The position numbers were made by a program, and so were the translations under genes. 64,000 bases of DNA, taken from positions 1 to 64,000 of the forward strand of contig NZ_KB899426.1 of NCBI RefSeq assembly GCF_000378205.1, in the 5' to 3' direction. Below, piece by piece: positions 1-64,000 of this stretch; positions within the stretch are counted from its first letter, which is position 1, and every line of letters starts with the position of its first letter. The stretch is from Sediminispirochaeta bajacaliforniensis DSM 16054. GTDB taxonomy: Bacteria > Spirochaetota > Spirochaetia > DSM-16054 > Sediminispirochaetaceae. The notes under the pieces were generated by a model. The model was not told the DNA's origin. It ran no database searches and saw only the letters and a list, made by a program, of their open reading frames with translations.

Positions 1-224
1 CGGTATTATCACAACTTTATGAAGCCCTATCGGATTGGAGGGAAGGATGAGAAGCGGGGACTGACACATGGGATAGTGGCTGGTATAGAGGGGAATCGGA
101 TAGCATCCGAGCTGAGGAGTCTGTATACCAGGCGGAGGTTTTTCCTACGGAACCAGCCCATGAATCGGAGTGGAAGGGAGCTGTGGGTCAGGTGTATTCC
201 TACGGCTTTACGGTGGATGATTGA
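1..224 (+). other. Possible 3' remnant of a gene cut by the window edge
   Basis: Frame 3 reads as protein-like from base 3 to a TGA at 48-50 (last residues LSQLYEALSDWREG). It then continues with acidic, tryptophan-rich, protein-like composition to a second TGA at 222-224 (last residues VYSYGFTVDD). There is no start codon context for the second part, so it could be a decayed 3' end, a gene ending at 50 followed by chance sequence, or a gene interrupted by one stop. A 77-codon ORF in another frame (19-252) has no ribosome binding site and an arginine-rich composition, so I do not call it. No other gene is supported before 330. Confidence 0.2.
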
Positions 225-262
225 CTATCTGCCTTCTTATGCATGGGCTTAAGGGTAAAGGA

Positions 263-284
263 ATCACCACGATTCCGAACAGTA
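263..284 (-). repeat. Solo end of the 149-bp inverted-repeat element family
   Basis: The sequence ATCACCACGATTCCGAAC followed by AGTA is the right-hand terminal repeat of the elements at 2474-2622 and 10103-10251, again with TA as the last two bases. No partner end lies 149 bp upstream (around 136), so this is a solitary end. It sits about 45 bp before the start codon of the DRTGG gene and could be part of its leader. Confidence 0.6.
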
Positions 285-329
285 GAAAAACATTCCCCTT
301 TCCTCACTTTCTCTGATATGATAAGGACA

Positions 330-674
330 ATGAAACTTACAGAAATAATCGATTTGGTTGAGGGGAAAGTGCTTTGCGAATGCGGGGACCTCGGCAGAGA
401 GATCGAATCGGCCTTTTCCTCGGACCTAATGAGTGATGTACTTACGCTTTTGACCGACAATATGCTGCTTATCACCGGCCTAACCAATATTCAAGCGATC
501 AGGACGGCAGAAATGGCCGATATTGCCCAAATTCTGTTTGTTCGCGACAAACAGCCAACGGCAAAAATGATAGAACTGGCATCGGAAACAGGTATCTGTC
601 TCATTACAACTCGCTTCTCTATGTTCCGAGCCAGCGGTATCCTTTTCGGGCATGGTCTGCCTGCGGTCTACTAA
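330..674 (+). CDS. DRTGG-domain protein of a hydrogenase-like operon
   Basis: A 114-residue protein that looks like a stand-alone DRTGG domain, a small ligand-binding fold of unproven function often encoded beside [FeFe]-hydrogenase-related genes. The residues TDNMLLITGLTNIQAIRTAE and the later LITTRFSMFRASGIL match the usual pattern of such domains. I chose the ATG at 330 because AAGGA lies at 323-327; the same frame is open back to 243, but that extension would translate the repeat end at 263-284. It is followed after 19 bp by a small HATPase gene and then the Fe-S sensor-like gene, so the three are probably one operon. It probably has a regulatory or adaptor role; no catalytic residues are evident. 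Confidence 0.65.
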   Translation: MKLTEIIDLVEGKVLCECGDLGREIESAFSSDLMSDVLTLLTDNMLLITGLTNIQAIRTAEMADIAQILFVRDKQPTAKMIELASETGICLITTRFSMFRASGILFGHGLPAVY

Positions 675-693
675 TCGGGAGGCAGCTTGAGTT

Positions 694-1110
694 ATGCAAT
701 TTCAGTACGAACTCGTCGCAGGCGATTTTACCAAGGCGGGCTACGCTTCCAGCGATTTGAAAAAAAAAATGAAACAGCTCAATATTCCGACCAGTGCTAT
801 GAAGCGAGCGGTGGTGGCACTCTTTGAGGCAGAAGTAAACGTCGTAGCCCACTCGTTTGGCGGGACACTCACCGCAGATATTTTTAAGGATAAGATCCAT
901 GTACTCGTTGCCGACCAGGGACCAGGAATTCCGGATATTGAACTGGCAATGAGTGAGGGTTACTCAACGGCGAGCGATGAAGTCCGGGAGATGGGCTACG
1001 GAGCAGGAATGGGATTACCAAACATCAAAAATAACTGTGACAGTCTCGACGTACGAAGTGCCTCAGGATGCCCCACCGAGGTTGAGTTCACCATCAATTT
1101 CGGGACATAG
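694..1110 (+). CDS. Small HATPase (anti-sigma / switch-kinase type)
   Basis: A 138-residue stand-alone GHKL ATPase domain like serine/threonine switch kinases (RsbW/SpoIIAB type). The N box is visible as E45-A-E-V-N49, the G1 box as VADQGPGIPD with D74, and the G2 box as GYGAGMGL at 101-108. There is no dimerisation/phosphoacceptor domain, so it is not a complete histidine kinase. It lies between the DRTGG gene and the hydrogenase-like Fe-S gene, 6 bp before the latter, and a second stand-alone HATPase sits in the other hydrogenase operon (37228-37779). It probably phosphorylates or binds a partner in response to the Fe-S sensor; the target is not visible here. Confidence 0.75.
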   Translation: MQFQYELVAGDFTKAGYASSDLKKKMKQLNIPTSAMKRAVVALFEAEVNVVAHSFGGTLTADIFKDKIHVLVADQGPGIPDIELAMSEGYSTASDEVREMGYGAGMGLPNIKNNCDSLDVRSASGCPTEVEFTINFGT

Positions 1111-1116
1111 AGAAAG

Positions 1117-2460
1117 ATGCAAAAGAGTTCTTTCCATCATGCCCTCAAGATTGTTGAGGCAAAATGCATCGGTTGTACCCACTGTATGCTCACCTGCCCT
1201 ACCGAAGCGATCAGGGTATTTGGGGGTAAGGCCCACGTTGATCCGAATCGCTGCGTCGACTGCGGTAATTGTATGTCGGTCTGCCCCGTAGATGCCATTG
1301 TGATCGAGCAGGATGACTTCGACCAAATTTATACCTATTCACACCGTATTGCAGTGGTACCTTCGGTAATGATCGGGCAATTCTCCGAAGAAATCCCCGA
1401 ACAGCAGATCTTCAGTATCCTCATCGACATGGGCTTTACCGATGTGTATGAAGCGGAAACGGGTATTGATCTGCTTTATAAGATTTCTGGCCGCTTTTCC
1501 ACCTATGCCGGGCAAAAACCGGTTATCAGCAGTTTCTGTCCGGCCATCATTCGCCTCATTCAGGTCCGATTTCCATCCTTGGTTGGGCAGATAAATCTTC
1601 TCAAGCCGCCACTCGATATTACCGCCGCGTACATCAGAAAAAAACTGACAGAAGAAGGGGCAAATCCTCATGAGATAGGCATTTTCTACGTCACTCCTTG
1701 TGCTGCCAAGATTGCGGCGATAAAGAGACCAATCGGAGAACCCCGAAGTGCCTTTGACGGTGTCATCAATATGGATTTCCTCTATAACCTTATCCACAGA
1801 AATCTTGTAAAGCAGAAAAATCGGAAGGATTGCACCGTACCGCCACCAAGGAGGCTTTCTTCTGCTGCAGTACTCTGGAGCCTGACCACTGGAGAGGCCC
1901 AGCAAATCCCGGGAAGAACCCTGGCAGTCGACGGTATTCATAATGTCATGGCGTTTCTGGAAAAGTTGGAAAACGAAGAGATCTCCGGGATAGATTTTCT
2001 TGAACTAAGAGCCTGCGATGAAGGCTGCGCCGGAGGGATCCTCGGCTCGGGAAACCGGTTCCTCACTGCGGAGCGGCTCCGCCATCGTGCCGAACAACTT
2101 TCGCCCGTATCGGATTATTGCGGGGAAGCCATCTCGGAAGAAATAGCCGATTTTTTGCGTGATACTATCAAGCTGGAAACCGTAGAACCCCGCTCCATCA
2201 TGAAACTTGACGATGACGTGGCTAAGGCCATGGAAATCATGGATACCGCCACCCACATTTTAGAAGCACTGCCCATGGTCGACTGTGGTCTCTGCGGTTC
2301 ACCTAACTGTGAAGCCTTTGCCCGTGACGTGGCTCAGGGAAAGGCAAGTCCTCAGCGTTGTGTCTTTCTTCAGAGACGTCAGGAAAACCTTGATCCCACT
2401 ATGGTCAAAAAAAATCTTTCAACCTTGAAAAAGATCTGGGGAAGAGAGAAGGTGGAGTAG
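1117..2460 (+). CDS. Sensor-type [FeFe]-hydrogenase-like Fe-S protein
   Basis: A 447-residue protein with three parts. Residues 17-56 hold two [4Fe-4S] ferredoxin motifs (C17, 20, 23, 27 and C46, 49, 52, 56). Residues about 75-350 are a hydrogenase large-subunit domain. Residues 390-415 are a C-x2-C-x4-C-x16-C cluster of the Fe-S domain family. The four Cys that would hold the H-cluster are all present (C141, C195, C300, C304). The neighbouring Cys that relays protons in catalytic enzymes is replaced by F140, and the usual GGGQP after the last Cys is GILGSG. Such changes are known from putative sensory [FeFe]-hydrogenases (groups C and D). With the DRTGG and HATPase genes upstream, a role in sensing H2 or redox state is the best inference. 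Low-rate catalysis cannot be excluded. Confidence 0.75.
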   Translation: MQKSSFHHALKIVEAKCIGCTHCMLTCPTEAIRVFGGKAHVDPNRCVDCGNCMSVCPVDAIVIEQDDFDQIYTYSHRIAVVPSVMIGQFSEEIPEQQIFSILIDMGFTDVYEAETGIDLLYKISGRFSTYAGQKPVISSFCPAIIRLIQVRFPSLVGQINLLKPPLDITAAYIRKKLTEEGANPHEIGIFYVTPCAAKIAAIKRPIGEPRSAFDGVINMDFLYNLIHRNLVKQKNRKDCTVPPPRRLSSAAVLWSLTTGEAQQIPGRTLAVDGIHNVMAFLEKLENEEISGIDFLELRACDEGCAGGILGSGNRFLTAERLRHRAEQLSPVSDYCGEAISEEIADFLRDTIKLETVEPRSIMKLDDDVAKAMEIMDTATHILEALPMVDCGLCGSPNCEAFARDVAQGKASPQRCVFLQRRQENLDPTMVKKNLSTLKKIWGREKVE

Positions 2461-2473
2461 GCTTCTCTTTGTA

Positions 2474-2622
2474 TAGTGTTCGGAATCCTGGTGGTTGCAT
2501 GCTGTCTTTCCCGGAAAAATCCTTAAGTTTTCAGGATTGCTTGATCTTATGTATCTATATTCTTGTAATTGGCGGCAAGGAAAAAATTTAGATATTCCTA
2601 ACCACCACGATTCCGAACACTA
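2474..2622. mobile_element. 149-bp MITE-like element, copy A
   Basis: The ends are 23-bp inverted repeats matching at 22 of 23 positions: the left begins TAGTGTTCGGAATCCTGG (2474-2496) and the right, read on the other strand, begins TAGTGTTCGGAATCGTGG (2600-2622). It has the same length as copy B at 10103-10251. It also shares interior blocks at identical offsets: CCGG-AAAATCCTTA at +37 and AATTG...AGGAAA at +93. Both ends finish in TA, as expected for TA target duplication by IS630/Tc1-type transposases. There is no coding capacity; the ORF at 2495-2683 is inside it. It lies between the sensor-hydrogenase operon and gpmA. Confidence 0.75.
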
Positions 2623-2702
2623 CTTTCTCTTTGCGATTGGACTTTCTTCTCCTGCATGCCTATGTTTGTATAGAATAGCATAAGCCCAGAAAGGAGGTAT
2701 CT

Positions 2703-3452
2703 ATGGGACCCCTTCAATTAGTCCTTATCCGTCATGGTGAAAGCCAATGGAATAAAGAAAACAGGTTTACCGGTTGGGTCGATGTACCCTTATCGGAAAA
2801 GGGAAGAGAGGAGGCACAAGCGGGTGGCAGGTTATTGCGCGAGGAAGGCTTTGTCTTCGATAAGGCCTACACCTCCGTTCTGAAGCGTGCCATCAAGACC
2901 CTCTGGATCGTCCTCGAAGAGATGGATCTCATGTGGGTTCCCGTCGTTCGGGCATGGGAACTGAATGAGCGCCACTACGGGGGATTACAGGGGCTGAACA
3001 AATCGGAGACGGCAAAAAAGTATGGAGAAGAACAGGTTCTGATCTGGCGACGCAGTTATGACACCCCACCTCCCGAATTGACAAAAGAGAGCGAATACTA
3101 CCCGGGAAGGGATCCTAAATATCGGGGCCTCTCGGAAGAACAGATACCCTTAACCGAAAGCCTCAAAATCACCATAGAGAGGGTCGTACCCTACTGGGAA
3201 AAGGTGATTGCCCCCGAACTGAAGGCGGGAAAGCGACTCTTGATAGCGGCCCATGGCAATAGTCTGCGAGCATTGGTAAAATACCTTGACGGTATTTCGA
3301 ATGAAGAGATCACAAGACTCAACATTCCAACCGGAGTTCCGTTGGTCTACGAGCTGGATAAGGACTTAGCACCAATCCGTCACTACTATCTGGGAGACCA
3401 AGAGGCTATTCAGGCCAAAATGGCTGCAGTGGCAAATCAGGGCAAAAAATAA
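2703..3452 (+). CDS. gpmA: 2,3-bisphosphoglycerate-dependent phosphoglycerate mutase
   Basis: A 249-residue cytosolic enzyme that interconverts 3- and 2-phosphoglycerate in glycolysis and gluconeogenesis, the usual length for the cofactor-dependent family. The phosphohistidine motif RHGESQWN is at the N-terminus (H11). The second catalytic His is in AHGNSLRAL (H184), and the acidic residue is in [11 protein letters not shown] (E89). AAGGAGG at 2692-2698 fixes the start. It is monocistronic as far as can be seen: copy A of the repeat element is upstream and a convergent MATE gene begins 14 bp downstream, with no obvious hairpin between them. Confidence 0.95.
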
Positions 3453-3466
3453 TCACTTTGCGCCGT

Positions 3467-4822
3467 TTAACGCTTTTCTCCCTGGGCCTCCAGGCGACGT
3501 TGTCGTCGAAGTTCCAGTCCGAATAGGATGGTGCCGATAACAACAACGAAGATGTCGGAAACCGGAGTTGCAAGCCAAACCCCGGCAAGGCCGAGAACTC
3601 TGGGAAGAAGAAGGATAACGGGAATAAAAAAGAGACTCATTCTGCTCACAACCAGGAAAGCAGCGGGAATGCTTCGTCCTATGGCCTGAAAAAAGGTGAT
3701 CACCAAAAGCATATAGCCGTAAACAGGGAAATCACACAAATAGAGGCGAATAACAGAAACTCCGGCTTCAAGAACATCGGAATCGATGATGAACCAGCCC
3801 AGAGGAACCCGCGGAAATAGCTGAATAAGCAGCCATATCACAAGGGTGATAATCGTAGAATAGAAGGAAAAAAGAGCGAAGGCCCTGGCAAGTCTTTTGT
3901 ATGTGCCGGCTCCGTAATTCATACCGGCTAATGGTTGGAAACCTTGGCAAATTCCCCAAATCGGCACAAAAATGAAGTTGAGAATCTTAATAACCGCCCC
4001 GATGATGATCAGCTCCTGCTCCGTTCCATACGAGGCAACACTTTTTAGAACGAAAACGATCTGGATGACCGTCATGATCGGCAGGGCCATACCGGAAAAA
4101 CCGACTCGAAGCATCTCAAATAGATGCCCGGTGAAAGCGATATGGCTTTTCCTTAACGTAATGGCCCCGTTTGCTTTGCCAAAATAGAAAAAACTAACGC
4201 AGCACATCACTCCCTGGCTAATCACGGTTGCGCTCGCAGCACCCGCGATCCCCCAGCCGAAAACTCCCAAAAAAAGCGCGTCGAGGATGATATTAAGGAT
4301 GGTACCAGAAAGCATGATTCGCATGGCCTGCCTCATCCGTCCCTCGGCACGGATGAGAATATTGGCACTGGAAGCGAAATTGAAAAAAAAGGAGCCAAGT
4401 ACCAGGATTCTGAGGTATATAACCCCAAGACGATGTATCTCTCCGGTCGCACCGAGAAAGGCAACAATCGATTCGGCCGCCAGGAGACCGAAAAGGATCA
4501 TCGCGCCTGAAAGAATCAGATTGGCAAGCAGCAGATTGCCGAAAAGGGCATCGATCGTCTTCTGGTCCTTTCGACCGATTGCTCTGCTGAGCATGGAAGC
4601 GGCCCCGACACCGATGAGACTGAATATCCCGTTGTTGATTAGAGAAAAAGGATAGACAACGCCGACTGCTCCTAAGGCAGCGGGTCCGACCCACTGCCCC
4701 ACAAAGATGCCGTCGACGAATTGATACAAACCGAGAGAGAGTAAACTCACAATGGCGGGAAAGGAGAGTCGGACAAAGAGTCTGCTTATTCCGCCGTTGA
4801 GAATACGGTCGCTGCTGTTCAT
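3467..4822 (-). CDS. MATE-family efflux transporter
   Basis: A 451-residue membrane protein with about twelve hydrophobic segments in two similar halves and the typical opening PAIVSLLSLGLYQFVDGIFVG. Members export drugs or metabolites in exchange for Na+ or H+; the substrate cannot be read from sequence. It is the last gene of a reverse-strand run, and its ATG overlaps the stop of the M16 protease gene by 4 bp (ATGA), so translation is probably coupled. The C-terminus is basic and cytoplasmic (LELRRQRRLEAQGEKR). No terminator hairpin was found before the convergent gpmA. Confidence 0.88.
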   Translation of the reverse strand: MNSSDRILNGGISRLFVRLSFPAIVSLLSLGLYQFVDGIFVGQWVGPAALGAVGVVYPFSLINNGIFSLIGVGAASMLSRAIGRKDQKTIDALFGNLLLANLILSGAMILFGLLAAESIVAFLGATGEIHRLGVIYLRILVLGSFFFNFASSANILIRAEGRMRQAMRIMLSGTILNIILDALFLGVFGWGIAGAASATVISQGVMCCVSFFYFGKANGAITLRKSHIAFTGHLFEMLRVGFSGMALPIMTVIQIVFVLKSVASYGTEQELIIIGAVIKILNFIFVPIWGICQGFQPLAGMNYGAGTYKRLARAFALFSFYSTIITLVIWLLIQLFPRVPLGWFIIDSDVLEAGVSVIRLYLCDFPVYGYMLLVITFFQAIGRSIPAAFLVVSRMSLFFIPVILLLPRVLGLAGVWLATPVSDIFVVVIGTILFGLELRRQRRLEAQGEKR

Positions 4823-7788
4823 CCAGGAAGCCTTGTGCGCCGTGTTCCAAGACCGGTAAACCGATCCTCGGCCTTGCTTACCGCGGCATCACCGCCGAGT
4901 ACAACCAAATGCGAAGAATCAAGGGCCGAGAGAAGAGAGGCTGCCGCAAGAGAAACAGCCTCGACGGTAGAGGCACGCATGGTATCGCGTTTGCTCTGCC
5001 TTAGTCTGTCAGTCAAACCGTAGAGAATACGTCGGAAGCCAATCATGCTTTTCTCGCCTGGAGATTGGGGGCGGGTCTCTTTACCGACGAGGGTGATGAT
5101 TGCCTTTTCAAGCTCGGCCTGATCCACCCCTTCTTCGGCAACGATGCGGAGTCCCTCGCGAAAGGCATCAACGGTTGAAAGGATATGGGGGTCTCGATAA
5201 CTGGAGAGACCGAAAATGCCCTCAATACCGTTGGCAAAGGCTCCGGCACCGTATGCTCCACCTCTCATTCTGATCCTCTCCCAAAGAAAGGTCGTTTTCA
5301 GCAGCTGGGCAAGAATAAGCTGATGGCTATGGGCTGCCGAATCGATTGTCGCCGCAGGAAATACCAAGGCCACAAAGTTAACAGAAGCGGGAACGATAAG
5401 GGCCTCTTCACAACACGACGAGGCTTCTCCCATAAGGCTTGCCAGAGAAAGGTGGGGAGAAGTGAAAGCAGCAGCATCTCCCTGAGGAAAGGCCCCCAAG
5501 GCCTCCCTCATCAGCGCCTCCGCCTCGGGTAGAAAGGCCCCGTCAGCGGTTATATTGCACAAAAGGCGGTTTTTCACCAACAGTGAACTGCGGAGACGTT
5601 CCATGAATGATAGTGCCCCGGGGAATCCCGCCTCTCCTTTTTTCACGAGCCCGTCGAGAAAGAGAAGTTGCTCAACACCACGCCACAACTCGTTTGTTGC
5701 AAGCGAAGGTGAAAAGCCTGCGGCGGCCCGCATGGTGGCTACGCTGTTTCCGGAAGGAACGATATCAGAGACGACATCGTTGCGCATTTCCAGCAAAACA
5801 TCTTTTAGCCGCTGCGTATCGGTAAGGACTCCCTGCAATAGAATGGAAACGGCAAGATTCAGAGCAAGACGGCCATTCTCTTCCAGCGCCTTGAGACGAA
5901 ACACCAGGTAGTTGCGATAGACTCCGGCCTCACCGATTACAGGGCTCGACTCAAGAAAGGAATAGAATCCGCCGGTATCCTTGAAAAGGCGGTGAGCGAC
6001 CTGATCGTAGCTCATATCGGGAAGTGCTGTATGAAGGAGCAGTCGGGTCAGCAGGGGCAGATAAAGCAGTTCCTCACGGCTGAGCCCGGCGAGATCAAAG
6101 ACAAAATCGGCATAGAGAATCCCATTGGTGAAAAAGTTATGGGAAAAACATCGGACTCCTTCGAGAAGACCGTCAGAGGTCTCGATCCTATCTACCTCGG
6201 CAGGCACATCCTGCATGGAAAGGGTGGGAATGGTGGCCAGGGCCTCGGAGGAATCGGGTTTATCCTGGAAGGCGCGAAGACGACGATTCTTCTCTTCGAT
6301 GGCGGCAAGGCCATCTTGATTTTTACCTTCCACCAAGGTATGAGCAAGCTCGTCGAGCTCTTGTTCAATCTTTGTCTCATGCTCGGCATCGGGGGTCACT
6401 ATGACGGTCGCGCGATGGTTATTACTCAGAAATCGATCGCGGAGTAGATCTTCAAAAAAATGAGGATCCGCAGCAACCCGCTCCTTCAAGCGCTTCATAG
6501 GCACAGCAAAGGCAAGGGAGGTTCCCGGATCTTCGCCGTGTAACCACCCCCTGAAAAGCTTCCCCATGAGACGCAGGCCGAAGGGATAGCCACCCTTTAT
6601 TTCCCGCTGCCGAAACTCCACCCGCGTCATAGCCCCTTCGACCGCTTCCCGGGATAATCCCTGGTCGACAAAGTTTTGGAAACACTTCGTTACAAGATCT
6701 TCCAGCGCCCCGGTTTGCCGGGGATCGATGCCCCGCAGGCCAACGGCGAAAATCAACTCTTTAAGATCCGTTTCAAGACCGCTAACAGGGGAGATATCTT
6801 CTCCAAGCCGGGAATCGACCATGGCCTTGTAAAGGGGGGACCCCACATGCCCGATCAGAATCTCCGAGAGAACCTCAAGAGCCAGTACCTCGTCGGGCTT
6901 CGATATCTCGCCGACAATCCAACTCAGAACAACAGAAGACCTGTTTGTATTTTCATCTCCGTCAGCCGGACTGGTAAAGGAAAACCGTCGGGGACCGTTC
7001 CAGCGGGGCTGCATCGGAATATCAGATGCCTTCTTCCCCATGGTAAACCGGGAAAGAAAACGATCCTGAAGGAACTCGAGCTGCTGCTCTGTATCGATAT
7101 CGCCGTAGAGAAAAATCCGACAATTGGAAGGGTGATAGGCCCGGCGATGAAAATCGCGAAAGGCTTCGTAACTCAGCTTGGGAATCGATAAGGGATCTCC
7201 TCCGGAATCGTAGTGGTAGGGGGTATCGGGGAAAAGGGATCGGTAGGACCACTCCCCGACAATAGAATCGTGATTCGAATAGGCACCTTTCATCTCGTTG
7301 AAAACAATGCCGGTTACCCCGTAGCGCCCTTCTTCGTCGGCCTCGAGGCGATGGCCTTCCTGACGAAAAACATCCTCCGACAGGGTGGGAAAAAAGACCG
7401 CATCACCATAGACAGCCATCAAATTGAAATAATCTTTGGCCACAGGAGAGGCCGCAGGATAGACCGTCTTATCGGGATAGGTCATGGCATTGAGAAAGGT
7501 GTTCATGCTTCCCCGCATAAGGGCGAGAAAGGGGTCCTTCACAGGATAGCGTGCCGACCCGGAAAGCACAGAGTGTTCTATGATATGAGGAACTCCGGTA
7601 TCGTCAAAAGGAGGCGTTTTAAAGGCAAAAGAAAAGAGATTCTCACTGTCGTCGCAGTTGAGGTGGTAAAGATCGAGACCTGTGGCATCATGGCAAAACC
7701 GGTAACCGGTTCCTCGGTACTCGCTTTGATCATCCACACCAATAAGAGTAAAACCGTGTAATGTGTCGCCTACATGTAATGTTTTCAT
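4819..7788 (-). CDS. M16C-family zinc metalloprotease, presequence-protease-like
   Basis: A 989-residue protein of the size and order of M16C peptidases (PreP/falcilysin type): an N-terminal catalytic half, an M16C-associated middle and a C-terminal inactive half. The inverted zinc motif HxxEH is seen as H68-I-I-E71-H72, and the distal glutamate lies in the conserved IVFNEMKGAYS stretch. Such enzymes cut oligopeptides in a closed chamber. No signal peptide is present, so it is probably cytoplasmic. CTGGAGGAGCA directly precedes the ATG. It is 18 bp downstream of tex and overlaps the MATE gene by 4 bp, so tex, this gene and the transporter probably form an operon. Confidence 0.9.
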   Translation of the reverse strand: MKTLHVGDTLHGFTLIGVDDQSEYRGTGYRFCHDATGLDLYHLNCDDSENLFSFAFKTPPFDDTGVPHIIEHSVLSGSARYPVKDPFLALMRGSMNTFLNAMTYPDKTVYPAASPVAKDYFNLMAVYGDAVFFPTLSEDVFRQEGHRLEADEEGRYGVTGIVFNEMKGAYSNHDSIVGEWSYRSLFPDTPYHYDSGGDPLSIPKLSYEAFRDFHRRAYHPSNCRIFLYGDIDTEQQLEFLQDRFLSRFTMGKKASDIPMQPRWNGPRRFSFTSPADGDENTNRSSVVLSWIVGEISKPDEVLALEVLSEILIGHVGSPLYKAMVDSRLGEDISPVSGLETDLKELIFAVGLRGIDPRQTGALEDLVTKCFQNFVDQGLSREAVEGAMTRVEFRQREIKGGYPFGLRLMGKLFRGWLHGEDPGTSLAFAVPMKRLKERVAADPHFFEDLLRDRFLSNNHRATVIVTPDAEHETKIEQELDELAHTLVEGKNQDGLAAIEEKNRRLRAFQDKPDSSEALATIPTLSMQDVPAEVDRIETSDGLLEGVRCFSHNFFTNGILYADFVFDLAGLSREELLYLPLLTRLLLHTALPDMSYDQVAHRLFKDTGGFYSFLESSPVIGEAGVYRNYLVFRLKALEENGRLALNLAVSILLQGVLTDTQRLKDVLLEMRNDVVSDIVPSGNSVATMRAAAGFSPSLATNELWRGVEQLLFLDGLVKKGEAGFPGALSFMERLRSSLLVKNRLLCNITADGAFLPEAEALMREALGAFPQGDAAAFTSPHLSLASLMGEASSCCEEALIVPASVNFVALVFPAATIDSAAHSHQLILAQLLKTTFLWERIRMRGGAYGAGAFANGIEGIFGLSSYRDPHILSTVDAFREGLRIVAEEGVDQAELEKAIITLVGKETRPQSPGEKSMIGFRRILYGLTDRLRQSKRDTMRASTVEAVSLAAASLLSALDSSHLVVLGGDAAVSKAEDRFTGLGTRRTRLPG

Positions 7789-7806
7789 TGCTCCTCCAGT
7801 ATAAGC

Positions 7807-10005
7807 CTATTCTCTTTTCATGGACAATCCGATCCTACGCCTCTCAAGATCGACGGAAATAACCTTGACCTGTACCTGCTGCTTGAGCCGGACTACTTCC
7901 GCAGGATCCTTTACAAAATGATCGGCGAGATGGCTGATATGAACAAGACCATCCTGATGAACGCCAATATCGACAAAGGCGCCGAAGGAGGTAATGTTGG
8001 TAACAATACCGGGAAGAACCATCCCCTCCCGAAGGTCCTCGGGGCTTCTAACGCCTTCGTCAAACGAGAAAAGCTCAAAGGGGCTTCTCGGATCCCGGCC
8101 AGGCTTTTCGAGCTCGGCCATGATATCACGCAGAGTGGCCATCCCGGTATGTTCATCCATATAGGAAGTAAGGTCGATAGTCGATCGTGCCTTATTGTCG
8201 TCACCAATCAAATCGCCAACGGAGACTCCGACAGTGGCGGCCATCTTTTCAACCAAGGCGTAACGCTCGGGGTGAACGGCAGATGCGTCCAAAGGATTAT
8301 TCGCTCCCCGAATTCGAAGGAAGCCGGCGGCCTGCTCGTATGCCTTCGGGCCGAGACCCGGGACCGAAAGCAGCTGACTGCGACTTTGAAAGGGACCGTT
8401 GCCGTTGCGGAAGGCGATGAGAGAGGATGCAAGCTTTTCTCCGATCCCACTGACATAGGATAATAGCCGTACCGAAGCGCTGTTCAGCTCGACTCCGACG
8501 TTATTTACACAGCTCTCTACGGTTTGATCCAGGGCCTTTTTCAGTGCCTTCTGATCGACATCGTGCTGATACTGGCCGACCCCGATCGATTTGGGATCGA
8601 TCTTCACCAATTCGGCGAGGGGATCCTGCAAGCGCCGTCCGATGGAGACTGCTCCCCGGACCGTGACATCCTGGTCAGGAAATTCTTCCCTTGCAAGGGG
8701 CGAGGCGCTGTAAACCGATGCACCGCTCTCATCCACACTCACCACGCTAACGGAAGCCGGAAGCCCGGCCTCCTTCAGAAAGTCGACGCTCTCACGGCCG
8801 CCGGTCCCGTTGCCCACAGCCACGGCCTCGATATCGTACTGCGCAATCAACTCAAGAACTCTGCGGGCAGCCCCCGCCTTTTGATTCTGAGGTGGTAAGG
8901 GGTAGATGACATCATGCTCCAAGAGCTCTCCTCCTGCGGAGATCACCGCAAGCTTACATCCCGTTCGAAGGCCGGGATCAAGGGCCAAAACGGACCGGGG
9001 ACCAAGAGGAGGCTGGAGCAAAAGCTCCCGCAGATTTTCTCCGAAACGAAGGATCGACTCCTCTTCGGCCCGGGCCACCAAAACTGATTTTAATTCGGTT
9101 TCCATAGAAGGGGCCAAAAGTCTGGAGTAGGCATCCTCGGCCGCCGAAGAAACCTGTTTTGCAGCCTCTCCGTGCAACGGGGTATGAGGCCCTTCCGAGG
9201 CTTCAAGGGAAGATGGGACGCCCCCTACCCGCATGGAAAGATGCTTAACAGAAAGAAGGGCCTCCTCTTCGGAAGGCAGGAGGTGCCAACGTAAAAAGCC
9301 CAAGGCTGCGCCACGGCGAACAGCAAGGACCCTGTGTCCGGCAACGCCCTTCACAGCTTCGTTCCAGTCGAAATAGTCACGAAACCGTGCAGAACCTTTC
9401 GGATCTTCCTCGCACCTCTTCTTCACGGAGATAGCAGAAAACATGGCCTTTCGAGCAAAAAGCTCACGAAGGCAAGCCCTCACCGCCGCCGACTCCGAGA
9501 TAGTCTCGGCAATGATATCCCGGGCACCTCCGAGAGCATCCCCGACACTCGTAATACCCTTATCCGGATCAATAAAATCGGCGGCAGCAGCATCTACATC
9601 ATCACAGCGTCCGGAAACAAGAAGCTCCGCAAGAGGTTCAAGCCCGGCTTCCCTGGCCGTTGAGGCTCGAGTCTTCCGTTTGGGACGGAAAGGAAGGTAG
9701 AGATCCTCAAGCTCGGAAAGGGTCGTTGCCTGGCAAAGAGCCTTCTCCAAGTCGGCGCTTAAAAGATCGCGCTCTTTCAAACTGTCAAGAATAGACTCCC
9801 GCCGTTTCCAGAGCGCCGCTGTCTTTTCCTTTGCCTCGAGTATCCCTCTGATCTCCTCCTCATCAAGTTCGCCCGTTGCCTCTTTGCGATAACGGGCAAT
9901 GAAAGGAACCGTCGCTCCCGAAGCCGAGAGTTCAATAACGGCCCGAACTCCTCGCTCCGGCAGCCCTGTTTCGAGAGTCACGGCCCGTATCAACGCATCG
10001 TCCAT
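7807..10005 (-). CDS. tex: Tex-family RNA-binding transcription accessory protein
   Basis: A 732-residue protein of the Tex/YhgF family. The N-terminal Tex domain runs to about residue 200 (PFIARYRKEATGELDEE). A YqgF-type nuclease-like domain follows (LALDPGLRTGCKLAV), then a helix-hairpin-helix region (LLSVPGLGPKAYEQAAGFLRI). A C-terminal S1 domain completes it (GIVTNITSFGAFVDIGVHQDG). The frame is open to 10275, but I place the start at 10005: reverse-strand TTAAGGAGGAGGCAG precedes that ATG, MDDALIRAV is the usual N-terminus, and the longer form would translate repeat element B. It is the first gene of the run leading to the M16 protease and MATE pump. Confidence 0.93.
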   Translation of the reverse strand: MDDALIRAVTLETGLPERGVRAVIELSASGATVPFIARYRKEATGELDEEEIRGILEAKEKTAALWKRRESILDSLKERDLLSADLEKALCQATTLSELEDLYLPFRPKRKTRASTAREAGLEPLAELLVSGRCDDVDAAAADFIDPDKGITSVGDALGGARDIIAETISESAAVRACLRELFARKAMFSAISVKKRCEEDPKGSARFRDYFDWNEAVKGVAGHRVLAVRRGAALGFLRWHLLPSEEEALLSVKHLSMRVGGVPSSLEASEGPHTPLHGEAAKQVSSAAEDAYSRLLAPSMETELKSVLVARAEEESILRFGENLRELLLQPPLGPRSVLALDPGLRTGCKLAVISAGGELLEHDVIYPLPPQNQKAGAARRVLELIAQYDIEAVAVGNGTGGRESVDFLKEAGLPASVSVVSVDESGASVYSASPLAREEFPDQDVTVRGAVSIGRRLQDPLAELVKIDPKSIGVGQYQHDVDQKALKKALDQTVESCVNNVGVELNSASVRLLSYVSGIGEKLASSLIAFRNGNGPFQSRSQLLSVPGLGPKAYEQAAGFLRIRGANNPLDASAVHPERYALVEKMAATVGVSVGDLIGDDNKARSTIDLTSYMDEHTGMATLRDIMAELEKPGRDPRSPFELFSFDEGVRSPEDLREGMVLPGIVTNITSFGAFVDIGVHQDGLVHISHLADHFVKDPAEVVRLKQQVQVKVISVDLERRRIGLSMKRE

Positions 10006-10102
10006 CTGCCTCCTCCTTAAGACACAATCCAGCGACAATAGGAGAGTAGCATAGCCTCTGGGGAGAAAACAGGGAAGAGCCGATCTGTATAAAGTAATTT
10101 TG

Positions 10103-10251
10103 TAGTGTTCCGAATCCTGGTGGTATCCATACCCTTTTGCCGGTAAAATCCTTATTTTTATGTCGGCACCGATTTTTTTCCATAGTTTTGCTTTCAATTG
10201 ACTGCGAGGAAACGAATTGTGGCCCTTTAACCACCAGGATTCGGAACAGTA
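10103..10251. mobile_element. 149-bp MITE-like element, copy B
   Basis: The left end TAGTGTTCCGAATCCTGG (10103 on) and the right end, which reads TACTGTTCCGAATCCTGG on the other strand (10229-10251), match over 21 of 23 bp. It is exactly the same length as copy A, with shared interior blocks CCGG-AAAATCCTTA at +37 and AATTG...AGGAAA at +93. It ends in TA on both sides. It lies in the divergent gap between tex and epmA, so it may affect promoters on both sides. Confidence 0.75.
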
Positions 10252-10292
10252 GACACCTATCACATCCCCCCCCAATAGGATAGAATCAGCCC

Positions 10293-11267
10293 ATGCAAAG
10301 AGAGATGATCCTCTTTCGGTCCCGTCTCAACAGGGCCATACGGAATTTTTTCGAATCGAAAGGCTTTCTTGAAGTTGAAACCCCGCAGCTTTCTCCGACA
10401 GTCATTCCCGAGGCCCATATCGAACTTTTCGCCACCCGATTTTTCAGCGACAGGTTCGGGGAACGGGAACTCTACCTCCTGCCGAGCCCCGAACTTCACA
10501 TGAAGCGGCTCATTGCCGAGGGATCGGGAAGTATTTTCCAAATCTGTAAGAGTTTTCGAAATGATGAGCAGATGAGCAGTTACCACAATCCTGAATTTTC
10601 CATGCTGGAGTGGTATACGGTTCCGGGAAGCAGCGAAGAAAATATTGCCATGACCGAAGAACTCTTTTCCTGTTTGGGCGAAACGCTCCACAGAGACGGT
10701 GAATACCTGAGCCCCCCTTTTCGTAGGATGACCATGGCGGAGGCTTTCGACCGTTTTGCAGGTATCGATCTCGAGAAAGGGCTCAGCCTTTCCGGCCTGA
10801 GAAAACAGGCACAAGCCGCGGGTATCGATCTCAGAGACAAACAAGAAAGCTGGGAAGAGCTCTTTCACCGCATCTTCCTCACGCAGGTTGAGCCGGAACT
10901 TCCGGCCGATCGCCCCCTCGTCCTGGAACGCTACCCTGCGGCGGTCGAGGCCCTTGCCGAAAGGATTCCGGGAACAGGCTGGCTCGACCGCTGGGAATTG
11001 TACGTCAAGGGAACAGAGCTGGCCAACTGTTATGCCGAAGAGCGTTCGCAAAAGCGGGTGAAAAGTTTCTTTCACAGCCAATCCGCCCAGAAAGCGCAAT
11101 CGAGCCGTGTGGTGCCGGATATTGATCCGGGGTATCCACAAATCTTTCAAAACTTTCCGAAGTGCAGTGGGGTGGCCCTGGGAATGGATCGTCTGGCCAT
11201 GCTTTTTTCAGGAGCAGCCACCATAGAGGGGGTGATTTTGTTTCCTTTTTCTGATATGCTTCGCTAA
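10293..11267 (+). CDS. epmA: EF-P lysine ligase, lysyl-tRNA-synthetase-like (EpmA/GenX)
   Basis: A 324-residue class II aminoacyl-tRNA synthetase catalytic core without the N-terminal anticodon-binding domain, as in EpmA (PoxA/GenX). Motif 2 is seen in QICKSFRNDEQMSSYHNPEF and motif 3 in GVALGMDRLAMLFSG. EpmA attaches (R)-beta-lysine to a conserved lysine of EF-P. efp is the next gene, 61 bp downstream, which supports the assignment, and an EpmB-like aminomutase lies at 17647-18741. There is no clear Shine-Dalgarno; TAGAAT at 10281-10286 ends 6 nt before the ATG, so the mRNA may be leaderless. Confidence 0.9.
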   Translation: MQREMILFRSRLNRAIRNFFESKGFLEVETPQLSPTVIPEAHIELFATRFFSDRFGERELYLLPSPELHMKRLIAEGSGSIFQICKSFRNDEQMSSYHNPEFSMLEWYTVPGSSEENIAMTEELFSCLGETLHRDGEYLSPPFRRMTMAEAFDRFAGIDLEKGLSLSGLRKQAQAAGIDLRDKQESWEELFHRIFLTQVEPELPADRPLVLERYPAAVEALAERIPGTGWLDRWELYVKGTELANCYAEERSQKRVKSFFHSQSAQKAQSSRVVPDIDPGYPQIFQNFPKCSGVALGMDRLAMLFSGAATIEGVILFPFSDMLR

Positions 11268-11328
11268 ACTGAATATATTGGCCTTAAGGCCGTCAGCATG
11301 AAACTCATTAACATCGAGGTAAAGATAG

Positions 11329-11892
11329 ATGATAAAAGCTGGATCAATCGATAAAGGAACCGCACTGCTGATCAAGGGGACACCCTATGTCGTTGTCGAG
11401 CGGGAATTCGTCAATCCCGGAAAGGGATCGGCCTTTGTACGACTCAAGCTAAAAAGCCCCTCCACAGGGCAGGTTCTGAGAGAGACCTACAAGACACAGG
11501 ATTCGGTGGAGGATATCGTTGTTTCCGATAAGGATTGTCAGTATCTCTATGCCGATAATGATGCCTATCATTTCATGGATCTGGAAACCTATGACCAGTT
11601 CGAAGTACCCATGCAGGGCTTCGAGGATTACAAGCTTCTGATGAAGGACGGCGAAACCTACAACATCGTCTTTTGGGAAGACAAGCCCCTGGATATCAAG
11701 ATTCCCTTTAAGGTGGTCTACGAGGTAACAGAGGCCCAGGAAGCGGTAAAGGGTGATACCGTCACCGGAGCAACGAAGATGGTAACTGTTGAGACGGGAC
11801 TTCAGGTTAAGGTTCCGATTTTCATTAAGCAGGGCGAACGGATCATGATCAATACGGAAACGAAAGAGTATGTCGAACGGGTCAACCAGTAA
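11329..11892 (+). CDS. efp: Translation elongation factor P
   Basis: A 187-residue three-domain EF-P of normal length. It binds stalled ribosomes and promotes peptide bonds at polyproline stretches. The modification loop is seen as VNPGKGSAFVRLK with K32 as the modified lysine; the flanking PGKG matches the beta-lysylated (EpmA-dependent) type. GAGGTAAAG lies 5' of the ATG. epmA is directly upstream. The methyltransferase gene downstream starts inside the last 23 bp, so it is probably co-translated. The C-terminal OB domain (GLQVKVPIFIKQGERIMINTETKEYVERV) is complete. Confidence 0.96.
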   Translation: MIKAGSIDKGTALLIKGTPYVVVEREFVNPGKGSAFVRLKLKSPSTGQVLRETYKTQDSVEDIVVSDKDCQYLYADNDAYHFMDLETYDQFEVPMQGFEDYKLLMKDGETYNIVFWEDKPLDIKIPFKVVYEVTEAQEAVKGDTVTGATKMVTVETGLQVKVPIFIKQGERIMINTETKEYVERVNQ

Positions 11893-13123
11893 CCTGTTAC
11901 GATTTTACTCACACAAGGAGGTCGCGTTCCGCTATAACGGATGCGGCCTCTCCTTTTTTCTCAGCCACGGCTTGTTCAGCAGCTATACAATAGATGCCGG
12001 CTCCTCCCTCCTCTTAAAACTTATTGCGCAAAATAAAGTTGCAGAGGGGAAGCGATCGCTTATCGACATTGGCTGCGGAGCAGGAGTCATCGGGCTTAGC
12101 ATCAAAAAGCGGCATCCGGAAATTGACGCCACGCTGCAGGATCGCGACGCCCTTGCCGTTGCATTTTCACAGGCCGCCGCCCGGCGAAACGGGCTGTTGT
12201 CCAAAGGGACCGAAGAGTCTCCAAATTTGAGATTTGCAGGGGCTCTGGCCTTCGAAGGCCAGGAAGGACGCCAATTCGATCTCATCGTGTCGAACTGGCC
12301 GGCAAAGGCCGGTATTCCGGTGCTGAAAGAGTTCTTTTTTCTTGCCGCCGCTTCAGCGACAGAGAAGGGAGAGCTGGCTGTGGTAGTGGTACGCCCCCTC
12401 AAGGAACAGGCACTCGCTTTCGCCATAGAGGCAGGCTGGAACGTCAAGGTTACTGAAACCACGGCAAATCACTGTGCTTTTCTTGCCTCTCTGTCCGCGG
12501 AAGCCCCAAAGCAGCATAGCCCCTCCTTTTCTCTTTCTCCCTACCTCCGGGGAATCTTCAAAGGCAAAGGCTACCGATTGGAAAGCGTTTACGATCTCCC
12601 GGGGTTCGACACCTTGGCATTTCACCACATGTTGTTCGCCTCGGAAGTAGCCAAAGTCGTTACGTGTCTGGTTCCCGAGCAGGGAACAACACTTATACGA
12701 AATCCTGGCCAGGGACATATTCCACTTATTCTTGCAGCAGAAGCAAAAAAACAGGAACGAAAGCTGTCCCTCCCCATTCGGCTTGCCTCAAGAGACCGAT
12801 TACAGCTTTTGACAAGCGGCAGGAACCTGCAGAAAGCCGGGATACCGCATATCATCGAGCACGATGCCTCTCCAATCTTGGACACAGCGAATGAAGAAAC
12901 AAAGGCGTCTCTGGCCATCATGGATATCGACTATGTTCCCGGCAGTGATATTTGCAAAGAGTCTTGGCTCTGGGCCGATCAACAGTTGTTGCCAACAGGC
13001 CTCGTCCTATTTCTCGGCAAGAGTGCTCTTATAGGCCGAATAGCAGATGGGGCCCAGGGGTTCTCCCTTATTCATACGAAAAAATACAAAGGGTATCGCC
13101 TTTTGCTTTTCTCGAAGAATTGA
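11870..13123 (+). CDS. Two-domain SAM methyltransferase, RsmC-like
   Basis: A 417-residue protein. Residues 1-190 resemble the RsmC/MTS methyltransferase group: the lead-in LSHGLFSSYTIDAGSSLLL, motif I LIDIGCGAGVIGLSI, and motif IV as SNWPAK where N-P-P-F/Y is usual. Residues about 225-417 look like a second Rossmann domain with a degenerate motif I (IRNPGQGHIPLIL). RsmC itself also has an active and a degenerate copy, but in the opposite order. The substrate is unknown; rRNA guanine is the family default, but the altered motif IV makes this uncertain. The start overlaps efp by 23 bp, and the usual family N-terminus supports that start. Confidence 0.65.
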   Translation: MSNGSTSNLLRFYSHKEVAFRYNGCGLSFFLSHGLFSSYTIDAGSSLLLKLIAQNKVAEGKRSLIDIGCGAGVIGLSIKKRHPEIDATLQDRDALAVAFSQAAARRNGLLSKGTEESPNLRFAGALAFEGQEGRQFDLIVSNWPAKAGIPVLKEFFFLAAASATEKGELAVVVVRPLKEQALAFAIEAGWNVKVTETTANHCAFLASLSAEAPKQHSPSFSLSPYLRGIFKGKGYRLESVYDLPGFDTLAFHHMLFASEVAKVVTCLVPEQGTTLIRNPGQGHIPLILAAEAKKQERKLSLPIRLASRDRLQLLTSGRNLQKAGIPHIIEHDASPILDTANEETKASLAIMDIDYVPGSDICKESWLWADQQLLPTGLVLFLGKSALIGRIADGAQGFSLIHTKKYKGYRLLLFSKN

Positions 13124-13136
13124 TAGCCATTATCTA

Positions 13137-13163
13137 TTGTTTTTGTACATTTCATGCTATATT
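13137..13163 (+). promoter_or_regulatory. Promoter of the Rrf2 gene, possibly leaderless
   Basis: TATATT at 13158-13163 is a good -10 box. TATTGT (13135-13140, 17-bp spacer) or TTGTTT (13137-13142, 15-bp spacer) is a weak -35. The -10 ends 7 nt before the ATG at 13171 and there is no Shine-Dalgarno, so transcription would begin at or next to the start codon. Confidence 0.5.
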
Positions 13164-13170
13164 CGTATAC

Positions 13171-13587
13171 ATGAGGATAACAACCAAAGGCCGCTACGCA
13201 ATCCGGGCGGTTCTTCGGCTGGCACAAGCAGAAGAGCACCGCCCTATTCCTATACGCATTCTCGCCGCACAGGAAGGGATTTCTCCGGAATTTCTTGAAC
13301 AGATTTTCTTTCGGCTTAGGAAAAGTGGTATCATTAATTCAACGAGGGGGCCAGGTGGCGGTTTTCGGCTCGTGAAAGAGGTTGACGGACTCACCCTCAT
13401 GGAAATATTCGATGCTGTGGAAGAGGGTTTCTTTCTCTCCCCCTGTACTCAGGATGGTGAACACTGCGACAGAGAAGAACGCTGTCTGGTCCATGGTCTT
13501 TGGGAACATACCTACGAAATGCTACGATCCTATTTTGGTGCCATCACGATTGCCGATGTGATGGCAAATCGTTATCCCCATCTTTAA
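13171..13587 (+). CDS. Rrf2-family Fe-S transcriptional regulator
   Basis: A 138-residue regulator of the Rrf2/IscR family. The winged-helix DNA-binding part covers about residues 1-65 (ITTKGRYAIRAVLRLA, then INSTRGPGGGFRLVKE). A cluster-ligand loop has C92, C99 and C105 (C-x6-C-x5-C, one residue longer than the C-x5-C-x5-C of IscR). It probably senses iron-sulfur supply, redox state or NO; its targets are not evident. The frame is open upstream to 12952 inside the methyltransferase gene, but MRITTKGRYA is the normal family start. The last 44 bp overlap the convergent MscS gene. Confidence 0.85.
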   Translation: MRITTKGRYAIRAVLRLAQAEEHRPIPIRILAAQEGISPEFLEQIFFRLRKSGIINSTRGPGGGFRLVKEVDGLTLMEIFDAVEEGFFLSPCTQDGEHCDREERCLVHGLWEHTYEMLRSYFGAITIADVMANRYPHL

Positions 13588-14740
13588 GGTGAAGGTCCAG
13601 TTGAGGAAAGGGGATCTCTATTCCCTTGGTTTTACATGCCTTCCAAATCTCCATATTGATCCAGTGATGGGCGGCATATTTATCGTGTACGTCTCTTATC
13701 CAGGTAAAGACGGCAAAATTGATACTTGAACTCCCGAACTCCTTCAGCCTGACGGCAGGAGCTTTATCCTTTCTTCGAAAAGGACAGGGGATTGTGGCCG
13801 ATTCGAGCATCTCAACGACCCGTTCCACATCCGAACGATAGGAAACACCAATATCGTTCCGTATTAAAACACTCTTGTCGTCATAGGTATTGTTATAGAC
13901 GGTATTGGAAACCAGTTGACTATTGGGAACAATAATAGTCTCGTTCATGAGTGTGCTGATGACCGTAGAGATAATACGAATCTGAACGACCGATCCCTCG
14001 TTTCCCTCTACGATAATGAAATCCCCCTCTTTTATCGGTCTGGTGATGATGATCACAACACCGGCAAAAAAATTGGCAACTACATTTTGCAGGCCGAAAC
14101 CAAGGCCGAGACCGAGCACACCGAAGATGACGGTCAGGGCCGACAGGTTAATACCGATGACCGAAAGGCCAATCAGCAAAACGATAAACATGACCGAGTA
14201 GCGCAATAGATTTGCAAGAGAGAACTGTTTTGCTTCATCAATACCGATGCGGCGCAGGAAGGATTGATTCATCATTCCTTTCGAAATTCTTCCCGCCCAG
14301 CTGGCAAGATAGAACACAGGGATCGTAAGGATGATGGTAACAAAGCTGATGCTGGTGTCTCCCGACTTGATCAGCGGTTGATTTAGTGCACTGTAGAAAA
14401 GTCGCCAGTATTCGAAGAGCTTGGCACCAAAAAGCCTGCTGATAAGGCCGATAATGAGAAAAAGGTAGATAAGACGCAGGATCAGACGGTACCAGTGACC
14501 AATCTTTTCTTTCATCTCGTCTTGTATCTTCAGTGTGAAAAGAAGTTTCCTTCCGCCGCGTAGCAAGAGGCGGTAGATAACAAATGCACAGACAAGGGGA
14601 AGGACAAAGGCGAGCAGAAGGTGCAATGGGGTAAAGGGAAACGATATGGCGCCAAGGGCAAGGGGCTTATTGAAAAAAGCGATAAGCAGGTCAGGCAAGA
14701 TCAACTTCCTTCTGTTTATGTTTTCCTTCAAGGAGATCAT
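13544..14740 (-). CDS. MscS-family mechanosensitive ion channel
   Basis: An integral membrane channel of about 390 residues. Four to five hydrophobic segments are followed by the pore-lining helix FGVLGLGLGFGLQNVVANFFAG and the cytoplasmic beta domain (ITRPIKEGDFIIVEGNEGSV). The MscS family releases solutes on hypo-osmotic shock. The start is uncertain. The ATG at 14740 gives a 50-bp overlap with the upstream HD-GYP gene and has no ribosome site. TTG at 14698, after AGAAGGAAG, would give an 8-bp overlap and may be the real start. The 3' end overlaps the convergent Rrf2 gene by 44 bp. Confidence 0.88.
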   Translation of the reverse strand: MISLKENINRRKLILPDLLIAFFNKPLALGAISFPFTPLHLLLAFVLPLVCAFVIYRLLLRGGRKLLFTLKIQDEMKEKIGHWYRLILRLIYLFLIIGLISRLFGAKLFEYWRLFYSALNQPLIKSGDTSISFVTIILTIPVFYLASWAGRISKGMMNQSFLRRIGIDEAKQFSLANLLRYSVMFIVLLIGLSVIGINLSALTVIFGVLGLGLGFGLQNVVANFFAGVVIIITRPIKEGDFIIVEGNEGSVVQIRIISTVISTLMNETIIVPNSQLVSNTVYNNTYDDKSVLIRNDIGVSYRSDVERVVEMLESATIPCPFRRKDKAPAVRLKEFGSSSINFAVFTWIRDVHDKYAAHHWINMEIWKACKTKGIEIPFPQLDLHLKDGDNDLPSHRQS

Positions 14741-16532
14741 ACATGGTTTCGGGGTTTTCTTCAAATTCGAAAAAACGCTTTATACGAGCGAAAACCTGGT
14801 GGTTCTCCATAAAGGCATCCACGATCTCCGGATCAAATTGTTTGCCGCGTTCCCCTGCGATAATCTCCACGGCCTTTTCGTGGCTATAGGCCTCTTTGTA
14901 GGGACGTTTGCTGGTAAGAGCATCGTAGACATCGGCGATGGAAACAATTCTTGCCGAAAGAGGGATACCCTCCCCACTAAGTCCCTCCGGATAGCCACTG
15001 CCATCCCAGCGTTCATGATGATAGTAGGCAATCTCTTTACCCATGGTGAGAAAACTGGTCTTTGTAAGCTGTTTATCAACAACCTCCAAAGCCTCGCCTC
15101 CAAGCCTGGAATGAGCCTTAATCTGTTCATACTCATCCGGGTTAAAGCGTCCGGGTTTCAGCAGGATGGAATCGGAAATTCCCACCTTCCCGACATCGTG
15201 AAGAATGGAAGAAAGCGAAAGATCTTCAAGATAGTCGTCGGTTATATAGGCCGCATATTTGGGCAGTCTTCGAAGGGTTTGGGCCATGATTCTCGTAAAT
15301 TCGCGAATACGCTCAAGATGAGCACCGGTATCTTTGTCTCGGTATTCGGTAAGCTTGGCAAAGCCGATGATGGCTGCCGACTGGGTGTCTTTGAGCTCAT
15401 GAAGGGAATCCCTTAGTTTCTGCTCCAGATGAACACGCTCGGTCAAATCTTTTTCGGCCATGGAATAGGCGATAACGGTTCCCGTCGAATCTACAATGGA
15501 AGTGAAACTTGCATAGGTGTAGATGACCGCTCCATCTTTCCGACGACGTTTCACCTCGCTCTCAACATAACTCCCTTCATTATACTGAATCAGGGCAACC
15601 AGCTTTGCAAAGGCGTCGTTGCCCCGATCGACCCTAAGCAAATCGTCGTAATGTTGGCCGACCATCTCTTCCCAATGGTAGCCGTAGGTTCGTTCTGCGG
15701 CGGTATTGAGATTAAGAATGGTTCCTTCGGGGTCAAAAATGATGATTCCGGAAAGGATGGTATCAAAGAGAATGGTAAAATTTCGTTCCGATATCTTGAG
15801 CCTGGATTCAAGATTCCGAAGATAGGTGACATCTTTCCATTGAGTGGCATAGCCGGTCACGTTTCCCGACTGGTCCTTGATGATCCAGCTGGTATCAAGT
15901 ACCCGTTTGATTGCACGATTGTTGTTATAGAGGTGAGTCTCCAGATTAAAAACCGTCCCAGCCTCAAGCAATCTGCGCTGCTTATCCTCAAGTTCATCCT
16001 GGTAAACGTACACCTCGCGCAAATCGGAAGGTGCGTCTTCTTCGTGGTACTCAAGAAGCTCGGCAAAAGCGGGATTTGAGGTTTCGACCCGGCCGTTCAT
16101 GCGTGCGGTAAACATTGCATCACCGATCGTTCGAAAGAGTTGCTCATACTCCTGCTCCACCGCTTGATTGTTGCTGCCGTCGACCAGTTCTCTCAGGATA
16201 ATCAAAAAATAAAAGCCGTTGTCCGTGGTAAGGCGTGTACTTTTAACACTGAAACCGCGCGTAGGTTCGTCGAACCGAAATCCTGTACCCGAAAGATGAA
16301 CACTAAAAGAGGTCTCTTCAGGATGTTCCAAACCGATATTCTTAAGAAACGAATGATGCCCCGAAAGAATTTCGTCGGCACGAAGGCCAAACATTCTCGA
16401 AAAAACATCGTTAAAAAAAAGAAGTTCACTCTTCTCGTCAATGATGAGGATTCCGTCGGAAACTTCTTCAATTATGCTCAGCAGTACCGTATCCACTCCA
16501 ACAGTTATACACCTTCGTGCCTGACGGGTCAA
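14691..16532 (-). CDS. PAS-PAS-PAS-HD-GYP signalling protein
   Basis: A protein of about 610 residues with PAS-type repeats near residues 15-120, 130-255 and 265-380. A C-terminal HD-GYP domain follows, with HDVGKVGISD, then HHERWDGSGYPEGL and ADVYDALTSKRPYK. The full HD and GYP motifs indicate an active cyclic-di-GMP phosphodiesterase; the PAS domains presumably sense redox, light or small ligands. It has no transmembrane segment, so it is cytosolic. The longest frame begins with TTG at 16532; a GTG at 16496 is an equal candidate and neither has a strong Shine-Dalgarno. The MscS gene follows with overlap, suggesting coupled expression of an osmotic channel with a c-di-GMP enzyme. Confidence 0.88.
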   Translation of the reverse strand: MTRQARRCITVGVDTVLLSIIEEVSDGILIIDEKSELLFFNDVFSRMFGLRADEILSGHHSFLKNIGLEHPEETSFSVHLSGTGFRFDEPTRGFSVKSTRLTTDNGFYFLIILRELVDGSNNQAVEQEYEQLFRTIGDAMFTARMNGRVETSNPAFAELLEYHEEDAPSDLREVYVYQDELEDKQRRLLEAGTVFNLETHLYNNNRAIKRVLDTSWIIKDQSGNVTGYATQWKDVTYLRNLESRLKISERNFTILFDTILSGIIIFDPEGTILNLNTAAERTYGYHWEEMVGQHYDDLLRVDRGNDAFAKLVALIQYNEGSYVESEVKRRRKDGAVIYTYASFTSIVDSTGTVIAYSMAEKDLTERVHLEQKLRDSLHELKDTQSAAIIGFAKLTEYRDKDTGAHLERIREFTRIMAQTLRRLPKYAAYITDDYLEDLSLSSILHDVGKVGISDSILLKPGRFNPDEYEQIKAHSRLGGEALEVVDKQLTKTSFLTMGKEIAYYHHERWDGSGYPEGLSGEGIPLSARIVSIADVYDALTSKRPYKEAYSHEKAVEIIAGERGKQFDPEIVDAFMENHQVFARIKRFFEFEENPETMYDLLEGKHKQKEVDLA

Positions 16533-16607
16533 ATAGTTCCGGGAAACGACGCGGCAGGGGAAAAGGGCTTGCCAGATCGATAGCAGCCTGCGAGAATAAA
16601 AGAAGCC

Positions 16608-17639
16608 ATGAAGAAAGAAATCGCCTATATCGCAATTGAAATAGAAAACACCACGCTTACCCGCTGTATGGATTTAAAGGATGGTAAGCAGTCTCATACC
16701 CTGCAGTTGACAACGATGGTCGACAATCAGAGGAGAGCACTCGTCACCATCTTTCTGTGCGAAGGGTCCACGAAGCAGCTTCTGAAACAGTTTGATTTGA
16801 CCCATCTTCGGCCGAAGCCGGCAGGCCCCCCCCGCTTCTTTCTCACCTGCCTGTACGACGGCGATAGCCTGCTCACTATTCGGCTCAAGGTGGACGGGAA
16901 AGAGTATGCCGCAGAACGCGTCGACCTAAGCCGCTTTATCAGGCGGAAACGACCGATGCTTCTGCTGATTCCGGTGTTCCTGCTGCTTGCGGCTGCTGCG
17001 GTATTGCTTATTCCCCGAACGTGTACCACCCGGAAGAATAAGGACCGTACGGTAACGGCATCCGTTTCTGCAGAAGAAAGCAGACACAGCGAGAAATCCT
17101 CTCCGGCGGCAACGGGGAAGATGACGCAAGAATCTTCAGAGACTATCGAAACACAGCAAAGCCCTGCAAAACCATCGCCTCAAGCTTCATCCCCCCCCCC
17201 TACTTCGCCCCCGCAGGAGCAGCCTCAGGAGCAAAGAAAGATAGCCGAGCAGGAGCCAACGGCCCCGGTAACGGCTTCCGCACTTCGGTCCGTCGAACAA
17301 AGACTCGTCATTTATTTTCATCCCAACGATTCGAAGCTCACCGCCGAGGCCCAAACCCAGCTCCGCGTCTTCGGCCGGCAACTCAGGGAGTGGAACAGTA
17401 TCGATGTCGTGAGTATCGAAGGTCACTGCGCTCTGCTTGGCACCGAAAAGGGGAGGATAGAGCTCTCGCGGGAACGTGCCGAAAAGAGTGCCGCCTTTCT
17501 CGAAACGATCGGGATCCCCGCGCAAGAAGTTTCCTCGCAATGGTTTGCCGGCGAAAGGCCCGCCACCCGGGACCCTGACAAACAGGAGCTGAACCGACGG
17601 GTTGAAATTTCGGCGAAAGGGAAAGAAGAGCGGCAATAG
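16608..17639 (+). CDS. Membrane-anchored OmpA-domain protein
   Basis: A 343-residue protein: an N-terminal soluble part (1-115), one transmembrane helix near 116-137 (MLLLIPVFLLLAAAAVLLIP), a Ser/Pro/Gln-rich linker (about 150-225) and a C-terminal OmpA-like domain. That domain shows the expected pattern VIYFHPNDSKLT...VVSIEGHCA...LSRERAEKSAAFLE...ELNRRVEI. The domain would bind peptidoglycan in the periplasm. The N-terminal part lacks a signal peptide and probably lies in the cytoplasm. A run of C near 17190-17200 encodes the prolines. It is convergent with the aminomutase gene after 7 bp. AGAAG near 16601 is a weak ribosome site. Confidence 0.8.
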   Translation: MKKEIAYIAIEIENTTLTRCMDLKDGKQSHTLQLTTMVDNQRRALVTIFLCEGSTKQLLKQFDLTHLRPKPAGPPRFFLTCLYDGDSLLTIRLKVDGKEYAAERVDLSRFIRRKRPMLLLIPVFLLLAAAAVLLIPRTCTTRKNKDRTVTASVSAEESRHSEKSSPAATGKMTQESSETIETQQSPAKPSPQASSPPPTSPPQEQPQEQRKIAEQEPTAPVTASALRSVEQRLVIYFHPNDSKLTAEAQTQLRVFGRQLREWNSIDVVSIEGHCALLGTEKGRIELSRERAEKSAAFLETIGIPAQEVSSQWFAGERPATRDPDKQELNRRVEISAKGKEERQ

Positions 17640-17646
17640 CCGAAGC

Positions 17647-18741
17647 TTAATCCTCGACGGGATAGGGCCAGAGTCTATTGTCAGGACCGGGAAGCAATGC
17701 CTCTCTCTCCTCCACCCGGAGAACCGGATCAAGGGGAATAGAAACCTTTCCTCCGCCGCCGGGCAGGTCAACGGCATAGACCGGTGTGGCGAGCCCCGAC
17801 ATGCACTGCCGCAATGAGCGCATAATCGACACGCCTTTGAGGATCGGGGCCCGGAGATGCGATGTGCCGGCCGCAAGGTCCCCCTGAAACAGGTAGTAGG
17901 GAATAACCCTGGCGGCAAGCAAAACCCCGCTCAGGGCCTTCAGGGTTTCACGGTCATCATTCACCCCACGCAGCAAAACCGACTGATTGAGAATCGGGAT
18001 TCCTGAATCCGCAAGCCTCGCAAGGGCCTCGACAGCCGGAGGAGAGATTTCATCGGGATGGTTAAACTGGCACACGACGAAAAGCGGTGCCCTGCGACCA
18101 AATTCCCGGGCCAACACAGGCGTTATCCGTGAGGGAAGCACCGCCGGCATCCTCGTACCGATACGAAGGATGAGATCGGGCCTGTGCTTACGAAAAAGAT
18201 CGATAAGCCGAAAAAGGGTTCCATCGGGAAGCATCAGGGGATCACCACCGGAGAGAAGGAGTTCCCGGATCTCCGGCCGTTTTTCAAGATAACAGGCGGC
18301 ATCCTGGGCCGCCTCAAAAAGCGAACGCCGGTCCTTTCGATTCTTTACCTCACGGTCTCCCTGACCAGCGCCACCGGTAAAATGGCGACGAAAGCAGTGT
18401 CGACAATAGAGGGCACAGCGATCGGAGGCCAAAAAAAGGGCCCTGTCTTCGTAACGATGGATCAAACGGGGAAGCGGGCTATACTCCTGTTCACAAAGGG
18501 GATCGGCAGACTCATAGGAAAGAAAGCGGAACTCCTCTTTCCTGGGAATAGCCTGCCGACGCAGGGGTGATGCCGGATCATCGCCCATAAGGGACAGATA
18601 GTGTCGTGTCAGGGCAAAGGGAAGGCGCCGCTCCTCTTCGGAGTCAAACCAGGCCCGTTCCTCATCCTCAAGATGAAGGAACCTCTCCAGCTCATCCAGA
18701 TTCGTTACCCGCTCTTTCAGTTCCCGTTGCCAGCTCTCCAT
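17647..18741 (-). CDS. epmB: Radical-SAM lysine aminomutase, probable EpmB
   Basis: A 364-residue KamA-family enzyme. The radical-SAM triad is C109-x3-C113-x2-C116 (CALYCRHCFRR), the SAM-binding stretch is LLLSGGDPL, and the conserved DLPGGGGK lies near the end. The family includes lysine 2,3-aminomutase (about 416 residues with a C-terminal oligomerisation part) and EpmB (about 340), which makes (R)-beta-lysine for EF-P. The short C-terminus and the presence of epmA and a K32-type EF-P 6 kb away favour EpmB. I use the ATG at 18741 because AAAGGA lies just upstream on this strand; the frame extends 10 codons further without a site. Confidence 0.8.
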   Translation of the reverse strand: MESWQRELKERVTNLDELERFLHLEDEERAWFDSEEERRLPFALTRHYLSLMGDDPASPLRRQAIPRKEEFRFLSYESADPLCEQEYSPLPRLIHRYEDRALFLASDRCALYCRHCFRRHFTGGAGQGDREVKNRKDRRSLFEAAQDAACYLEKRPEIRELLLSGGDPLMLPDGTLFRLIDLFRKHRPDLILRIGTRMPAVLPSRITPVLAREFGRRAPLFVVCQFNHPDEISPPAVEALARLADSGIPILNQSVLLRGVNDDRETLKALSGVLLAARVIPYYLFQGDLAAGTSHLRAPILKGVSIMRSLRQCMSGLATPVYAVDLPGGGGKVSIPLDPVLRVEEREALLPGPDNRLWPYPVED

Positions 18742-18847
18742 GTTTCCTTTGTACCATGGAACTGTCCTCATCGGGAAGTGATTGACGCAAGGAGGAGGGC
18801 AGACTAAGCTCTATCCATTCCATAATACACCAAAAAGGCAAGGAGCG

Positions 18848-20164
18848 ATGATGAAGAAAAAAGAGGGAATGAGACAGTACTACGGTATAACCTTTTTGAT
18901 CGGCCTTGGTTTCTTTACCATGGGACTTATGGATCCGCTGTACGATACCTATGTTCCAATGTTCCTATCCAACTTTATCTCCATGGACAGCATCGTCGGC
19001 ACCGTCATGGGACTCGACAACCTTTTCGCTCTCTTGCTTATCCCTATTGTTTCGGCCCTCTCGGATAGAACGCGGACCCCTATTGGAAGAAGAATGCCAT
19101 ATATCATCGTCACGCTTCCTGCAACGGCGCTCTTTTTCGGCCTCCTCCCCTACTCCGCTCTTACCAGTTTGGTGGCGCTGATTCTGGCCATCTTTTTCCT
19201 CAACCTTTTCAAACAAGCCGCCAGGGGGCCGGTGGTGGCCCTTATGCCGGATATGATTCCCGGTGAATATCGCTCGGAGGCGAACGGTGTTATTAATACC
19301 ATGGGGGGAATTGCGGCCATCGTCGGCACCGTTGGACTGGCAAAGCTCTACGATCTGAACGTTACACTTCCCTTGTTCGGAGCAACGATACGGCCAGGCG
19401 GAGCAGGGAGCTACATAGGAACCCTTCCCTTTCTGCTTTCCGCCCTTTTGGTTCTCCTTGCGGTCCTTCTGCTTTTCCTTTTTGTCAAGGAAAAGCAGGT
19501 TGCCCAGGAACACGAGCAGGAAGAGAAAGTCCCGATATGGAAAAGCTTGCACATGATCATCGGGGCACAAGATAAGAGTGCCCTTTTCATCCTTGTCAGC
19601 CTTCTGCTCTGGTTTATCGGTTACCAGGGGGTGCTTCCCTGGATCGGCATCTATTCCCGTGAATTCCTCGGCCTGAAGCCGGGGACGGCGGCCCTTTCTG
19701 CCGGGATGGTGGGAATCGCCTATGCTATCTTCGCCATTCCCTCGGGGATTCTGGCTCATCGAATAGGCAGGAAACGAGCAATACGGGGATCCCTCTTCTC
19801 CCTCACCCTCGTTACGGTATTACTTTTCTTTCATCATCCCGTGGCATCCGGAATCCTCGGCTTAACAGGCATGCCGCTGGTACTTAGTTTCTGGCTGCTG
19901 CTTTTTCTTTTCGGCATATTTTGGGTCACGGTGGTTACCAACAGCTTTCCGATGCTCTGGCAGATGGCGTCATACGGAACCATGGGAATATACACCGGGC
20001 TCTATTATTTTTTCTCGCAATCCGCCGGTATCATCGCACCGGGATTTTCCGGTGCGATGAGGGACCTCTTTGGAGATCGCAGCATGTTTCTTACCGCTTC
20101 CTGCTGCATGTTTGCCGCTTTTCTTGTAATGGGGCTGGTACGAAAAGGTGAGGCGGAAGAGTAG
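18848..20164 (+). CDS. MFS transporter, sugar/cation-symporter-like
   Basis: A membrane protein of about 438 residues with twelve predicted helices. The loop 2-3 signature is seen as SALSDRTRTPIGRRMPYI, typical of the GPH/SLC45 branch (melibiose- or sucrose-type carriers). The substrate is unknown. AGGAG at 18841-18845 lies just before two adjacent ATG codons (18848 and 18851); the second gives the better spacing. There are no metabolic genes next to it to suggest a substrate. It converges on the SPOR/coaE/polA operon, with a terminator between them. Confidence 0.82.
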   Translation: MMKKKEGMRQYYGITFLIGLGFFTMGLMDPLYDTYVPMFLSNFISMDSIVGTVMGLDNLFALLLIPIVSALSDRTRTPIGRRMPYIIVTLPATALFFGLLPYSALTSLVALILAIFFLNLFKQAARGPVVALMPDMIPGEYRSEANGVINTMGGIAAIVGTVGLAKLYDLNVTLPLFGATIRPGGAGSYIGTLPFLLSALLVLLAVLLLFLFVKEKQVAQEHEQEEKVPIWKSLHMIIGAQDKSALFILVSLLLWFIGYQGVLPWIGIYSREFLGLKPGTAALSAGMVGIAYAIFAIPSGILAHRIGRKRAIRGSLFSLTLVTVLLFFHHPVASGILGLTGMPLVLSFWLLLFLFGIFWVTVVTNSFPMLWQMASYGTMGIYTGLYYFFSQSAGIIAPGFSGAMRDLFGDRSMFLTASCCMFAAFLVMGLVRKGEAEE

Positions 20165-20182
20165 CCGTCCATACACGAAAAA

Positions 20183-20206
20183 GGGCTGCCTTTTGCCTGG
20201 CAGCCC
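20183..20206 (-). terminator. Intrinsic terminator of the fliS-polA-coaE-SPOR operon
   Basis: A perfect 8-bp stem, GGGCTGCC (20183-20190) with GGCAGCCC (20199-20206), has an 8-nt loop. On the reverse strand it is followed by TTTTTC. It lies 30 bp beyond the SPOR gene stop and 19 bp beyond the convergent MFS gene stop, so it may also slow forward transcription. Confidence 0.85.
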
Positions 20207-20235
20207 CATTTACCGGTATGATGCATGATATCATG

Positions 20236-20973
20236 CTATTCGGTGACGGTTTTTGTGACCCGGACCTGGCTGATGTAGCTTTCCTTAAAAGGTTCCACAT
20301 CCTTAACCCAGCGCAGAAATTTTTCCGCTTCTTCCTTCCCGGCATAGGGGCCTAGGCGGAGACGATAATACTCTCTGCCGTCGACCTCCTTTGTGGTAAG
20401 ACGCCCGGTAAACCCCTTATCTGCAAGAAGCTTGTTCGCTTCCTCGGCCCCGCTTCTGCTTTGGAAAGATCCCGCCTGGATCCAATACTCCAAGACCGAT
20501 ACGGTACGCCGAACCGGTGTCGGTGTCCGGGGCGGCTCACTTCGAGGGGCAGTGGAAGGAGGAGTAGAAACCGATTCACTCTGCCTTTTGGGAGCGGGAG
20601 TAAGTACTGGTTCGGGGCTTTTGCCCGTCCCGGCATCAACAGAAACTGTCGATGAGTCCTTTTCCCCATACACAATGACAAACTCATCACTGCCGTCTCC
20701 GGCCTTCTCATCGCCGGAGGCCTCAGGAGGCGCCTCTTCCAAACCAGGATACTCGGAGTCATCACTTCGTACCCATTCAATCGGATCCTTTATCGGGCCA
20801 GCCGCCGAAGAGGCCGCTTCGGCGGAACCGTCGCCTGCGGCAACGGGAACATCATTCCCCTTCGGGAAAAACCAGATAAATCCGGTCCCCACCAACACCA
20901 GGAGAAAGAGCGTCACCGAAAAAAGTATCCACACTATCTTCTTTTGTTCCATCGTTATTCCTGCCTGCTTCAT
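20236..20973 (-). CDS. SPOR-domain envelope protein
   Basis: A 245-residue protein: short cytoplasmic N-terminus, one membrane helix near residues 12-35 (WILFSVTLFLLVLVGTGFIWFF), a long Pro/Ser/Glu-rich periplasmic linker and a C-terminal SPOR domain. The SPOR domain begins YWIQAGSFQSRSGAEEANKLL and contains YYRLRLGPYAGKEEAEKFL. SPOR domains bind glycan strands lacking stem peptides at division sites. The ATG at 20973 overlaps the coaE stop by 4 bp; a second ATG seven codons in (MEQKK) is also possible. It is the last gene before the terminator at 20183. Confidence 0.85.
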   Translation of the reverse strand: MKQAGITMEQKKIVWILFSVTLFLLVLVGTGFIWFFPKGNDVPVAAGDGSAEAASSAAGPIKDPIEWVRSDDSEYPGLEEAPPEASGDEKAGDGSDEFVIVYGEKDSSTVSVDAGTGKSPEPVLTPAPKRQSESVSTPPSTAPRSEPPRTPTPVRRTVSVLEYWIQAGSFQSRSGAEEANKLLADKGFTGRLTTKEVDGREYYRLRLGPYAGKEEAEKFLRWVKDVEPFKESYISQVRVTKTVTE

Positions 20974-21560
20974 CCCTTCAACAAATTCGCCTCGATTCGA
21001 AGGACTTTTTTCCGCAAATGCCGTATCGAACCGACATTGTATATAGTATAAGTATCGACATCTTTTCTCAGTCGTTTAGCATCAATACTTTTTTGAGCGG
21101 AAAAGCGTTGAAGAATTCGCTGCGGGGGGAGGGCATCCCGCCGCAGGGCCCGAAAGAAACGGAGCGGCATCGGAGCGGAAACAAACAGGATCGCGTCGCA
21201 GAGCTTATCCAAACCCATCTTTTCAAGAATGGCAGCATTGACGATCACCTTCCCCCCAATCCCGACGTCGTCGATCCGCCGCCGGACCTCACGTACCATT
21301 TCGGGGTGCACGATAGCCTCCAGTCGGGCCAGGGCCTCATCATCACCGAAAACCCGCGCGCCCAGACGACGTCGATCGATGCCGTCCTTTCCATCCCCGA
21401 CATCAGAACCAAAGGCCGCAACAACATCCGCGGCCCTGGCCGCAAGGGCGCCGTGACCAAGATCATCTACATCGATGACAATCCAACCCCTTTCGGCAAG
21501 CAGGGAGGCAACAAGATCCTTTCCAGCGCAGTAGCGACCGGTGAGACCAAGGACCATCAA
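20970..21560 (-). CDS. coaE: Dephospho-CoA kinase
   Basis: A 196-residue kinase for the last step of coenzyme A synthesis (phosphorylation of dephospho-CoA). The P-loop is GLTGRYCAGKD near the N-terminus, with an unusual YCAG in place of the common GIGSGKS spacing but the Lys retained. The substrate-site aspartates are in VIDVDDLGH, and the lid region VSAPMPLRFFRALRRD is present. Start and stop each overlap a neighbour by 4 bp (polA upstream, SPOR downstream), so it is translationally coupled in the polA operon. Confidence 0.9.
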   Translation of the reverse strand: MMVLGLTGRYCAGKDLVASLLAERGWIVIDVDDLGHGALAARAADVVAAFGSDVGDGKDGIDRRRLGARVFGDDEALARLEAIVHPEMVREVRRRIDDVGIGGKVIVNAAILEKMGLDKLCDAILFVSAPMPLRFFRALRRDALPPQRILQRFSAQKSIDAKRLRKDVDTYTIYNVGSIRHLRKKVLRIEANLLKG

Positions 21561-24292
21561 TGGAGATCTCCCCAGCTTCCCCCCCGCTCAATACTTACCG
21601 TCAAGGGAACCGAAAGCTTCACCGCCGACTCCATCTCCTCTTTCAGCAGCCTTTCCATACGGTCGGCCTCATCAAAGGGAACCTCGAACAGCAGCTCATC
21701 ATGAATCTGCAGGACCATCTTGCTTTTCAATCCCTCAGAGGCCATTCGCTTACTAACGGCAAGCATGGCCAGCTTCACGATATCGGCGGCAGTGCCCTGA
21801 ATCGGCGTGTTGACGGCAATGCGCTCGGCCCCCGCCTTCTCCGTCTTGTTTCTACTGTTGATGGCGGGGATGGAACGCTCTCTGCCGAGAAGGGTTTTGC
21901 TCACCCCGCTCTGCTCTGTCTCCTGCACCACCTTTCTCATGAAGCTCTGGATCCTGAAATAACGGCGAAAATAGGCGGAGATAAAGGAATCGGCCCTGCT
22001 TCGGGATATTCCCAATTCACGGCTCAGCCGAAAGGCGGACATGCCGTACATCACACCGAAATTAATGGTCTTGGCAATCCGACGCTGCTCGGAGCTGACA
22101 TCCGCTTCCGACACATCGAAAATAAGGGAAGCCGTACGCCGGTGAACATCCCCTCCGCTGCGAAATGCCTGGGAAAGCTCGGGATCCTCGGACAAATGGG
22201 CAAGGACCACCAGCTCGATCTGACTGTAGTCTGCGGATATGAAGAGGTGTCCTTCGGCAGGGACAAAGGCAGAACGAATCCTTCGCCCCTCCTCATCCCG
22301 GATGGGGATATTCTGGAGATTGGGATCCTTACTGGAAAGACGCCCGGTAGCGGTCCCGGTCTGGATCAGCTGGGTATGGATCCTGCCAGTTTCCGGGTTG
22401 ACCAGTTTGGGCAGGGCGTCGACATAGGTGGATTTGAGTTTTGCCAGGCTGCGGTGACGAAGGACCAGCAAAGGAACAACGTCTTCCCTGGCAAGCTCCT
22501 CCAGCACGGAGATATCGGTCGAATAGCCGGTTTTGGTTTTCTTTATCGGGGTGAGCTTCCGCTCCTCGAAGAGAACCTGCTGAAGCTGCTTTGTCGAGTT
22601 GATATTGAAACTGTGACCGCAGGCCTGCCAGATATCATCCTCGATCGTTCCAAGATCCTTTTCAAGCTCCCGGCCATAGGCCTCCAGGCGGTCGGAAAGC
22701 AGGGTAATGCCGGCACATTCCATCTCCGCAAGGATGGGTACAAGGGGCATCTCAAGCTCGAAAAAAAGCTTTTCGAGACCCCGCTCCTTCAGCTGGCGAC
22801 GAAAAAGTTCATAGAAGCGAAAGGTGATGTCGGCATCCTCGGCCGCATAGCGGGTTGCAGTCTCCGCGGAGATGTCCTGGAACAGTCCGTCCTTCGGCAC
22901 CACATCCTTAAATGAGATGGTCTTATAGCCTAAGAGTGAAGCGGCAAGGGGATCCATACCATAGCTGTTGGCTGTGGTATCGAGCAGCCATGCGGCGACC
23001 ATGGTATCGAAGGCAAGGTTCTTCGTAACCACTCCCCAGCGACGCAGGACCTTGTAATCGTACTTGAAATTATGTCCGATAATGCGGACCGAAGGGCTTG
23101 AGGTGAGGCGCACAAGGCGCTCACGCACGGCATCATCGTCGAATTTCCGCTGGCCCTCCGCAATAAGGGGCAAATAGGCAGCCTGTTTCGGGCTAACGGC
23201 CAGTGAAAAGCCGACAGGATTGGCCAGCATGGCATCCAGGCTGTCGGTTTCTATATCAAGCGCACAAGCACCAGCGGTGAGAGCCTTTTCGATCCATCGG
23301 TCAAGACCTTCGAGATCATCAATCTGCTCATAACGCCCCTCTCCGAGAAGCTCATCGGAAACGGCGGAAGCCTCGGCACGTTTTTCACGCTGCCGGGAAA
23401 GCTGCTTTTCACTTATCTTAGCCCCTTTCGCCTGCTCGGCAAGGCTCTTGGCACCGTAGCGTAAAAGCAGGGGGACAGCGGCCTCACGGTTAAGTTCACC
23501 CACCGGAGTAGGAGCCTCAGGCGGAAGGGAAACATCTTTTTTCAGGATGATAAGGGAGCGGCTGAGAAAGGCATCCTCCCGGGAGGCCTCGAGCTTTGTC
23601 CGCTCTCCCGTGCTGCATGCATTGAGGTTTTCATACACCCCGTCGAGATCACCGAATTTCGTTAAAAGCTTGGAGGCGGTCTTGGGGCCGATCCCCTTGA
23701 CCCCGGGAACATTATCGGCCTGATCGCCGGTGAGGGAAAGATAATCGACGATCTGATCAGCCTCGACCCCCCACTGATCGAAGACATCGTCCCTGCCGAT
23801 GAGCTGATAGCCCCCCTTTTCGGGACGCAGCATACGGATCTCTCCCCCGAGAAGCTGCAAAAGATCCTTGTCGCCGGTCACAATGACACAGGGACAATCC
23901 TTTTTTCTGCACCGCTCGGCCATGGTGGCGATGATATCGTCGGCCTCTACACCATCTTTTCGCAAGACGGTCATTCCCATGGCACCGAGGATTTCCTCGA
24001 TCATCGGGACCTGGGCGTGTAATTCCTCGGGGGCCTTTTCCCTATTCGCCTTATACTCGGGATACATCTCATGCCGAAAGGTCGGAACCCTCGAGTCGAG
24101 CACGACGGCGAGTGCGCCGGGACGGTATTCATCAAGGATTGAAAAAAGGGTCCGGAAAAATCCGAAAAGGGCCGAGACATTCGTCCCGTCGGGAGCACTG
24201 AGATGCCTTCCCATGAAGGCAAAATAGGAACGGTAAATAATACTATAGCCGTCAAGCAGATAGAGTGTGGTTGTTTCTTCCGATCTTTTCAT
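21557..24292 (-). CDS. polA: DNA polymerase I with both exonuclease domains
   Basis: A 911-residue family A polymerase. Residues 1-300 are the 5'-3' exonuclease (VEADDIIATMAERC, then DQADNVPGVKGIGPKTASKLL). About 315-500 are the 3'-5' exonuclease with its acidic set visible: DIETDSLD, GHNFKYDYKVL and YAAEDADITF. It should therefore proofread, which many bacterial Pol I enzymes have lost. The polymerase motifs are DYSQIELVVLAHL (A), RRIAKTINFGVMYGMS (B) and LQIHDELLFEV (C). It acts in repair and Okazaki fragment processing. Its ATG overlaps the upstream small gene by 4 bp, placing it in one operon with fliS. Confidence 0.96.
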   Translation of the reverse strand: MKRSEETTTLYLLDGYSIIYRSYFAFMGRHLSAPDGTNVSALFGFFRTLFSILDEYRPGALAVVLDSRVPTFRHEMYPEYKANREKAPEELHAQVPMIEEILGAMGMTVLRKDGVEADDIIATMAERCRKKDCPCVIVTGDKDLLQLLGGEIRMLRPEKGGYQLIGRDDVFDQWGVEADQIVDYLSLTGDQADNVPGVKGIGPKTASKLLTKFGDLDGVYENLNACSTGERTKLEASREDAFLSRSLIILKKDVSLPPEAPTPVGELNREAAVPLLLRYGAKSLAEQAKGAKISEKQLSRQREKRAEASAVSDELLGEGRYEQIDDLEGLDRWIEKALTAGACALDIETDSLDAMLANPVGFSLAVSPKQAAYLPLIAEGQRKFDDDAVRERLVRLTSSPSVRIIGHNFKYDYKVLRRWGVVTKNLAFDTMVAAWLLDTTANSYGMDPLAASLLGYKTISFKDVVPKDGLFQDISAETATRYAAEDADITFRFYELFRRQLKERGLEKLFFELEMPLVPILAEMECAGITLLSDRLEAYGRELEKDLGTIEDDIWQACGHSFNINSTKQLQQVLFEERKLTPIKKTKTGYSTDISVLEELAREDVVPLLVLRHRSLAKLKSTYVDALPKLVNPETGRIHTQLIQTGTATGRLSSKDPNLQNIPIRDEEGRRIRSAFVPAEGHLFISADYSQIELVVLAHLSEDPELSQAFRSGGDVHRRTASLIFDVSEADVSSEQRRIAKTINFGVMYGMSAFRLSRELGISRSRADSFISAYFRRYFRIQSFMRKVVQETEQSGVSKTLLGRERSIPAINSRNKTEKAGAERIAVNTPIQGTAADIVKLAMLAVSKRMASEGLKSKMVLQIHDELLFEVPFDEADRMERLLKEEMESAVKLSVPLTVSIERGGSWGDLH

Positions 24293-24741
24293 CCGGTCAT
24301 GTCGAAGCGACTCGGTTCGTCTACCCGGGGAAACGCAGGAGGTCTGAACGGCATGGCATGGAGAGAAGCAATTCTGCGGGAAAGCACCTTCATTTCCGTT
24401 TCCATCGACTGCCTGAGCGTGGATTGAAGGTCAAAAACGACATCCTTCTCCCTGATAAATTCGGCATCGAAAGCGGAAATAGTATCCTTTTGCCCCTGAT
24501 CAGGCTCCAAGGATCTTCGCAACGGTACGATGACCCCTTGAAGTCCGTTTAAACGATCCAGGAGCTCCTGCTCCATCTTAAGATATTGGTTCATGCTATC
24601 GCCGAACCCGTTTGTATTGATGCTGCGATTCATGAGGTTAAGCAACTCCCTGTAGTGCGCCATGGCCTTGCGGCGAGCTGCAAGATGTATACGCAACCGC
24701 CTGTAGATAGCGTTTCTGTCTCCGGTAAGGGAACGAGCCAT
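24289..24741 (-). CDS. Small helical protein, possible flagellar chaperone (FlgN/FliT-like)
   Basis: A 150-residue, largely helical, charged protein that I do not recognise by motif. Heptad-like stretches (NQYLKMEQELLDRLNGLQ and VVFDLQSTLRQSMETEMKVL) suggest coiled coil or helical bundle, the build of flagellar export chaperones. It lies 28 bp after fliS in the same orientation, which is the basis for the FlgN/FliT suggestion. The ATG at 24741 follows GAGGGAGGGAAGT; the frame is open further upstream inside fliS. It overlaps polA by 4 bp. Confidence 0.55.
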   Translation of the reverse strand: MARSLTGDRNAIYRRLRIHLAARRKAMAHYRELLNLMNRSINTNGFGDSMNQYLKMEQELLDRLNGLQGVIVPLRRSLEPDQGQKDTISAFDAEFIREKDVVFDLQSTLRQSMETEMKVLSRRIASLHAMPFRPPAFPRVDEPSRFDMTG

Positions 24742-24769
24742 ACTTCCCTCCCTCTTGTATGTGATTGTG

Positions 24770-25198
24770 CTAGCCTGCGATATTGATTCCGCCGGAGGCA
24801 CTGCCTTCCGACTTGGAGGCCTTCCCCGAGATGATTTGGTCCCACGCTTCCCGAAGTTCGGACAGCTGGTTTTTAACCACCGACAGCTTATCGCTGTTTT
24901 TCTCAAGGTTTGCTTCCATCATCTGACGATTGAAAAAGGTGTAGAGGCTAAAAAGCCCCGTTGCTATCTCACCGCCCTGATCAAAATCAAGGGAAACCAT
25001 CAATTCGGTTACCATATCCTGGGCTCGGAGAATCGCTGCATTGATTGCATCGTATTTTTTACTTTCCGCTCCGAGAAGTTTAACCGCGTATTCCAGCTGT
25101 TTGATTGCCTCATCATAGAGCATGATGATCAGCTTTCCACCGCCGGCGGTTTTGATGCTTGTCGTTTTGTAGGCGTTTACTCCATTATACCGGTTCAC
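24770..25198 (-). CDS. fliS: Flagellar export chaperone FliS
   Basis: A 142-residue four-helix protein that binds the C-terminus of flagellin before export. The family marks are NAYKTTSI near the N-terminus, then GGKLIIMLYDEAIKQLEYA, and the later LDFDQGGEIATGLFSLYTFFNRQMMEAN. It starts with GTG at 25198 behind GGGAGGGGAGGAAAGC. It is the first gene of the run to polA, coaE and the SPOR gene. Flagellin genes are not in the window. Confidence 0.93.
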   Translation of the reverse strand: MNRYNGVNAYKTTSIKTAGGGKLIIMLYDEAIKQLEYAVKLLGAESKKYDAINAAILRAQDMVTELMVSLDFDQGGEIATGLFSLYTFFNRQMMEANLEKNSDKLSVVKNQLSELREAWDQIISGKASKSEGSASGGINIAG

Positions 25199-25319
25199 GC
25201 TTTCCTCCCCTCCCGTTTCGGGTTCTCTTTACACATATCGTCAGAGGATCCGAAAAGCTTAAGGAAAAAATGAGATCTGTCTATAACTTTTCCCAAGACC
25301 TGCACGGCCATACTATATG

Positions 25320-27608
25320 TCATCTGGCGTGCTCCATCAAGGTGGTAACGGGAACGATGGAATATCCTTCCCGAATGAGTCCGTTTATCAAAAGATCAAG
25401 ATACTGAAACAGGTAATCGCCCCGGCCTTCTTCGAGCTCTCCAAGACGGATGGGGATGATCGATCCTGGCTGCTTCAGCTGCATGATTCGTTCGACAATA
25501 TCCCTGCTTGCAAGATAAAAGCTATCTCCGTCACATTCAGTTTCAGGTACCCAATCCAGAGGATCGACATCCCTTCCCACATAGCGGTAGTTCATAGCCT
25601 TTCCGGCCGAAATGATATTGGTGCTGACAAAGTAGTAGGGTGCATGCCACAAAAGCGAGAGTTCCTTCCCCGTGGCGTCGAAAAAATCATCCTCGTTGCG
25701 GGCAAGTCCCCGTTTGATAAAGTCGACATCGACCTTGAACCGTGCATCAGTCATGTTGAAATAGACGTAAAACAGACTACCGATCTCGTGGCGGGAGGAA
25801 GCCAGCTCTTTTACCGCACCCGGATTGCGGCGAATAAACTCTCCGTTGACAAAGAAGGTCGCACGAAGGGCATAGTCGTCGAGGACCTGCAACACCTCGG
25901 TTAGCCCTTCGGGACTATCGATGGCATTGAAAATAAGGGCGACCTCCCGACGTCTGATACGCGATCCGTGAGTAAAGCTTTCGCCGACAAGGGGCTCATC
26001 GACATCGGGAAAGGGAACATAACGTTTTTCAGGTTCCGGAAAGAGCCGTTTCGTTCCGTAGCCGGCGACGCTCCGCACCATGACAATGTTGCGATAGCTG
26101 CTGCCGTTCACCGATTCGATATAAACCCTAAATGCCGTTCCCGCGGTGGAGGGGTCGACCAAGGCAGATTGTTCTTTCAGTTCTTCCCAAGCAGTGAAAT
26201 CATCCGAACCGGTAAGGCGAAAAGAACGACCTCCTACAATATTCTCTTCCTCCCCGGCTTCGGTAAAACCGTATTCCCCCGCCTGACTCAGGGCGATAAT
26301 GCGGCGCTCTCCTTTATCAAGGCCGACCAACTCGGTATACCGTTTACCGGCAATAAGCAGCTCCTTATCGCTGGGCCATAATACATGCATCGGATCGGGA
26401 TGGGTAAAGGCAGAAACGCTTTTCCAGCTATCATACGCCTTCAGATCGACCCCGTCACCTCGCACCACCGCGACAAGCTCCTCGTTGGGAGAAAGCTCTA
26501 TATCGGAAACACCGCTGCCCGGTATCTGCTGAAAGCTGAGGGCGTCACTCTCAACGGTAAGATCGATCCGAAAAAGACCGCTCTTCTTACCGCCGTCTTC
26601 AAAACTACCGGTCAACACCGTAATGATATTGCCGGAAGACCAGAGGATCTGCTTCACTCTTGTATTGCGGGGAAGCAAAAGATAGGGCAAGGATTTGATG
26701 CCGCCTTCAGCCAGATAATCATCGGCCTGAAGATAATAGAGGAAAAGGCTGCGGCCTCCCCGATTATAAAGGAGCTTGTTTCCGTCCGGACTCACCACAA
26801 AGGCATCGAAATTCGGATCAAAGACAAAGGGAACCTTTCCCACGATGGTTCCGATATCAAGCATCCCCCCGTAAATCGATCTGGCAAAGAATTCCGAACC
26901 AAGGATACGGTAGACAAGATTTCTTCTGATATAAAAAAGCTCGTTCTGCTTCGACCACACCACACTGGAGATACCACCGGGGCCGATCTTCCGATACGAT
27001 TCGTCGATAACCCGGTCACCGGCCTTTTGCTCCATGGAAAAATAGTAGACATCTCCACCCTTCTGGTAGACGAAGAATTCGGAATTTCCCGCCCAGAGCG
27101 CCGGGGGATCATTATAACTAATCTCCACCGATGAAGAGACCTGAAAGAGTTCCTCACTTTCCACTTCATAGAGATAGAGATCCGCGTAAGCATCACCTGT
27201 CGGCTCAAGGTAGACAAGAAACCGACCGTCGGGAGAAGAGGATATCTGCAAAAGCTTACCGCTTTCGATATCGGCCCCGGAACCGAAACTGGGAAAGGCC
27301 CCCACCGTTTCAAGTCCTTTCAGCCCCGCCCCGCTTCGAAACACCCCAAAGCGGTTACGAATCTGTATCCGCTCCCCCCTGTCGAGCAAGGCAACCTGCT
27401 CGGGAAAAAACGAGAGCTGACTGATCGTTCCCGTGGAAAGATCACTTGCAAGCAAGGTATCGAAAGAACCATACACAGGGCTTTCGGTACGAGCGGAAAA
27501 GAGCAATTGATCATCCTTGGAAAGACGAAGTCCTGAAAAATCGACTTCCGCAGTCAGGGAAGAGGCACAAAACCCCATTATCAGCAGAAACAGTACCGTT
27601 CTTCTCAT
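25320..27608 (-). CDS. Secreted beta-propeller protein with inactive polysaccharide-deacetylase domain
   Basis: A 762-residue protein with signal peptide MRRTVLFLLIMGFCASSLTA. Residues about 25-530 contain repeats like TolB/PD40 propeller blades (SPDGRFLVYLEPTGD, SPDGNKLLYNRGG, SPNEELVAVVRGDG). Residues about 570-760 resemble a NodB polysaccharide deacetylase: ALIFNAIDS, YALRATFFVNGEFIRRNP, HEIGSLFYVYF. The catalytic TFDD motif is replaced by IFNA and the metal-binding H-x3-H is not preserved, so catalysis is unlikely; it may bind glycans. The ORF opens far upstream, but the signal peptide fixes the start at 27608. It follows the zinc-ribbon gene by 7 bp. Confidence 0.7.
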   Translation of the reverse strand: MRRTVLFLLIMGFCASSLTAEVDFSGLRLSKDDQLLFSARTESPVYGSFDTLLASDLSTGTISQLSFFPEQVALLDRGERIQIRNRFGVFRSGAGLKGLETVGAFPSFGSGADIESGKLLQISSSPDGRFLVYLEPTGDAYADLYLYEVESEELFQVSSSVEISYNDPPALWAGNSEFFVYQKGGDVYYFSMEQKAGDRVIDESYRKIGPGGISSVVWSKQNELFYIRRNLVYRILGSEFFARSIYGGMLDIGTIVGKVPFVFDPNFDAFVVSPDGNKLLYNRGGRSLFLYYLQADDYLAEGGIKSLPYLLLPRNTRVKQILWSSGNIITVLTGSFEDGGKKSGLFRIDLTVESDALSFQQIPGSGVSDIELSPNEELVAVVRGDGVDLKAYDSWKSVSAFTHPDPMHVLWPSDKELLIAGKRYTELVGLDKGERRIIALSQAGEYGFTEAGEEENIVGGRSFRLTGSDDFTAWEELKEQSALVDPSTAGTAFRVYIESVNGSSYRNIVMVRSVAGYGTKRLFPEPEKRYVPFPDVDEPLVGESFTHGSRIRRREVALIFNAIDSPEGLTEVLQVLDDYALRATFFVNGEFIRRNPGAVKELASSRHEIGSLFYVYFNMTDARFKVDVDFIKRGLARNEDDFFDATGKELSLLWHAPYYFVSTNIISAGKAMNYRYVGRDVDPLDWVPETECDGDSFYLASRDIVERIMQLKQPGSIIPIRLGELEEGRGDYLFQYLDLLINGLIREGYSIVPVTTLMEHAR

Positions 27609-27615
27609 ATCGATA

Positions 27616-27885
27616 TTATTGTCGGCATGAAGGAATCGCCAGTTCAATAATTTGTTCCAATTCCCGATCAAGTTCTTCAAGTCGCAAGCGGGCCACCTCC
27701 AATCGACGCTCATAGCCGCGGAGTGCCACCTTCTCAAGGCGCAGAAAGGAGTTCTCCACAACCTCCTCGAAGCTGAGCGATTCAAACCGGGGCGGATCAA
27801 CAATTTCGATGCCGCACCCCGGACAGATCCGCTCCCCACGTTCCAGAACATGCCCGCAATGAGGGCAGAAAGATACCGGTTCCAT
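27616..27885 (-). CDS. Small zinc-ribbon coiled-coil protein
   Basis: An 89-residue protein with two CxxC pairs near the N-terminus (FCPHCGHVLERGERICPGCG) that form a zinc ribbon. A long charged helix follows (about residues 40-80, ERRLEVARLRLEELDRELEQ). The function is unknown. It precedes the secreted propeller protein gene by 7 bp, so the two are co-transcribed. There is no Shine-Dalgarno; the -10 box of the promoter at 27893-27921 ends 7 nt before the ATG, so the mRNA is probably leaderless. Confidence 0.7.
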   Translation of the reverse strand: MEPVSFCPHCGHVLERGERICPGCGIEIVDPPRFESLSFEEVVENSFLRLEKVALRGYERRLEVARLRLEELDRELEQIIELAIPSCRQ

Positions 27886-27892
27886 TACCTAC

Positions 27893-27921
27893 AGTATACC
27901 CTTACCCATGGACGGATGCAA
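27893..27921 (-). promoter_or_regulatory. Promoter of the zinc-ribbon gene, leaderless type
   Basis: On the reverse strand TTGCAT (27916-27921), a 17-bp spacer and TATACT (27893-27898). Only 7 nt separate the -10 box from the ATG at 27885, so the transcript would start at or next to the start codon. Confidence 0.6.
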
Positions 27922-27960
27922 CTCAAGAAGGGAAGAGGAATGGTCATTGTTTGAGCCAGA

Positions 27961-27984
27961 GAAAAATAACGAAATGAGTTTCGT
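27961..27984 (-). terminator. Intrinsic terminator after the MBL hydrolase gene
   Basis: On the reverse strand ACGAAA-CTCA-TTTCGT forms a 6-bp stem with a 4-nt loop, followed by TATTTTTC. It ends the mocR-MBL transcript before the promoter of the zinc-ribbon gene. Confidence 0.6.
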
Positions 27985-28039
27985 ATATTTATCCTGAACA
28001 CATCGGTGAAGGCGCTGCCGGATAATACCAGGCCTGCAC

Positions 28040-28837
28040 TCAGCCGAATCCATTGTGTATATCCACCCGGAATGAGAGCCCGTCCCAGGCCGGTTCCACC
28101 CCGGTCGGGAGCATCCTTCGAATATCCTCATGATCGACATCATGGGTAAGATGGGTGAACCACGCCTTTTCGGCCCCGATCTTCCGTACCGCCTCAAGGG
28201 CCTGGCCGAAGGAAAAATGGGTGGGATGGGGTTCCGGTCTGAGGGCGTCGATAACCACGTAACGGATTCCCGCAAGCAGTTCATAACTAGATTCCGGGAT
28301 GGTGCTGCAGTCCGTAAGATAGGCAAAGGGGCCGATTCTGTAACCGAATACGGGAAGGTAGCCGTGGAGCAGCGGTATGGGAATCACTTCAAGGGAGCCG
28401 ATGGTGATATGATCTCCCGGCCCAATGGGCTTGAGCAGAACCTTGGGTTTGCCGCCCCCCTCCTGGCCTGAGGAAAAGATATAGGAAAAGCGGCGACGTA
28501 TCTCGTCCATGGTTTCGGCCGACCCATACAGGGGGATGGGGCCGTTGAAGCTTAAAGGACGCAGATCGTCCAAGCCGTGAAGATGGTCCGCATGGGCATG
28601 GGTATAGAAAACCGCATCAATGTGGGAAATTCCCTCCCGCAGTGCCTGGAGGCGAAACTCGGGAGCGGTATCAAAGAGAATAACCTCGTCTTCCGCCCCG
28701 CGGACCAGAGCACTGGCCCGGCTGCGATGGTTTTTCGGATTTTTTGAACGGCAGACAGGACAGATACAAGCGATGACCGGCACGCCGTGGCTGGTCCCGG
28801 ATCCAAGGATGGTAACGGTACATGATGATTGCTTCAT
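28040..28837 (-). CDS. Metallo-beta-lactamase-fold hydrolase, PhnP-like
   Basis: A 265-residue hydrolase of the PhnP/RNase Z-like branch. The metal motif is THAHADHLHGLDDLR (HxHxDH), with a further ligand in LLHGY, D in LTDCST and H in HLTHDVDH. An N-terminal Cys-rich loop (CICPVCRSKNPKN), as in PhnP, may bind a structural zinc. PhnP itself opens cyclic ribose phosphodiesters in phosphonate breakdown, but no phosphonate genes are present, so the substrate stays open. It overlaps the MocR gene by one base (TGATG), so it is translationally coupled to that regulator. Confidence 0.8.
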   Translation of the reverse strand: MKQSSCTVTILGSGTSHGVPVIACICPVCRSKNPKNHRSRASALVRGAEDEVILFDTAPEFRLQALREGISHIDAVFYTHAHADHLHGLDDLRPLSFNGPIPLYGSAETMDEIRRRFSYIFSSGQEGGGKPKVLLKPIGPGDHITIGSLEVIPIPLLHGYLPVFGYRIGPFAYLTDCSTIPESSYELLAGIRYVVIDALRPEPHPTHFSFGQALEAVRKIGAEKAWFTHLTHDVDHEDIRRMLPTGVEPAWDGLSFRVDIHNGFG

Positions 28838-30129
28838 CAGAAAATTCCCTTCGGCCCGTCGTTGCCCAAGGCGTCGAAAACGCCGCCAAGATATTTGAGT
28901 CCGGCTACAAAGCGCTCTTCAGACATTCCCATGAAGGAGAGTCGAAACCGGTAACGGGAAGCAGGATCAAACGAAAAATTCTCGCCCCCGGCCCAGGGAG
29001 CCGAGGGAAGCGAGGGATCTATGGTACTGGTGACCCAGATGTTGTATCCCAGACGGCCGGCGGTGAAGGAAAGGAAGGGGTAACGGGCCAGAAGTATTTC
29101 AAGGTGTCTCCTCCGGTCTTCACAAATCTTTCGGTTGATCAGGATACTCTCTTTTAGTGTTCCCGATTCAACGAGAGCGGCGACCAGATGCTGCATAAAA
29201 CTGCTTGTTCCGATATCCGCGGTAAATTTACTGAACAAAAGGTCTTCCCTCAGTGCCCCCGGAGCAACAAGAATGCCGATTCGAATTCCAGGTGCAGTCA
29301 CCTTGGACAAGCTTTTTATGTAGATGGTCCGCTCGGGAATCAAATCGAGAAAACGCATAGGTGGATCATCAAAAAACGAAGGCAGGAATTCGGAAAGATA
29401 GTCGTCTTCAATGATGAGGAACCCGTATGTGGAAGCAAGTTCGGTAATCCGCTTCATAACTTCCGGGGTATAACTGATTCCCGTCGGGTTATGGATTTGC
29501 GGCATTGTATAAAACGCCTCGATTCCCTCCCTGGCATGCTTCTCCAGAAGATCGAGATCGGGACCATCCTCAAGGAGGGGAACAAAGCGTTTCGGCCTGA
29601 AAAGGTTGACGGCCCCTGAGTAGGTGGGATCTTCAAAGAGAACCACATCCGAAAGCGAGCCGGAAAAGAGCTTGCCGGCAAGATCAAGCCCCTGCTGGGC
29701 ACCGGAGATAACCACCGTCCTATCCCGCGGTGTGCGGTAAAAGGAAGAGAGGGCGTCGAGACAGCGGGAGTTTCCACCAGGCGGGGCTGCGGCAAATAGC
29801 GACACACCGACCTCCGCAAAAAGCTCGCCCGTCAATGTCCTGACAGCATCCAGAGGAAAAAGGTCCTCGCCGATGGACGCAACCTGAAAGGGAAAGAGCC
29901 CGCGTTCGGATTCGATTCGGCGGGGGTATTTGACAAAGGAGCCCCTGCCGACACTGTTTTCTATATACCCTTCGGCCTTGAGGCGATCATATGCCTTTTT
30001 GGCCGTCAACTTGTTGCACCCCCATCTCTCGGCAGACTCGCGAATAGAAGGGAGCTGATCCCCGGGAGCATAGCGCCCCTCCTCGATGGCCTGCCGCAAT
30101 GATTGAACCATAGTTTCGATAAGAGACAT
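28837..30129 (-). CDS. pdxR: MocR/PdxR-type GntR-aminotransferase regulator
   Basis: A 430-residue fusion. The N-terminal GntR winged helix (about 1-75: GDQLPSIRESAERWGCNKLTAKKAYDRL) is joined to a fold-I aminotransferase-like domain. The PLP lysine lies in YIKSLSKVTAPGIRIG, with HNPTGISY and IIEDDYLSEF also present. In MocR/PdxR proteins PLP acts as a signal rather than a cofactor. It is divergent from pdxST with a 146-bp gap holding symmetrical sites, so control of PLP synthesis is the likely job. The start is the ATG at 30129 after AGAGGTG; the frame extends 8 codons upstream. Confidence 0.85.
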   Translation of the reverse strand: MSLIETMVQSLRQAIEEGRYAPGDQLPSIRESAERWGCNKLTAKKAYDRLKAEGYIENSVGRGSFVKYPRRIESERGLFPFQVASIGEDLFPLDAVRTLTGELFAEVGVSLFAAAPPGGNSRCLDALSSFYRTPRDRTVVISGAQQGLDLAGKLFSGSLSDVVLFEDPTYSGAVNLFRPKRFVPLLEDGPDLDLLEKHAREGIEAFYTMPQIHNPTGISYTPEVMKRITELASTYGFLIIEDDYLSEFLPSFFDDPPMRFLDLIPERTIYIKSLSKVTAPGIRIGILVAPGALREDLLFSKFTADIGTSSFMQHLVAALVESGTLKESILINRKICEDRRRHLEILLARYPFLSFTAGRLGYNIWVTSTIDPSLPSAPWAGGENFSFDPASRYRFRLSFMGMSEERFVAGLKYLGGVFDALGNDGPKGIF

Positions 30130-30151
30130 AAACACCTCTTGACAAAATAGC

Positions 30152-30174
30152 ACAATGATATGATTGTACTACAA
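30152..30174. promoter_or_regulatory. Candidate PdxR operator region
   Basis: Two symmetrical sequences overlap: ACAAT-GATATG-ATTGT (30152-30167) and a perfect TTGTA-C-TACAA (30164-30174). They lie in the divergent gap between the MocR gene and pdxS and cover the -35 box proposed for pdxS. No direct binding evidence exists here. Confidence 0.45.
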
Positions 30175-30192
30175 GAGAAAAGAATGTATTAG
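30164..30192 (+). promoter_or_regulatory. Candidate pdxST promoter
   Basis: TTGTAC (30164-30169), a 17-bp spacer and TATTAG (30187-30192). The leader to the ATG at 30276 would be about 75 nt. Confidence 0.45.
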
Positions 30193-30275
30193 AGACGGTA
30201 CATAATCGTCCGCCCCGGAGCCCGTTCTTTAGTCTACCGGCTCCGAAGCATGTTGTCCACGAGAAGGAGGCAAAG

Positions 30276-31145
30276 ATGGACAGGTCACGAGAAAAGATCA
30301 ACAAGGGTTTCGCCGAAATGTTCAAGAACGGCGTCATCATGGATGTAACGACCCCCGATCAGGCAAAAATCGCCGAAGATGCCGGAGCTTGTGCGGTCAT
30401 GGCACTTGAACGGGTGCCTTCCGATATCAGAAAGATAGGGGGCGTGGCACGGATGAGCGATCCGGCCATGATCCGTTCGATCATGGGAGCGGTGAGCATC
30501 CCGGTGATGGCAAAATGCAGGATAGGGCACATCACCGAGGCACGTATCCTGGAGGCGCTGGAGATAGACTTTATCGACGAAAGCGAGGTACTGACGCCCG
30601 CCGATGAAGAACGCCACATAGACAAGAAGCTTTTCAAGGTTCCCTTTGTCTGCGGTGCCAGAAACCTTGGCGAGGCACTTCGGCGTATCAATGAAGGGGC
30701 AAGCATGATCAGAACCAAGGGCGAAGCGGGTACCGGCAACATCGTCGAAGCGGTTCGCCACACCAGAACGATTGCAGGCGAGATCGCCGGCCTGCAGGGG
30801 CTCGACGAGGAAGGCCGTAAGCGGAAAGCTGCCGAATACCGGGTACCCATAGAACTTGTAGAACAGACAGCCACATTGAAAAGAGTTCCGCTAGTCAACT
30901 TTGCAGCCGGCGGGGTTGCAACTCCGGCTGATGCAGCCCTCATGATGGAGCTGGGCTGCGATGGTGTCTTTGTCGGCTCCGGTATCTTTACCAGCGAGCA
31001 TCCGGAAAAGATGGCGGCGGCGATTGTGGAAGCGGTTATTCACTACCAGGACCCGAAACGCCTGGCTGACATCTCATCCGGCTTGGGGGCCGCCATGAAG
31101 GGGCTTGAGATAGCCACGCTCCAGACGGTTATGGCGGGAAGATGA
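30276..31145 (+). CDS. pdxS: PLP synthase, synthase subunit
   Basis: A 289-residue TIM-barrel subunit that makes pyridoxal 5'-phosphate from ribose 5-phosphate, glyceraldehyde 3-phosphate and ammonia. Family marks seen: [31 protein letters not shown], the lysine in MAKCRIGH, the phosphate loop GEAGTGN, and [34 protein letters not shown] precedes the ATG. It is the first gene of pdxST; pdxT starts within its stop codon (ATGA). Confidence 0.97.
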
Positions 31146-31834
31146 GTAAAAATAGACCTGTTGTCGGCATCCTCACCTTTCAGGGAGCCGTACAGGAGCA
31201 CATAGCCCCCCTTGCCCAGGTTGGTGCCGAGTATAGGCTGGTACGCCTTCCCAAAGAACTCGAGAGGATTGATGCACTGATCATCCCGGGTGGTGAAAGC
31301 ACCGTTATAAATCGCTTCCTCCACCGTTACGGGATGATCGATCCAATGAGAGCCTTTGCGCAAAACGGGCACAGGATCTGGGGGATTTGTGCGGGAGCGA
31401 TTGTCCTGGCGACAAATGTCGACGGAGAGGCGGGAAAAGGTGCATCACTATTGGAGTTCCAGGTACGAAGGAACGACTACGGCAGGCAGCTGGCCAGCGG
31501 TGATAACCTGGTCTTCTCCCCGGAATTTCTCCCCACAGAAGGGGCGATGATGCCTTTCATACGGGCCCCCCGATTCGCAGCATCCAAGAGCAGGGAGGTG
31601 AAGGCCATAGCAACACTAGAAAACGGCGAACCCGTCGGTTTTATCGGCGGCAGCCAGGAGAACATCCTTGCCACCGCCTTTCATCCGGAACTTAGCGACG
31701 TAATGAGCTTCCACGCCTGGGTCGCCGGAGAGCCCCTGCCGCGGGATATTAAAGCAACTCGGCGGCAAGCTCGGCAAGGGGACTTCGTTCGGTGTGCTCC
31801 AGAAGAACCTGCCCGTAGATACGCTGTCCCTTGA
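31142..31834 (+). CDS. pdxT: PLP synthase, glutaminase subunit
   Basis: A 230-residue class I glutaminase that supplies ammonia to PdxS. The catalytic Cys is in [11 protein letters not shown], the oxyanion/binding stretch is IPGGESTV, and the His-Glu pair is in AFHPELSD. PdxT proteins are usually about 190-200 residues. Here the frame runs on for about 35 residues, rich in Arg, Glu and Pro, across the convergent PhoH gene with an 86-bp overlap, so the tail is probably not functional sequence. Confidence 0.93.
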
Positions 31835-33071
31835 AGGCCTCGACAAGATAAGTCAGTCCGTTGGAACTTGCATCAAGGTAGGGGCTGTCGATCTGATAGG
31901 GATCACCGGTCAAAACGACCTTGGTGCCCTCCCCTGCCCTGCTGACGATGGTCTTTATCTCGTGGGGAGAAAGGTTCTGGGCCTCATCAATGATGATGAA
32001 CTGGTTCGGAAGGCTTCTCCCCCGAATATAGGTGATGGCCTCGATCTCCACCATGTTGCTTGAGATGATGGCATCGACACTTTTGAGATTGGGGCGTTTA
32101 TGGACCGAAAGAATAAACTCGAGGTTATCGAAGAGAGGCTGCATCCAGTGGGAGAGTTTCTCTTCCTTTGCTCCGGGAAGATAGCCGATATCCTTGCCGA
32201 GGGGAACGATGGGACGACTTATCAGCATCCTGCCGTAGGCGGAATCATCAAAAACCTTTTTCAACCCTGCGGCAATGGCAAGCAGGGTCTTTCCGGTTCC
32301 CGCTTTTCCCACAAGGGTTACGAGTTTTACCGTATCGTCGAGAAGTAACTCAAGGGCCATTCTCTGTTCCATATTAAGGGGATGGATTCCGCTGATCGCG
32401 CCGGGCAATTCGTCCACCAGATCGAGCCCCCCGTCCCGGCCGTTGTAGCGACCTAAAAGGGGTTCGTCATGCTCCTTATCTTCCAGAACGACAAATTCGT
32501 TTGGGTTGAGGGTATCTTTCCAGTTGAGAAATTCCTCCTGGGAAAAAAGCTGATAGCTGTCAGAGCCGATATTAGCTCCCCGATAGCCGGAATAGAGTTC
32601 GGCGAAATTGACCTTTTGCTTTTCATAGTCGACGGCCTTCAGCCCGAGGGCGGAGGCCTTGACCCTGGCATTTATATCCTTCGAGACGAAAAACACCATT
32701 CTGCCGTCCCTGTTCTGGATAGTCAGCGCCGTAAGAATAATCTTGTTGTCGGGTCTGCTTCGATCCAGACCTATTTCGATATCGTCATCATAGTGAAGGG
32801 CCACCCGCAAAATCGACCCGTTCTCCATCTTGGAACCGCTAGTCGGATCTCCATGCTTGGTGATTGAATCGAGGAATCGGATTGCATGCCTGGCGTTCCG
32901 GCCTCGTTCGTCGCTGTAGGTTTTGAGCTTGTCCAATTCTTCGAGAACCCAGAGGGGTACGACGATTTCGCTGTCTCGGAAACTCAGGATCGCATCATAC
33001 TTGTGGATGAAGACGTTGGTATCGATAATGAAGACCTTACGATCATTGCTGTTTCTGTCATCTCCTGCCAT
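31749..33071 (-). CDS. PhoH-family ATPase with N-terminal PIN domain
   Basis: A 440-residue PIN-PhoH fusion. The PIN nuclease domain covers about 10-140 (IIDTNVFIHKYDAI, VLEELDKLK, DKNIILTALTIQ-type acidic sites and FVSKDINARVKA). The PhoH P-loop ATPase covers about 225-440 (Walker A LVGKAGTGKTLLAIAAGL; Walker B FIIIDEAQNLSPHEIK). PIN-PhoH proteins are RNA helicase/ribonucleases in characterised cases. CCCAAGGAGGACTTC precedes the ATG. Its last 86 bp overlap pdxT in the opposite direction. Solo repeat end C and the hydrogenase terminator lie just upstream. Confidence 0.92.
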   Translation of the reverse strand: MAGDDRNSNDRKVFIIDTNVFIHKYDAILSFRDSEIVVPLWVLEELDKLKTYSDERGRNARHAIRFLDSITKHGDPTSGSKMENGSILRVALHYDDDIEIGLDRSRPDNKIILTALTIQNRDGRMVFFVSKDINARVKASALGLKAVDYEKQKVNFAELYSGYRGANIGSDSYQLFSQEEFLNWKDTLNPNEFVVLEDKEHDEPLLGRYNGRDGGLDLVDELPGAISGIHPLNMEQRMALELLLDDTVKLVTLVGKAGTGKTLLAIAAGLKKVFDDSAYGRMLISRPIVPLGKDIGYLPGAKEEKLSHWMQPLFDNLEFILSVHKRPNLKSVDAIISSNMVEIEAITYIRGRSLPNQFIIIDEAQNLSPHEIKTIVSRAGEGTKVVLTGDPYQIDSPYLDASSNGLTYLVEAFKGQRIYGQVLLEHTERSPLAELAAELL

Positions 33072-33153
33072 GAAGTCCTCCTTGGGATGCTTTCTTCCTC
33101 CATTGTAGTAGTGGTACCGGCAAAATGTCCAATGAGAAATTGGTAGTGTTTGT

Positions 33154-33175
33154 TAGTGTTCCGAATCCTGGTGAT
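33154..33175 (+). repeat. Solo end of the 149-bp inverted-repeat element family
   Basis: TAGTGTTCCGAATCCTGG followed by TGAT matches the left end of copies A and B, with GGTGAT instead of GGTGGT as in the other solo end at 263-284. No partner end is found 149 bp away (near 33302). The first 7 bases are also repeated just upstream at 33144-33150. It lies between PhoH and the end of the hydrogenase operon. Confidence 0.6.
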
Positions 33176-33191
33176 ACTATGCCCGCACATA

Positions 33192-33220
33192 GAAAAGGGA
33201 GCCGAGAAATCCCGGCCCCC
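33192..33220 (-). terminator. Terminator of the hydrogenase operon
   Basis: On the reverse strand GGGGGCCG and CGGCTCCC pair over 7 of 8 bp around an 8-nt loop, followed by TTTTCT. It sits about 30 bp after the hydA stop. Confidence 0.7.
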
Positions 33221-33252
33221 TATATTCAAATGGGTAAAAGAAAGAGCTGATA

Positions 33253-35004
33253 CTATTTGCGGTAGAGCGGTCTCGGCGTATAGCCGGTATGAAGCAACTC
33301 GTGGCTCTTGTGGCCCAAAGGTTCACCAAGGAACTCTTTGTAGATCTGAGAGATCTCAGGGTTTTCATGGCTACAGCGAACAGCAGAGTTAACATCGTCC
33401 TTGTAGAGCCCTGCGATTCTCTTTTTTCGGACCTCGTCGGTAGTACCGTAAGGCTGGCCACCGCCGGAGATACAACCGCCTCGGCACGCCATTACCTCGA
33501 TAAAATGATAAGGGGGTTCTTCGCCCTTTTCACGGGCATCCCGGACCTCATCGAGGATCTGGCTCACATTGGCCATACCATGGGCAATTGCAACCTTTAC
33601 CTTTTTGCCGTCGATATCGACCTCTCCCTTTCTCACACCTTCGACACCGCGGACCTCATTAACCTCAACCTTTTCCAGCTCCTTGCCGGTAATAAGCTTA
33701 TGAGCGGTACGTAGCGCAGCCTCCATAACACCTCCGGTAACACCGAAAATGGTACCTGCACCGGAGTATGCACCGATGGGGCTATCCGCCTTCTCGTCCT
33801 TCAGGCTTGCAAAATCGATCCCCATCGCCTTGATGAGACGTGCAAGTTCTCTCGTAGTCAGAACAACATCGACATCCTGGTAACCCGAGCTGTACATCTT
33901 TTCACAGCGGGTAATCTCATATTTTTTCGCGGTACAAGGCATGATGGCGGCAGAGTAGATATTTGCCGGATCGATCTTCTTTTTCTCGGCATAGTAGGTC
34001 TTGGTGATTGCACCCTGCATCATCATTGGGCTTTTTGCCGTCGAGAAATTGGGAATCATATCCGGGTAGTACTTTTCCATGAAGTCCGTCCATGCAGGAC
34101 AGCAGCTGGTGATCTGCGGGATTGCACCGGTTCCCTTGGTGAGCCGCTGAACCAGCTCGCTTCCCTCTTCCATGATGGTAAGGTCGGCGGAAAAATTGGT
34201 ATCGAATACCGCATCTATCCCCAGCTTGCGCAGTGCAGCATAGATCTTTCCCGTGCTGATCTCCCCAGGTTCCATACCGAAGGCCTCTCCAAGAGCGACC
34301 CTAACTGCGGGAGCAATCTGGACGGCAACATGCTTTTCGGGATCTCTGATGGCAGCAAGCAGTTTTCCGGTTTCATCCTTTTCGAAGATGGCTCCAACCG
34401 GACAGTGGGCCGAACACTGACCACACTTGATACAGGGACTGTCGTTCAAGCTATCATCGGCAGAGGGTGCAATTCTTACATTCTCACCGCGTCCGATAAA
34501 CTCAAGGGCCCATACACCCTGCATAACCTGACACACATTGGCACAGCGGCCGCAGTTTACGCATTTTTCCGGGTTGAACACGATCGACGGAGTCGATGTG
34601 TCGGGTTCGATCTCACGTATCCGCTGTTCAAAGGGCTGCTCCCGGATACCGAAATCCGCTGCAAGCTTCTGAAGTTCACAATTCCCGTTCCGTCCGCATT
34701 TAAGGCAGTCGTTGGGGTGAGTCGAAAGAATCAATTCAATGACGGTACGTCTGATCTCATGGAGTTCTGGATCATGGGTAATGATGCCCATCCCTTCGGA
34801 AACAGGGGTGGCGCAGGCCCTAACCATTTTGGGGCTGTTCTCCAACTTTACAACGCAAATACCACAGGCGGCCCAGGGGGGAAGGTCGGGATGATAGCAA
34901 AGAACGGGAATCTTTACATTCACCTGCTCTGCTGCCTTGAGAATGGTCGTTCCTTCGGGAACCTGGACCGATTCGCCGTTGATTCGTATATTGACGGTTT
35001 TCAC
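33253..35004 (-). CDS. hydA: [FeFe]-hydrogenase catalytic subunit of a bifurcating-type complex
   Basis: A 583-residue catalytic subunit. Residues 36-64 form a plant-type [2Fe-2S] site (C36, C47, C50, C64), 96-109 the His-Cys cluster (H96, C100, C103, C109), and 148-201 two [4Fe-4S] clusters. The H-cluster domain has TSCCPAW (relay C301, ligand C302), MPCTAKK (C357) and MACRGGCISGGGQP (C507, C511). All catalytic residues are intact, unlike the sensor-type protein at 1117-2460. It forms H2 with electrons from NADH and ferredoxin together with the nuoF- and nuoE-like subunits. It starts at GTG 35004 after AAGGAGGAAACCG and is last in the operon. Confidence 0.95.
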   Translation of the reverse strand: MKTVNIRINGESVQVPEGTTILKAAEQVNVKIPVLCYHPDLPPWAACGICVVKLENSPKMVRACATPVSEGMGIITHDPELHEIRRTVIELILSTHPNDCLKCGRNGNCELQKLAADFGIREQPFEQRIREIEPDTSTPSIVFNPEKCVNCGRCANVCQVMQGVWALEFIGRGENVRIAPSADDSLNDSPCIKCGQCSAHCPVGAIFEKDETGKLLAAIRDPEKHVAVQIAPAVRVALGEAFGMEPGEISTGKIYAALRKLGIDAVFDTNFSADLTIMEEGSELVQRLTKGTGAIPQITSCCPAWTDFMEKYYPDMIPNFSTAKSPMMMQGAITKTYYAEKKKIDPANIYSAAIMPCTAKKYEITRCEKMYSSGYQDVDVVLTTRELARLIKAMGIDFASLKDEKADSPIGAYSGAGTIFGVTGGVMEAALRTAHKLITGKELEKVEVNEVRGVEGVRKGEVDIDGKKVKVAIAHGMANVSQILDEVRDAREKGEEPPYHFIEVMACRGGCISGGGQPYGTTDEVRKKRIAGLYKDDVNSAVRCSHENPEISQIYKEFLGEPLGHKSHELLHTGYTPRPLYRK

Positions 35005-35019
35005 CGGTTTCCTCCTTAG

Positions 35020-36807
35020 CTACCGTACGTAGACGGCGTCGAATTTACATGCTTTGTAGCATTCACCGCACTTGATACAAATATCATGATCGATTTCATG
35101 AAGCTGTCTCCGCTCTCCGTTGATGGCATGAACGGGACACTTTCTGGCACATACACCGCAACCGATACATTTGTCGGCGAGGATATGGTAGCTGATCAGC
35201 GGTTTACACTTTCCTGCGGGACAACGCTTATCCTTGATATGCGCCTTGTACTCGTCCCCGAAATAATGGAGGGTCGACATGACCGGGTTCGGAGAGGTCT
35301 GGCCGAGACCGCAGAGACTTGCCTTCTGCATCGCCTTCCCGATGGTCTTGAGTTTTTCGATATCCTCCATCTCTCCTTCGCCTTTTGTGATTCGGTCGAG
35401 GATGTTGTAGAGGGTCCGCCCGCCGACACGGCAGGGGGCACACTTTCCGCAAGACTCTTCAACGGTAAAACCGAGATAAAACTTGGCGACATCGACGATA
35501 CAGTCGTCTTCGTCCATGACGATCATTCCGCCGGAACCCATGATCGAACCCAACTTCTGCAGCTGTGAATAATCGATGGGGGTATCAAGATAGTCGGCGG
35601 TAATAACACCACCGGAGGGGCCACCGGTCTGCACAGCCTTAAAAGCCTTGTTTCCGGGGATCCCGCCGCCGATATCGTAGACAATCTCTCGTAAGGTGGT
35701 TCCCATCGGGACCTCTACCAAACCGGAGTTTCTGATCTTTCCGGTAAGGGCGAACACCTTTGTTCCCTTGGAATCTTCGGTTCCAATCTTGGCAAACCAA
35801 TCGCCGCCGCGGGAAATGATGACGGGCACATTCGCCCAGGTTTCAACGTTGTTGATGACCGTGGGACAACCCCAAAGTCCCTTTGTAGCAGGAAAGGGAG
35901 GCCTCGGTTTCGGCATTCCTCGTTCGCCCTCGATGGAGGCGAGAAGAGCGGTTTCTTCACCGCAGACAAAGGCACCGGCACCAAGTCTGATCTCTATATC
36001 GAAATCAAAACCGCTGCCAAGGATATCTTTGCCCAAAAGGCCGTACCCTCTCGACTGCTCCATGGCAATCTGAAGGCGCTTGATGGCAAGCGGATACTCG
36101 GCCCGAATGTAGATATAGCCCTGATTCGCACCGACGGCGATACCTGCGATGGTCATCGCTTCGATGATCGAATGGGGATCACCCTCAAGGGTCGACCTGT
36201 CCATATACGCACCGGGATCACCTTCGTCGGCGTTACAAACGATGTATTTGACATCGCCGGCAGCCTGTTTGGTGAAGTTCCATTTCATCCAGGTAGGGAA
36301 ACCGGCCCCGCCACGGCCCCTAAGCCCTGCAGCCTTCAATTCATTGATGATATCCTCGGGCTTCATATCGAAGAGGGCCCTTTCCAGCGCCTTGTAGCCG
36401 TCGCGGGCTATATATTCATCGATATTTTCGGGATTTATAACACCGCAGTTTCTCAAGACGATACGAAACTGCTTCTGGTAGAACTCGATATCCTCGACCC
36501 TCGCCCGTTTCTTACTCTCGTCTCTATTGTACAACAGCCGCTTAACCTCACGGCCTTTGACGATATGCTCGGAAATGAGCTCTTTTGCATCTTCGGGCGA
36601 AACACGCACGTAAAAAGAATCTTCAGGAAGAATCTTGACGATTGGTCCCTGTTCGCAGAAACCGAAACAACCGGTTTTTACGACCTGGACCGTATCCTTT
36701 AAGCCCTGGGCCTCACATTCCGCAATGAGGTTCTTGAATATTTGGTCCGATTTGCTTGATTCACAGCCGGTACCGCCGCAGACAAGAATATAGTTTGTAA
36801 ATGCCAT
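35020..36807 (-). CDS. hydB: NuoF-like NADH-binding subunit of the hydrogenase
   Basis: A 595-residue flavoprotein. The N-terminal thioredoxin-like [2Fe-2S] domain has C10, C15, C47 and C51. The NuoF core holds the FMN/NADH loops GRGGAGFPTWMKW and GAGAFVCGEETALLASIEG and the [4Fe-4S] SCGKCAPCRVG. The C-terminus carries two ferredoxin clusters (CIGCGVCARKCP, CIKCGECYKACK). This matches HydB of electron-bifurcating hydrogenases, where FMN is the branch point between NADH and ferredoxin. GGAGGAACCGGAAC precedes the ATG. It is 15 bp before hydA. Confidence 0.94.
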   Translation of the reverse strand: MAFTNYILVCGGTGCESSKSDQIFKNLIAECEAQGLKDTVQVVKTGCFGFCEQGPIVKILPEDSFYVRVSPEDAKELISEHIVKGREVKRLLYNRDESKKRARVEDIEFYQKQFRIVLRNCGVINPENIDEYIARDGYKALERALFDMKPEDIINELKAAGLRGRGGAGFPTWMKWNFTKQAAGDVKYIVCNADEGDPGAYMDRSTLEGDPHSIIEAMTIAGIAVGANQGYIYIRAEYPLAIKRLQIAMEQSRGYGLLGKDILGSGFDFDIEIRLGAGAFVCGEETALLASIEGERGMPKPRPPFPATKGLWGCPTVINNVETWANVPVIISRGGDWFAKIGTEDSKGTKVFALTGKIRNSGLVEVPMGTTLREIVYDIGGGIPGNKAFKAVQTGGPSGGVITADYLDTPIDYSQLQKLGSIMGSGGMIVMDEDDCIVDVAKFYLGFTVEESCGKCAPCRVGGRTLYNILDRITKGEGEMEDIEKLKTIGKAMQKASLCGLGQTSPNPVMSTLHYFGDEYKAHIKDKRCPAGKCKPLISYHILADKCIGCGVCARKCPVHAINGERRQLHEIDHDICIKCGECYKACKFDAVYVR

Positions 36808-36820
36808 GTTCCGGTTCCTC

Positions 36821-37213
36821 CTATTCTACAATGTCGGCGGCGGGCCGGTCGTAGATATGATCGTTGACCAGAGCCTTACCCTGAATGTGTTTACGCACAA
36901 TCTTTCGGGCCACCTCTGCATCAACCTTACCGTAGATCACGTCGGGCATATCCGGCATAATTACCTCAACCGTAGGCTCAACATAGCAGAGCCCCATACA
37001 TCCGGTTTGAGTCACCATCACCTTTTCGGTGAGCTTTTTCTCATCAAGCTCCTGAAGGAAGGCATCGAGTGTCTCCTTCGCACCGGCCGCGATTCCACAC
37101 GTCCCCATTCCGACAATGATCTGTATGTTTTTATCAGCAACATCTCGTTTATTGAGTTCTTTTTTCTTGGAATCTCTCAACTTCCTGAGTTCTTCCAGGG
37201 TCATTTTTGCCAT
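36821..37213 (-). CDS. Thioredoxin-like [2Fe-2S] ferredoxin, HndB type
   Basis: A 130-residue protein like HndB of NADP-reducing hydrogenases: a short helical N-terminus (TLEELRKLRDSKKKELNKRD) and a thioredoxin-like ferredoxin fold. The second Cys pair is present in TQTGCMGLCYVEP, but in the first site only C39 is seen (GTCGIAAGA), where four-Cys ferredoxins have a second Cys five residues on. Cluster binding is therefore uncertain. The ATG at 37213 follows GAGGAGGCCAGAG, better than the one at 37228. It probably passes or tunes electrons within the complex. Confidence 0.85.
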   Translation of the reverse strand: MAKMTLEELRKLRDSKKKELNKRDVADKNIQIIVGMGTCGIAAGAKETLDAFLQELDEKKLTEKVMVTQTGCMGLCYVEPTVEVIMPDMPDVIYGKVDAEVARKIVRKHIQGKALVNDHIYDRPAADIVE

Positions 37214-37227
37214 CTCTGGCCTCCTCA

Positions 37228-37779
37228 TTAGTCTCTATCATCTTCCTGACTTATTAGGAAGGTTCGGAGAAGCGACAGGGAAGAAGCGCTCCGGAAATCT
37301 CCAAGCGCATCCGCAAGCTCGCTCCTGGTAATTTCGTACCGATGAAGATTATCACCGGATTTCAAGCTACGTCGAAACACCATTTCATACTCGCTGCTCC
37401 AGGTAAGAGCAGGGAGAAGAAAAGCAGGCAACGCCCCGATCGGAGGCAGATCAATGTTATCCTTCGGAAGAACAAAAGAGATGCAGGTCCCTTTTCCTTT
37501 TTCCGAAACAATCTCGACCGTTCCATCGACCTGTTCGACCATTTGCAGTAAGAAGGGAATACCCAAACCTACTTTCCTTTGTCGGTGTTTTGTTCCGTCC
37601 GAGTAAAACGGGTCTTTCGCCCGTTCCAGCTCCTGTTTGCTCATCCCGCAGCCGTTGTCACGAAGTGTTACGGCTATCTGTCTCTCATCCTCATCGAAGC
37701 TCAACTCAATGAGCGATGCCTTTGCCTCGATGGAGTTCTGGACAAGATCAAGCAGAAGATCACAGACGGACTCGTGCAT
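37228..37779 (-). CDS. HATPase-domain protein of the hydrogenase operon
   Basis: A 183-residue protein with a histidine-kinase-type ATPase domain and no phosphoacceptor domain. The N box is LVQNSIEAKA (N15), the G1 box is RDNGCGMS (41-47), and the G2 box is KVGLGIPFLLQM (69-80). The last 50 residues are unrelated and unrecognised. Such ATPase genes recur between nuoE-like and nuoF-like genes of bacterial hydrogenase clusters; their job is not established. It overlaps the nuoE-like stop by one base. Compare the smaller HATPase at 694-1110. Confidence 0.82.
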   Translation of the reverse strand: MHESVCDLLLDLVQNSIEAKASLIELSFDEDERQIAVTLRDNGCGMSKQELERAKDPFYSDGTKHRQRKVGLGIPFLLQMVEQVDGTVEIVSEKGKGTCISFVLPKDNIDLPPIGALPAFLLPALTWSSEYEMVFRRSLKSGDNLHRYEITRSELADALGDFRSASSLSLLRTFLISQEDDRD

Positions 37780-38264
37780 CAGCTCTCCTGAAATTTCGCC
37801 AGTATCTCCGGGAGTTGCTCCTTGGTCAGTTTTCCGAACACCTCATCACCGATCACCATCACGGGAGCAAGGCCGCAACAACCGACACAGCGCACAGCTT
37901 CAAGCGAAAACTGTCCGTCGGGAGTAACCTGATTGACACCAATCCCGAGAATATTCTCGAGTTCCTGAATGATGTCCTCCCCCCCCTTCAGATAACACGC
38001 AGTCCCCATACACACCTGAATATTGTGTTTTCCGGGTTTTGTCAGCTTAAAGAAATGATAAAACGTGACCACACCGTAGATTTTTGCCAGTGGGACATCC
38101 AACATTGAGGCAACCCGTTTTGCCGCTTCACGAGGAATATAGCCGAACTCTTCCTGAACCTTATGCAGGATCATGATCAAGTTTCCCGGCTTATTTTTCC
38201 ACTCCTCAATGAAGGCAACCAACGAATCAGAGAATTTCATCTCAACTTCACTCTGCACAGACAT
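37779..38264 (-). CDS. hydC: NuoE-like [2Fe-2S] subunit of the hydrogenase
   Basis: A 161-residue thioredoxin-like ferredoxin of the NuoE/HydC family, with the cluster ligands in CMGTACYLKG (C-x4-C) and RCVGCCGLAP (C-x3-C). It pairs with the NuoF-like subunit as the NADH module. TTGGAGGTTCC directly before the ATG at 38264 decides the start; the frame extends 8 codons upstream. It is the first gene of the operon hydC - HATPase - HndB-like - hydB - hydA, which ends at the terminator at 33192. Confidence 0.93.
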   Translation of the reverse strand: MSVQSEVEMKFSDSLVAFIEEWKNKPGNLIMILHKVQEEFGYIPREAAKRVASMLDVPLAKIYGVVTFYHFFKLTKPGKHNIQVCMGTACYLKGGEDIIQELENILGIGVNQVTPDGQFSLEAVRCVGCCGLAPVMVIGDEVFGKLTKEQLPEILAKFQES

Positions 38265-38589
38265 GGAACCTCCAAAAAAATTTAACATCTGCCCAACACA
38301 GTTTCCCTGAGCATATTAGAGCAAAAATCAGACAAAAGGCAAGATAATAACCACTTCTTTTATTTATATTGTGAAAAAACATTGAAAAATGATTGCACCA
38401 AAGAATAATAAACAGTAATATTAAGTAATTTTTGTGAAATGCGTTTTTTAAATGTTCGAGTTTGCAACAAAGAACAACAATTAGGGCTTGCAAAAAAATG
38501 AAATATAGCACATTTTCTATTATATGTTATATGTTTCACAGAAAGCACGTAATTTTTCTTAAAAACCAAAACAAAGGGAACGGTAAAGT
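38265..38589. promoter_or_regulatory. AT-rich divergent control region of hydrogenase operon and rex
   Basis: About 325 bp of strikingly AT-rich sequence separates the divergent hydC and rex genes, with no supportable gene (small ORFs here are low-complexity Phe/Lys/Asn-rich). It contains Rex-like half sites TTGTGAAA at 38369-38376, TTGTGAAAT at 38432-38440, and the better two-half site at 38525-38540. Exact promoters could not be assigned. Confidence 0.6.
38525..38540 (+). promoter_or_regulatory. Candidate Rex-binding site
   Basis: TGTTA-TATGTT-TCACA matches the core of the known Rex site (TTGTTAA or TTGTGAA, 4-6 bp, inverted half), with 16-bp spacing kept. It is 50 bp before the rex ATG and 260 bp before hydC. 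This fits autoregulation and possibly control of the hydrogenase operon. Confidence 0.5.
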
Positions 38590-39249
38590 ATGAATAAGGA
38601 TATTATTCTCAGACTTACCAAATACAAAAGACTTTTGTACAAATTAAAAGCCCTCGGTTTTGAGCGAGTCTTCTCAAACAACCTCGGAGACGCGATCGGC
38701 GTAACCCCCGCACTGGTACGAAAAGATTTTTCAACCCTTAACCTCCCGGGTAACAAGCGGGGGGGCTACAACATCGATATGCTCATCGAGCGGCTGGACA
38801 ATCTTCTCGGCAGAGACCAGCCTCAGCATGTCATTGTCGTCGGTTGCGGCAGGATCGGAACGGCACTGATGCAGTACAGCGGTTTTTCTACCGACGGTAT
38901 AGAATTTGTTGCAGGCTTCGATATCCGTCCCGAGGAAGTACGACCTCCCTCTTCTATTCCGGTCTACGGAATGGAGACACTCGAAGAGTTCATTAGGGAA
39001 CATCATATCAGGGTGGGAGTCATCGCCGTGCCCGACACCGAGGCCTCGAAGGTGCTTACCCAAATGGTGGAAGCCGGTATCCGGGGTGTGCTCAACTTTG
39101 CACCGGTAGAATTGAAGTGTCACAATGAAGAGTGCCACAGCAACTGCATCATCCACAATGTAAATATCGCGTTGGAGATCGAACACCTATTTTACCAGGT
39201 AAACGCGAAAGAAGCCGGGGAAGAGGAAGACGGCAACTGTGCCGATTGA
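38590..39249 (+). CDS. rex: Redox-sensing transcriptional repressor Rex
   Basis: A 219-residue Rex. The N-terminal winged helix covers about 1-80 (LGDAIGVTPALVRKDFSTL). A Rossmann domain follows, with the NAD(H) motif VVGCGRIGTAL, and then a swapped C-terminal helix region. Rex leaves DNA when the NADH/NAD ratio rises, and typical targets include hydrogenases and fermentation genes. It is divergent from the NADH-linked hydrogenase operon, a match to its expected target. The C-terminal tail has four Cys (KCHNEECHSNC and NCAD), which is unusual. The rmuC GTG lies inside its last codons. Confidence 0.95.
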   Translation: MNKDIILRLTKYKRLLYKLKALGFERVFSNNLGDAIGVTPALVRKDFSTLNLPGNKRGGYNIDMLIERLDNLLGRDQPQHVIVVGCGRIGTALMQYSGFSTDGIEFVAGFDIRPEEVRPPSSIPVYGMETLEEFIREHHIRVGVIAVPDTEASKVLTQMVEAGIRGVLNFAPVELKCHNEECHSNCIIHNVNIALEIEHLFYQVNAKEAGEEEDGNCAD

Positions 39250-40096
39250 TCTACTCTCGATTGCCCTTATCGGCATTTTTCTCCTTTTTCTTCTCCTTCT
39301 TATCATTTTTTTCAGAAGACGGCCTTCTCAAACCGTCGATCAGACCTTACTGCGGGAAAGCTTCAACCGCCTGGAAGAGATGGCCCGCAGGCTGGACGAT
39401 ATCGGTCGCATCTTTTTGTTGCCCCGAACAAGAGGAGGGATCGGAGAAACCCTCCTGGAACAGTTGCTTGGCAACTGGCTTCCTGCTGCCGCATGGAAAC
39501 GACAATACCGTTTTTCCGATGGGGGAAGGGTTGATGCCGTCATCCGCGCAGGCTCCTTTTTGGTTCCCATCGATTCAAAATTCCCCCTGGAACGGGTTGC
39601 CGGACTGCTGAAGGATGATACCACAGGAGAAGATCGGAGGATTCCGCCCGCAGAACGAAAGGTATTTACCGCCTACGCGCGGGAAATCTCGGAAAAATAT
39701 ATCCGCCCGGAGGAAGGGACTCTTCAATTTGCCCTCCTTTATCTTCCATCGGAACATATCTATTATCGCTGTTTTGTTGAAGACCCATCGCTCTCGGAAG
39801 AACTCCTATCCTTCCACGTGGTACCTGTCGGCCCTTCGGCACTCTTTCTCTATCTCCAGACAGTGGCCTACGGTCTGAAAGGGCTCTCCCTCCCGCAGAA
39901 AGCCAAAGAACTTCGTTCCCATATCCAAAGAATCAAGTCGGAAACCGAGCGCCTGGAGCGCCTCTTTTCAACCTCTTCCACGCATCTGAAAAACCTTCAA
40001 GCCAGCTTCGACGATTCCCGTACAGCCCTGGCAAGACTATCGACAACCAGTCATCGCCTTGGCGATGACAGCACTGACGCCTCCGAAAAGGAGTAG
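39239..40096 (+). CDS. rmuC: RmuC-family protein, short form
   Basis: A 285-residue protein with an N-terminal membrane helix (LLSIALIGIFLLFLLLLIIFF), a short coiled linker and the RmuC domain (GETLLEQLLGNWLP, GGRVDAVIRAG, VPIDSKFPLE, LYLPSEHIYY). RmuC is linked to limiting DNA inversions and has a nuclease-like fold. It is much shorter than the roughly 475-residue E. coli protein, mainly lacking the long N-terminal coiled coil. It starts at GTG 39239 after GAGGAAGA and overlaps rex by 11 bp, so both are probably in one transcript. Confidence 0.85.
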   Translation: MPIDLLSIALIGIFLLFLLLLIIFFRRRPSQTVDQTLLRESFNRLEEMARRLDDIGRIFLLPRTRGGIGETLLEQLLGNWLPAAAWKRQYRFSDGGRVDAVIRAGSFLVPIDSKFPLERVAGLLKDDTTGEDRRIPPAERKVFTAYAREISEKYIRPEEGTLQFALLYLPSEHIYYRCFVEDPSLSEELLSFHVVPVGPSALFLYLQTVAYGLKGLSLPQKAKELRSHIQRIKSETERLERLFSTSSTHLKNLQASFDDSRTALARLSTTSHRLGDDSTDASEKE

Positions 40097-40103
40097 CACA
40101 CGA

Positions 40104-41195
40104 TCATTCGGAACGAAGGGTTGCCACAATCGGAAGATGATCTGAATAACCATAGCCATCCCGCATACGATAGGAAACCGGAATCCCATTCTCATCACAC
40201 CAGGGAACATCGGCCGCAACGCTGAAAGAGTCCAGATCGATCCCCCTACCGTCGACCAGCGCCGCGGAAAAAAGCATATGATCGATACCTTCCCATCCCC
40301 CCCGATAGTAGTAGCTTCCGTTGCAATCGCAGCTTGGCCAGGGAGTATACAGAGGAAGCCCGCAACCATCGGCTCCCGCATCTTCCCGATCTCCACTAAT
40401 CCATAAGCCCTCAGCTTCATCGAAGAATACGCCACTGTTCTCAAGCTCCCCGGATTGCCTTTTCGCCGAAACAGGAAGCAAGGCCGTCTGGTATGCACCG
40501 CCGACAAGGTCCCACTCATTCCACGCCTCGTTGAGGTCGCCCACGACAATCACCTGACGCCCCTCAAGCTCCTGTATGCGCTTTCGGACCAAGGAGGCCG
40601 AGGCAATACGAAGGGGCTCAGTATCCTCTGCACCACCGGACTTTGATTTCCAGTGGCAAACGAAGAGAAAAAGGGGCTCCCCCTCTTCCATCTCAAGCTC
40701 GACTTCAAAGATCGGCCGAAGCGAGGGAGAAGAAGGCAGATGGATCGACCTGGAGCGGGCCTTGCGAATAGGGAAACGGCTCAAAATCCCAAGCTGTACC
40801 GCCGAATCAGCCCCCTGGGAAGCGGCCCAATAGTCGTATCCAAGCCCCTGCAAGTAATCGTTTGCCAGATCATCAAGAACACCCCCATGCTCGATCTCCA
40901 TAAGCATGACCACATCCGCACCTCCCGGCACGGCCAGCCTGATCACCTCCGAAAGCGAAGCCAGTCGTCCCCGGTAATCCCCGAGGCCCCAGCCCGAAGC
41001 AGGATCGAACTCCGGATATTCCGTCCCGTCGTCCCGAGCATCGAATACATTTTGCACATTCCAGCTCATGAGAGAGATACGGTCATCACGCCGGGACTCC
41101 GTGGGCCAGGAACATCCCGTACAGGAGGAAAGAAAAACGGCCATTGCGAAAACGATAAACCCGAAAGAAAAAATAGTGATTTTTCCCTCTTTCAT
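40104..41195 (-). CDS. Lipoprotein endonuclease/exonuclease/phosphatase-family enzyme
   Basis: A 363-residue protein with a lipoprotein-type signal (hydrophobic IFSFGFIVFAMAVFLSSC, with Cys as the likely lipid anchor). The EEP fold follows: LMSWNVQNVFD, VVMLMEIEHGG, FVCHWKSK, VVGDLNEAWNEWD, and a C-terminal YSDHLPIVATL. The metal and catalytic residues (N, E, D-N, D-H) are in place, so it is probably an active surface or periplasmic nuclease or phosphodiesterase. An inserted, Cys-containing loop (DGCGLPLYTPWPSCDCNG) is unusual. The gene is convergent with rmuC, 7 bp apart. Confidence 0.82.
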   Translation of the reverse strand: MKEGKITIFSFGFIVFAMAVFLSSCTGCSWPTESRRDDRISLMSWNVQNVFDARDDGTEYPEFDPASGWGLGDYRGRLASLSEVIRLAVPGGADVVMLMEIEHGGVLDDLANDYLQGLGYDYWAASQGADSAVQLGILSRFPIRKARSRSIHLPSSPSLRPIFEVELEMEEGEPLFLFVCHWKSKSGGAEDTEPLRIASASLVRKRIQELEGRQVIVVGDLNEAWNEWDLVGGAYQTALLPVSAKRQSGELENSGVFFDEAEGLWISGDREDAGADGCGLPLYTPWPSCDCNGSYYYRGGWEGIDHMLFSAALVDGRGIDLDSFSVAADVPWCDENGIPVSYRMRDGYGYSDHLPIVATLRSE

Positions 41196-41257
41196 AATTG
41201 TTAAGACTCGTTAAGCGGTTCATACTATTCAAAATTTTCCTTTTTTCAGGGGAAAAC

Positions 41258-41286
41258 TTTCGATACGGCTATTACTGGTTTATAAT
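41258..41286 (+). promoter_or_regulatory. Candidate promoter of the acyl-CoA ligase gene
   Basis: A perfect -10 box TATAAT (41281-41286) lies 17 bp after a poor -35 (TTTCGA, 41258-41263), 30 bp before the ATG. AAGAAGGAGG lies in the leader. Confidence 0.5.
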
Positions 41287-41316
41287 ATGCAACCAGAAAC
41301 GTAAGAAGGAGGCACC

Positions 41317-43248
41317 ATGCGAACAATTGTTACGCTGCTACACCAGGCCGAAAAACGGTATGGTGACCGTCCCTATCTCACAACCAAAACAGACGAAGGG
41401 TGGAGTCCGATATCCTTTCACAGCGCGGATACCCTCTCCCGGACCGCCGCAGCCTGGTTTTTACATCAAAAGGGGAAGAGAGGCGATCGGGTTGCCCTCC
41501 TCGCCGAAGGACGCCCCGAATGGGTTATTTCAGAGTTCGCAATGATCAAGGCGGGCCTCGTGTCGGTCCCCCTTTCCATTAAGCTCCTCTCCGAAGAAGT
41601 TCCCTTCAGACTGAACCACTCCTCGTGTCGGTATGTGGTTCTCAGCCGTATCACCCTTGGAAAACTTCTCGATACCTGGAAGCAGGTAGAGACAAAGCCA
41701 CTCTTAATCCTCCTCGACGATCCCGATGACGACGAGCATAATCGAATGGAGGGGCTGGGCATCACCAAAGGCCCGGGATGGATAAGCTGGAGCAGCATCA
41801 TCAAAGAGGGACGGCTTCTACTTGAAGCGGAACCGGAACTGGTCGAGCAGTCGGAAGCGCTCATCGCAGAAGATGATACGGTCAATATCTGCTATACCAG
41901 CGGGACCACGGGAAACCCCAAAGGGATCATGCTCACCCATCTCAATTACTGGACCAATGCAAACGATGCGGTAAACCATTTCAAGCTTCCCGATGCCGAA
42001 TGTGAAACCCTGGTGATCCTCCCCCTCGACCACTCCTTCGCCCACACCGTGGCGATCTATGCCGCTCTTGCCCGGGGAATCACCCTCCATTTTGTGGATG
42101 CCCGCGGCGGATCCATGAGTATACTGCGAAACATCCCAGTGAATCTGACCGAAACAAACCCGACCTTTCTCCTTACGGTCCCGGCCCTTTCCGGGAATTT
42201 CATGAAAAAGATCATTCACGGCATCGCTCAGCAGGGCAGCCTCGTGGAAAAGCTGTTTCACAGCGGCATTACAGCGGGGATAGCCCTTGAGGGGGACGGC
42301 TTTCACAAGCCATCCATGTCGACAAGGTTACGCTACACGCCGATACACCGCATGGCAAAGGCCCTGGTCTTCAACAAGGTCAAGGCAATCTTCGGCAACC
42401 GCATCGGTTTCTGTGTCGGAGGCGGCGCCCTTTTAGAGGTAAAACAGCAACAGTTTTTCGCGGCTCTGGGTGTTCCCATCTTTCAAGGCTACGGTCTGAC
42501 CGAGGCCGCCCCCATCATCAGTGCAAATACTCCCCACAAGCACAAGTACGGCACCAGCGGAAGCATCATGCCTTCGGTAACCTGTAAGATCATGAAAAGC
42601 GAAACCGAGGAGGCAAAGGTCGGGGAGATCGGCGAAATCGTCATCAAGGGCGACAACGTCATGAAGGGATACTACCGTAATCCCGAGGCTTCGGCAGAGG
42701 CCCTCAGGGATGGTTGGCTCTGGACCGGGGATCTTGCCGCCTATGACGAAGACGGATTTCTGGTGGTGGTGGGCCGGCAAAAGGCGCTCCTGATCAGCAG
42801 CGACGGGGAAAAATATCCCCCGGAGGAGATCGAAGAGGCGATAAGCAATGCAAGCGACGCCTTCAACCACATCATGGTCTACAATGAACAGCGGAAGTTT
42901 ACCACTGCTCTTGTTACACTGAACGAAGAGCACTGCCGACAACTTTTTTATAGGGAAGGGGTACAGGAGGCCCACAAGGCCCTCGAACTCATCAGGGAGG
43001 AATTCTTCCGCTTCAAAGAAGCCGGGAGAGGAGGGAAAAAGGTACCCTCGGCCTGGGCCCCCGCTTTTTTTGAGCTCATCGGCAAGCAATTTGACGAAAA
43101 AGAGGGCCTTATCAACAGCACCATGAAAATGGTCCGCTACAAGGTGACCGACCACTATCGTGATCGGATAGAGGCAATGTACCAAGACGAGGACCTTTTT
43201 AACCAACGAAACATAGAGACCTTACAAAAGCTCTTTGACCTTCGTTGA
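41317..43248 (+). CDS. Long-chain acyl-CoA synthetase (AMP-forming)
   Basis: A 643-residue adenylate-forming enzyme. The AMP-binding motif is YTSGTTGNPKGIMLTH, with GYGLTEAAPIIS, the aspartate motif WLWTGDLAAYDEDGFL and VVGRQKALLISSDGEKY. These match the long-chain FadD15 type that activates fatty acids for membrane lipid use. A hydrophobic substrate is the family default, not shown here. AGAAGGAGGCACC precedes the ATG. A GNAT gene follows 31 bp downstream in the same direction. Confidence 0.9.
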   Translation: MRTIVTLLHQAEKRYGDRPYLTTKTDEGWSPISFHSADTLSRTAAAWFLHQKGKRGDRVALLAEGRPEWVISEFAMIKAGLVSVPLSIKLLSEEVPFRLNHSSCRYVVLSRITLGKLLDTWKQVETKPLLILLDDPDDDEHNRMEGLGITKGPGWISWSSIIKEGRLLLEAEPELVEQSEALIAEDDTVNICYTSGTTGNPKGIMLTHLNYWTNANDAVNHFKLPDAECETLVILPLDHSFAHTVAIYAALARGITLHFVDARGGSMSILRNIPVNLTETNPTFLLTVPALSGNFMKKIIHGIAQQGSLVEKLFHSGITAGIALEGDGFHKPSMSTRLRYTPIHRMAKALVFNKVKAIFGNRIGFCVGGGALLEVKQQQFFAALGVPIFQGYGLTEAAPIISANTPHKHKYGTSGSIMPSVTCKIMKSETEEAKVGEIGEIVIKGDNVMKGYYRNPEASAEALRDGWLWTGDLAAYDEDGFLVVVGRQKALLISSDGEKYPPEEIEEAISNASDAFNHIMVYNEQRKFTTALVTLNEEHCRQLFYREGVQEAHKALELIREEFFRFKEAGRGGKKVPSAWAPAFFELIGKQFDEKEGLINSTMKMVRYKVTDHYRDRIEAMYQDEDLFNQRNIETLQKLFDLR

Positions 43249-43279
43249 AGATAACAGACCCACCACGTAAGGAGTCCCT

Positions 43280-44404
43280 ATGGATATTGAGTTGAAAGCG
43301 GTTAGAACTTCTGCAGATAGAAAAGCTTACGCCCTCTTTCCTTTCTCCCTATTTAAAAAAGAGCCCCTCTGGGTCCCACCGCTTCTGCAGGATGAGCTTA
43401 AGGTGCTCGATCCCGCGAAGAACCCGTCGCTGAAATTTTCACCCCATGAAAGCTGGATCGCCTACCGCGATGGAAGGGCCGTCGGAAGAATCACCGTCCT
43501 CATCAACACCCGTCTCAATGAGGCAAAGGGAGAACATGAGGCGAACTTCCATATGTTCGACTTTATCGACGATATCGAAGTTTCCGGAGCACTTCTTGAA
43601 AGGGCCGCCGACTGGGCCAGAGCGAAAGGGGCAACAGCCCTCACCGGTCCTCTGGGCTTCCACCATCTCGAGCATCTCGGCTTTTTGGCTGAAGGTTTCG
43701 AAGAGCTGCCAACCATAGCCGGGCCCTGGAATCCTCCCTACTACATCGAGCATCTGCAGAAGCTGGGCTATGAAAAAAAGACCGGCTACATCGAGTTTCG
43801 TATTACCGTTCCGAAAGAAATTCCCGATAAGCTTCGCCGCCTCAACGAACTGATAAAAAAGCGAAGCAAACTGACCCTCGTGAACTTCCGAAACAGAAAG
43901 GAGGTCCTTCCCTACGCCCATGAAGTCTTCAGGATTATCAATGAAGCGTACAGGCCCCTATCATCGGTAGCAGATATCGCACAGGAAGAAATCGAAGTCC
44001 TGATACAGCAATACTTTTCCTTCGTCCTTCCCCAATACGTAAAGGTTGTGAAAAATGAAAAGGGCGATGTGGTAGGTTTCGGCGTGGCAATGCACTCCAT
44101 GAGCAGGGCCTTCCAAAAGGCAAAGGGCAGGCTTTTTCCTTTCGGCTTCATTCACATCCTGCGTGCGCTCAAGCACGAGGAAACCCTGGACCTCTATCTT
44201 GTCGGGGTACTGCCGGAATATCAATCCATGGGAATTCCCGCCCTGCTGATCTACGAAATTCTGAAAACCAGCATGGAACGAGGCATCAAATGGGCAGAAA
44301 CCACTGCAGAACTTGAGGACAACCATAGGGTCCAGGAGCTTTGGAGCATGTTCGAACGCCGCCAGCATAAGGCGCGGAGAATCTATAGAAAGCTTCTCAC
44401 CTAA
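43280..44404 (+). CDS. GNAT-superfamily N-acyltransferase-like protein
   Basis: A 374-residue cytosolic protein of the large GNAT-like type. The N-terminal part reads FSLFKKEPLWVPPLLQDE, and the C-terminal part holds the acyl-CoA region (LYLVGVLPEYQSMGIPALLIYEI). The function is unknown. The pairing with an acyl-CoA synthetase upstream suggests it uses an acyl-CoA. AAGGAGTCCCT precedes the ATG at 43280. The clpP gene ends 14 bp after it on the other strand. Confidence 0.7.
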   Translation: MDIELKAVRTSADRKAYALFPFSLFKKEPLWVPPLLQDELKVLDPAKNPSLKFSPHESWIAYRDGRAVGRITVLINTRLNEAKGEHEANFHMFDFIDDIEVSGALLERAADWARAKGATALTGPLGFHHLEHLGFLAEGFEELPTIAGPWNPPYYIEHLQKLGYEKKTGYIEFRITVPKEIPDKLRRLNELIKKRSKLTLVNFRNRKEVLPYAHEVFRIINEAYRPLSSVADIAQEEIEVLIQQYFSFVLPQYVKVVKNEKGDVVGFGVAMHSMSRAFQKAKGRLFPFGFIHILRALKHEETLDLYLVGVLPEYQSMGIPALLIYEILKTSMERGIKWAETTAELEDNHRVQELWSMFERRQHKARRIYRKLLT

Positions 44405-44418
44405 TTATGAGATGCCCT

Positions 44419-45030
44419 CTACACTCCGAGTTCGTCACGGGTTTTTGCCACTCTGGAAATCAAACCGTAATCAACGGCCTCTGTTCCATTGAGCCAGTAA
44501 TCACGATCGGTCTCTTTTTCGACCTTATCGAGGTCCCTGCCCGTCTCCTCACTGATGAGTTGGTTGATCCTGATCCGCAGTTTTTGAAGCTCCCGGGCAT
44601 GAATCTCTATCTCGGTGGCAACACCGCGAATCCCGGAAAGGGGCTGATGAATCAGATAATGGCTGTTGGGCAGACCGATGCGGTGCTCTACAGGGGCTGC
44701 CAAAAGAATAATGGCTGCGGCACTGGCAACCAAGCCCATGCCGATGGTGTACACATCGGGCTTAATGAAACGCATCATATCAAAGATGGCAAAGCCTGCA
44801 TCGGCATCGCCTCCGGGGCTGTCGATAAAAACCTTGATGGGATCATCGCTTTGAGCTTCCAGCAAGATCAACTGGCGCACTACCCGTTCGGCAAGCTCCT
44901 TGTTGATCTCTCCGGACAAAATGATGGTTCTCGTCTCCATCATCTTTTCCATCAGCGGGTCGGGACCGCCCTTTTTGGCATCATTGGTATCGTTCTCTTC
45001 CTCTTCGATCCGGAAGATGGAATCTCTCAT
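44419..45030 (-). CDS. clpP: ClpP-like serine protease subunit
   Basis: A 203-residue ClpP-family subunit. S103 is in GMGLVASAAAIIL, H128 in NSHYLIHQP, and the third residue lies in ETDRDYWL. The core IDSPGGDADAGFAIFDMM is recognisable. Around the serine the sequence differs from the usual QAASMGA, and the N-terminus (EEEENDTNDAKKGG) is acidic and longer than normal, so this may be a second, divergent ClpP. No clpX or tig gene is adjacent. The start at 45030 is preceded by GAGGGGAACAG; the frame is open to 45102. Confidence 0.85.
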   Translation of the reverse strand: MRDSIFRIEEEENDTNDAKKGGPDPLMEKMMETRTIILSGEINKELAERVVRQLILLEAQSDDPIKVFIDSPGGDADAGFAIFDMMRFIKPDVYTIGMGLVASAAAIILLAAPVEHRIGLPNSHYLIHQPLSGIRGVATEIEIHARELQKLRIRINQLISEETGRDLDKVEKETDRDYWLNGTEAVDYGLISRVAKTRDELGV

Positions 45031-45068
45031 ATCTGTTCCCCTCTTACTCTTTGCTTGCTTATCTTTTG

Positions 45069-45097
45069 AGTATACCAACAAGCAAAGCGAAAGGCAA
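45069..45097 (-). promoter_or_regulatory. clpP promoter
   Basis: On the reverse strand TTGCCT (45092-45097), a 17-bp spacer and TATACT (45069-45074). The leader to the ATG at 45030 is about 30 nt. Confidence 0.6.
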
Positions 45098-45101
45098 CGC
45101 A

Positions 45102-45126
45102 CTTCGTTCCATAGCTTCGTTCCATA
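45102..45126 (+). repeat. Tandem 12-bp repeat between clpP and era
   Basis: CTTCGTTCCATA occurs twice (45102-45113 and 45115-45126), one base apart. It lies just upstream of the clpP -35 box and of the era promoter, so it could be a regulator site. Confidence 0.6.
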
Positions 45127-45154
45127 ACCGGCATAGCCTTGAGAAAATGCCGGT
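45127..45154. repeat. Inverted repeat upstream of era
   Basis: ACCGGCAT (45127-45134) and ATGCCGGT (45147-45154) are perfect inverted repeats with a 12-nt gap. The right arm overlaps the spacer of the proposed era promoter. Confidence 0.5.
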
Positions 45155-45167
45155 CATGGGATAGACT
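45139..45167 (+). promoter_or_regulatory. era promoter, leaderless type
   Basis: TTGAGA (45139-45144), a 17-bp spacer and TAGACT (45162-45167). The ATG at 45176 is 8 nt beyond the -10 box and there is no Shine-Dalgarno. Confidence 0.5.
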
Positions 45168-45175
45168 CCATGGCA

Positions 45176-46054
45176 ATGAAATCAGCATGGATAACCCTTA
45201 TCGGTCGCCCCTCGGTGGGGAAATCGACCCTGGTCAATCGCCTTTGCGGTAGAAAAATTTCCATCGTGGCAGCCTCTCCCCAAACTACAAGGAGTACCGT
45301 CAGGGGAATCCTTACCGAAGAACGGGGACAGTTGGTGTTCGCCGATACCCCGGGCTACCACATCTCGGATAAGAAACTGAATCGTTACCTAAAAACGGCG
45401 ACCGAAGCAGCCCTGGTAGAGTGTGAATTAGTTCTCTATATCATCGATGCCACAAGGTCGGCGGGACAGGAAGAACGGGAGATAGCAGGGCTTCTCGCTC
45501 CCCTGGCCGAAAAAGTCGTGGTTGCGGTCAACAAAAGTGATCTTCCCGAAGCCTCTATCCTTGCTGCCGAACAAGCAGCCGCCGCAGCGTTTCCCGGTCG
45601 GCCGATTTTCACCATATCCGCCGAAACAGGCGAGGGAACCGAAGAGCTCCTGAACACCCTCTTTGACCTCTCTCCCGAAGGAGAACTCCTCTATCCCGAG
45701 GAGTTCTACACCGATCAGGATCCGGAATTCCGTGTCACCGAGATCATTAGAGAACAGGTAATCGGGAGGCTGCGGCAGGAACTGCCCCATGCCGTCTACG
45801 TTGCCGTCGAAGACATGGAAAGCGACGGGAAGGGTGAAAAACTCTGGATCAGAGCCGTTATTTATGTCGAAAGGGAGAGCCAGAAGGGAATCGTCGTAGG
45901 AAAGGGCGGAAGCGGCATCGCCGCCATACGGAAAGCATCCCAGGCTGAGATCGCCCGCCTCTTCCCCTATCGCATCCACCTCGACCTGCGGGTCAAAAGT
46001 GATCCCAAGTGGCGTAGTCGGGATCAGCTTTTGAAACGCATGACCGGCAATTAG
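45176..46054 (+). CDS. era: GTPase Era
   Basis: A 292-residue ribosome-assembly GTPase. G1 is GRPSVGKST, G3 is DTPGYH and G4 is NKSD. The C-terminal KH RNA-binding domain contains VVGKGGSGIAAIRKASQAEI. It binds the 3' end of 16S rRNA during 30S maturation. Two ATGs are possible, 45170 and 45176. I prefer 45176, because MKSAWITLIGRPSVGKS matches the usual family N-terminus and a -10 box ends 8 nt before it with no ribosome site. It converges on lysS. Confidence 0.94.
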   Translation: MKSAWITLIGRPSVGKSTLVNRLCGRKISIVAASPQTTRSTVRGILTEERGQLVFADTPGYHISDKKLNRYLKTATEAALVECELVLYIIDATRSAGQEEREIAGLLAPLAEKVVVAVNKSDLPEASILAAEQAAAAAFPGRPIFTISAETGEGTEELLNTLFDLSPEGELLYPEEFYTDQDPEFRVTEIIREQVIGRLRQELPHAVYVAVEDMESDGKGEKLWIRAVIYVERESQKGIVVGKGGSGIAAIRKASQAEIARLFPYRIHLDLRVKSDPKWRSRDQLLKRMTGN

Positions 46055-46071
46055 CGGTTGTGTAGCAGCGA

Positions 46072-47649
46072 CTACGAAAGTACTCGATCAAGAATGGCAA
46101 GAACCTTATCCCTCCCTAGGGTCAGGATGAAGGAGGCAAGCCGCGGTCCCTTTTCCTTACCGATGAGCACATGGTAGCAAAGGGTAAAGAGCTCCTTTGC
46201 ATCAAGGCCTGCTGCTTCCGCCACGGCATAGATCGCCTCGGCAAGGCTCTTTTCGTCGTGATCCGCCAGGGTATCGACCTGATTGCGAAGCAGGGACAAC
46301 GCCTTTTTCTCCAAATCGCTGAAATTCGGCAGTTCATCGCCGGCCTTTCGCAGAGAGAAGCGAAAATCCTCGGGACTGAAGGTGGTGATCCAATTCCAGG
46401 CACAGCGACAGCGTACCTCAAGCCTTTTGCGCTGGAGCGGCTTTAGGTCCGGATAGAGATCGAGCACCGCCTCTATGTCCCCCTCATTGGCCTGAAGAAG
46501 ATTGCAAAGGTGGCGAAGGGGTACCTGATAGGGCATCACCTCGGGAAGGGCAGATACCTGGGAAAGCTCGTAGATGCGCTTCTCCTTATCCGCCTTTTTG
46601 GCACTGATCTCCTGGACCCCGAAATAGACCCGCTCGCATTTATCGTAGTCTTCATAAATCTTCAGCACATCGAGGTCGAAACTGATGGCGAACTCGGTGT
46701 TCGGCCTGGTTCCGGCAAAGAGATAGCGCACGATCTCGGGTTGGTAGACCTCAAGGACATCGGGAAGGGCGATGACCTCACCGCTGGAGGAAGAGATCTT
46801 GCCCCCCCGCCCCTTTATCCTGATAAAGTCGTACTGAAAGGAAACAGGGGCCTTCCCCCCGTAGACCTGCTCAACAACCTTACGGGCGGTATCGAAGGAA
46901 CCGCCTTCCGAATGGTGGTCCTTTCCTGCAGGTTCGAAATCCACCCCCTCCAGGGCCCAGCGCATGGGCCAGTCGACCCGCCAGGGCAACTTCACCGCAG
47001 CGGTCGTACGAAGATCGAGGGACTCTTCCTTACCCGTCTCATTGCAACGATAGCGCAGGCCCCACTCGCCGTCCCAGTCGAGAACGGTGGTGGTGTCCTT
47101 GTCGGTAAAGGTGGAAAATACGGAAACAGGCCACCACTCATCGGGAAGGGGGCTGGTCCTGTGCTCATTCAAAATCGCGCGTATGGTATCACGCTTTTCA
47201 AGGGCCTGCCTGATCCCCTTCGCATAGTAGGAAGAACGGTATCTGGAGGCCTGATAGATGTACTCAGGTTCGACCCCTACACCGGGAAGCAGGGCCTCGA
47301 GCTCCTTCTCGTTGGCATCAGCATAGCTTGCATAGCGTCCCGAGGTATCGGGAACAATGGTGATCGGCTTACGCAGATAGGTCTCAAGCAGTTCCGGTTT
47401 CGGCATATTTTTAGGAACCTTACGAAAGACATCGTAATCGTCCCAACTGTAGATAAAACGAACCTTCTTGCCCCGCTCTCTCAGCGCCCTGACAACCAGT
47501 TCAACCGAGATGATCTCTCTGAAATTACCGATATGAACCGTTCCCGAGGGGGTAATCCCCGAAGCACAGGTATAAACCTCTTTATCGCCCCGCTCACGGA
47601 TAATCTTCTCGGCGGTAACATCCGCCCAGTGGAAAGCATTCGTACTCAT
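46072..47649 (-). CDS. lysS: Class I lysyl-tRNA synthetase
   Basis: A 525-residue class I LysRS, the type of archaea, spirochaetes and some other bacteria, rather than the class II enzyme. The signature sequences are TPSGTVHIGNFREI (HIGH) and GKISSSSGEVI (KMSKS-like), with an alpha-helical C-terminal anticodon-binding part. It is the main clue to spirochaete origin. The start is firm in the protein, but the DNA upstream holds CCTCCT instead of a Shine-Dalgarno. TATAAT ends 8 nt before the ATG, so a leaderless mRNA is likely. Confidence 0.95.
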   Translation of the reverse strand: MSTNAFHWADVTAEKIIRERGDKEVYTCASGITPSGTVHIGNFREIISVELVVRALRERGKKVRFIYSWDDYDVFRKVPKNMPKPELLETYLRKPITIVPDTSGRYASYADANEKELEALLPGVGVEPEYIYQASRYRSSYYAKGIRQALEKRDTIRAILNEHRTSPLPDEWWPVSVFSTFTDKDTTTVLDWDGEWGLRYRCNETGKEESLDLRTTAAVKLPWRVDWPMRWALEGVDFEPAGKDHHSEGGSFDTARKVVEQVYGGKAPVSFQYDFIRIKGRGGKISSSSGEVIALPDVLEVYQPEIVRYLFAGTRPNTEFAISFDLDVLKIYEDYDKCERVYFGVQEISAKKADKEKRIYELSQVSALPEVMPYQVPLRHLCNLLQANEGDIEAVLDLYPDLKPLQRKRLEVRCRCAWNWITTFSPEDFRFSLRKAGDELPNFSDLEKKALSLLRNQVDTLADHDEKSLAEAIYAVAEAAGLDAKELFTLCYHVLIGKEKGPRLASFILTLGRDKVLAILDRVLS

Positions 47650-47657
47650 AGGAGGTT

Positions 47658-47687
47658 ATTATAGGCAGATAACCCCAAGGCGTGCAA
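47658..47687 (-). promoter_or_regulatory. lysS promoter, leaderless type
   Basis: On the reverse strand TTGCAC (47682-47687), an 18-bp spacer and consensus TATAAT (47658-47663), then 8 nt to the ATG at 47649. It is the strongest example in the window of a -10 box placed directly before a start codon. Confidence 0.65.
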
Positions 47688-47778
47688 GCGGTCCCAAAAG
47701 GCCGGAGTGCCGGACAGATACCTTCCAATTCTCTTTCGTTTCTGTTATTTTTTCGTTACATTTCTGTCAGGAGTACCA

Positions 47779-49449
47779 ATGATCTATACCATCCTCCAGA
47801 TAGTTGGAAGCCTCGGTCTTTTCCTCTTCGGAATGAGAACCATGAGCGACGGCATCCAGAAAGCGGCGGGAGAACGACTCCAGGCTATCCTTAATTTTAT
47901 GACCGTCAATCGTTTTGCGGCCATTTTTACAGGATTCGCCATTACGGCCATCATCCAGTCCTCATCCGCAACCACCGTCATGGTCGTCAGCTTTGTAAAT
48001 GCGGGGCTGTTGCAGCTCACCCAGGCCATCGGTGTCATTATGGGTGCGAACATAGGAACCACCGTTACCGGATGGATCGTGGCGATCCTCGGCTTTAAGG
48101 TAAAAATATCGGCAATGGCCCTGCCGGCTATCGGTATCGGCCTACCCCTTATCATCATCAAAAAACTGGAAAAAGAAGAGGTCGGAGAGGCTATCATCGG
48201 CTTCGGCATTCTCTTCCTCGGTCTATCCTTTCTAAAGGATTCCGTTCCGGACATAAAAAACCATCCCGAAATTCTTCAATTTCTGAGTAACCTTACCGGC
48301 AGCGGTCTCGGTCCCTTCCTTCTCTTCGTCATGGTGGGCACGCTTCTAACCATCGTGGTGCAATCCTCCTCTGCCGCCATGGCCATCACCCTTACCATGG
48401 CATATGCAGGATGGATCGACTTCCAAACCGCCGCAGCCATCGTCCTCGGAGAGAATATAGGAACCACCGTCACCGCCTATCTTGCATCCATAGGCACAAG
48501 CGTAAACGCACGGAGGGCAAGCCGGGCCCATACCCTTTTCAATGTTTTCGGTGTCTTCTGGATGATGATATTCTTCCGTCCCTTCCTTGCCATGATAAAT
48601 ATGATGGTCCCCGGAGATGTCTTTGCCCCCGGCAGCGCAAATCTCATCCCGAGCCATCTTGCAATGTTTCATACCATGTTCAACATCACCAATACCATCA
48701 TCTGCAGCTTTTTCATCAAACAGATCGCTCTTGTCGTAACAACCCTCGTTCCGGAAGAGAAGGGGAATGTATCGGGAAATTATCGCCTCAAGTACATATC
48801 GGCGTCCCTTCAGGACACGCCGGAGCTTTACCTTCTAACGATAAAGAAAGAGCTTGCAAAAATGACGAGCATCGTCAGCGAGATGTTCGACCGGTTTTGG
48901 GAGGTCTTCGATCATCCAGATAAAAAAATGGGCGGCGAAGTCGAACGACTGAAAGGCATGGAAGATTTTACCGATCAGATGCAGGAAGAGATAACACGAT
49001 TTCTCTCTTCATGCAGCCTGGACAGCATGAACAAGGTAAGCGCAGCCAATGTCTACAGCATGATGAGAATCACCAACGAACTGGAAAGCATAGGCGACGG
49101 CTGCTATAACCTTATCGTCCTTGCCGAACGCCGATACAAAAAGAAGCTGAAAATCGACAAAGAGGCCGTCGAAGATCTGCGCCCCTATGCAGATCTGGTC
49201 CATGAATTCCTTGAATTCATAACAAGTCACCTCAACGCGCACCTTTCCCGGCAAGACCTTGAGGTGGCGCAAAAGATAGAGACGAAAATCAACAAGCGGC
49301 GAAACACCCTGAAAAAGAACGCTACAAAGCGGCTTCAGCACGGGGCGGAAGTCAAAGCGGAGCTCCTCTATATCGATGTCGTTCGTCACGTCGAACGGAT
49401 CGGGGATCACTGCCTGAATGTCGCCGAGAGCCTGCGCCAGGTCTACTAA
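47779..49449 (+). CDS. Na+/phosphate cotransporter family protein with PhoU-like tail
   Basis: A 556-residue membrane protein. Two inverted Na/Pi repeats each carry the signature QSSSA (IIQSSSATTVMVVSFVNAG and VVQSSSAAMAITLTMAYAG), within about eight to nine membrane segments up to residue 330. A cytoplasmic PhoU-like helical domain follows (about 360-556, with ESIGDGCYNLI and HVERIGDHCLNVAESL). It probably takes up phosphate with sodium, or exports it. CAGGAGTACCA fixes the ATG at 47779. It is convergent with argH, 25 bp apart. Confidence 0.9.
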   Translation: MIYTILQIVGSLGLFLFGMRTMSDGIQKAAGERLQAILNFMTVNRFAAIFTGFAITAIIQSSSATTVMVVSFVNAGLLQLTQAIGVIMGANIGTTVTGWIVAILGFKVKISAMALPAIGIGLPLIIIKKLEKEEVGEAIIGFGILFLGLSFLKDSVPDIKNHPEILQFLSNLTGSGLGPFLLFVMVGTLLTIVVQSSSAAMAITLTMAYAGWIDFQTAAAIVLGENIGTTVTAYLASIGTSVNARRASRAHTLFNVFGVFWMMIFFRPFLAMINMMVPGDVFAPGSANLIPSHLAMFHTMFNITNTIICSFFIKQIALVVTTLVPEEKGNVSGNYRLKYISASLQDTPELYLLTIKKELAKMTSIVSEMFDRFWEVFDHPDKKMGGEVERLKGMEDFTDQMQEEITRFLSSCSLDSMNKVSAANVYSMMRITNELESIGDGCYNLIVLAERRYKKKLKIDKEAVEDLRPYADLVHEFLEFITSHLNAHLSRQDLEVAQKIETKINKRRNTLKKNATKRLQHGAEVKAELLYIDVVRHVERIGDHCLNVAESLRQVY

Positions 49450-49474
49450 GCGCTACTGTTACTAAATACAAATA

Positions 49475-50839
49475 CTAAACGACAGAAAAATCGATTCCCA
49501 GCAGGGCCTTACGGGCCTCTGCCCAGCGGCCGCGCCGTGAAGCCAGCCGCTCCCGTGCTCCGTCGACCCCCTCCTGACTCAAGTCCAGCCGCAAATTTCC
49601 GGCAGTTCCCGCGGCGGTGCGGTTACGAATACTCTCCACCGGGTCCCGGCCGCTTACCTGATCCAGCTCCGTTCCCACCTTTCGATAGGCATCCCGAAAA
49701 CTCATACCCCCGGCAACCAGCTCCAGCGCCGCATCGGTGGCGAAAATCTCGGGGGTGAAGGCGTCGAAAAGCCGCTGCCGGTTTACCTCGAGACGGGAGA
49801 TGGTCCGATCCATCACCAGGGCGGCCTGAAGGGCAAGCTCGAGGCCGAGGATAAAGGGTTCCTTGGTCTCCTGAAAATCGCGGTTATAGCCGCTGGGAAG
49901 GGAACGAATAATGCCCTTCACCTGGGAGGCCCAGGCGCTCATTGAAGCGGCCTTTGCCCGCATCAGTTCAAGTCCGTCGGGATTTTTCTTCTGCGGCATA
50001 ATACTCGATCCGGAACAAAGCTCTTTCGGCAGAGAAAAATAGCCGAACTCCGGAAGGGAAAAGAGGATGAGGTCCTGACTCATCTTGCTGAAGGTCTGCA
50101 TCAGCTGGTCGAGGGCATCGAGGATCATCGATTCAAACTTTCCCCGGCTATTGTTGGCATATAAGACATTATTCTGGAGCTTGGAAAATCCCAGGAGCCT
50201 TGCACTCATCTCCCGGTCCAGGGGCAGCGGCACACCGTAGCTTGCCGCAGAGCCCAGGGGGCTTTGATCGTACATAGCGATGGTAAACTCAAGGAGGGCA
50301 AGATCGTCGCCGATCTCCTCGGCCCAGGCCGCAGCCCACAGTCCTACAGAAGAGGGCATGGCCACCTGCATGTGGGTCCGTCCCGGCATGGGAACATCCC
50401 GATGCTCTTCGGCACATTTTAGGAGCCCCTGCTGCAGATCAATCCCCGCCTCAAGCACCTTACCGGCAGCCTCTCTACCGTAAACCCGCAGGGCCGTAAG
50501 TACCTGGTCGTTTCTGCTCCGCCCGGTGTGGATCTTCTTTCCGGCATCCCCGCAGGATGCAACCAGAAAATTCTCAATGGCGGTATGGCAATCCTCATCC
50601 TCACGCCGGATCGGAAACTCTCCCTTCTCATCGGCCAGGACGATAGCCTTCAGCCCTTCGAGCAACAGCTCCAGCTCTTTCCGCTTTAGGAGCCCCACAG
50701 ACTCGAGCATGGTCGCATGGGCGGCGCTTGCCGTGCAGTCGGCGGCCACAAGCCGTCCGTCAAGCTCCCAATCACGTCCGACGGTGAACGCTTCGATCAG
50801 AGTATCAAGCTCGTACCCCTTCTGCCACAACTTTGCCAT
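49475..50839 (-). CDS. argH: Argininosuccinate lyase
   Basis: A 454-residue enzyme that splits argininosuccinate to arginine and fumarate. The superfamily signature is GSSIMPQKKNPDGLE; others seen are TGRSRNDQVLTALR and PGRTHMQVAMPSSVGLW. It is of normal length. AAGGAGCTGGAA precedes the ATG at 50839; the frame continues upstream into the GC-rich palindromic block, where no site exists. No other arginine gene is nearby. Confidence 0.95.
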   Translation of the reverse strand: MAKLWQKGYELDTLIEAFTVGRDWELDGRLVAADCTASAAHATMLESVGLLKRKELELLLEGLKAIVLADEKGEFPIRREDEDCHTAIENFLVASCGDAGKKIHTGRSRNDQVLTALRVYGREAAGKVLEAGIDLQQGLLKCAEEHRDVPMPGRTHMQVAMPSSVGLWAAAWAEEIGDDLALLEFTIAMYDQSPLGSAASYGVPLPLDREMSARLLGFSKLQNNVLYANNSRGKFESMILDALDQLMQTFSKMSQDLILFSLPEFGYFSLPKELCSGSSIMPQKKNPDGLELMRAKAASMSAWASQVKGIIRSLPSGYNRDFQETKEPFILGLELALQAALVMDRTISRLEVNRQRLFDAFTPEIFATDAALELVAGGMSFRDAYRKVGTELDQVSGRDPVESIRNRTAAGTAGNLRLDLSQEGVDGARERLASRRGRWAEARKALLGIDFSVV

Positions 50840-50867
50840 TTCCAGCTCCTTCTTTGATGGTTTCTCA

Positions 50868-50990
50868 TCCGGGCGCCCCGGACCGCAGGAGCGGTCCGGC
50901 CGGCTGTGCTCCGGGGTCCGCCTTACGGCTCCCGTCCGGCTTTGCCGGACTGCCTTCGGCACCCTCCGCCTGCCTGGCGCGGAAAGAATT
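50868..50990. repeat. GC-rich palindromic block (REP-like)
   Basis: About 120 bp of much higher GC than the surroundings carries several hairpins: CCGGACCGC-AGGA-GCGGTCCGG (50878-50899, perfect 9-bp arms) and GTCCGGC-TTT-GCCGGAC (50934-50950, perfect 7-bp arms). Shorter GGC-x-GCC units follow. It lies in the divergent gap between argH and the DUF364 gene. The build resembles REP/BIME-type extragenic palindromes; no second copy is in the window. Confidence 0.6.
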
Positions 50991-51020
50991 CACAGCAAAA
51001 ACCATACTCACAGAAAGAAG

Positions 51021-51053
51021 CCCTGTCAACGCTCGGCCTTCACGTTGACAGGG
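51021..51053. promoter_or_regulatory. Perfect 11-bp inverted repeat upstream of the DUF364 gene
   Basis: CCCTGTCAACG (51021-51031) and CGTTGACAGGG (51043-51053) are perfect inverted arms with an 11-nt gap. The right arm contains TTGACA, the likely -35 box, so a protein bound here would block the promoter. No T-run follows, so it is not a terminator. Confidence 0.6.
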
Positions 51054-51074
51054 AGGAGATTACGGCGATAGGAT
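51045..51074 (+). promoter_or_regulatory. Promoter of the DUF364 gene, leaderless type
   Basis: TTGACA (51045-51050), an 18-bp spacer and TAGGAT (51069-51074), 6 nt before the ATG at 51081. AGGAT in the -10 could also act as a poor ribosome site. Confidence 0.45.
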
Positions 51075-51080
51075 AGATCC

Positions 51081-51893
51081 ATGCAATCAGAACTCTATCG
51101 CAACCTGAAAGATGCCACGCTGGAGCGATCCGAAGGCCTTTTCATAGACACCATATCCATCGGACTCGGTTATACCGCTGTAACCACCAGCGACGGAAGC
51201 TGCGGCGTTTCTTTTTCCTACCTGGACAAGAAAGAGGGATGCACCGTAGTCAAGGACCCCATGGATTATGAAGGTAAACCGGTCAGGGAACTGTTAAAGC
51301 TCCTCGACTCGGAAAAACTCGTGGAACGATCGGCCGCGATCGCCCTCATCAACGCCGTCAACAACCCCGCCTCGGCCGAACTGCCCGAAGACGACGGAAC
51401 CCTTTTTGCAAAGCTCGGTATCGCAAAAGGAACCCGATGCGCCATGGTGGGCTACTTCGGCCCGGTCGTCGCCCAAATGGAAAAGGCGGGGGCCCACCTT
51501 GAAGTAATCGACGAGGGAAAAGGCATGGGAAATGCCGAACATTTTTTCCGCTACATGGAGAGCGAAGCGGAAGCGCTGATCCTTACCAGTACCAGCATCA
51601 TCAACGGGAGTACCGAATCGATCCTGGGACGGCTTCGCTCTGGTGCCCGCTGCGCCATGCTGGGGCCCACCACCCCGATCATGCCCGAAGCCTTTCGTTT
51701 TTTACCCGTGGACTATCTGGGAGGCATATCCGTCGTCAATCCGGAAGGGGTATTAGCGGCCGTACGCCATGGAAAAGGTACACCGGCCATCAATCGCCAC
51801 GCTAAAAAGGTGCTCAGCCAGGTTCACCCGCCGAAATCCACCACGGCAGGCAGCTCAAGCCGACCGGGATCTCTCGACACAGAAGAAAAATAG
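51081..51893 (+). CDS. DUF364 / DUF4213 putative heavy-metal-chelation protein
   Basis: A 270-residue protein with an N-terminal DUF4213-like part (GLFIDTISIGLGYTAVTTSDGSCGVSFSYLD) and a DUF364 domain. The DUF364 part includes VGYFGPVVAQMEKAGAHLEVID, ALILTSTSIINGSTESIL and AMLGPTTPIMPEAF. The family is thought to bind metals or metal-chelating cofactors, from structure and context only. An ABC importer lies nearby on the opposite strand. The last 25 or so residues are antisense to the end of the next gene (70-bp convergent overlap) and are probably not structured. Confidence 0.75.
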   Translation: MQSELYRNLKDATLERSEGLFIDTISIGLGYTAVTTSDGSCGVSFSYLDKKEGCTVVKDPMDYEGKPVRELLKLLDSEKLVERSAAIALINAVNNPASAELPEDDGTLFAKLGIAKGTRCAMVGYFGPVVAQMEKAGAHLEVIDEGKGMGNAEHFFRYMESEAEALILTSTSIINGSTESILGRLRSGARCAMLGPTTPIMPEAFRFLPVDYLGGISVVNPEGVLAAVRHGKGTPAINRHAKKVLSQVHPPKSTTAGSSSRPGSLDTEEK

Positions 51894-52372
51894 GCAAAAC
51901 GGGTGAGAAAGGTACGCATAAAGGAACATTCAAGCTTCTCGTCACAATCGCGAAAGAGAAAAAAGGTTTCTCCTTCAGCGGTATCGAGAAGATAGGTCCG
52001 TCCGACATCACCTTCGTGCAGTAAGGCCCCGGTCATCGGACAAGAGGCATTGGCCCAGGCATCGGAAAGAAGCACCTCCCGGTCGGGGAAAAAAATCGTC
52101 ACCTCTCCCTTATCGAATAGATAGACCCCTCCCCGATAGGAAATAACGTTGGTTGAGATGAAGGGCAGTCCCTTTGCCGTGAATGGCCCCCGGGCCAGCA
52201 ACGCGACACCGGCATCGGGACGATGGGTCTCCGAGGTAAGATTTTCCTGAGCCGCAGGGGACAGGAGGATCATTACAAGAAATAAGAAAATCAGGCTTCG
52301 GCGAACGGAAGAAACCAAACGGGAAGACCCTATCTTCATACCCGAGAAAACATCGGGACGCACCTGAACCAT
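51824..52372 (-). CDS. Secreted protein of unknown function
   Basis: A 182-residue protein that I do not recognise. An N-terminal hydrophobic segment (SLIFLFLVMILLSPAAQ) looks like a signal peptide, and the rest reads as a small beta-rich domain (GGVYLFDKGEVTIFFPDREVLL, TYLLDTAEGETFFLFRDCDEKLEC). It has four Cys or fewer in the mature part. I use the ATG at 52372 because GGAGGGTGGCG precedes it; the ATG at 52339 is an alternative. It is downstream of the ABC importer operon by 138 bp and overlaps the DUF364 gene end by 70 bp. Confidence 0.5.
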   Translation of the reverse strand: MVQVRPDVFSGMKIGSSRLVSSVRRSLIFLFLVMILLSPAAQENLTSETHRPDAGVALLARGPFTAKGLPFISTNVISYRGGVYLFDKGEVTIFFPDREVLLSDAWANASCPMTGALLHEGDVGRTYLLDTAEGETFFLFRDCDEKLECSFMRTFLTRFAYFSSVSRDPGRLELPAVVDFGG

Positions 52373-52510
52373 CGCCACCCTCCGAAACAAATGTAGCACA
52401 GAGTAATGATCGAGGCAAAGGCACCCAAAGCATTGGTTGAGCCCCTCCATGAGCGTTTTTATCGCTTGTCGGAAGGGGGGCACGGCCGGGCAGATCCCGG
52501 CCGGAATCGA

Positions 52511-53464
52511 CTACTCAAAGGCGGTATCGCTGATGCAGCTTCGGGGATCCACCGCTTCCCTCAGCATTCCGTTCTCAACCATAAACGTCACGTCATCCTC
52601 CATGGTCTTCACATCTTCTTCGGTAAGCGCGGTAATATACTGGGTCCAGTGATAAAGCTTGGCAGCATCTTCAACGGAGATACCCTGTTCGCGGGCGCCG
52701 ACTTCCAGGGCCTCATCGAGATTGGCCTCCATCCATGCCATTGCCGAACGGTGAACATCCAGGTATCGCTCTACCGCTTCGGGATGTTCGTCGAGGAATT
52801 TTCCCCGCGCAGCGATCACAAGCTTTGGGGTGACGTAGCCCTTTGCGGTGGTAATGACGTGGGCCCCGCTTTTTTGGGCCTGAATAAGCAGGCTTCCCGC
52901 CAAAAGGGCTGCATCAATCTGCCCCGAAAGCATGGCTGTGGAGGCCTGTGGCAGCCCCATTTCAAGAAGCTCGACATCATTCATGCCGTATCCCTTTGCA
53001 TCCAAAGCAGCGGCCAGGAGCTGATGAAGCACCGTGCCTTTCGGTCCTCCGACCTTTTTCCCTTTCAGATCGGCAATGGAAGTGATGCCGGGGTCCATGG
53101 CCACGATGGCGAAAACATCCACCGGACGGCTGAAGCCAGCGATGATACGAACATCGTTACCTGCGCTTCGGGCAAGCAGAACCGAGGTGGTGTTCATCAC
53201 TCCCCCGATATCAAGAGAATCGGCGGCCATGGCCTCTGCCTGTTTTGCTCCGGAGGTGATCTCGTGATAGACGACCTTCACTCCCTCATTCGCAAAGGCC
53301 TCTTCGAGCATCCCCTTCTCTTTCATGAGGATGAGAGGAAGATTAAAAGGGGATTTCACATAGGAGACATTGATCGTCTTCAAACTATCCTCACTGCTCC
53401 CTCCGGCATAAAGGGCCGTGGCAAGCAGGGCCATCAGCGTAACAATCGCATACAGTTTTTTCAT
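52511..53464 (-). CDS. ABC transporter substrate-binding protein (SsuA/NMT1-like)
   Basis: A 317-residue periplasmic binding protein with signal peptide MKKLYAIVTLMALLATALYA followed by GGSSEDS, a start common in spirochaete binding proteins. The fold marks fit the sulfonate/nitrate/taurine/thiamine-precursor group (SPFNLPLILMKEKGMLEEA, GAKQAEAMAADSLDIGGV, DLKGKKVGGPKGTVLHQLLAA). The ligand cannot be fixed; the CCCFC motif of thiamine-precursor synthases is absent. It is the last gene of a three-gene importer operon and overlaps the ATPase stop by one base. Confidence 0.85.
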   Translation of the reverse strand: MKKLYAIVTLMALLATALYAGGSSEDSLKTINVSYVKSPFNLPLILMKEKGMLEEAFANEGVKVVYHEITSGAKQAEAMAADSLDIGGVMNTTSVLLARSAGNDVRIIAGFSRPVDVFAIVAMDPGITSIADLKGKKVGGPKGTVLHQLLAAALDAKGYGMNDVELLEMGLPQASTAMLSGQIDAALLAGSLLIQAQKSGAHVITTAKGYVTPKLVIAARGKFLDEHPEAVERYLDVHRSAMAWMEANLDEALEVGAREQGISVEDAAKLYHWTQYITALTEEDVKTMEDDVTFMVENGMLREAVDPRSCISDTAFE

Positions 53465-54231
53465 TACACGCTCCTTGATTCAGTTGTTTGATGCGGAAGA
53501 ACAGATCCATCCTCCCGCAATATTGCTTCGAGTACCTTCTCCCGCAGGGAGATGAACTCCGCCGATCCGGGATTCCGGGGATAGGGAAGCGGCACCGGAA
53601 TTTCCAGTCGCACCTCTCCCTGATCCATGACGCAAACCTTCCGTCCCAGGAGAACCGCTTCCGCTACATCGTGGGTGACGAAAAGGATGGTGATTTCCCG
53701 ATCGAGGTATATCCTGACCAGTTCCTCCTGCAACCTTTTTCTATTCAGGGCATCGAGGGCACCAAAGGGCTCATCCATCAGCAACAGCTCGGGTTCACGA
53801 CAAAGGGCCCTGCCGAGGGCTACCCGCTGTGCCATCCCGCCCGACAGCTGGCAGGGCAGGGCCTTGCGGAAGGCGGTGAGCCCCAGCACTTCCAGGGTAT
53901 GGTCGAGGATCATCTCTTTTCTGGCCGGATCTTTCTCATGTTTCAGTGCCAAGGCCATGTTTTTCTCCACCGAAAGTGCCGCCACCAGGCGCGGTTCCTG
54001 AAAAACCATGGCAGTACGTCCATCCATACCGTCGAAGAAGAGACTGCCTTCATCGGAGTGCTGCAGCCCCATGATCACGTTGAGAAGGGTCGTTTTTCCG
54101 CAGCCGCTGTAGCCGACGATCGAGACAAAAGCCCCCTTGGGGACCGAGAGGTTGACCCGCTTCAGGGCGTCTATCGTCCGCCCGTCCACCTGAAAGCGTT
54201 TGGAAATGTTCGACAGGAGCACTCCTTCCAT
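53464..54231 (-). CDS. ABC transporter ATP-binding protein (SsuB/TauB-like)
   Basis: A 255-residue ATPase: Walker A GYSGCGKTTLLNV, signature LSGGMAQRVALGRAL, Walker B LLLMDEPFGALD and H-loop FVTHDVAEAV. It drives the importer encoded with it. The frame is open to 54285, but the ATG at 54231 makes a TGATG junction with the permease stop and fits the family N-terminus, so I use it. Confidence 0.93.
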   Translation of the reverse strand: MEGVLLSNISKRFQVDGRTIDALKRVNLSVPKGAFVSIVGYSGCGKTTLLNVIMGLQHSDEGSLFFDGMDGRTAMVFQEPRLVAALSVEKNMALALKHEKDPARKEMILDHTLEVLGLTAFRKALPCQLSGGMAQRVALGRALCREPELLLMDEPFGALDALNRKRLQEELVRIYLDREITILFVTHDVAEAVLLGRKVCVMDQGEVRLEIPVPLPYPRNPGSAEFISLREKVLEAILREDGSVLPHQTTESRSV

Positions 54232-55004
54232 CAGACCTGCCTCCTGATCCAGGGAAAGGCTTTCTCCACCCCTTTCATCGAACAATAATCCATGAGGAGT
54301 CCCAGAGATCCGATGGAGAGAATACCGATGAATACCTTATCGGTTCGGGCGAGGAGCTCGGCATCAAGGATCAGATAGCCGAGCCCACTGGAAGCGGCTA
54401 TCATCTCAGCCCCGATCAGGGCCCTCCAGCTGTAACCGAAGCCGAGCCGCAATCCGGTCAACATAGAGGGGAGTGCCTCGGGAAACAGGATGTGAAGCGT
54501 TTGCTCTTTTCTGCTGAGCTCAAGGGTTTCTCCCATTTCCAGCAGGCGATGATCGACCTGCTGCAATCCGTTCAGGGTATTGAGAAAGATTGGAAAAAAA
54601 CTGGCAAGGACGATAAGAGCCAGCTTGGAGCCCTCACCGATACCAAACCAGAGGATAAGCAGCGGGACCATCGCCAAAGGCGGAGTGTTGCGGAGAAAAT
54701 GAAGGAGGCCCGAGCAGTATTCCGAAAGAAGCGGGAAGAAGTAACATAACAACGCAAGGGGGAGAGCAATGCCGACGGCCAGAAAAAAACCAAGGAAGAC
54801 CCGACGAAGTGAGACCAGTATATGCGTCATCAGGCTTCCATCCAGCAGCATGGATACAAAGGCCTGTCCGATTTGCCCTGGAGGAGGTATCAAATAAGGG
54901 TTGACCCATCCAGTGAGGCTAACAAGGAGATAGGCGCAAAGAACCATAGCGGGCAAAAGAAGCCGTTTGGCAGCCCTTCCAAAGCGTGTTTCATGTTCTT
55001 TCAT
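54231..55004 (-). CDS. ABC transporter permease (SsuC/TauC-like)
   Basis: A 257-residue inner-membrane permease with about six segments. The EAA coupling loop is visible as ALPSMLTGLRLGFGYSWRALIGAEMI. It starts with ATG at 55004 and is first in the operon. Reverse-strand sequence upstream gives no strong Shine-Dalgarno (GAAAAGAGGTCTTTCG, with AGAGG). Together with the next two genes it forms a complete importer of the sulfonate/nitrate type. Confidence 0.92.
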   Translation of the reverse strand: MKEHETRFGRAAKRLLLPAMVLCAYLLVSLTGWVNPYLIPPPGQIGQAFVSMLLDGSLMTHILVSLRRVFLGFFLAVGIALPLALLCYFFPLLSEYCSGLLHFLRNTPPLAMVPLLILWFGIGEGSKLALIVLASFFPIFLNTLNGLQQVDHRLLEMGETLELSRKEQTLHILFPEALPSMLTGLRLGFGYSWRALIGAEMIAASSGLGYLILDAELLARTDKVFIGILSIGSLGLLMDYCSMKGVEKAFPWIRRQV

Positions 55005-55174
55005 CGAAAGACCTCTTTTCCGTCAGACAATCCCCCGGGATCAATCCTACGGATCAGATAATATCGGAGAAACCGGCAAGTCAGTATCACCCTTCCTGCC
55101 TGTTATGACGATAGCCACCGTACCACAAAAGAGGTGTACCTGCAAGGGAGGTGGGCATAAGAAGGCGCATCACA

Positions 55175-55211
55175 GTTGTCACACAACAAGACCGAATCTA
55201 CACTTATAGTG
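55175..55211. promoter_or_regulatory. Short palindromes in the divergent gap before the hydrolase gene
   Basis: GTTGT-CAC-ACAAC (55175-55187) and CACT-TAT-AGTG (55201-55211) lie in the 232-bp gap between the ABC permease and the alpha/beta hydrolase. The second palindrome includes TATAGT, a possible -10 for the hydrolase gene. These are operator-like; no regulator is assigned. Confidence 0.35.
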
Positions 55212-55236
55212 ATATACCACAAAAAAGGATTGATTA

Positions 55237-56400
55237 ATGAAATACAAGCAACTTTCTTTTAAAACCGGCTACAAGCTCTATATCGACGAGGTCGGAGGCT
55301 TCAATTTCCAGCTGAACCGCTGGGTCACCACGGGTTTCGCATCTCAAGAGGAGATCGAAAGTATCGCCGGCGATATTGAGGGCTTCGGCACATGGCAGAG
55401 CCGTTTCCTCCACTTGGCGAAAACAGCCGAACATGAAAAACGGCTGTTGCATGCCGCCATCTATTATCGGGCCGTTGATTTTTTTGCCGAAGCAGGTACT
55501 GCCCAAAAAGCGGATGCCTACCACTCCTTTCTGAACCTTTTTTCCGAAGCCATGAAAGATCAGGATATCGAGCGTATAGAGGTTCCCTATGAGTCTGCGT
55601 TTCTGCCGTTGTTACGGCTGCGGCCGGAAGGTCGTGCAAAGGGAACCATACTCATCCACGGGGGATACGACTCATATAAAGAGGAACTCTATCCCATGGC
55701 AAGCTACCTCGCAAACAGAGGATACGAAATCGTGCTGTTCGACGGCCCTGGCCAGGGTGAGAGCCTTCATCGCTACGAATTAACACTAACGCCCGATTGG
55801 CATTATCCCGTTTCGGCAATCATCGACCATTTGGGACTCGACGATGTCACGGTTGTGGGAATTTCCCTGGGCGGCTGTCTCGCCCTCCGGGCCGCAGCCT
55901 TTGAAAAGCGAATCACCAGGGTGGTAGCCTTAGACCATTTTTACGATTGGGGACGCTGCATGGCGAAAAAAAAGAACGACCCGTATCACAGCAGCATTTT
56001 GGCCTACGCTCTTTTACGGGTTATGCTATGTTTTCCCCGGAGCTTCGACAGGCGACTTTTGAAAAAGTTGGAAACAAACTACAAGGCCGCGTGGGTCTTC
56101 AACCAGGGATGCCATATCACCGGATCGAAGAGCCCCCACGCCTATTTCGAGGCAATCATGCGTTACTCAACCAAACCGATTAACAGGCTCATTACCCAGG
56201 ACGTGCTGATCCTTGCGGGAGAAGAGGACCATGCCGTCCCCGTCGATCTTTATCCCAAACAGCTGAGGGCCCTGAACAATGCAGCTTCGGTCGAAGGACG
56301 TCTCTTTACCGTCAAAGAAGGAGGAGCCCAACATTGCCAGATCGGCAATCTTCCCCTTGTTCTGGATTATATTCTGGAGTGGACGATGAGAAAAACCTGA
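55237..56400 (+). CDS. Alpha/beta-fold hydrolase
   Basis: A 387-residue cytosolic protein. The helical N-terminal cap (about 1-110) precedes the hydrolase core: oxyanion turn ILIHGGYDSYKEEL, VLFDGPGQGES, nucleophile elbow VVGISLGGCLAL (GxSxG), acid in ILAGEEDHAVP and His in GGAQHCQIGN. The build resembles 2,6-dihydroxypseudooxynicotine-hydrolase-like and acyl-peptidase-like families; the substrate is unknown. AAAAAAGGATTGATTA lies before the ATG. The sigma factor gene starts within or just after its end. Confidence 0.82.
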   Translation: MKYKQLSFKTGYKLYIDEVGGFNFQLNRWVTTGFASQEEIESIAGDIEGFGTWQSRFLHLAKTAEHEKRLLHAAIYYRAVDFFAEAGTAQKADAYHSFLNLFSEAMKDQDIERIEVPYESAFLPLLRLRPEGRAKGTILIHGGYDSYKEELYPMASYLANRGYEIVLFDGPGQGESLHRYELTLTPDWHYPVSAIIDHLGLDDVTVVGISLGGCLALRAAAFEKRITRVVALDHFYDWGRCMAKKKNDPYHSSILAYALLRVMLCFPRSFDRRLLKKLETNYKAAWVFNQGCHITGSKSPHAYFEAIMRYSTKPINRLITQDVLILAGEEDHAVPVDLYPKQLRALNNAASVEGRLFTVKEGGAQHCQIGNLPLVLDYILEWTMRKT

Positions 56401-56414
56401 AATACAGTATCAGT

Positions 56415-57137
56415 ATGAGCGGTGAGCTCCTGACCTCGAGCATGATACAAGAATACGGACCTCTCATCACATCGCTTTGCCGCCGTATGGTCAGCGACGA
56501 GCACAAGGCCAAGGATGCTGCTCAGGAAATTTGGTATGAGATCATCAAGAGTCTTCCCTCTTTCAGGGGAGAGGCAAAGCTTTCAACCTGGATATACACC
56601 CTTGCCAGGCGAACCATCTGGCGCTTCATCGACGATGAAAAAAGCTTCACGACCAGGTTCCTTTCCGGCTTTTTCGTCGAACAAGAATCCAAAGGCATGA
56701 CGGAAATGGATGAGCTGGCCACGGAGGATAGGATGGCATGGATAAAGCTGCAATGCCACGACTGCATTACCGGTATTATCCACTGTCTCGACAATGAATC
56801 GCGTCTGATCTATCTGATGAGGGCACTCTCTCCGCTCTCCTATCAGGATCTCTCAAGGGTTTTTGGAAAACGGGAAGAGAGCATCAGGCAGAGTTTTTCG
56901 CGCTCTTCCCGAAAGATCAACCGCTTTCTCAACGGACACTGCTTCCTCTACAACCCCAAAGGAACCTGCCGCTGCAAAATGAAGGCTCCCATTCAGGCAC
57001 AGGATCTTGAACGGGAACATAAAAAGGTGCAGCTGCTTGTTAATAAATTTGTTTTTATAAAGCGTGTGGAAAGTTTTACCGAACGACGAAATTACTGGCT
57101 CAAATTTGCAGGCAAAGAGTTCACAGCGAAAACTTGA
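56415..57137 (+). CDS. ECF-type RNA polymerase sigma factor
   Basis: A protein of about 240 residues with sigma region 2 (VSDEHKAKDAAQEIWYEIIKSLPSFRGEAKLSTWIYTLARRTIWR, given here in part) and region 4 (LSPLSYQDLSRVFGKREESIRQSFSRSSRKI). A Cys-containing C-terminal extension (CFLYNPKGTCRCK) is not part of the usual sigma and might sense redox or metal. The start is unsure: ATG 56415 has no Shine-Dalgarno, while TTG 56334 lies 9 nt after AAGGAGG but inside the hydrolase gene. No anti-sigma gene is adjacent. Confidence 0.75.
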   Translation: MSGELLTSSMIQEYGPLITSLCRRMVSDEHKAKDAAQEIWYEIIKSLPSFRGEAKLSTWIYTLARRTIWRFIDDEKSFTTRFLSGFFVEQESKGMTEMDELATEDRMAWIKLQCHDCITGIIHCLDNESRLIYLMRALSPLSYQDLSRVFGKREESIRQSFSRSSRKINRFLNGHCFLYNPKGTCRCKMKAPIQAQDLEREHKKVQLLVNKFVFIKRVESFTERRNYWLKFAGKEFTAKT

Positions 57138-57215
57138 TTCAATGCCCTGTCACAGGTGCATAAACTTCATCACATATATATTGAAGATCTGTCAAAAAGC
57201 GACAAGGAGATATAT

Positions 57216-57644
57216 ATGAACTTGAATTTCATCGCCCCATGCGGGGTGGATTGCGTGAACTGTGATTTCTTTTATCAAAACTGCACCCCGGCGTTTCTCG
57301 AACGAATGGCCACAGCGGCAGGAAAAACACCGAGCGAACTTGTATGCAAAGGGTGCAGAGAACAGGGAGGATGCCCGCTCACCGGCACCTGCGACACGCT
57401 TGCATGCATACGGCAACAAGGAAAGGACTTTTGCTACGAATGCGACCGCTTTCCTTGTGAACGGTTGCTACCGGCAAAAGACAAGGCTGACAAACTCCCC
57501 CATAATCTCAAGGTATACAATCTCTGCCGTATCAAAGCCGTCGGGTTATCACGCTTTATTGAAGAAGCCAAGAGGATTCGGGACTGCTATTTCAACGGCT
57601 CCATGATAATCGGAAAAGGCCCACAGTTACCAGACGATATGTGA
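57216..57644 (+). CDS. DUF3795 Cys-rich protein
   Basis: A 142-residue protein with 14 or so Cys in CxxC-like spacing (CGVDCVNCDFF, CKGCREQGGCPLTGTC, CYECDRFPCERL), typical of DUF3795 and probably zinc binding. The function is unknown. ACAAGGAGATATAT precedes the ATG at 57216. It follows the sigma factor gene by 78 bp and might be its target or partner, but nothing shows this. Confidence 0.75.
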   Translation: MNLNFIAPCGVDCVNCDFFYQNCTPAFLERMATAAGKTPSELVCKGCREQGGCPLTGTCDTLACIRQQGKDFCYECDRFPCERLLPAKDKADKLPHNLKVYNLCRIKAVGLSRFIEEAKRIRDCYFNGSMIIGKGPQLPDDM

Positions 57645-57682
57645 CGCTACACCAGGCAAGATACAGTACCAAAGAAAGAGGG

Positions 57683-58324
57683 TTATTGCCGTTTTTCAAG
57701 ATAGCTGGACAGGATATCGACGGCCACGTCGATGAGGCGACTTCTGTCGATCTTATTCTTCCCAAAAACGATGCGGTCTATGGTAGAGGAAATCATATCG
57801 AAAACCACGACAGCTGCGGCTTGCGGATCGGAAATTCCAAGATCATCTTGGACGGAAAAAAAATAGCCGATTGTGGCATCCATGGTTTCGGCCATATTCC
57901 GTTCAAGAATTTCTGCTACCTCCTTATTGTAATAAGAAAGGACGGTGAGTTCCCGATTCAGTTCCCGGGTTTCTTCATGGACGTGAATCAGGTGCGCTAT
58001 CAAAACACGGAGCCATTGCCGAATATCCGAACGTATGAGCATACGATCGGTAAGAAGCTCCTCTTTCGCCTCCACAAATTTCCGGTGGTAGGCTTCGAGA
58101 ATCTCCAGAAAAATGGTGTCTTTATCACTGAAATAGGAATAGAAGCTACCAATGGAAACATTCGCCCGTTCGGCTATTTCGTTGGTAGTTGTTTTATAGT
58201 AACCCCTTTCACAAAACAACACCAAAGCCGCATCGAGAATCTTTTGCCTGGTCCTCAGCCCCCTCTTCTGCTTGGGTTTTCGCGGGATAGCTTTCTCCTG
58301 CTTCTTCTCCTGTCGCTCTTTCAC
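57683..58324 (-). CDS. TetR-family repressor
   Basis: A 213-residue regulator. After a basic N-terminus comes the TetR HTH (TRQKILDAALVLFCERGYYKTTTNEIAERANVSIGSFYSYF, given in part), then a ligand-binding helical domain. It starts with GTG at 58324 after AAAGGAG. It is divergent from an MFS drug exporter, with two identical-type operators between them, so it very probably represses that exporter and itself. Confidence 0.9.
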   Translation of the reverse strand: MKERQEKKQEKAIPRKPKQKRGLRTRQKILDAALVLFCERGYYKTTTNEIAERANVSIGSFYSYFSDKDTIFLEILEAYHRKFVEAKEELLTDRMLIRSDIRQWLRVLIAHLIHVHEETRELNRELTVLSYYNKEVAEILERNMAETMDATIGYFFSVQDDLGISDPQAAAVVVFDMISSTIDRIVFGKNKIDRSRLIDVAVDILSSYLEKRQ

Positions 58325-58344
58325 ACCACCTGCTCCTTTGCATC

Positions 58345-58374
58345 ATTGTAGAAAAATGTTGTAAACGGTGTCAA
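58345..58374 (-). promoter_or_regulatory. Promoter of the TetR gene
   Basis: On the reverse strand consensus TTGACA (58369-58374), an 18-bp spacer and TACAAT (58345-58350), about 20 nt before the GTG start. Operator 1 lies directly upstream of the -35 box. Confidence 0.65.
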
Positions 58375-58382
58375 GAAAAACA

Positions 58383-58396
58383 TGAGTTATTACTCA
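58383..58396. promoter_or_regulatory. TetR operator 1
   Basis: TGAGT-TATT-ACTCA, a palindrome also present as TGAGT-AAAT-ACTCA at 58443-58456. The centres are 60 bp apart. Confidence 0.7.
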
Positions 58397-58404
58397 CAAC
58401 CATA

Positions 58405-58433
58405 TTGACGATTCGATACCACATGGCTATCAT
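58405..58433 (+). promoter_or_regulatory. Promoter of the MFS exporter
   Basis: TTGACG (58405-58410), a 17-bp spacer and TATCAT (58428-58433). Operator 2 covers the predicted transcription start. Confidence 0.65.
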
Positions 58434-58442
58434 ACCTTAAAA

Positions 58443-58456
58443 TGAGTAAATACTCA
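58443..58456. promoter_or_regulatory. TetR operator 2
   Basis: TGAGT-AAAT-ACTCA lies just downstream of the exporter -10 box, a position where a bound repressor would block initiation. It pairs with operator 1 at 58383-58396. Confidence 0.7.
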
Positions 58457-58476
58457 TATTTATGGAGAAGACGTAC

Positions 58477-59877
58477 ATGGTAAAGAAAACATATGCCGCC
58501 ATTATGGCGGTGGGAGTAGGAACCTTCATGTCATCACTTGATTCGGGAGCGGTCAATCTTGCTCTGCCCCTGATTCGTGAGGGTTTCGGAACAAGCATTT
58601 CCATGGTGGAATGGATCACCACATCCTATCTTTTGATCATAAGCAGCCTTTTGCTCTCTTTCGGCCGCCTCGCCGATCTCTACGGACACAAGCGGGTATA
58701 CGCAACCGGATTCATTTTCTTTGTCACAGGGTCGCTTCTCTGCGGAGTATCGACAGGCATTGAGATGTTGATCGGCGGCCGGGTGGTCCAGGCACTGGGC
58801 GCAGGCATGTTGATGGCCACAGGCCCTGCAATCATCACAAATGCGGTGCCCCCCGATCGCAGAGGAAAGGCTCTGAGCGTGGTGGCAATCGCGGTAGCCC
58901 TCGGACTGAGCGCCGGTCCGGCCATCGGCGGCATTCTCGCAACGCTCTGGGGCTGGCAAAGCATCTTTTTCATCAACCTGCCCGTTGGAATCGTTGGAAT
59001 GGTGCTGGTTCGAAGGAACGTACCGAAAGATGAGAATCGTAAAGCCGTGCCCTTCGACGTTGCAGGAGGCCTCCTTATTTTTTTCGCCCTCCTCCTTCTG
59101 CTTCTACCCTTAAGCCTTTCCGGTGATCATCACATTCCTCCGATAGCCTTTGCCGCTACCCTTAGTTCTTCCTTGGTCCTTGTCGCCTGCTTCATTTTTC
59201 TCGAATCGAGACGAGAATACCCGATGCTCAACCTGATGCTTTTCAAGAACCGCATCTTTACCGCCAGTAACGTGGCAGCGGTATGTACCTACATGGCACA
59301 ATTCATCATGGTTTTTCTCACCCCCTTTTACCTGCAGAACCTTCGGGGGTATTCCGCAATGGCAAGCGGTCTCATCTACCTCGCCATGCCCATTGCAACA
59401 CTGTGCATTGCCCCTGTCAGCGGGGCAATCTCCGACAGATTCGACGGGAAATATATTAGTGCGGCCGGCGCGTTCGTCCTTGCCGCAGGGCTCTACCTCC
59501 TAAGCAAGCTGACAATCGACACAAGAATCGCCTATATCGACATATCCCTCGTAATCATAGGCCTCGGCTTCGGCATGTTTCAGACCCCAAACAACAGCGC
59601 CATCATGGGAAACGTTCCACAGGAATATCGGGGCACGGCTTCAGGCACCATGGCCACCATGCGCAACATAGGAATGGCTCTGGGCATCGCCGTTTCGGGA
59701 GCCCTTTTCACTTTTTCGCAGAAGCGATTGACTATTTTGCTGTCCGGCCGAGGAATGCATGGGACCATGCTTCAGGCAACGGCCTTTGCAGGGGCCCTTC
59801 ACGCAACCTTTCTCGCCGCTTCGGCAGTTGCGATACTTGCCATGGCGGCATCTTTGGTCAAAGGACGCTCGAGCTAA
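58477..59877 (+). CDS. MFS multidrug exporter, DHA2 (EmrB/QacA) type
   Basis: A 466-residue exporter with about 14 membrane segments. The opening FMSSLDSGAVNLALPLI carries the DHA2 motif, followed by GRLADLYGHKRVYATG and the antiporter motif QALGAGMLMATGPAII. It probably exports drugs or bile-salt-like compounds with protons. I use the ATG at 58477 (GGAGAAG 9 nt upstream) over the one at 58462. Control by the divergent TetR protein is supported by the operators at 58383 and 58443. Confidence 0.88.
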   Translation: MVKKTYAAIMAVGVGTFMSSLDSGAVNLALPLIREGFGTSISMVEWITTSYLLIISSLLLSFGRLADLYGHKRVYATGFIFFVTGSLLCGVSTGIEMLIGGRVVQALGAGMLMATGPAIITNAVPPDRRGKALSVVAIAVALGLSAGPAIGGILATLWGWQSIFFINLPVGIVGMVLVRRNVPKDENRKAVPFDVAGGLLIFFALLLLLLPLSLSGDHHIPPIAFAATLSSSLVLVACFIFLESRREYPMLNLMLFKNRIFTASNVAAVCTYMAQFIMVFLTPFYLQNLRGYSAMASGLIYLAMPIATLCIAPVSGAISDRFDGKYISAAGAFVLAAGLYLLSKLTIDTRIAYIDISLVIIGLGFGMFQTPNNSAIMGNVPQEYRGTASGTMATMRNIGMALGIAVSGALFTFSQKRLTILLSGRGMHGTMLQATAFAGALHATFLAASAVAILAMAASLVKGRSS

Positions 59878-59918
59878 CAGCGCAGCATCATCCCCCTGCA
59901 TAAAAGAAATTACACAGA

Positions 59919-59939
59919 ACTCTATTGTTGGTATAGAGT
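59919..59939. promoter_or_regulatory. MerR-type operator before the merR-like gene
   Basis: ACTCTAT-TGTTGGT-ATAGAGT is a perfect inverted repeat with 7-bp arms and a 7-nt gap. TTACAC (59910-59915) and TAGAGT (59934-59939) could be -35 and -10 boxes with an 18-bp spacer. The left arm recurs exactly in the promoter of the next gene (60884-60890). Confidence 0.65.
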
Positions 59940-59969
59940 ATAGAGAGAATTACAGGAAGGCATAGCGGG

Positions 59970-60845
59970 ATGGAGCGACTTTCTATTGGAAAAATGGCGT
60001 TTCTCAATGGCGTGACGGTCCAGACACTACGACTGTACGACCGTCTTGGGCTTCTGAAGCCGGAAGAGGTGGATGAAATCTCGGGCTATCGCTACTACGA
60101 TCTAAAGCAGTCCGCCCGCCTGGATGCGATTCAGCACCTAAAGACATTGGGTATGCCACTCAAGGCCATCAAAGAGCAATTTGACCGTAAGGATATGGGG
60201 CGGTACAAGGACCTGCTCAGGGCGCAGGTCCGGCTCATCGAGAAACGGCGTGAAGAGCTCAACCTGATGAGTCGGGCCGTGGAACGTGCTCTGGAAAACT
60301 GCAGACGGTATGAAGAAGCGCCGACCGAGGGGCTTATAGTACTGGAACACCTTCCCGAGCGCCTGATATTTCGCTACAACGGCGGCATCGACATCTACGA
60401 ATGCGGCCTCGAGGGATACGAGACATTACTCAGACGCTTAAAGGCCCGGGTTGCACTTCGAGGCCTTCCAATGGCTTATTTCTGTAATGTCGGTTCCATC
60501 GTCCGTAAAAGCGACCTGAAAATAGGAAGGATGCGCTCTGCGGATATCTTCCTCTTTGTCGACAACGAATTTGCCGAGCGCTATCAATCCCGTAAATCGA
60601 CTGCCGACGACTCCGAAGAAAGAGCCGAAGGGATCGAAAGTATAGCAGAAGGCGTCTTCGCCTGCGTCTATTTCCGAGGATTCGAAAAAGAGCTGGGCTT
60701 TGCAGAACAATTGCTCAACCACATCGCGGCCAACAGGATGAGGATCAACGGTGATTATCTCTGCGAGGTAGTTGCCGAACTCCCCCTTTTTCCGACGGCA
60801 AGCAGAGATATGCTGGTCAAACTGGAAATTCCCGTCATGTTCTGA
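59970..60845 (+). CDS. MerR-family activator with effector-binding domain
   Basis: A 291-residue MerR protein. The winged helix is in LSIGKMAFLNGVTVQTLRLYDRLGLLKPEEVDEISGYRYY (given in part), the dimer coiled coil is near 75-115, and a long C-terminal domain resembles the BmrR/GyrI-like ligand-binding domains. It probably binds an organic ligand rather than a metal, as no Cys motif is present. AGGAAGG precedes the ATG. Identical half sites in its own control region and in the promoter of the dehydrogenase gene downstream support control of both. Confidence 0.85.
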   Translation: MERLSIGKMAFLNGVTVQTLRLYDRLGLLKPEEVDEISGYRYYDLKQSARLDAIQHLKTLGMPLKAIKEQFDRKDMGRYKDLLRAQVRLIEKRREELNLMSRAVERALENCRRYEEAPTEGLIVLEHLPERLIFRYNGGIDIYECGLEGYETLLRRLKARVALRGLPMAYFCNVGSIVRKSDLKIGRMRSADIFLFVDNEFAERYQSRKSTADDSEERAEGIESIAEGVFACVYFRGFEKELGFAEQLLNHIAANRMRINGDYLCEVVAELPLFPTASRDMLVKLEIPVMF

Positions 60846-60880
60846 GAACATATAGGAATATGTAAATGGATATTTTTTTA

Positions 60881-60911
60881 TTGACTCTATTCCATGAGCA
60901 GGGTTTAGCTT
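60881..60911 (+). promoter_or_regulatory. MerR-activated promoter with 19-bp spacer
   Basis: TTGACT (60881-60886) and TAGCTT (60906-60911) are separated by 19 bp, the over-long spacing typical of MerR-controlled promoters. The spacer holds ACTCTAT-N7-GCAGGGT, with the left half identical to the operator at 59919. The leader to the ATG at 60983 is about 65 nt. A weak AT-rich hairpin (ACATAT-AGGA-ATATGT, 60848-60863) lies upstream. Confidence 0.65.
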
Positions 60912-60982
60912 CTGTATGTGACCTGAACAACCCCGGTCGTGGAATTACGTTGCCGGGTATTTTATCTGAAAAGGAGTATACC

Positions 60983-62020
60983 ATGCACGCAAAAATTCGA
61001 GTCATTCAGTATGGTTGCGGTAAGATGGGACGGGTGTTTCTCCGCTACCTCCAAGAGAAGGGGGCAGAGATCGTAGGGGCCATAGACATGAATCCTGCCC
61101 TGGAGGGAAAGGATGCCGGCGAAGTGGCAGGGCTTGGCATGAAACTTAATGTGCCAATCACTTCTAACGCCGAGGCTGTTTTCTCTTCATGCGATGCCGA
61201 TGCCTGCATCATTGCGGTTAAAAGTCTCATGACCGATGTCGAACCCGCCTTCGAAATCGCGGCCCGTTACGGGGTAAACGCCATTTCGACCTGCGAGGAG
61301 TCTTTCTATCCCTGGACGACCTCCTGCGCAATTACCAATCGCCTTGATCGCCTTGCCAAGGAGCACAACTGCACCCTTTCCGGTTCAGGCTACCAGGATG
61401 TCTTCTGGGGAAATCTGGTAACCGCTATCGCCGGTGCAACTCACAGAATCGACCGCATCGAAGGCTCATCAAGCTATAACGTAGAGGAGTACGGCATTGC
61501 CCTGGCAGAGGTCCATGGTGCGGGGCTCTCGCCTGAGGACTTTGAAGAGAAAATAGCAAAGAACGCCAATCTTCCTTCTTATATGTGGAACACAAACGAA
61601 TGGCTCTGTTCTCAACTTGGACTGTCCATTGCATCGATGAAACAGGAACTGGTCCCACTCTTCCACGATAAGGACCTGAAATCAGAAACCCTCGGTCGTG
61701 TCATCAAGGCCGGCCAGGCAACCGGGATGTCCGCCGTCGTCACAACAGAAACCTACCAAGGCATCACCCTGGTCACCCAGTGCATCGGTAAGGTCTATGC
61801 ACCCGGAGAGGTCGATACCAACGAATGGAGCGTGAAAGGCGAACCCGATACCACCATAACCGTAACACAGCCAGCCACAGTAGAACTGACCTGTGCCACC
61901 ATTGTCAACCGTCTCCCAATTCTCATCGAATCCCCTGCAGGATTCTACACAACAGAGAAGATGCCTCAGGCACGATATCTACCCTATCCGATGCACGTTG
62001 GATTACGAAAGCTTTCCTAA
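60983..62020 (+). CDS. NAD(P)-dependent dehydrogenase, 2,4-diaminopentanoate-dehydrogenase-like
   Basis: A 345-residue oxidoreductase with a DapB-like N-terminal Rossmann domain (VIQYGCGKMGRVFLRYLQEKG, then VGAIDMNPALEGKDAG) and a C-terminal domain ending ESPAGFYTTEKMPQARYLP. The length and layout fit 2,4-diaminopentanoate dehydrogenase of clostridial-type ornithine fermentation and related amine dehydrogenases. No other ornithine-pathway gene is here, so the substrate is uncertain. AAAAGGAGTATACC fixes the ATG at 60983; the frame is open back to 60866. Transcription probably depends on the MerR protein upstream. Confidence 0.6.
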   Translation: MHAKIRVIQYGCGKMGRVFLRYLQEKGAEIVGAIDMNPALEGKDAGEVAGLGMKLNVPITSNAEAVFSSCDADACIIAVKSLMTDVEPAFEIAARYGVNAISTCEESFYPWTTSCAITNRLDRLAKEHNCTLSGSGYQDVFWGNLVTAIAGATHRIDRIEGSSSYNVEEYGIALAEVHGAGLSPEDFEEKIAKNANLPSYMWNTNEWLCSQLGLSIASMKQELVPLFHDKDLKSETLGRVIKAGQATGMSAVVTTETYQGITLVTQCIGKVYAPGEVDTNEWSVKGEPDTTITVTQPATVELTCATIVNRLPILIESPAGFYTTEKMPQARYLPYPMHVGLRKLS

Positions 62021-62047
62021 ATCGATACGCCTTTATAAGACATCATT

Positions 62048-62072
62048 CGCGCCGTGGCAAAAACATGGCGCG
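62048..62072 (+). terminator. Hairpin after the dehydrogenase gene
   Basis: CGCGCCGTG-GCAAAAA-CATGGCGCG pairs over 8 of 9 positions, 28 bp after the stop codon. No T-run follows, so it may be a pause, a processing site or a weak terminator. Confidence 0.4.
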
Positions 62073-62114
62073 GATCTATTGACACAGGAGGGAAAATCAT
62101 GATTTCCCTTATAT

Positions 62115-64000
62115 ATGCGGAAATTACGAATCCCTGCTTTTCTGGTTATTGTTTTTCTTTGGCTTTGCCCGCCATACGGTCTGCCCATCTGGGGCCAGGT
62201 GAGCTCTTCGGTGCTTGCCGTCAGCGGCCATCAGTGGCGGCTTATGAGAACGGAACATTACGATATCGTCTGCCCCGCAGACATCTTGGCTTCGGGACAA
62301 TACGTCGCTAATCTGCTTGAACTTCTTGCCCCGTATCAGCAGCAAAGCCTGCACCCGGAAGAAAACTACCGTTATACGATTATCCTCGATGAGGAAATGT
62401 TTACGGCCAATGGTTTTGTGATGATTCTTCCGCGCTTCAGCATGTTTTTCGGGCTACCAAGCACGGAACTGGGCTTTGAATGGTATCCTCTGCTTGCCGT
62501 TCATGAAGGACGGCACATGTTTCAACTCGATACGGGCAGACAGGGAACCACCAAGGTATTAACCTGGCTTTTTGGGGAACAGGGGTTGGCCCCCTTCTTT
62601 ATCGGGCCCTCCTGGCTCTTTGAAGGGGATGCTGTCTTAACAGAAACCCTTCTAAGCCCATCAGGCCGGGGCCGGAATCCCTTTTTCAGCCTGCCGTTCA
62701 AGGCCATAGCCCTCTCTCAGCAGCCGCCCTCTTATCAGGCAATGCTTCTCGGATCCTACAAGACCAAAACCCCGGGGGCCTACCCTCTCGGCTACATGCT
62801 CTACACCAGGGCCCGAAGCGAATATGATTCCCAGGCCCCCGATACCATTTTTTCCGCCCTGGCACACGTTCCGCTGCCGGTACTGGGGCCCTATATAGGG
62901 GTTCACCGGGCAACTAACCTCTCTCCTGCAGAGCTTTATCGGGAAACCGTGGAGACATACGGTGATTTTTGGCGCCGCCAGTCCGAGATTTTGCCCAAGG
63001 ATACCCTTACCCGCCTCACCCCCCTGGCCCAAGATGGTTTTCAGGTCTATCGGAATCTCAGGCTGAGCTCCGACGGAATGCTTATTGCCTGGTTTTATAG
63101 CTTCAACAGGGGAAATGAAATCCATATTCTTTCCAAAGAGGGAAAACTACAGGAAAGGCTGGCGGCGGAACCCCTCGGCAACATCGACGCAGGCGGCCCA
63201 TACATCATATGGGATGAGAATATCGAGGATGCCAAGTTCATGAAATCATCGAATCGCATTATGCTGTATGACCGCCGAACAGGAAAACGGCGTTCTCTCG
63301 TCGGAAAGGGCCGTTATACCGCCCCCTCTTTGAACAGCGACGGTACGCTTGCCGGCTTGCTGCGCTGGAATGAAGATCAGAGCGGAGAACTGCTGATCGT
63401 GGAGACCGAAACAGGGACCACGCTTGAACACTTCGACCTGCCGCAGGGTGAATTCTGGTCCTCCTTCGACTGGAGTGACGACGGAAAACGAATTTGTTAC
63501 CTCAGTAGCGGGATTCTCGGCCAAACGATCGGAGAGATCGACCGTGAAACAGGAAAGCCCCGAACACTTGCTACATCCACGGAATTCACCTTCCAGTCGC
63601 CCAGATTCATCGACGGCGGCATCCTCTTTACCTCGAGCTACTCCGGGGTCCCGGCGGTCTATCGGCTTCGGTATGGAGACACAGAACCCGAGCTGGTCTT
63701 TCACCGCAACCTCGCGACATTCGATGCCGACGTTTTCAGCGGCGGGCAGCAGATCTATTTTATCGACTATTACGGCATCCGGGGCAACTGCATCGGCAGC
63801 GCCGAGCTGCCATCCTCCAAAGGAATACCGGAGAGCCTGGTTCCGGTAATGCGGGAAGATTTCTTTCGATCGCTGCTTGAACAAGAGCCGGGGGCGGGAA
63901 TCCTGCAGGCGGATAACATACCGAAGGAAGTGTATCCGGATGAGGCATACAACTTTTCGACCAAGGGGCTGAAACTCCACTCATGGAGCCTCCAGCCCCG
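62115..64000 (+). CDS. Secreted HExxH/beta-propeller protein, cut by window end
   Basis: A reading frame open from 62115 to the window edge gives at least 628 residues. A signal peptide (PAFLVIVFLWLCPPYGLPIWG) is followed by a mixed domain with a zinc-protease-like motif HEGRH (in LLAVHEGRHMFQLD, near residue 135). From about residue 300 come TolB/PD40-like propeller blades (LSSDGMLIAWFYS, LNSDGTLAGLLRW, WSDDGKRICYLSS). This resembles peptidase-MA-like proteins with propellers; the downstream zinc ligand is not certain. The best Shine-Dalgarno (GGAGGG, 62088-62093) serves an ATG at 62099 in another frame; 62115 is the first ATG in this frame after a stop at 62100. Confidence 0.65.
   Translation, partial: MRKLRIPAFLVIVFLWLCPPYGLPIWGQVSSSVLAVSGHQWRLMRTEHYDIVCPADILASGQYVANLLELLAPYQQQSLHPEENYRYTIILDEEMFTANGFVMILPRFSMFFGLPSTELGFEWYPLLAVHEGRHMFQLDTGRQGTTKVLTWLFGEQGLAPFFIGPSWLFEGDAVLTETLLSPSGRGRNPFFSLPFKAIALSQQPPSYQAMLLGSYKTKTPGAYPLGYMLYTRARSEYDSQAPDTIFSALAHVPLPVLGPYIGVHRATNLSPAELYRETVETYGDFWRRQSEILPKDTLTRLTPLAQDGFQVYRNLRLSSDGMLIAWFYSFNRGNEIHILSKEGKLQERLAAEPLGNIDAGGPYIIWDENIEDAKFMKSSNRIMLYDRRTGKRRSLVGKGRYTAPSLNSDGTLAGLLRWNEDQSGELLIVETETGTTLEHFDLPQGEFWSSFDWSDDGKRICYLSSGILGQTIGEIDRETGKPRTLATSTEFTFQSPRFIDGGILFTSSYSGVPAVYRLRYGDTEPELVFHRNLATFDADVFSGGQQIYFIDYYGIRGNCIGSAELPSSKGIPESLVPVMREDFFRSLLEQEPGAGILQADNIPKEVYPDEAYNFSTKGLKLHSWSLQP

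Follow-up and report, generated by a model that had tools for sequence, protein, structure and literature searches.

An operon for a putatively sensory group D [FeFe]-hydrogenase, a SpoIIAB-like ATPase and a DRTGG protein in Sediminispirochaeta bajacaliforniensis, and its genomic links to HydABC

TamHydS of Thermoanaerobacter mathranii is the one characterised member of the group D (M2e) [FeFe]-hydrogenases. The papers devoted to it describe slow H2 turnover in both directions (PMC8163306), an alternative proton path through E252, E289, D265 and S/T249 (PMC10407848) and a change of secondary structure in response to H2, and they include a call by the authors for the identification of interaction partners (PMC13104023). 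In published group D work the site of the proton-relay cysteine is mostly occupied by alanine, and there is an earlier notice on thermocellum hydrogenases (PMC3492117). The group C proteins TmHydS, HfsB of Thermoanaerobacterium and HydS of R. albus are likewise putative H2 sensors that lack the relay Cys, and deletion of HfsB alters both fermentation and hydrogenase activity (PMC5707799, PMC11837493).

The window analysed here is a stretch of 64,000 nucleotides from S. bajacaliforniensis DSM 16054 (contig NZ_KB899426.1), near the start of which lie three genes:

330-674, + strand: DRTGG1, a stand-alone DRTGG-domain protein of 114 aa (Pfam PF07085)
694-1110, + strand: HATPase1, a SpoIIAB-like ATP-binding switch protein of 138 aa (PF02518/PF13581)
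1117-2460, + strand: HydS, a group D (M2e) [FeFe]-hydrogenase-like, putatively sensory protein of 447 aa (PF02906, two Fer4, PF04060)

The ORFs bear out the description in an earlier note on this DNA of three co-directional genes separated by 19 bp (DRTGG1/HATPase1) and 6 bp (HATPase1/HydS). A longer DRTGG ORF from position 243 begins inside flanking repeat sequence, and comparison with homologues supports 330 as the probable start. Contig C21, from a genome of 4.57 Mb and 75 contigs, ends at the first base of the window, so that the region upstream of the operon is cut off; in the sister genome G001, a single contig of 4,653,970 bp, the operon is immediately preceded by transposase ORFs (L039). 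A promoter scan did no better than on shuffled sequences.

HydS comprises two N-terminal 4Fe-4S motifs, an H domain and a C-terminal Cx2Cx4Cx16C cluster (C390, C393, C398 and C415), in the same order as in TamHydS, and has no PAS domain. As the earlier note had stated, it retains the four H-cluster cysteines (C141, C195, C300 and C304), carries Phe140 at the relay-Cys site (SSFCPA), lacks GGGQP (L3 reads ACDEGCAGGILGSG) and is thereby set apart from the catalytic HydA of the same window, in which TSCCPAW and CISGGGQP are intact. The replacement of the relay Cys299 that marks group D is thus found in HydS, here by Phe. Arg298 occupies the CpI Met497 site and Thr193 the CpI Met353 site, where T or S stands in 101/101 aligned rows. 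The AF2 model of HydS (pLDDT 82) finds its best matches, as fold matches only, among [FeFe] hydrogenases.

In a hydrogenase tree of 71 rows, in which groups were assigned by domains and motifs and TamHydS and groups B and E-G are absent, group D forms one clade (48 rows, SH-aLRT 99) that is sister to group C, the group with a PAS domain, and well removed from group A. HydS falls within this clade and not with the group A enzymes, so that the placement named in the earlier note as a refutation did not come out. A group A catalytic enzyme was rejected on the tree and on the lack of the TSCCP relay Cys, GGGQP and Met353/Met497, and HydS scores 82 bits against TIGR02512, for which the cut-off is 405.95. 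Membership of group C was also rejected: Pfam detects no C-terminal PAS domain in HydS, whereas it is present in the group C protein that this genome also encodes. By its sequence HydS is therefore assigned to group D (M2e, TamHydS-type) as a putatively sensory hydrogenase.

A search of the Bacillota loci for a protein with the residue positions of TamHydS did not find it, so that the comparison with TamHydS relies on published residue numbers mapped by alignment. On this mapping the group D proton path of HydS consists of E260, E296, D272 and T257; the equivalents of TamHydS E252, E289 and D265 are retained in 97, 100 and 99 of 101 rows, and position 257 is mostly Thr or Ser across the aligned rows. 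The two proteins share the loss of the relay Cys, the change of Met353 to Ser/Thr and the Glu/Asp proton path, but TamHydS has Ala137 and Leu291 where HydS has Phe140 and Arg298. Because loss of the relay Cys is common to all of group D and TamHydS is still slowly active, Phe140 alone argues neither for nor against sensing, and reduced rather than zero H2 turnover is to be expected. An inactive H domain is not favoured as the default reading, given the conserved Cys and proton-path residues; HydF is present. Group C proteins differ from HydS in their fused PAS domain, and a SpoIIE-type phosphatase is found next door both in hfs and in the group C locus of this genome, whereas none lies beside HydS. 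The latter locus (L057:7282-10186, contig C12) encodes a PAS-bearing group C HydS followed by the phosphatase, like hfsB-hfsC of Thermoanaerobacterium.

HydS belongs to a supported Bacteroidota/Spirochaetota subclade (support 99) whose members carry Phe or Tyr where CpI has C299. An aromatic residue is found there in 86/100 rows, and Arg or Lys occupies the M497 site in 82 of these 86 and in none of the 14 non-aromatic rows, never being paired with a small residue at the C299 site, a coupling that is confounded by the shared ancestry of the rows. Among Bacillota, 28 rows combine Ala/Ser at the C299 site with Leu/Gln at the M497 site, and none has Arg/Lys at the latter. Both sites flank the diiron subsite, so that access to the active site could be blocked by Phe140 and Arg298; within the aromatic subclade the four H-cluster Cys, Lys198 and the Glu/Asp residues of the group D proton path are nearly invariant. 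The Phe/Arg pocket is a natural variant that spans two phyla and offers a test of how the H-cluster is tuned for sensing as against catalysis.

HATPase1 is a stand-alone GHKL ATPase with the catalytic Glu and the N, G1 and G2 boxes of SpoIIAB, RsbW and RsbT. Its profile matches the anti-sigma factor and serine kinase SpoIIAB (E 1e-11), which provides its nearest solved relatives, and E45, N49, DxGPGI and GxGAGMGL are conserved. Its score against TIGR01925 is 46.7 bits with a cut-off of 135, and the RsbW models also remain below cut-off. HATPase1 resembles SpoIIAB (RsbW/RsbT-like) in its stand-alone architecture, in the Glu46 and Asn50 positions and in DxGxGIPD, but it has an extra conserved GxGAGMGLPN lid and no sigma factor or STAS gene nearby, and its partner would be HydS, CBS or DRTGG. 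When all ORFs of 100 neighbourhoods were clustered, no conserved STAS, PP2C, response regulator, sigma factor or transcription factor was found near HydS. The PP2C or STAS partners for which the earlier note proposed a survey are accordingly not conserved around group D HydS, and the candidate SpoIIE phosphatase is part of the group C locus instead. The phosphorelay put forward in the same note was rejected as well: the 138-aa protein is a HATPase only, with no His phospho-acceptor domain and no conserved response regulator as receiver. HATPase1 probably acts as an ATP-dependent switch, for which serine-kinase or partner-switch chemistry may be envisaged. Its close relatives (E 1e-30 or better) number one or two per genome in 13 distant HydS genomes.

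DRTGG1 scores 27.1 bits against PF07085 (cut-off 25.2). Its AF2 model (pLDDT 95) matches the DRTGG structures 2ioj and 3l2b and the HprK N-domain, and a fold like that of AF1212, the DRTGG domain of CBS-pyrophosphatase and the HPr kinase N-domain is predicted. The conserved Ser35 (in SDLMSDV) is, speculatively, a candidate phospho-acceptor.

The neighbour survey suggested in the earlier note shows the linkage of the DRTGG, HATPase and HydS genes to be kept across phyla, against the lack of linkage that the note had named as a refutation, and neighbourhood comparisons place it far above chance expectation. Among 100 loci picked by HydS similarity, and hence not independent, HATPase1 lies upstream of HydS in 98 (with a gap of <30 bp in 76), DRTGG1 lies upstream in 86 and a second DRTGG gene, DRTGG2, lies downstream of HydS in 54; the exceptions for HATPase1 are L123, cut by a contig end, and L083, which is rearranged with HATPase1 downstream. 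A search for relatives found the HATPase adjoining group D HydS in 20/20 spirochaete genomes that have it, several of these spirochaete loci being without an upstream DRTGG1, and in 30/30 Bacillota loci the HATPase immediately precedes HydS. Bacteroidales usually have the order DRTGG1-HATPase1-HydS-DRTGG2-PHP-HATPase2-TrxFd-HydB-HydA-HydC, and in Bacillota HydC follows PHP. DRTGG1 and HATPase1 form a single gene in seven Bacillota loci, as do HydS and DRTGG2 in L167, and Pfam confirms examples of both fusion types; fused genes usually encode parts that act together. TamHydS resembles HydS in its adjacent HATPase, noted by its authors, and in having HydABC nearby, and the accessible text of the TamHydS papers refers to an AraC regulator and to neither DRTGG or PHP partners nor an alternative with CBS.

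Within the window, HydABC and a repeat family were located as follows:

33253-35004, - strand: HydA, catalytic group A subunit of the bifurcating hydrogenase and putative end of the regulated unit (FeFe_hydrog_A6, NCBIfam, 817.9 bits)
35020-36807, - strand: HydB (NuoF-like)
36821-37228, - strand: TrxFd, a small thioredoxin-like 2Fe-2S protein (weak PF01257, below cut-off)
37228-37779, - strand: HATPase2, a second stand-alone HATPase of a different family, inside the HydABC operon (PF02518, 67.4 bits)
37779-38288, - strand: HydC (NuoE-like; PF01257, 177.3 bits)
262-284 (+ strand), 2474-2496, 2600-2622, 10106-10122, 10232-10248 and 33157-33173: copies of a 23-nt repeat with the core CACCACGATTCCGAACA

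The position of HATPase2 within HydABC operons is conserved, and so is that of TrxFd between HATPase2 and HydB. The repeat core occurs six times in the window, against 0.03 expected, and includes two inverted pairs; copies flank the HydS operon and another lies just 3' of hydA. They are probably IS/MITE terminal repeats.

A search of spirochaetes with HATPase1 brought up a second family, present in many of them, in which this HATPase forms one protein with a CBS pair, of 305-354 aa at most loci. DRTGG2 and PHP come after its gene, and DRTGG1 often comes before it. This module adjoins HydC-HATPase2-TrxFd-HydB-HydA in most of the fetched spirochaete regions, 13/20 of which were chosen for a nearby HydA. 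The genome studied here has its own copy:

L142:7003-7962 (contig C4): CBS-HATPase, followed by DRTGG2 at 7949-8284 and PHP extending to 9009

The HydS operon, DRTGG2-PHP and HydABC are thus three separate loci in this genome. In L153 the CBS-HATPase stands directly upstream of HydS, and in L230 and L232 the module is found within a spirochaete Nqr/Rnf-like operon together with HydB, HydC, HATPase2 and a short Fe-S protein lacking the H domain; G038, the genome of L232, has no PF02906 match at all. Since L230 and L232 carry the module with HydB/HydC but without an H domain, it appears to track the NADH-handling HydBC unit. The CBS-fused and HydS-linked forms are largely separate in the HATPase tree, which has few columns and is weakly supported at its deep branches. 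The CBS pair is presumably an adenylate sensor, and a single SpoIIAB-like switch seems to take either HydS or CBS as its input. The regulatory region of CBS-pyrophosphatase (3l2b, 3l31) is similar in its DRTGG fold and in the use of CBS together with DRTGG, but here CBS is fused to the HATPase, DRTGG is separate and there is no pyrophosphatase domain. On contig C4 the CBS-HATPase-DRTGG2-PHP genes are followed by ORFs that resemble homocysteine-synthesis genes, and a STAS and RsbW-like HATPase pair lies about 1 kb away on the opposite strand (L142:5178-6079).

On balance, and with considerable room for doubt, the locus is best read as a group D sensory-hydrogenase operon in which HydS would act through HATPase1 and a DRTGG/PHP complex on the HydBC unit, here HydABC. 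HydS would read H2 or redox state at its H-cluster and pass a conformational change on to HATPase1, which would act in complex with the DRTGG1 and DRTGG2-PHP proteins. The output would set how much of the NADH-handling HydBC unit is present or how active it is, the unit in this genome being the bifurcating HydABC hydrogenase. In the sister loci the CBS pair would feed this switch from the corresponding genomic position. The suggestion in the earlier note that the H-cluster state is signalled through the HATPase may therefore be kept in conditional form; it gains from the gene fusions and the CBS/HydS exchange and loses the Phe140 substitution as its basis.

TamHydS turns over H2 both ways (PMC8163306), HydS keeps the residues of the group D proton path and HydF is at hand, all of which would suit a slow catalytic, redox-balancing hydrogenase that does not sense H2, with the HATPase and DRTGG proteins as assembly or regulatory factors for HydS or HydABC. 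This is nevertheless unlikely, as HydS retains neither the relay Cys nor Met353 or Met497, the subclade having acquired Phe and Arg, and the exchange of CBS and HydS before the same HATPase is hard to explain by an enzymatic role alone. The same replacements, with Phe/Tyr at the C299 site in 86/100 rows and Arg/Lys at the M497 site in 82, both flanking the diiron subsite, could instead mean that the aromatic/Arg subclade has no working [2Fe] subsite and that HydS is an Fe-S redox sensor or scaffold reporting the state of ferredoxin or NADH to the HATPase. The occurrence of the module with HydBC in G038, which lacks PF02906, implies that H2 is not always the signal and agrees with such a role, yet the near-invariant H-cluster Cys, Lys198 and proton-path Glu/Asp would be unexpected if H2 chemistry had been lost, and we hold this explanation to be decidedly unlikely.

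STAS proteins are the classical targets of SpoIIAB-type kinases, and the genome has both the STAS-HATPase pair near CBS-HATPase and a SpoIIE-type phosphatase beside the group C HydS. An operon that serves co-expression only, its HATPase targeting unlinked STAS/PP2C partners of a general stress pathway, is very improbable all the same in view of the near-universal adjacency across phyla, the gene fusions and the lack of any conserved STAS/PP2C gene beside HydS.

Group D HydS proteins are already known, and what is new and testable here is the signalling architecture proposed for the sensory operon. The fusions and the HydS/CBS exchange name HATPase1, DRTGG1 and DRTGG2 as partners and thereby make the partner question directly testable. 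A broader picture is advanced tentatively and a little short of even confidence: one SpoIIAB-like ATPase with DRTGG/PHP would form a modular system that takes interchangeable H2-sensor or CBS inputs and controls HydBC hydrogenases and Nqr/Rnf-like pumps, and its Bacteroidota/Spirochaetota branch would have rebuilt the H-cluster pocket with Phe/Tyr and Arg. Neither DRTGG, PHP or CBS partners of group D HydS nor a module with exchangeable inputs was found described in the open literature searched. Fermenters of the gut, the rumen and sediments carry the system, and the H2 that they put out matters.

A 705-aa H-domain protein encoded on contig C1 of the same genome (L005, near 224770-225453), the C-terminal half of which resembles a chemotaxis (MCP) signalling domain, looks like a further sensory-type hydrogenase, and L145:999-1673 on contig C39 holds the pieces of a disrupted FeFe-hydrogenase gene (SMACPGGCVGGPG) that may be of group B.
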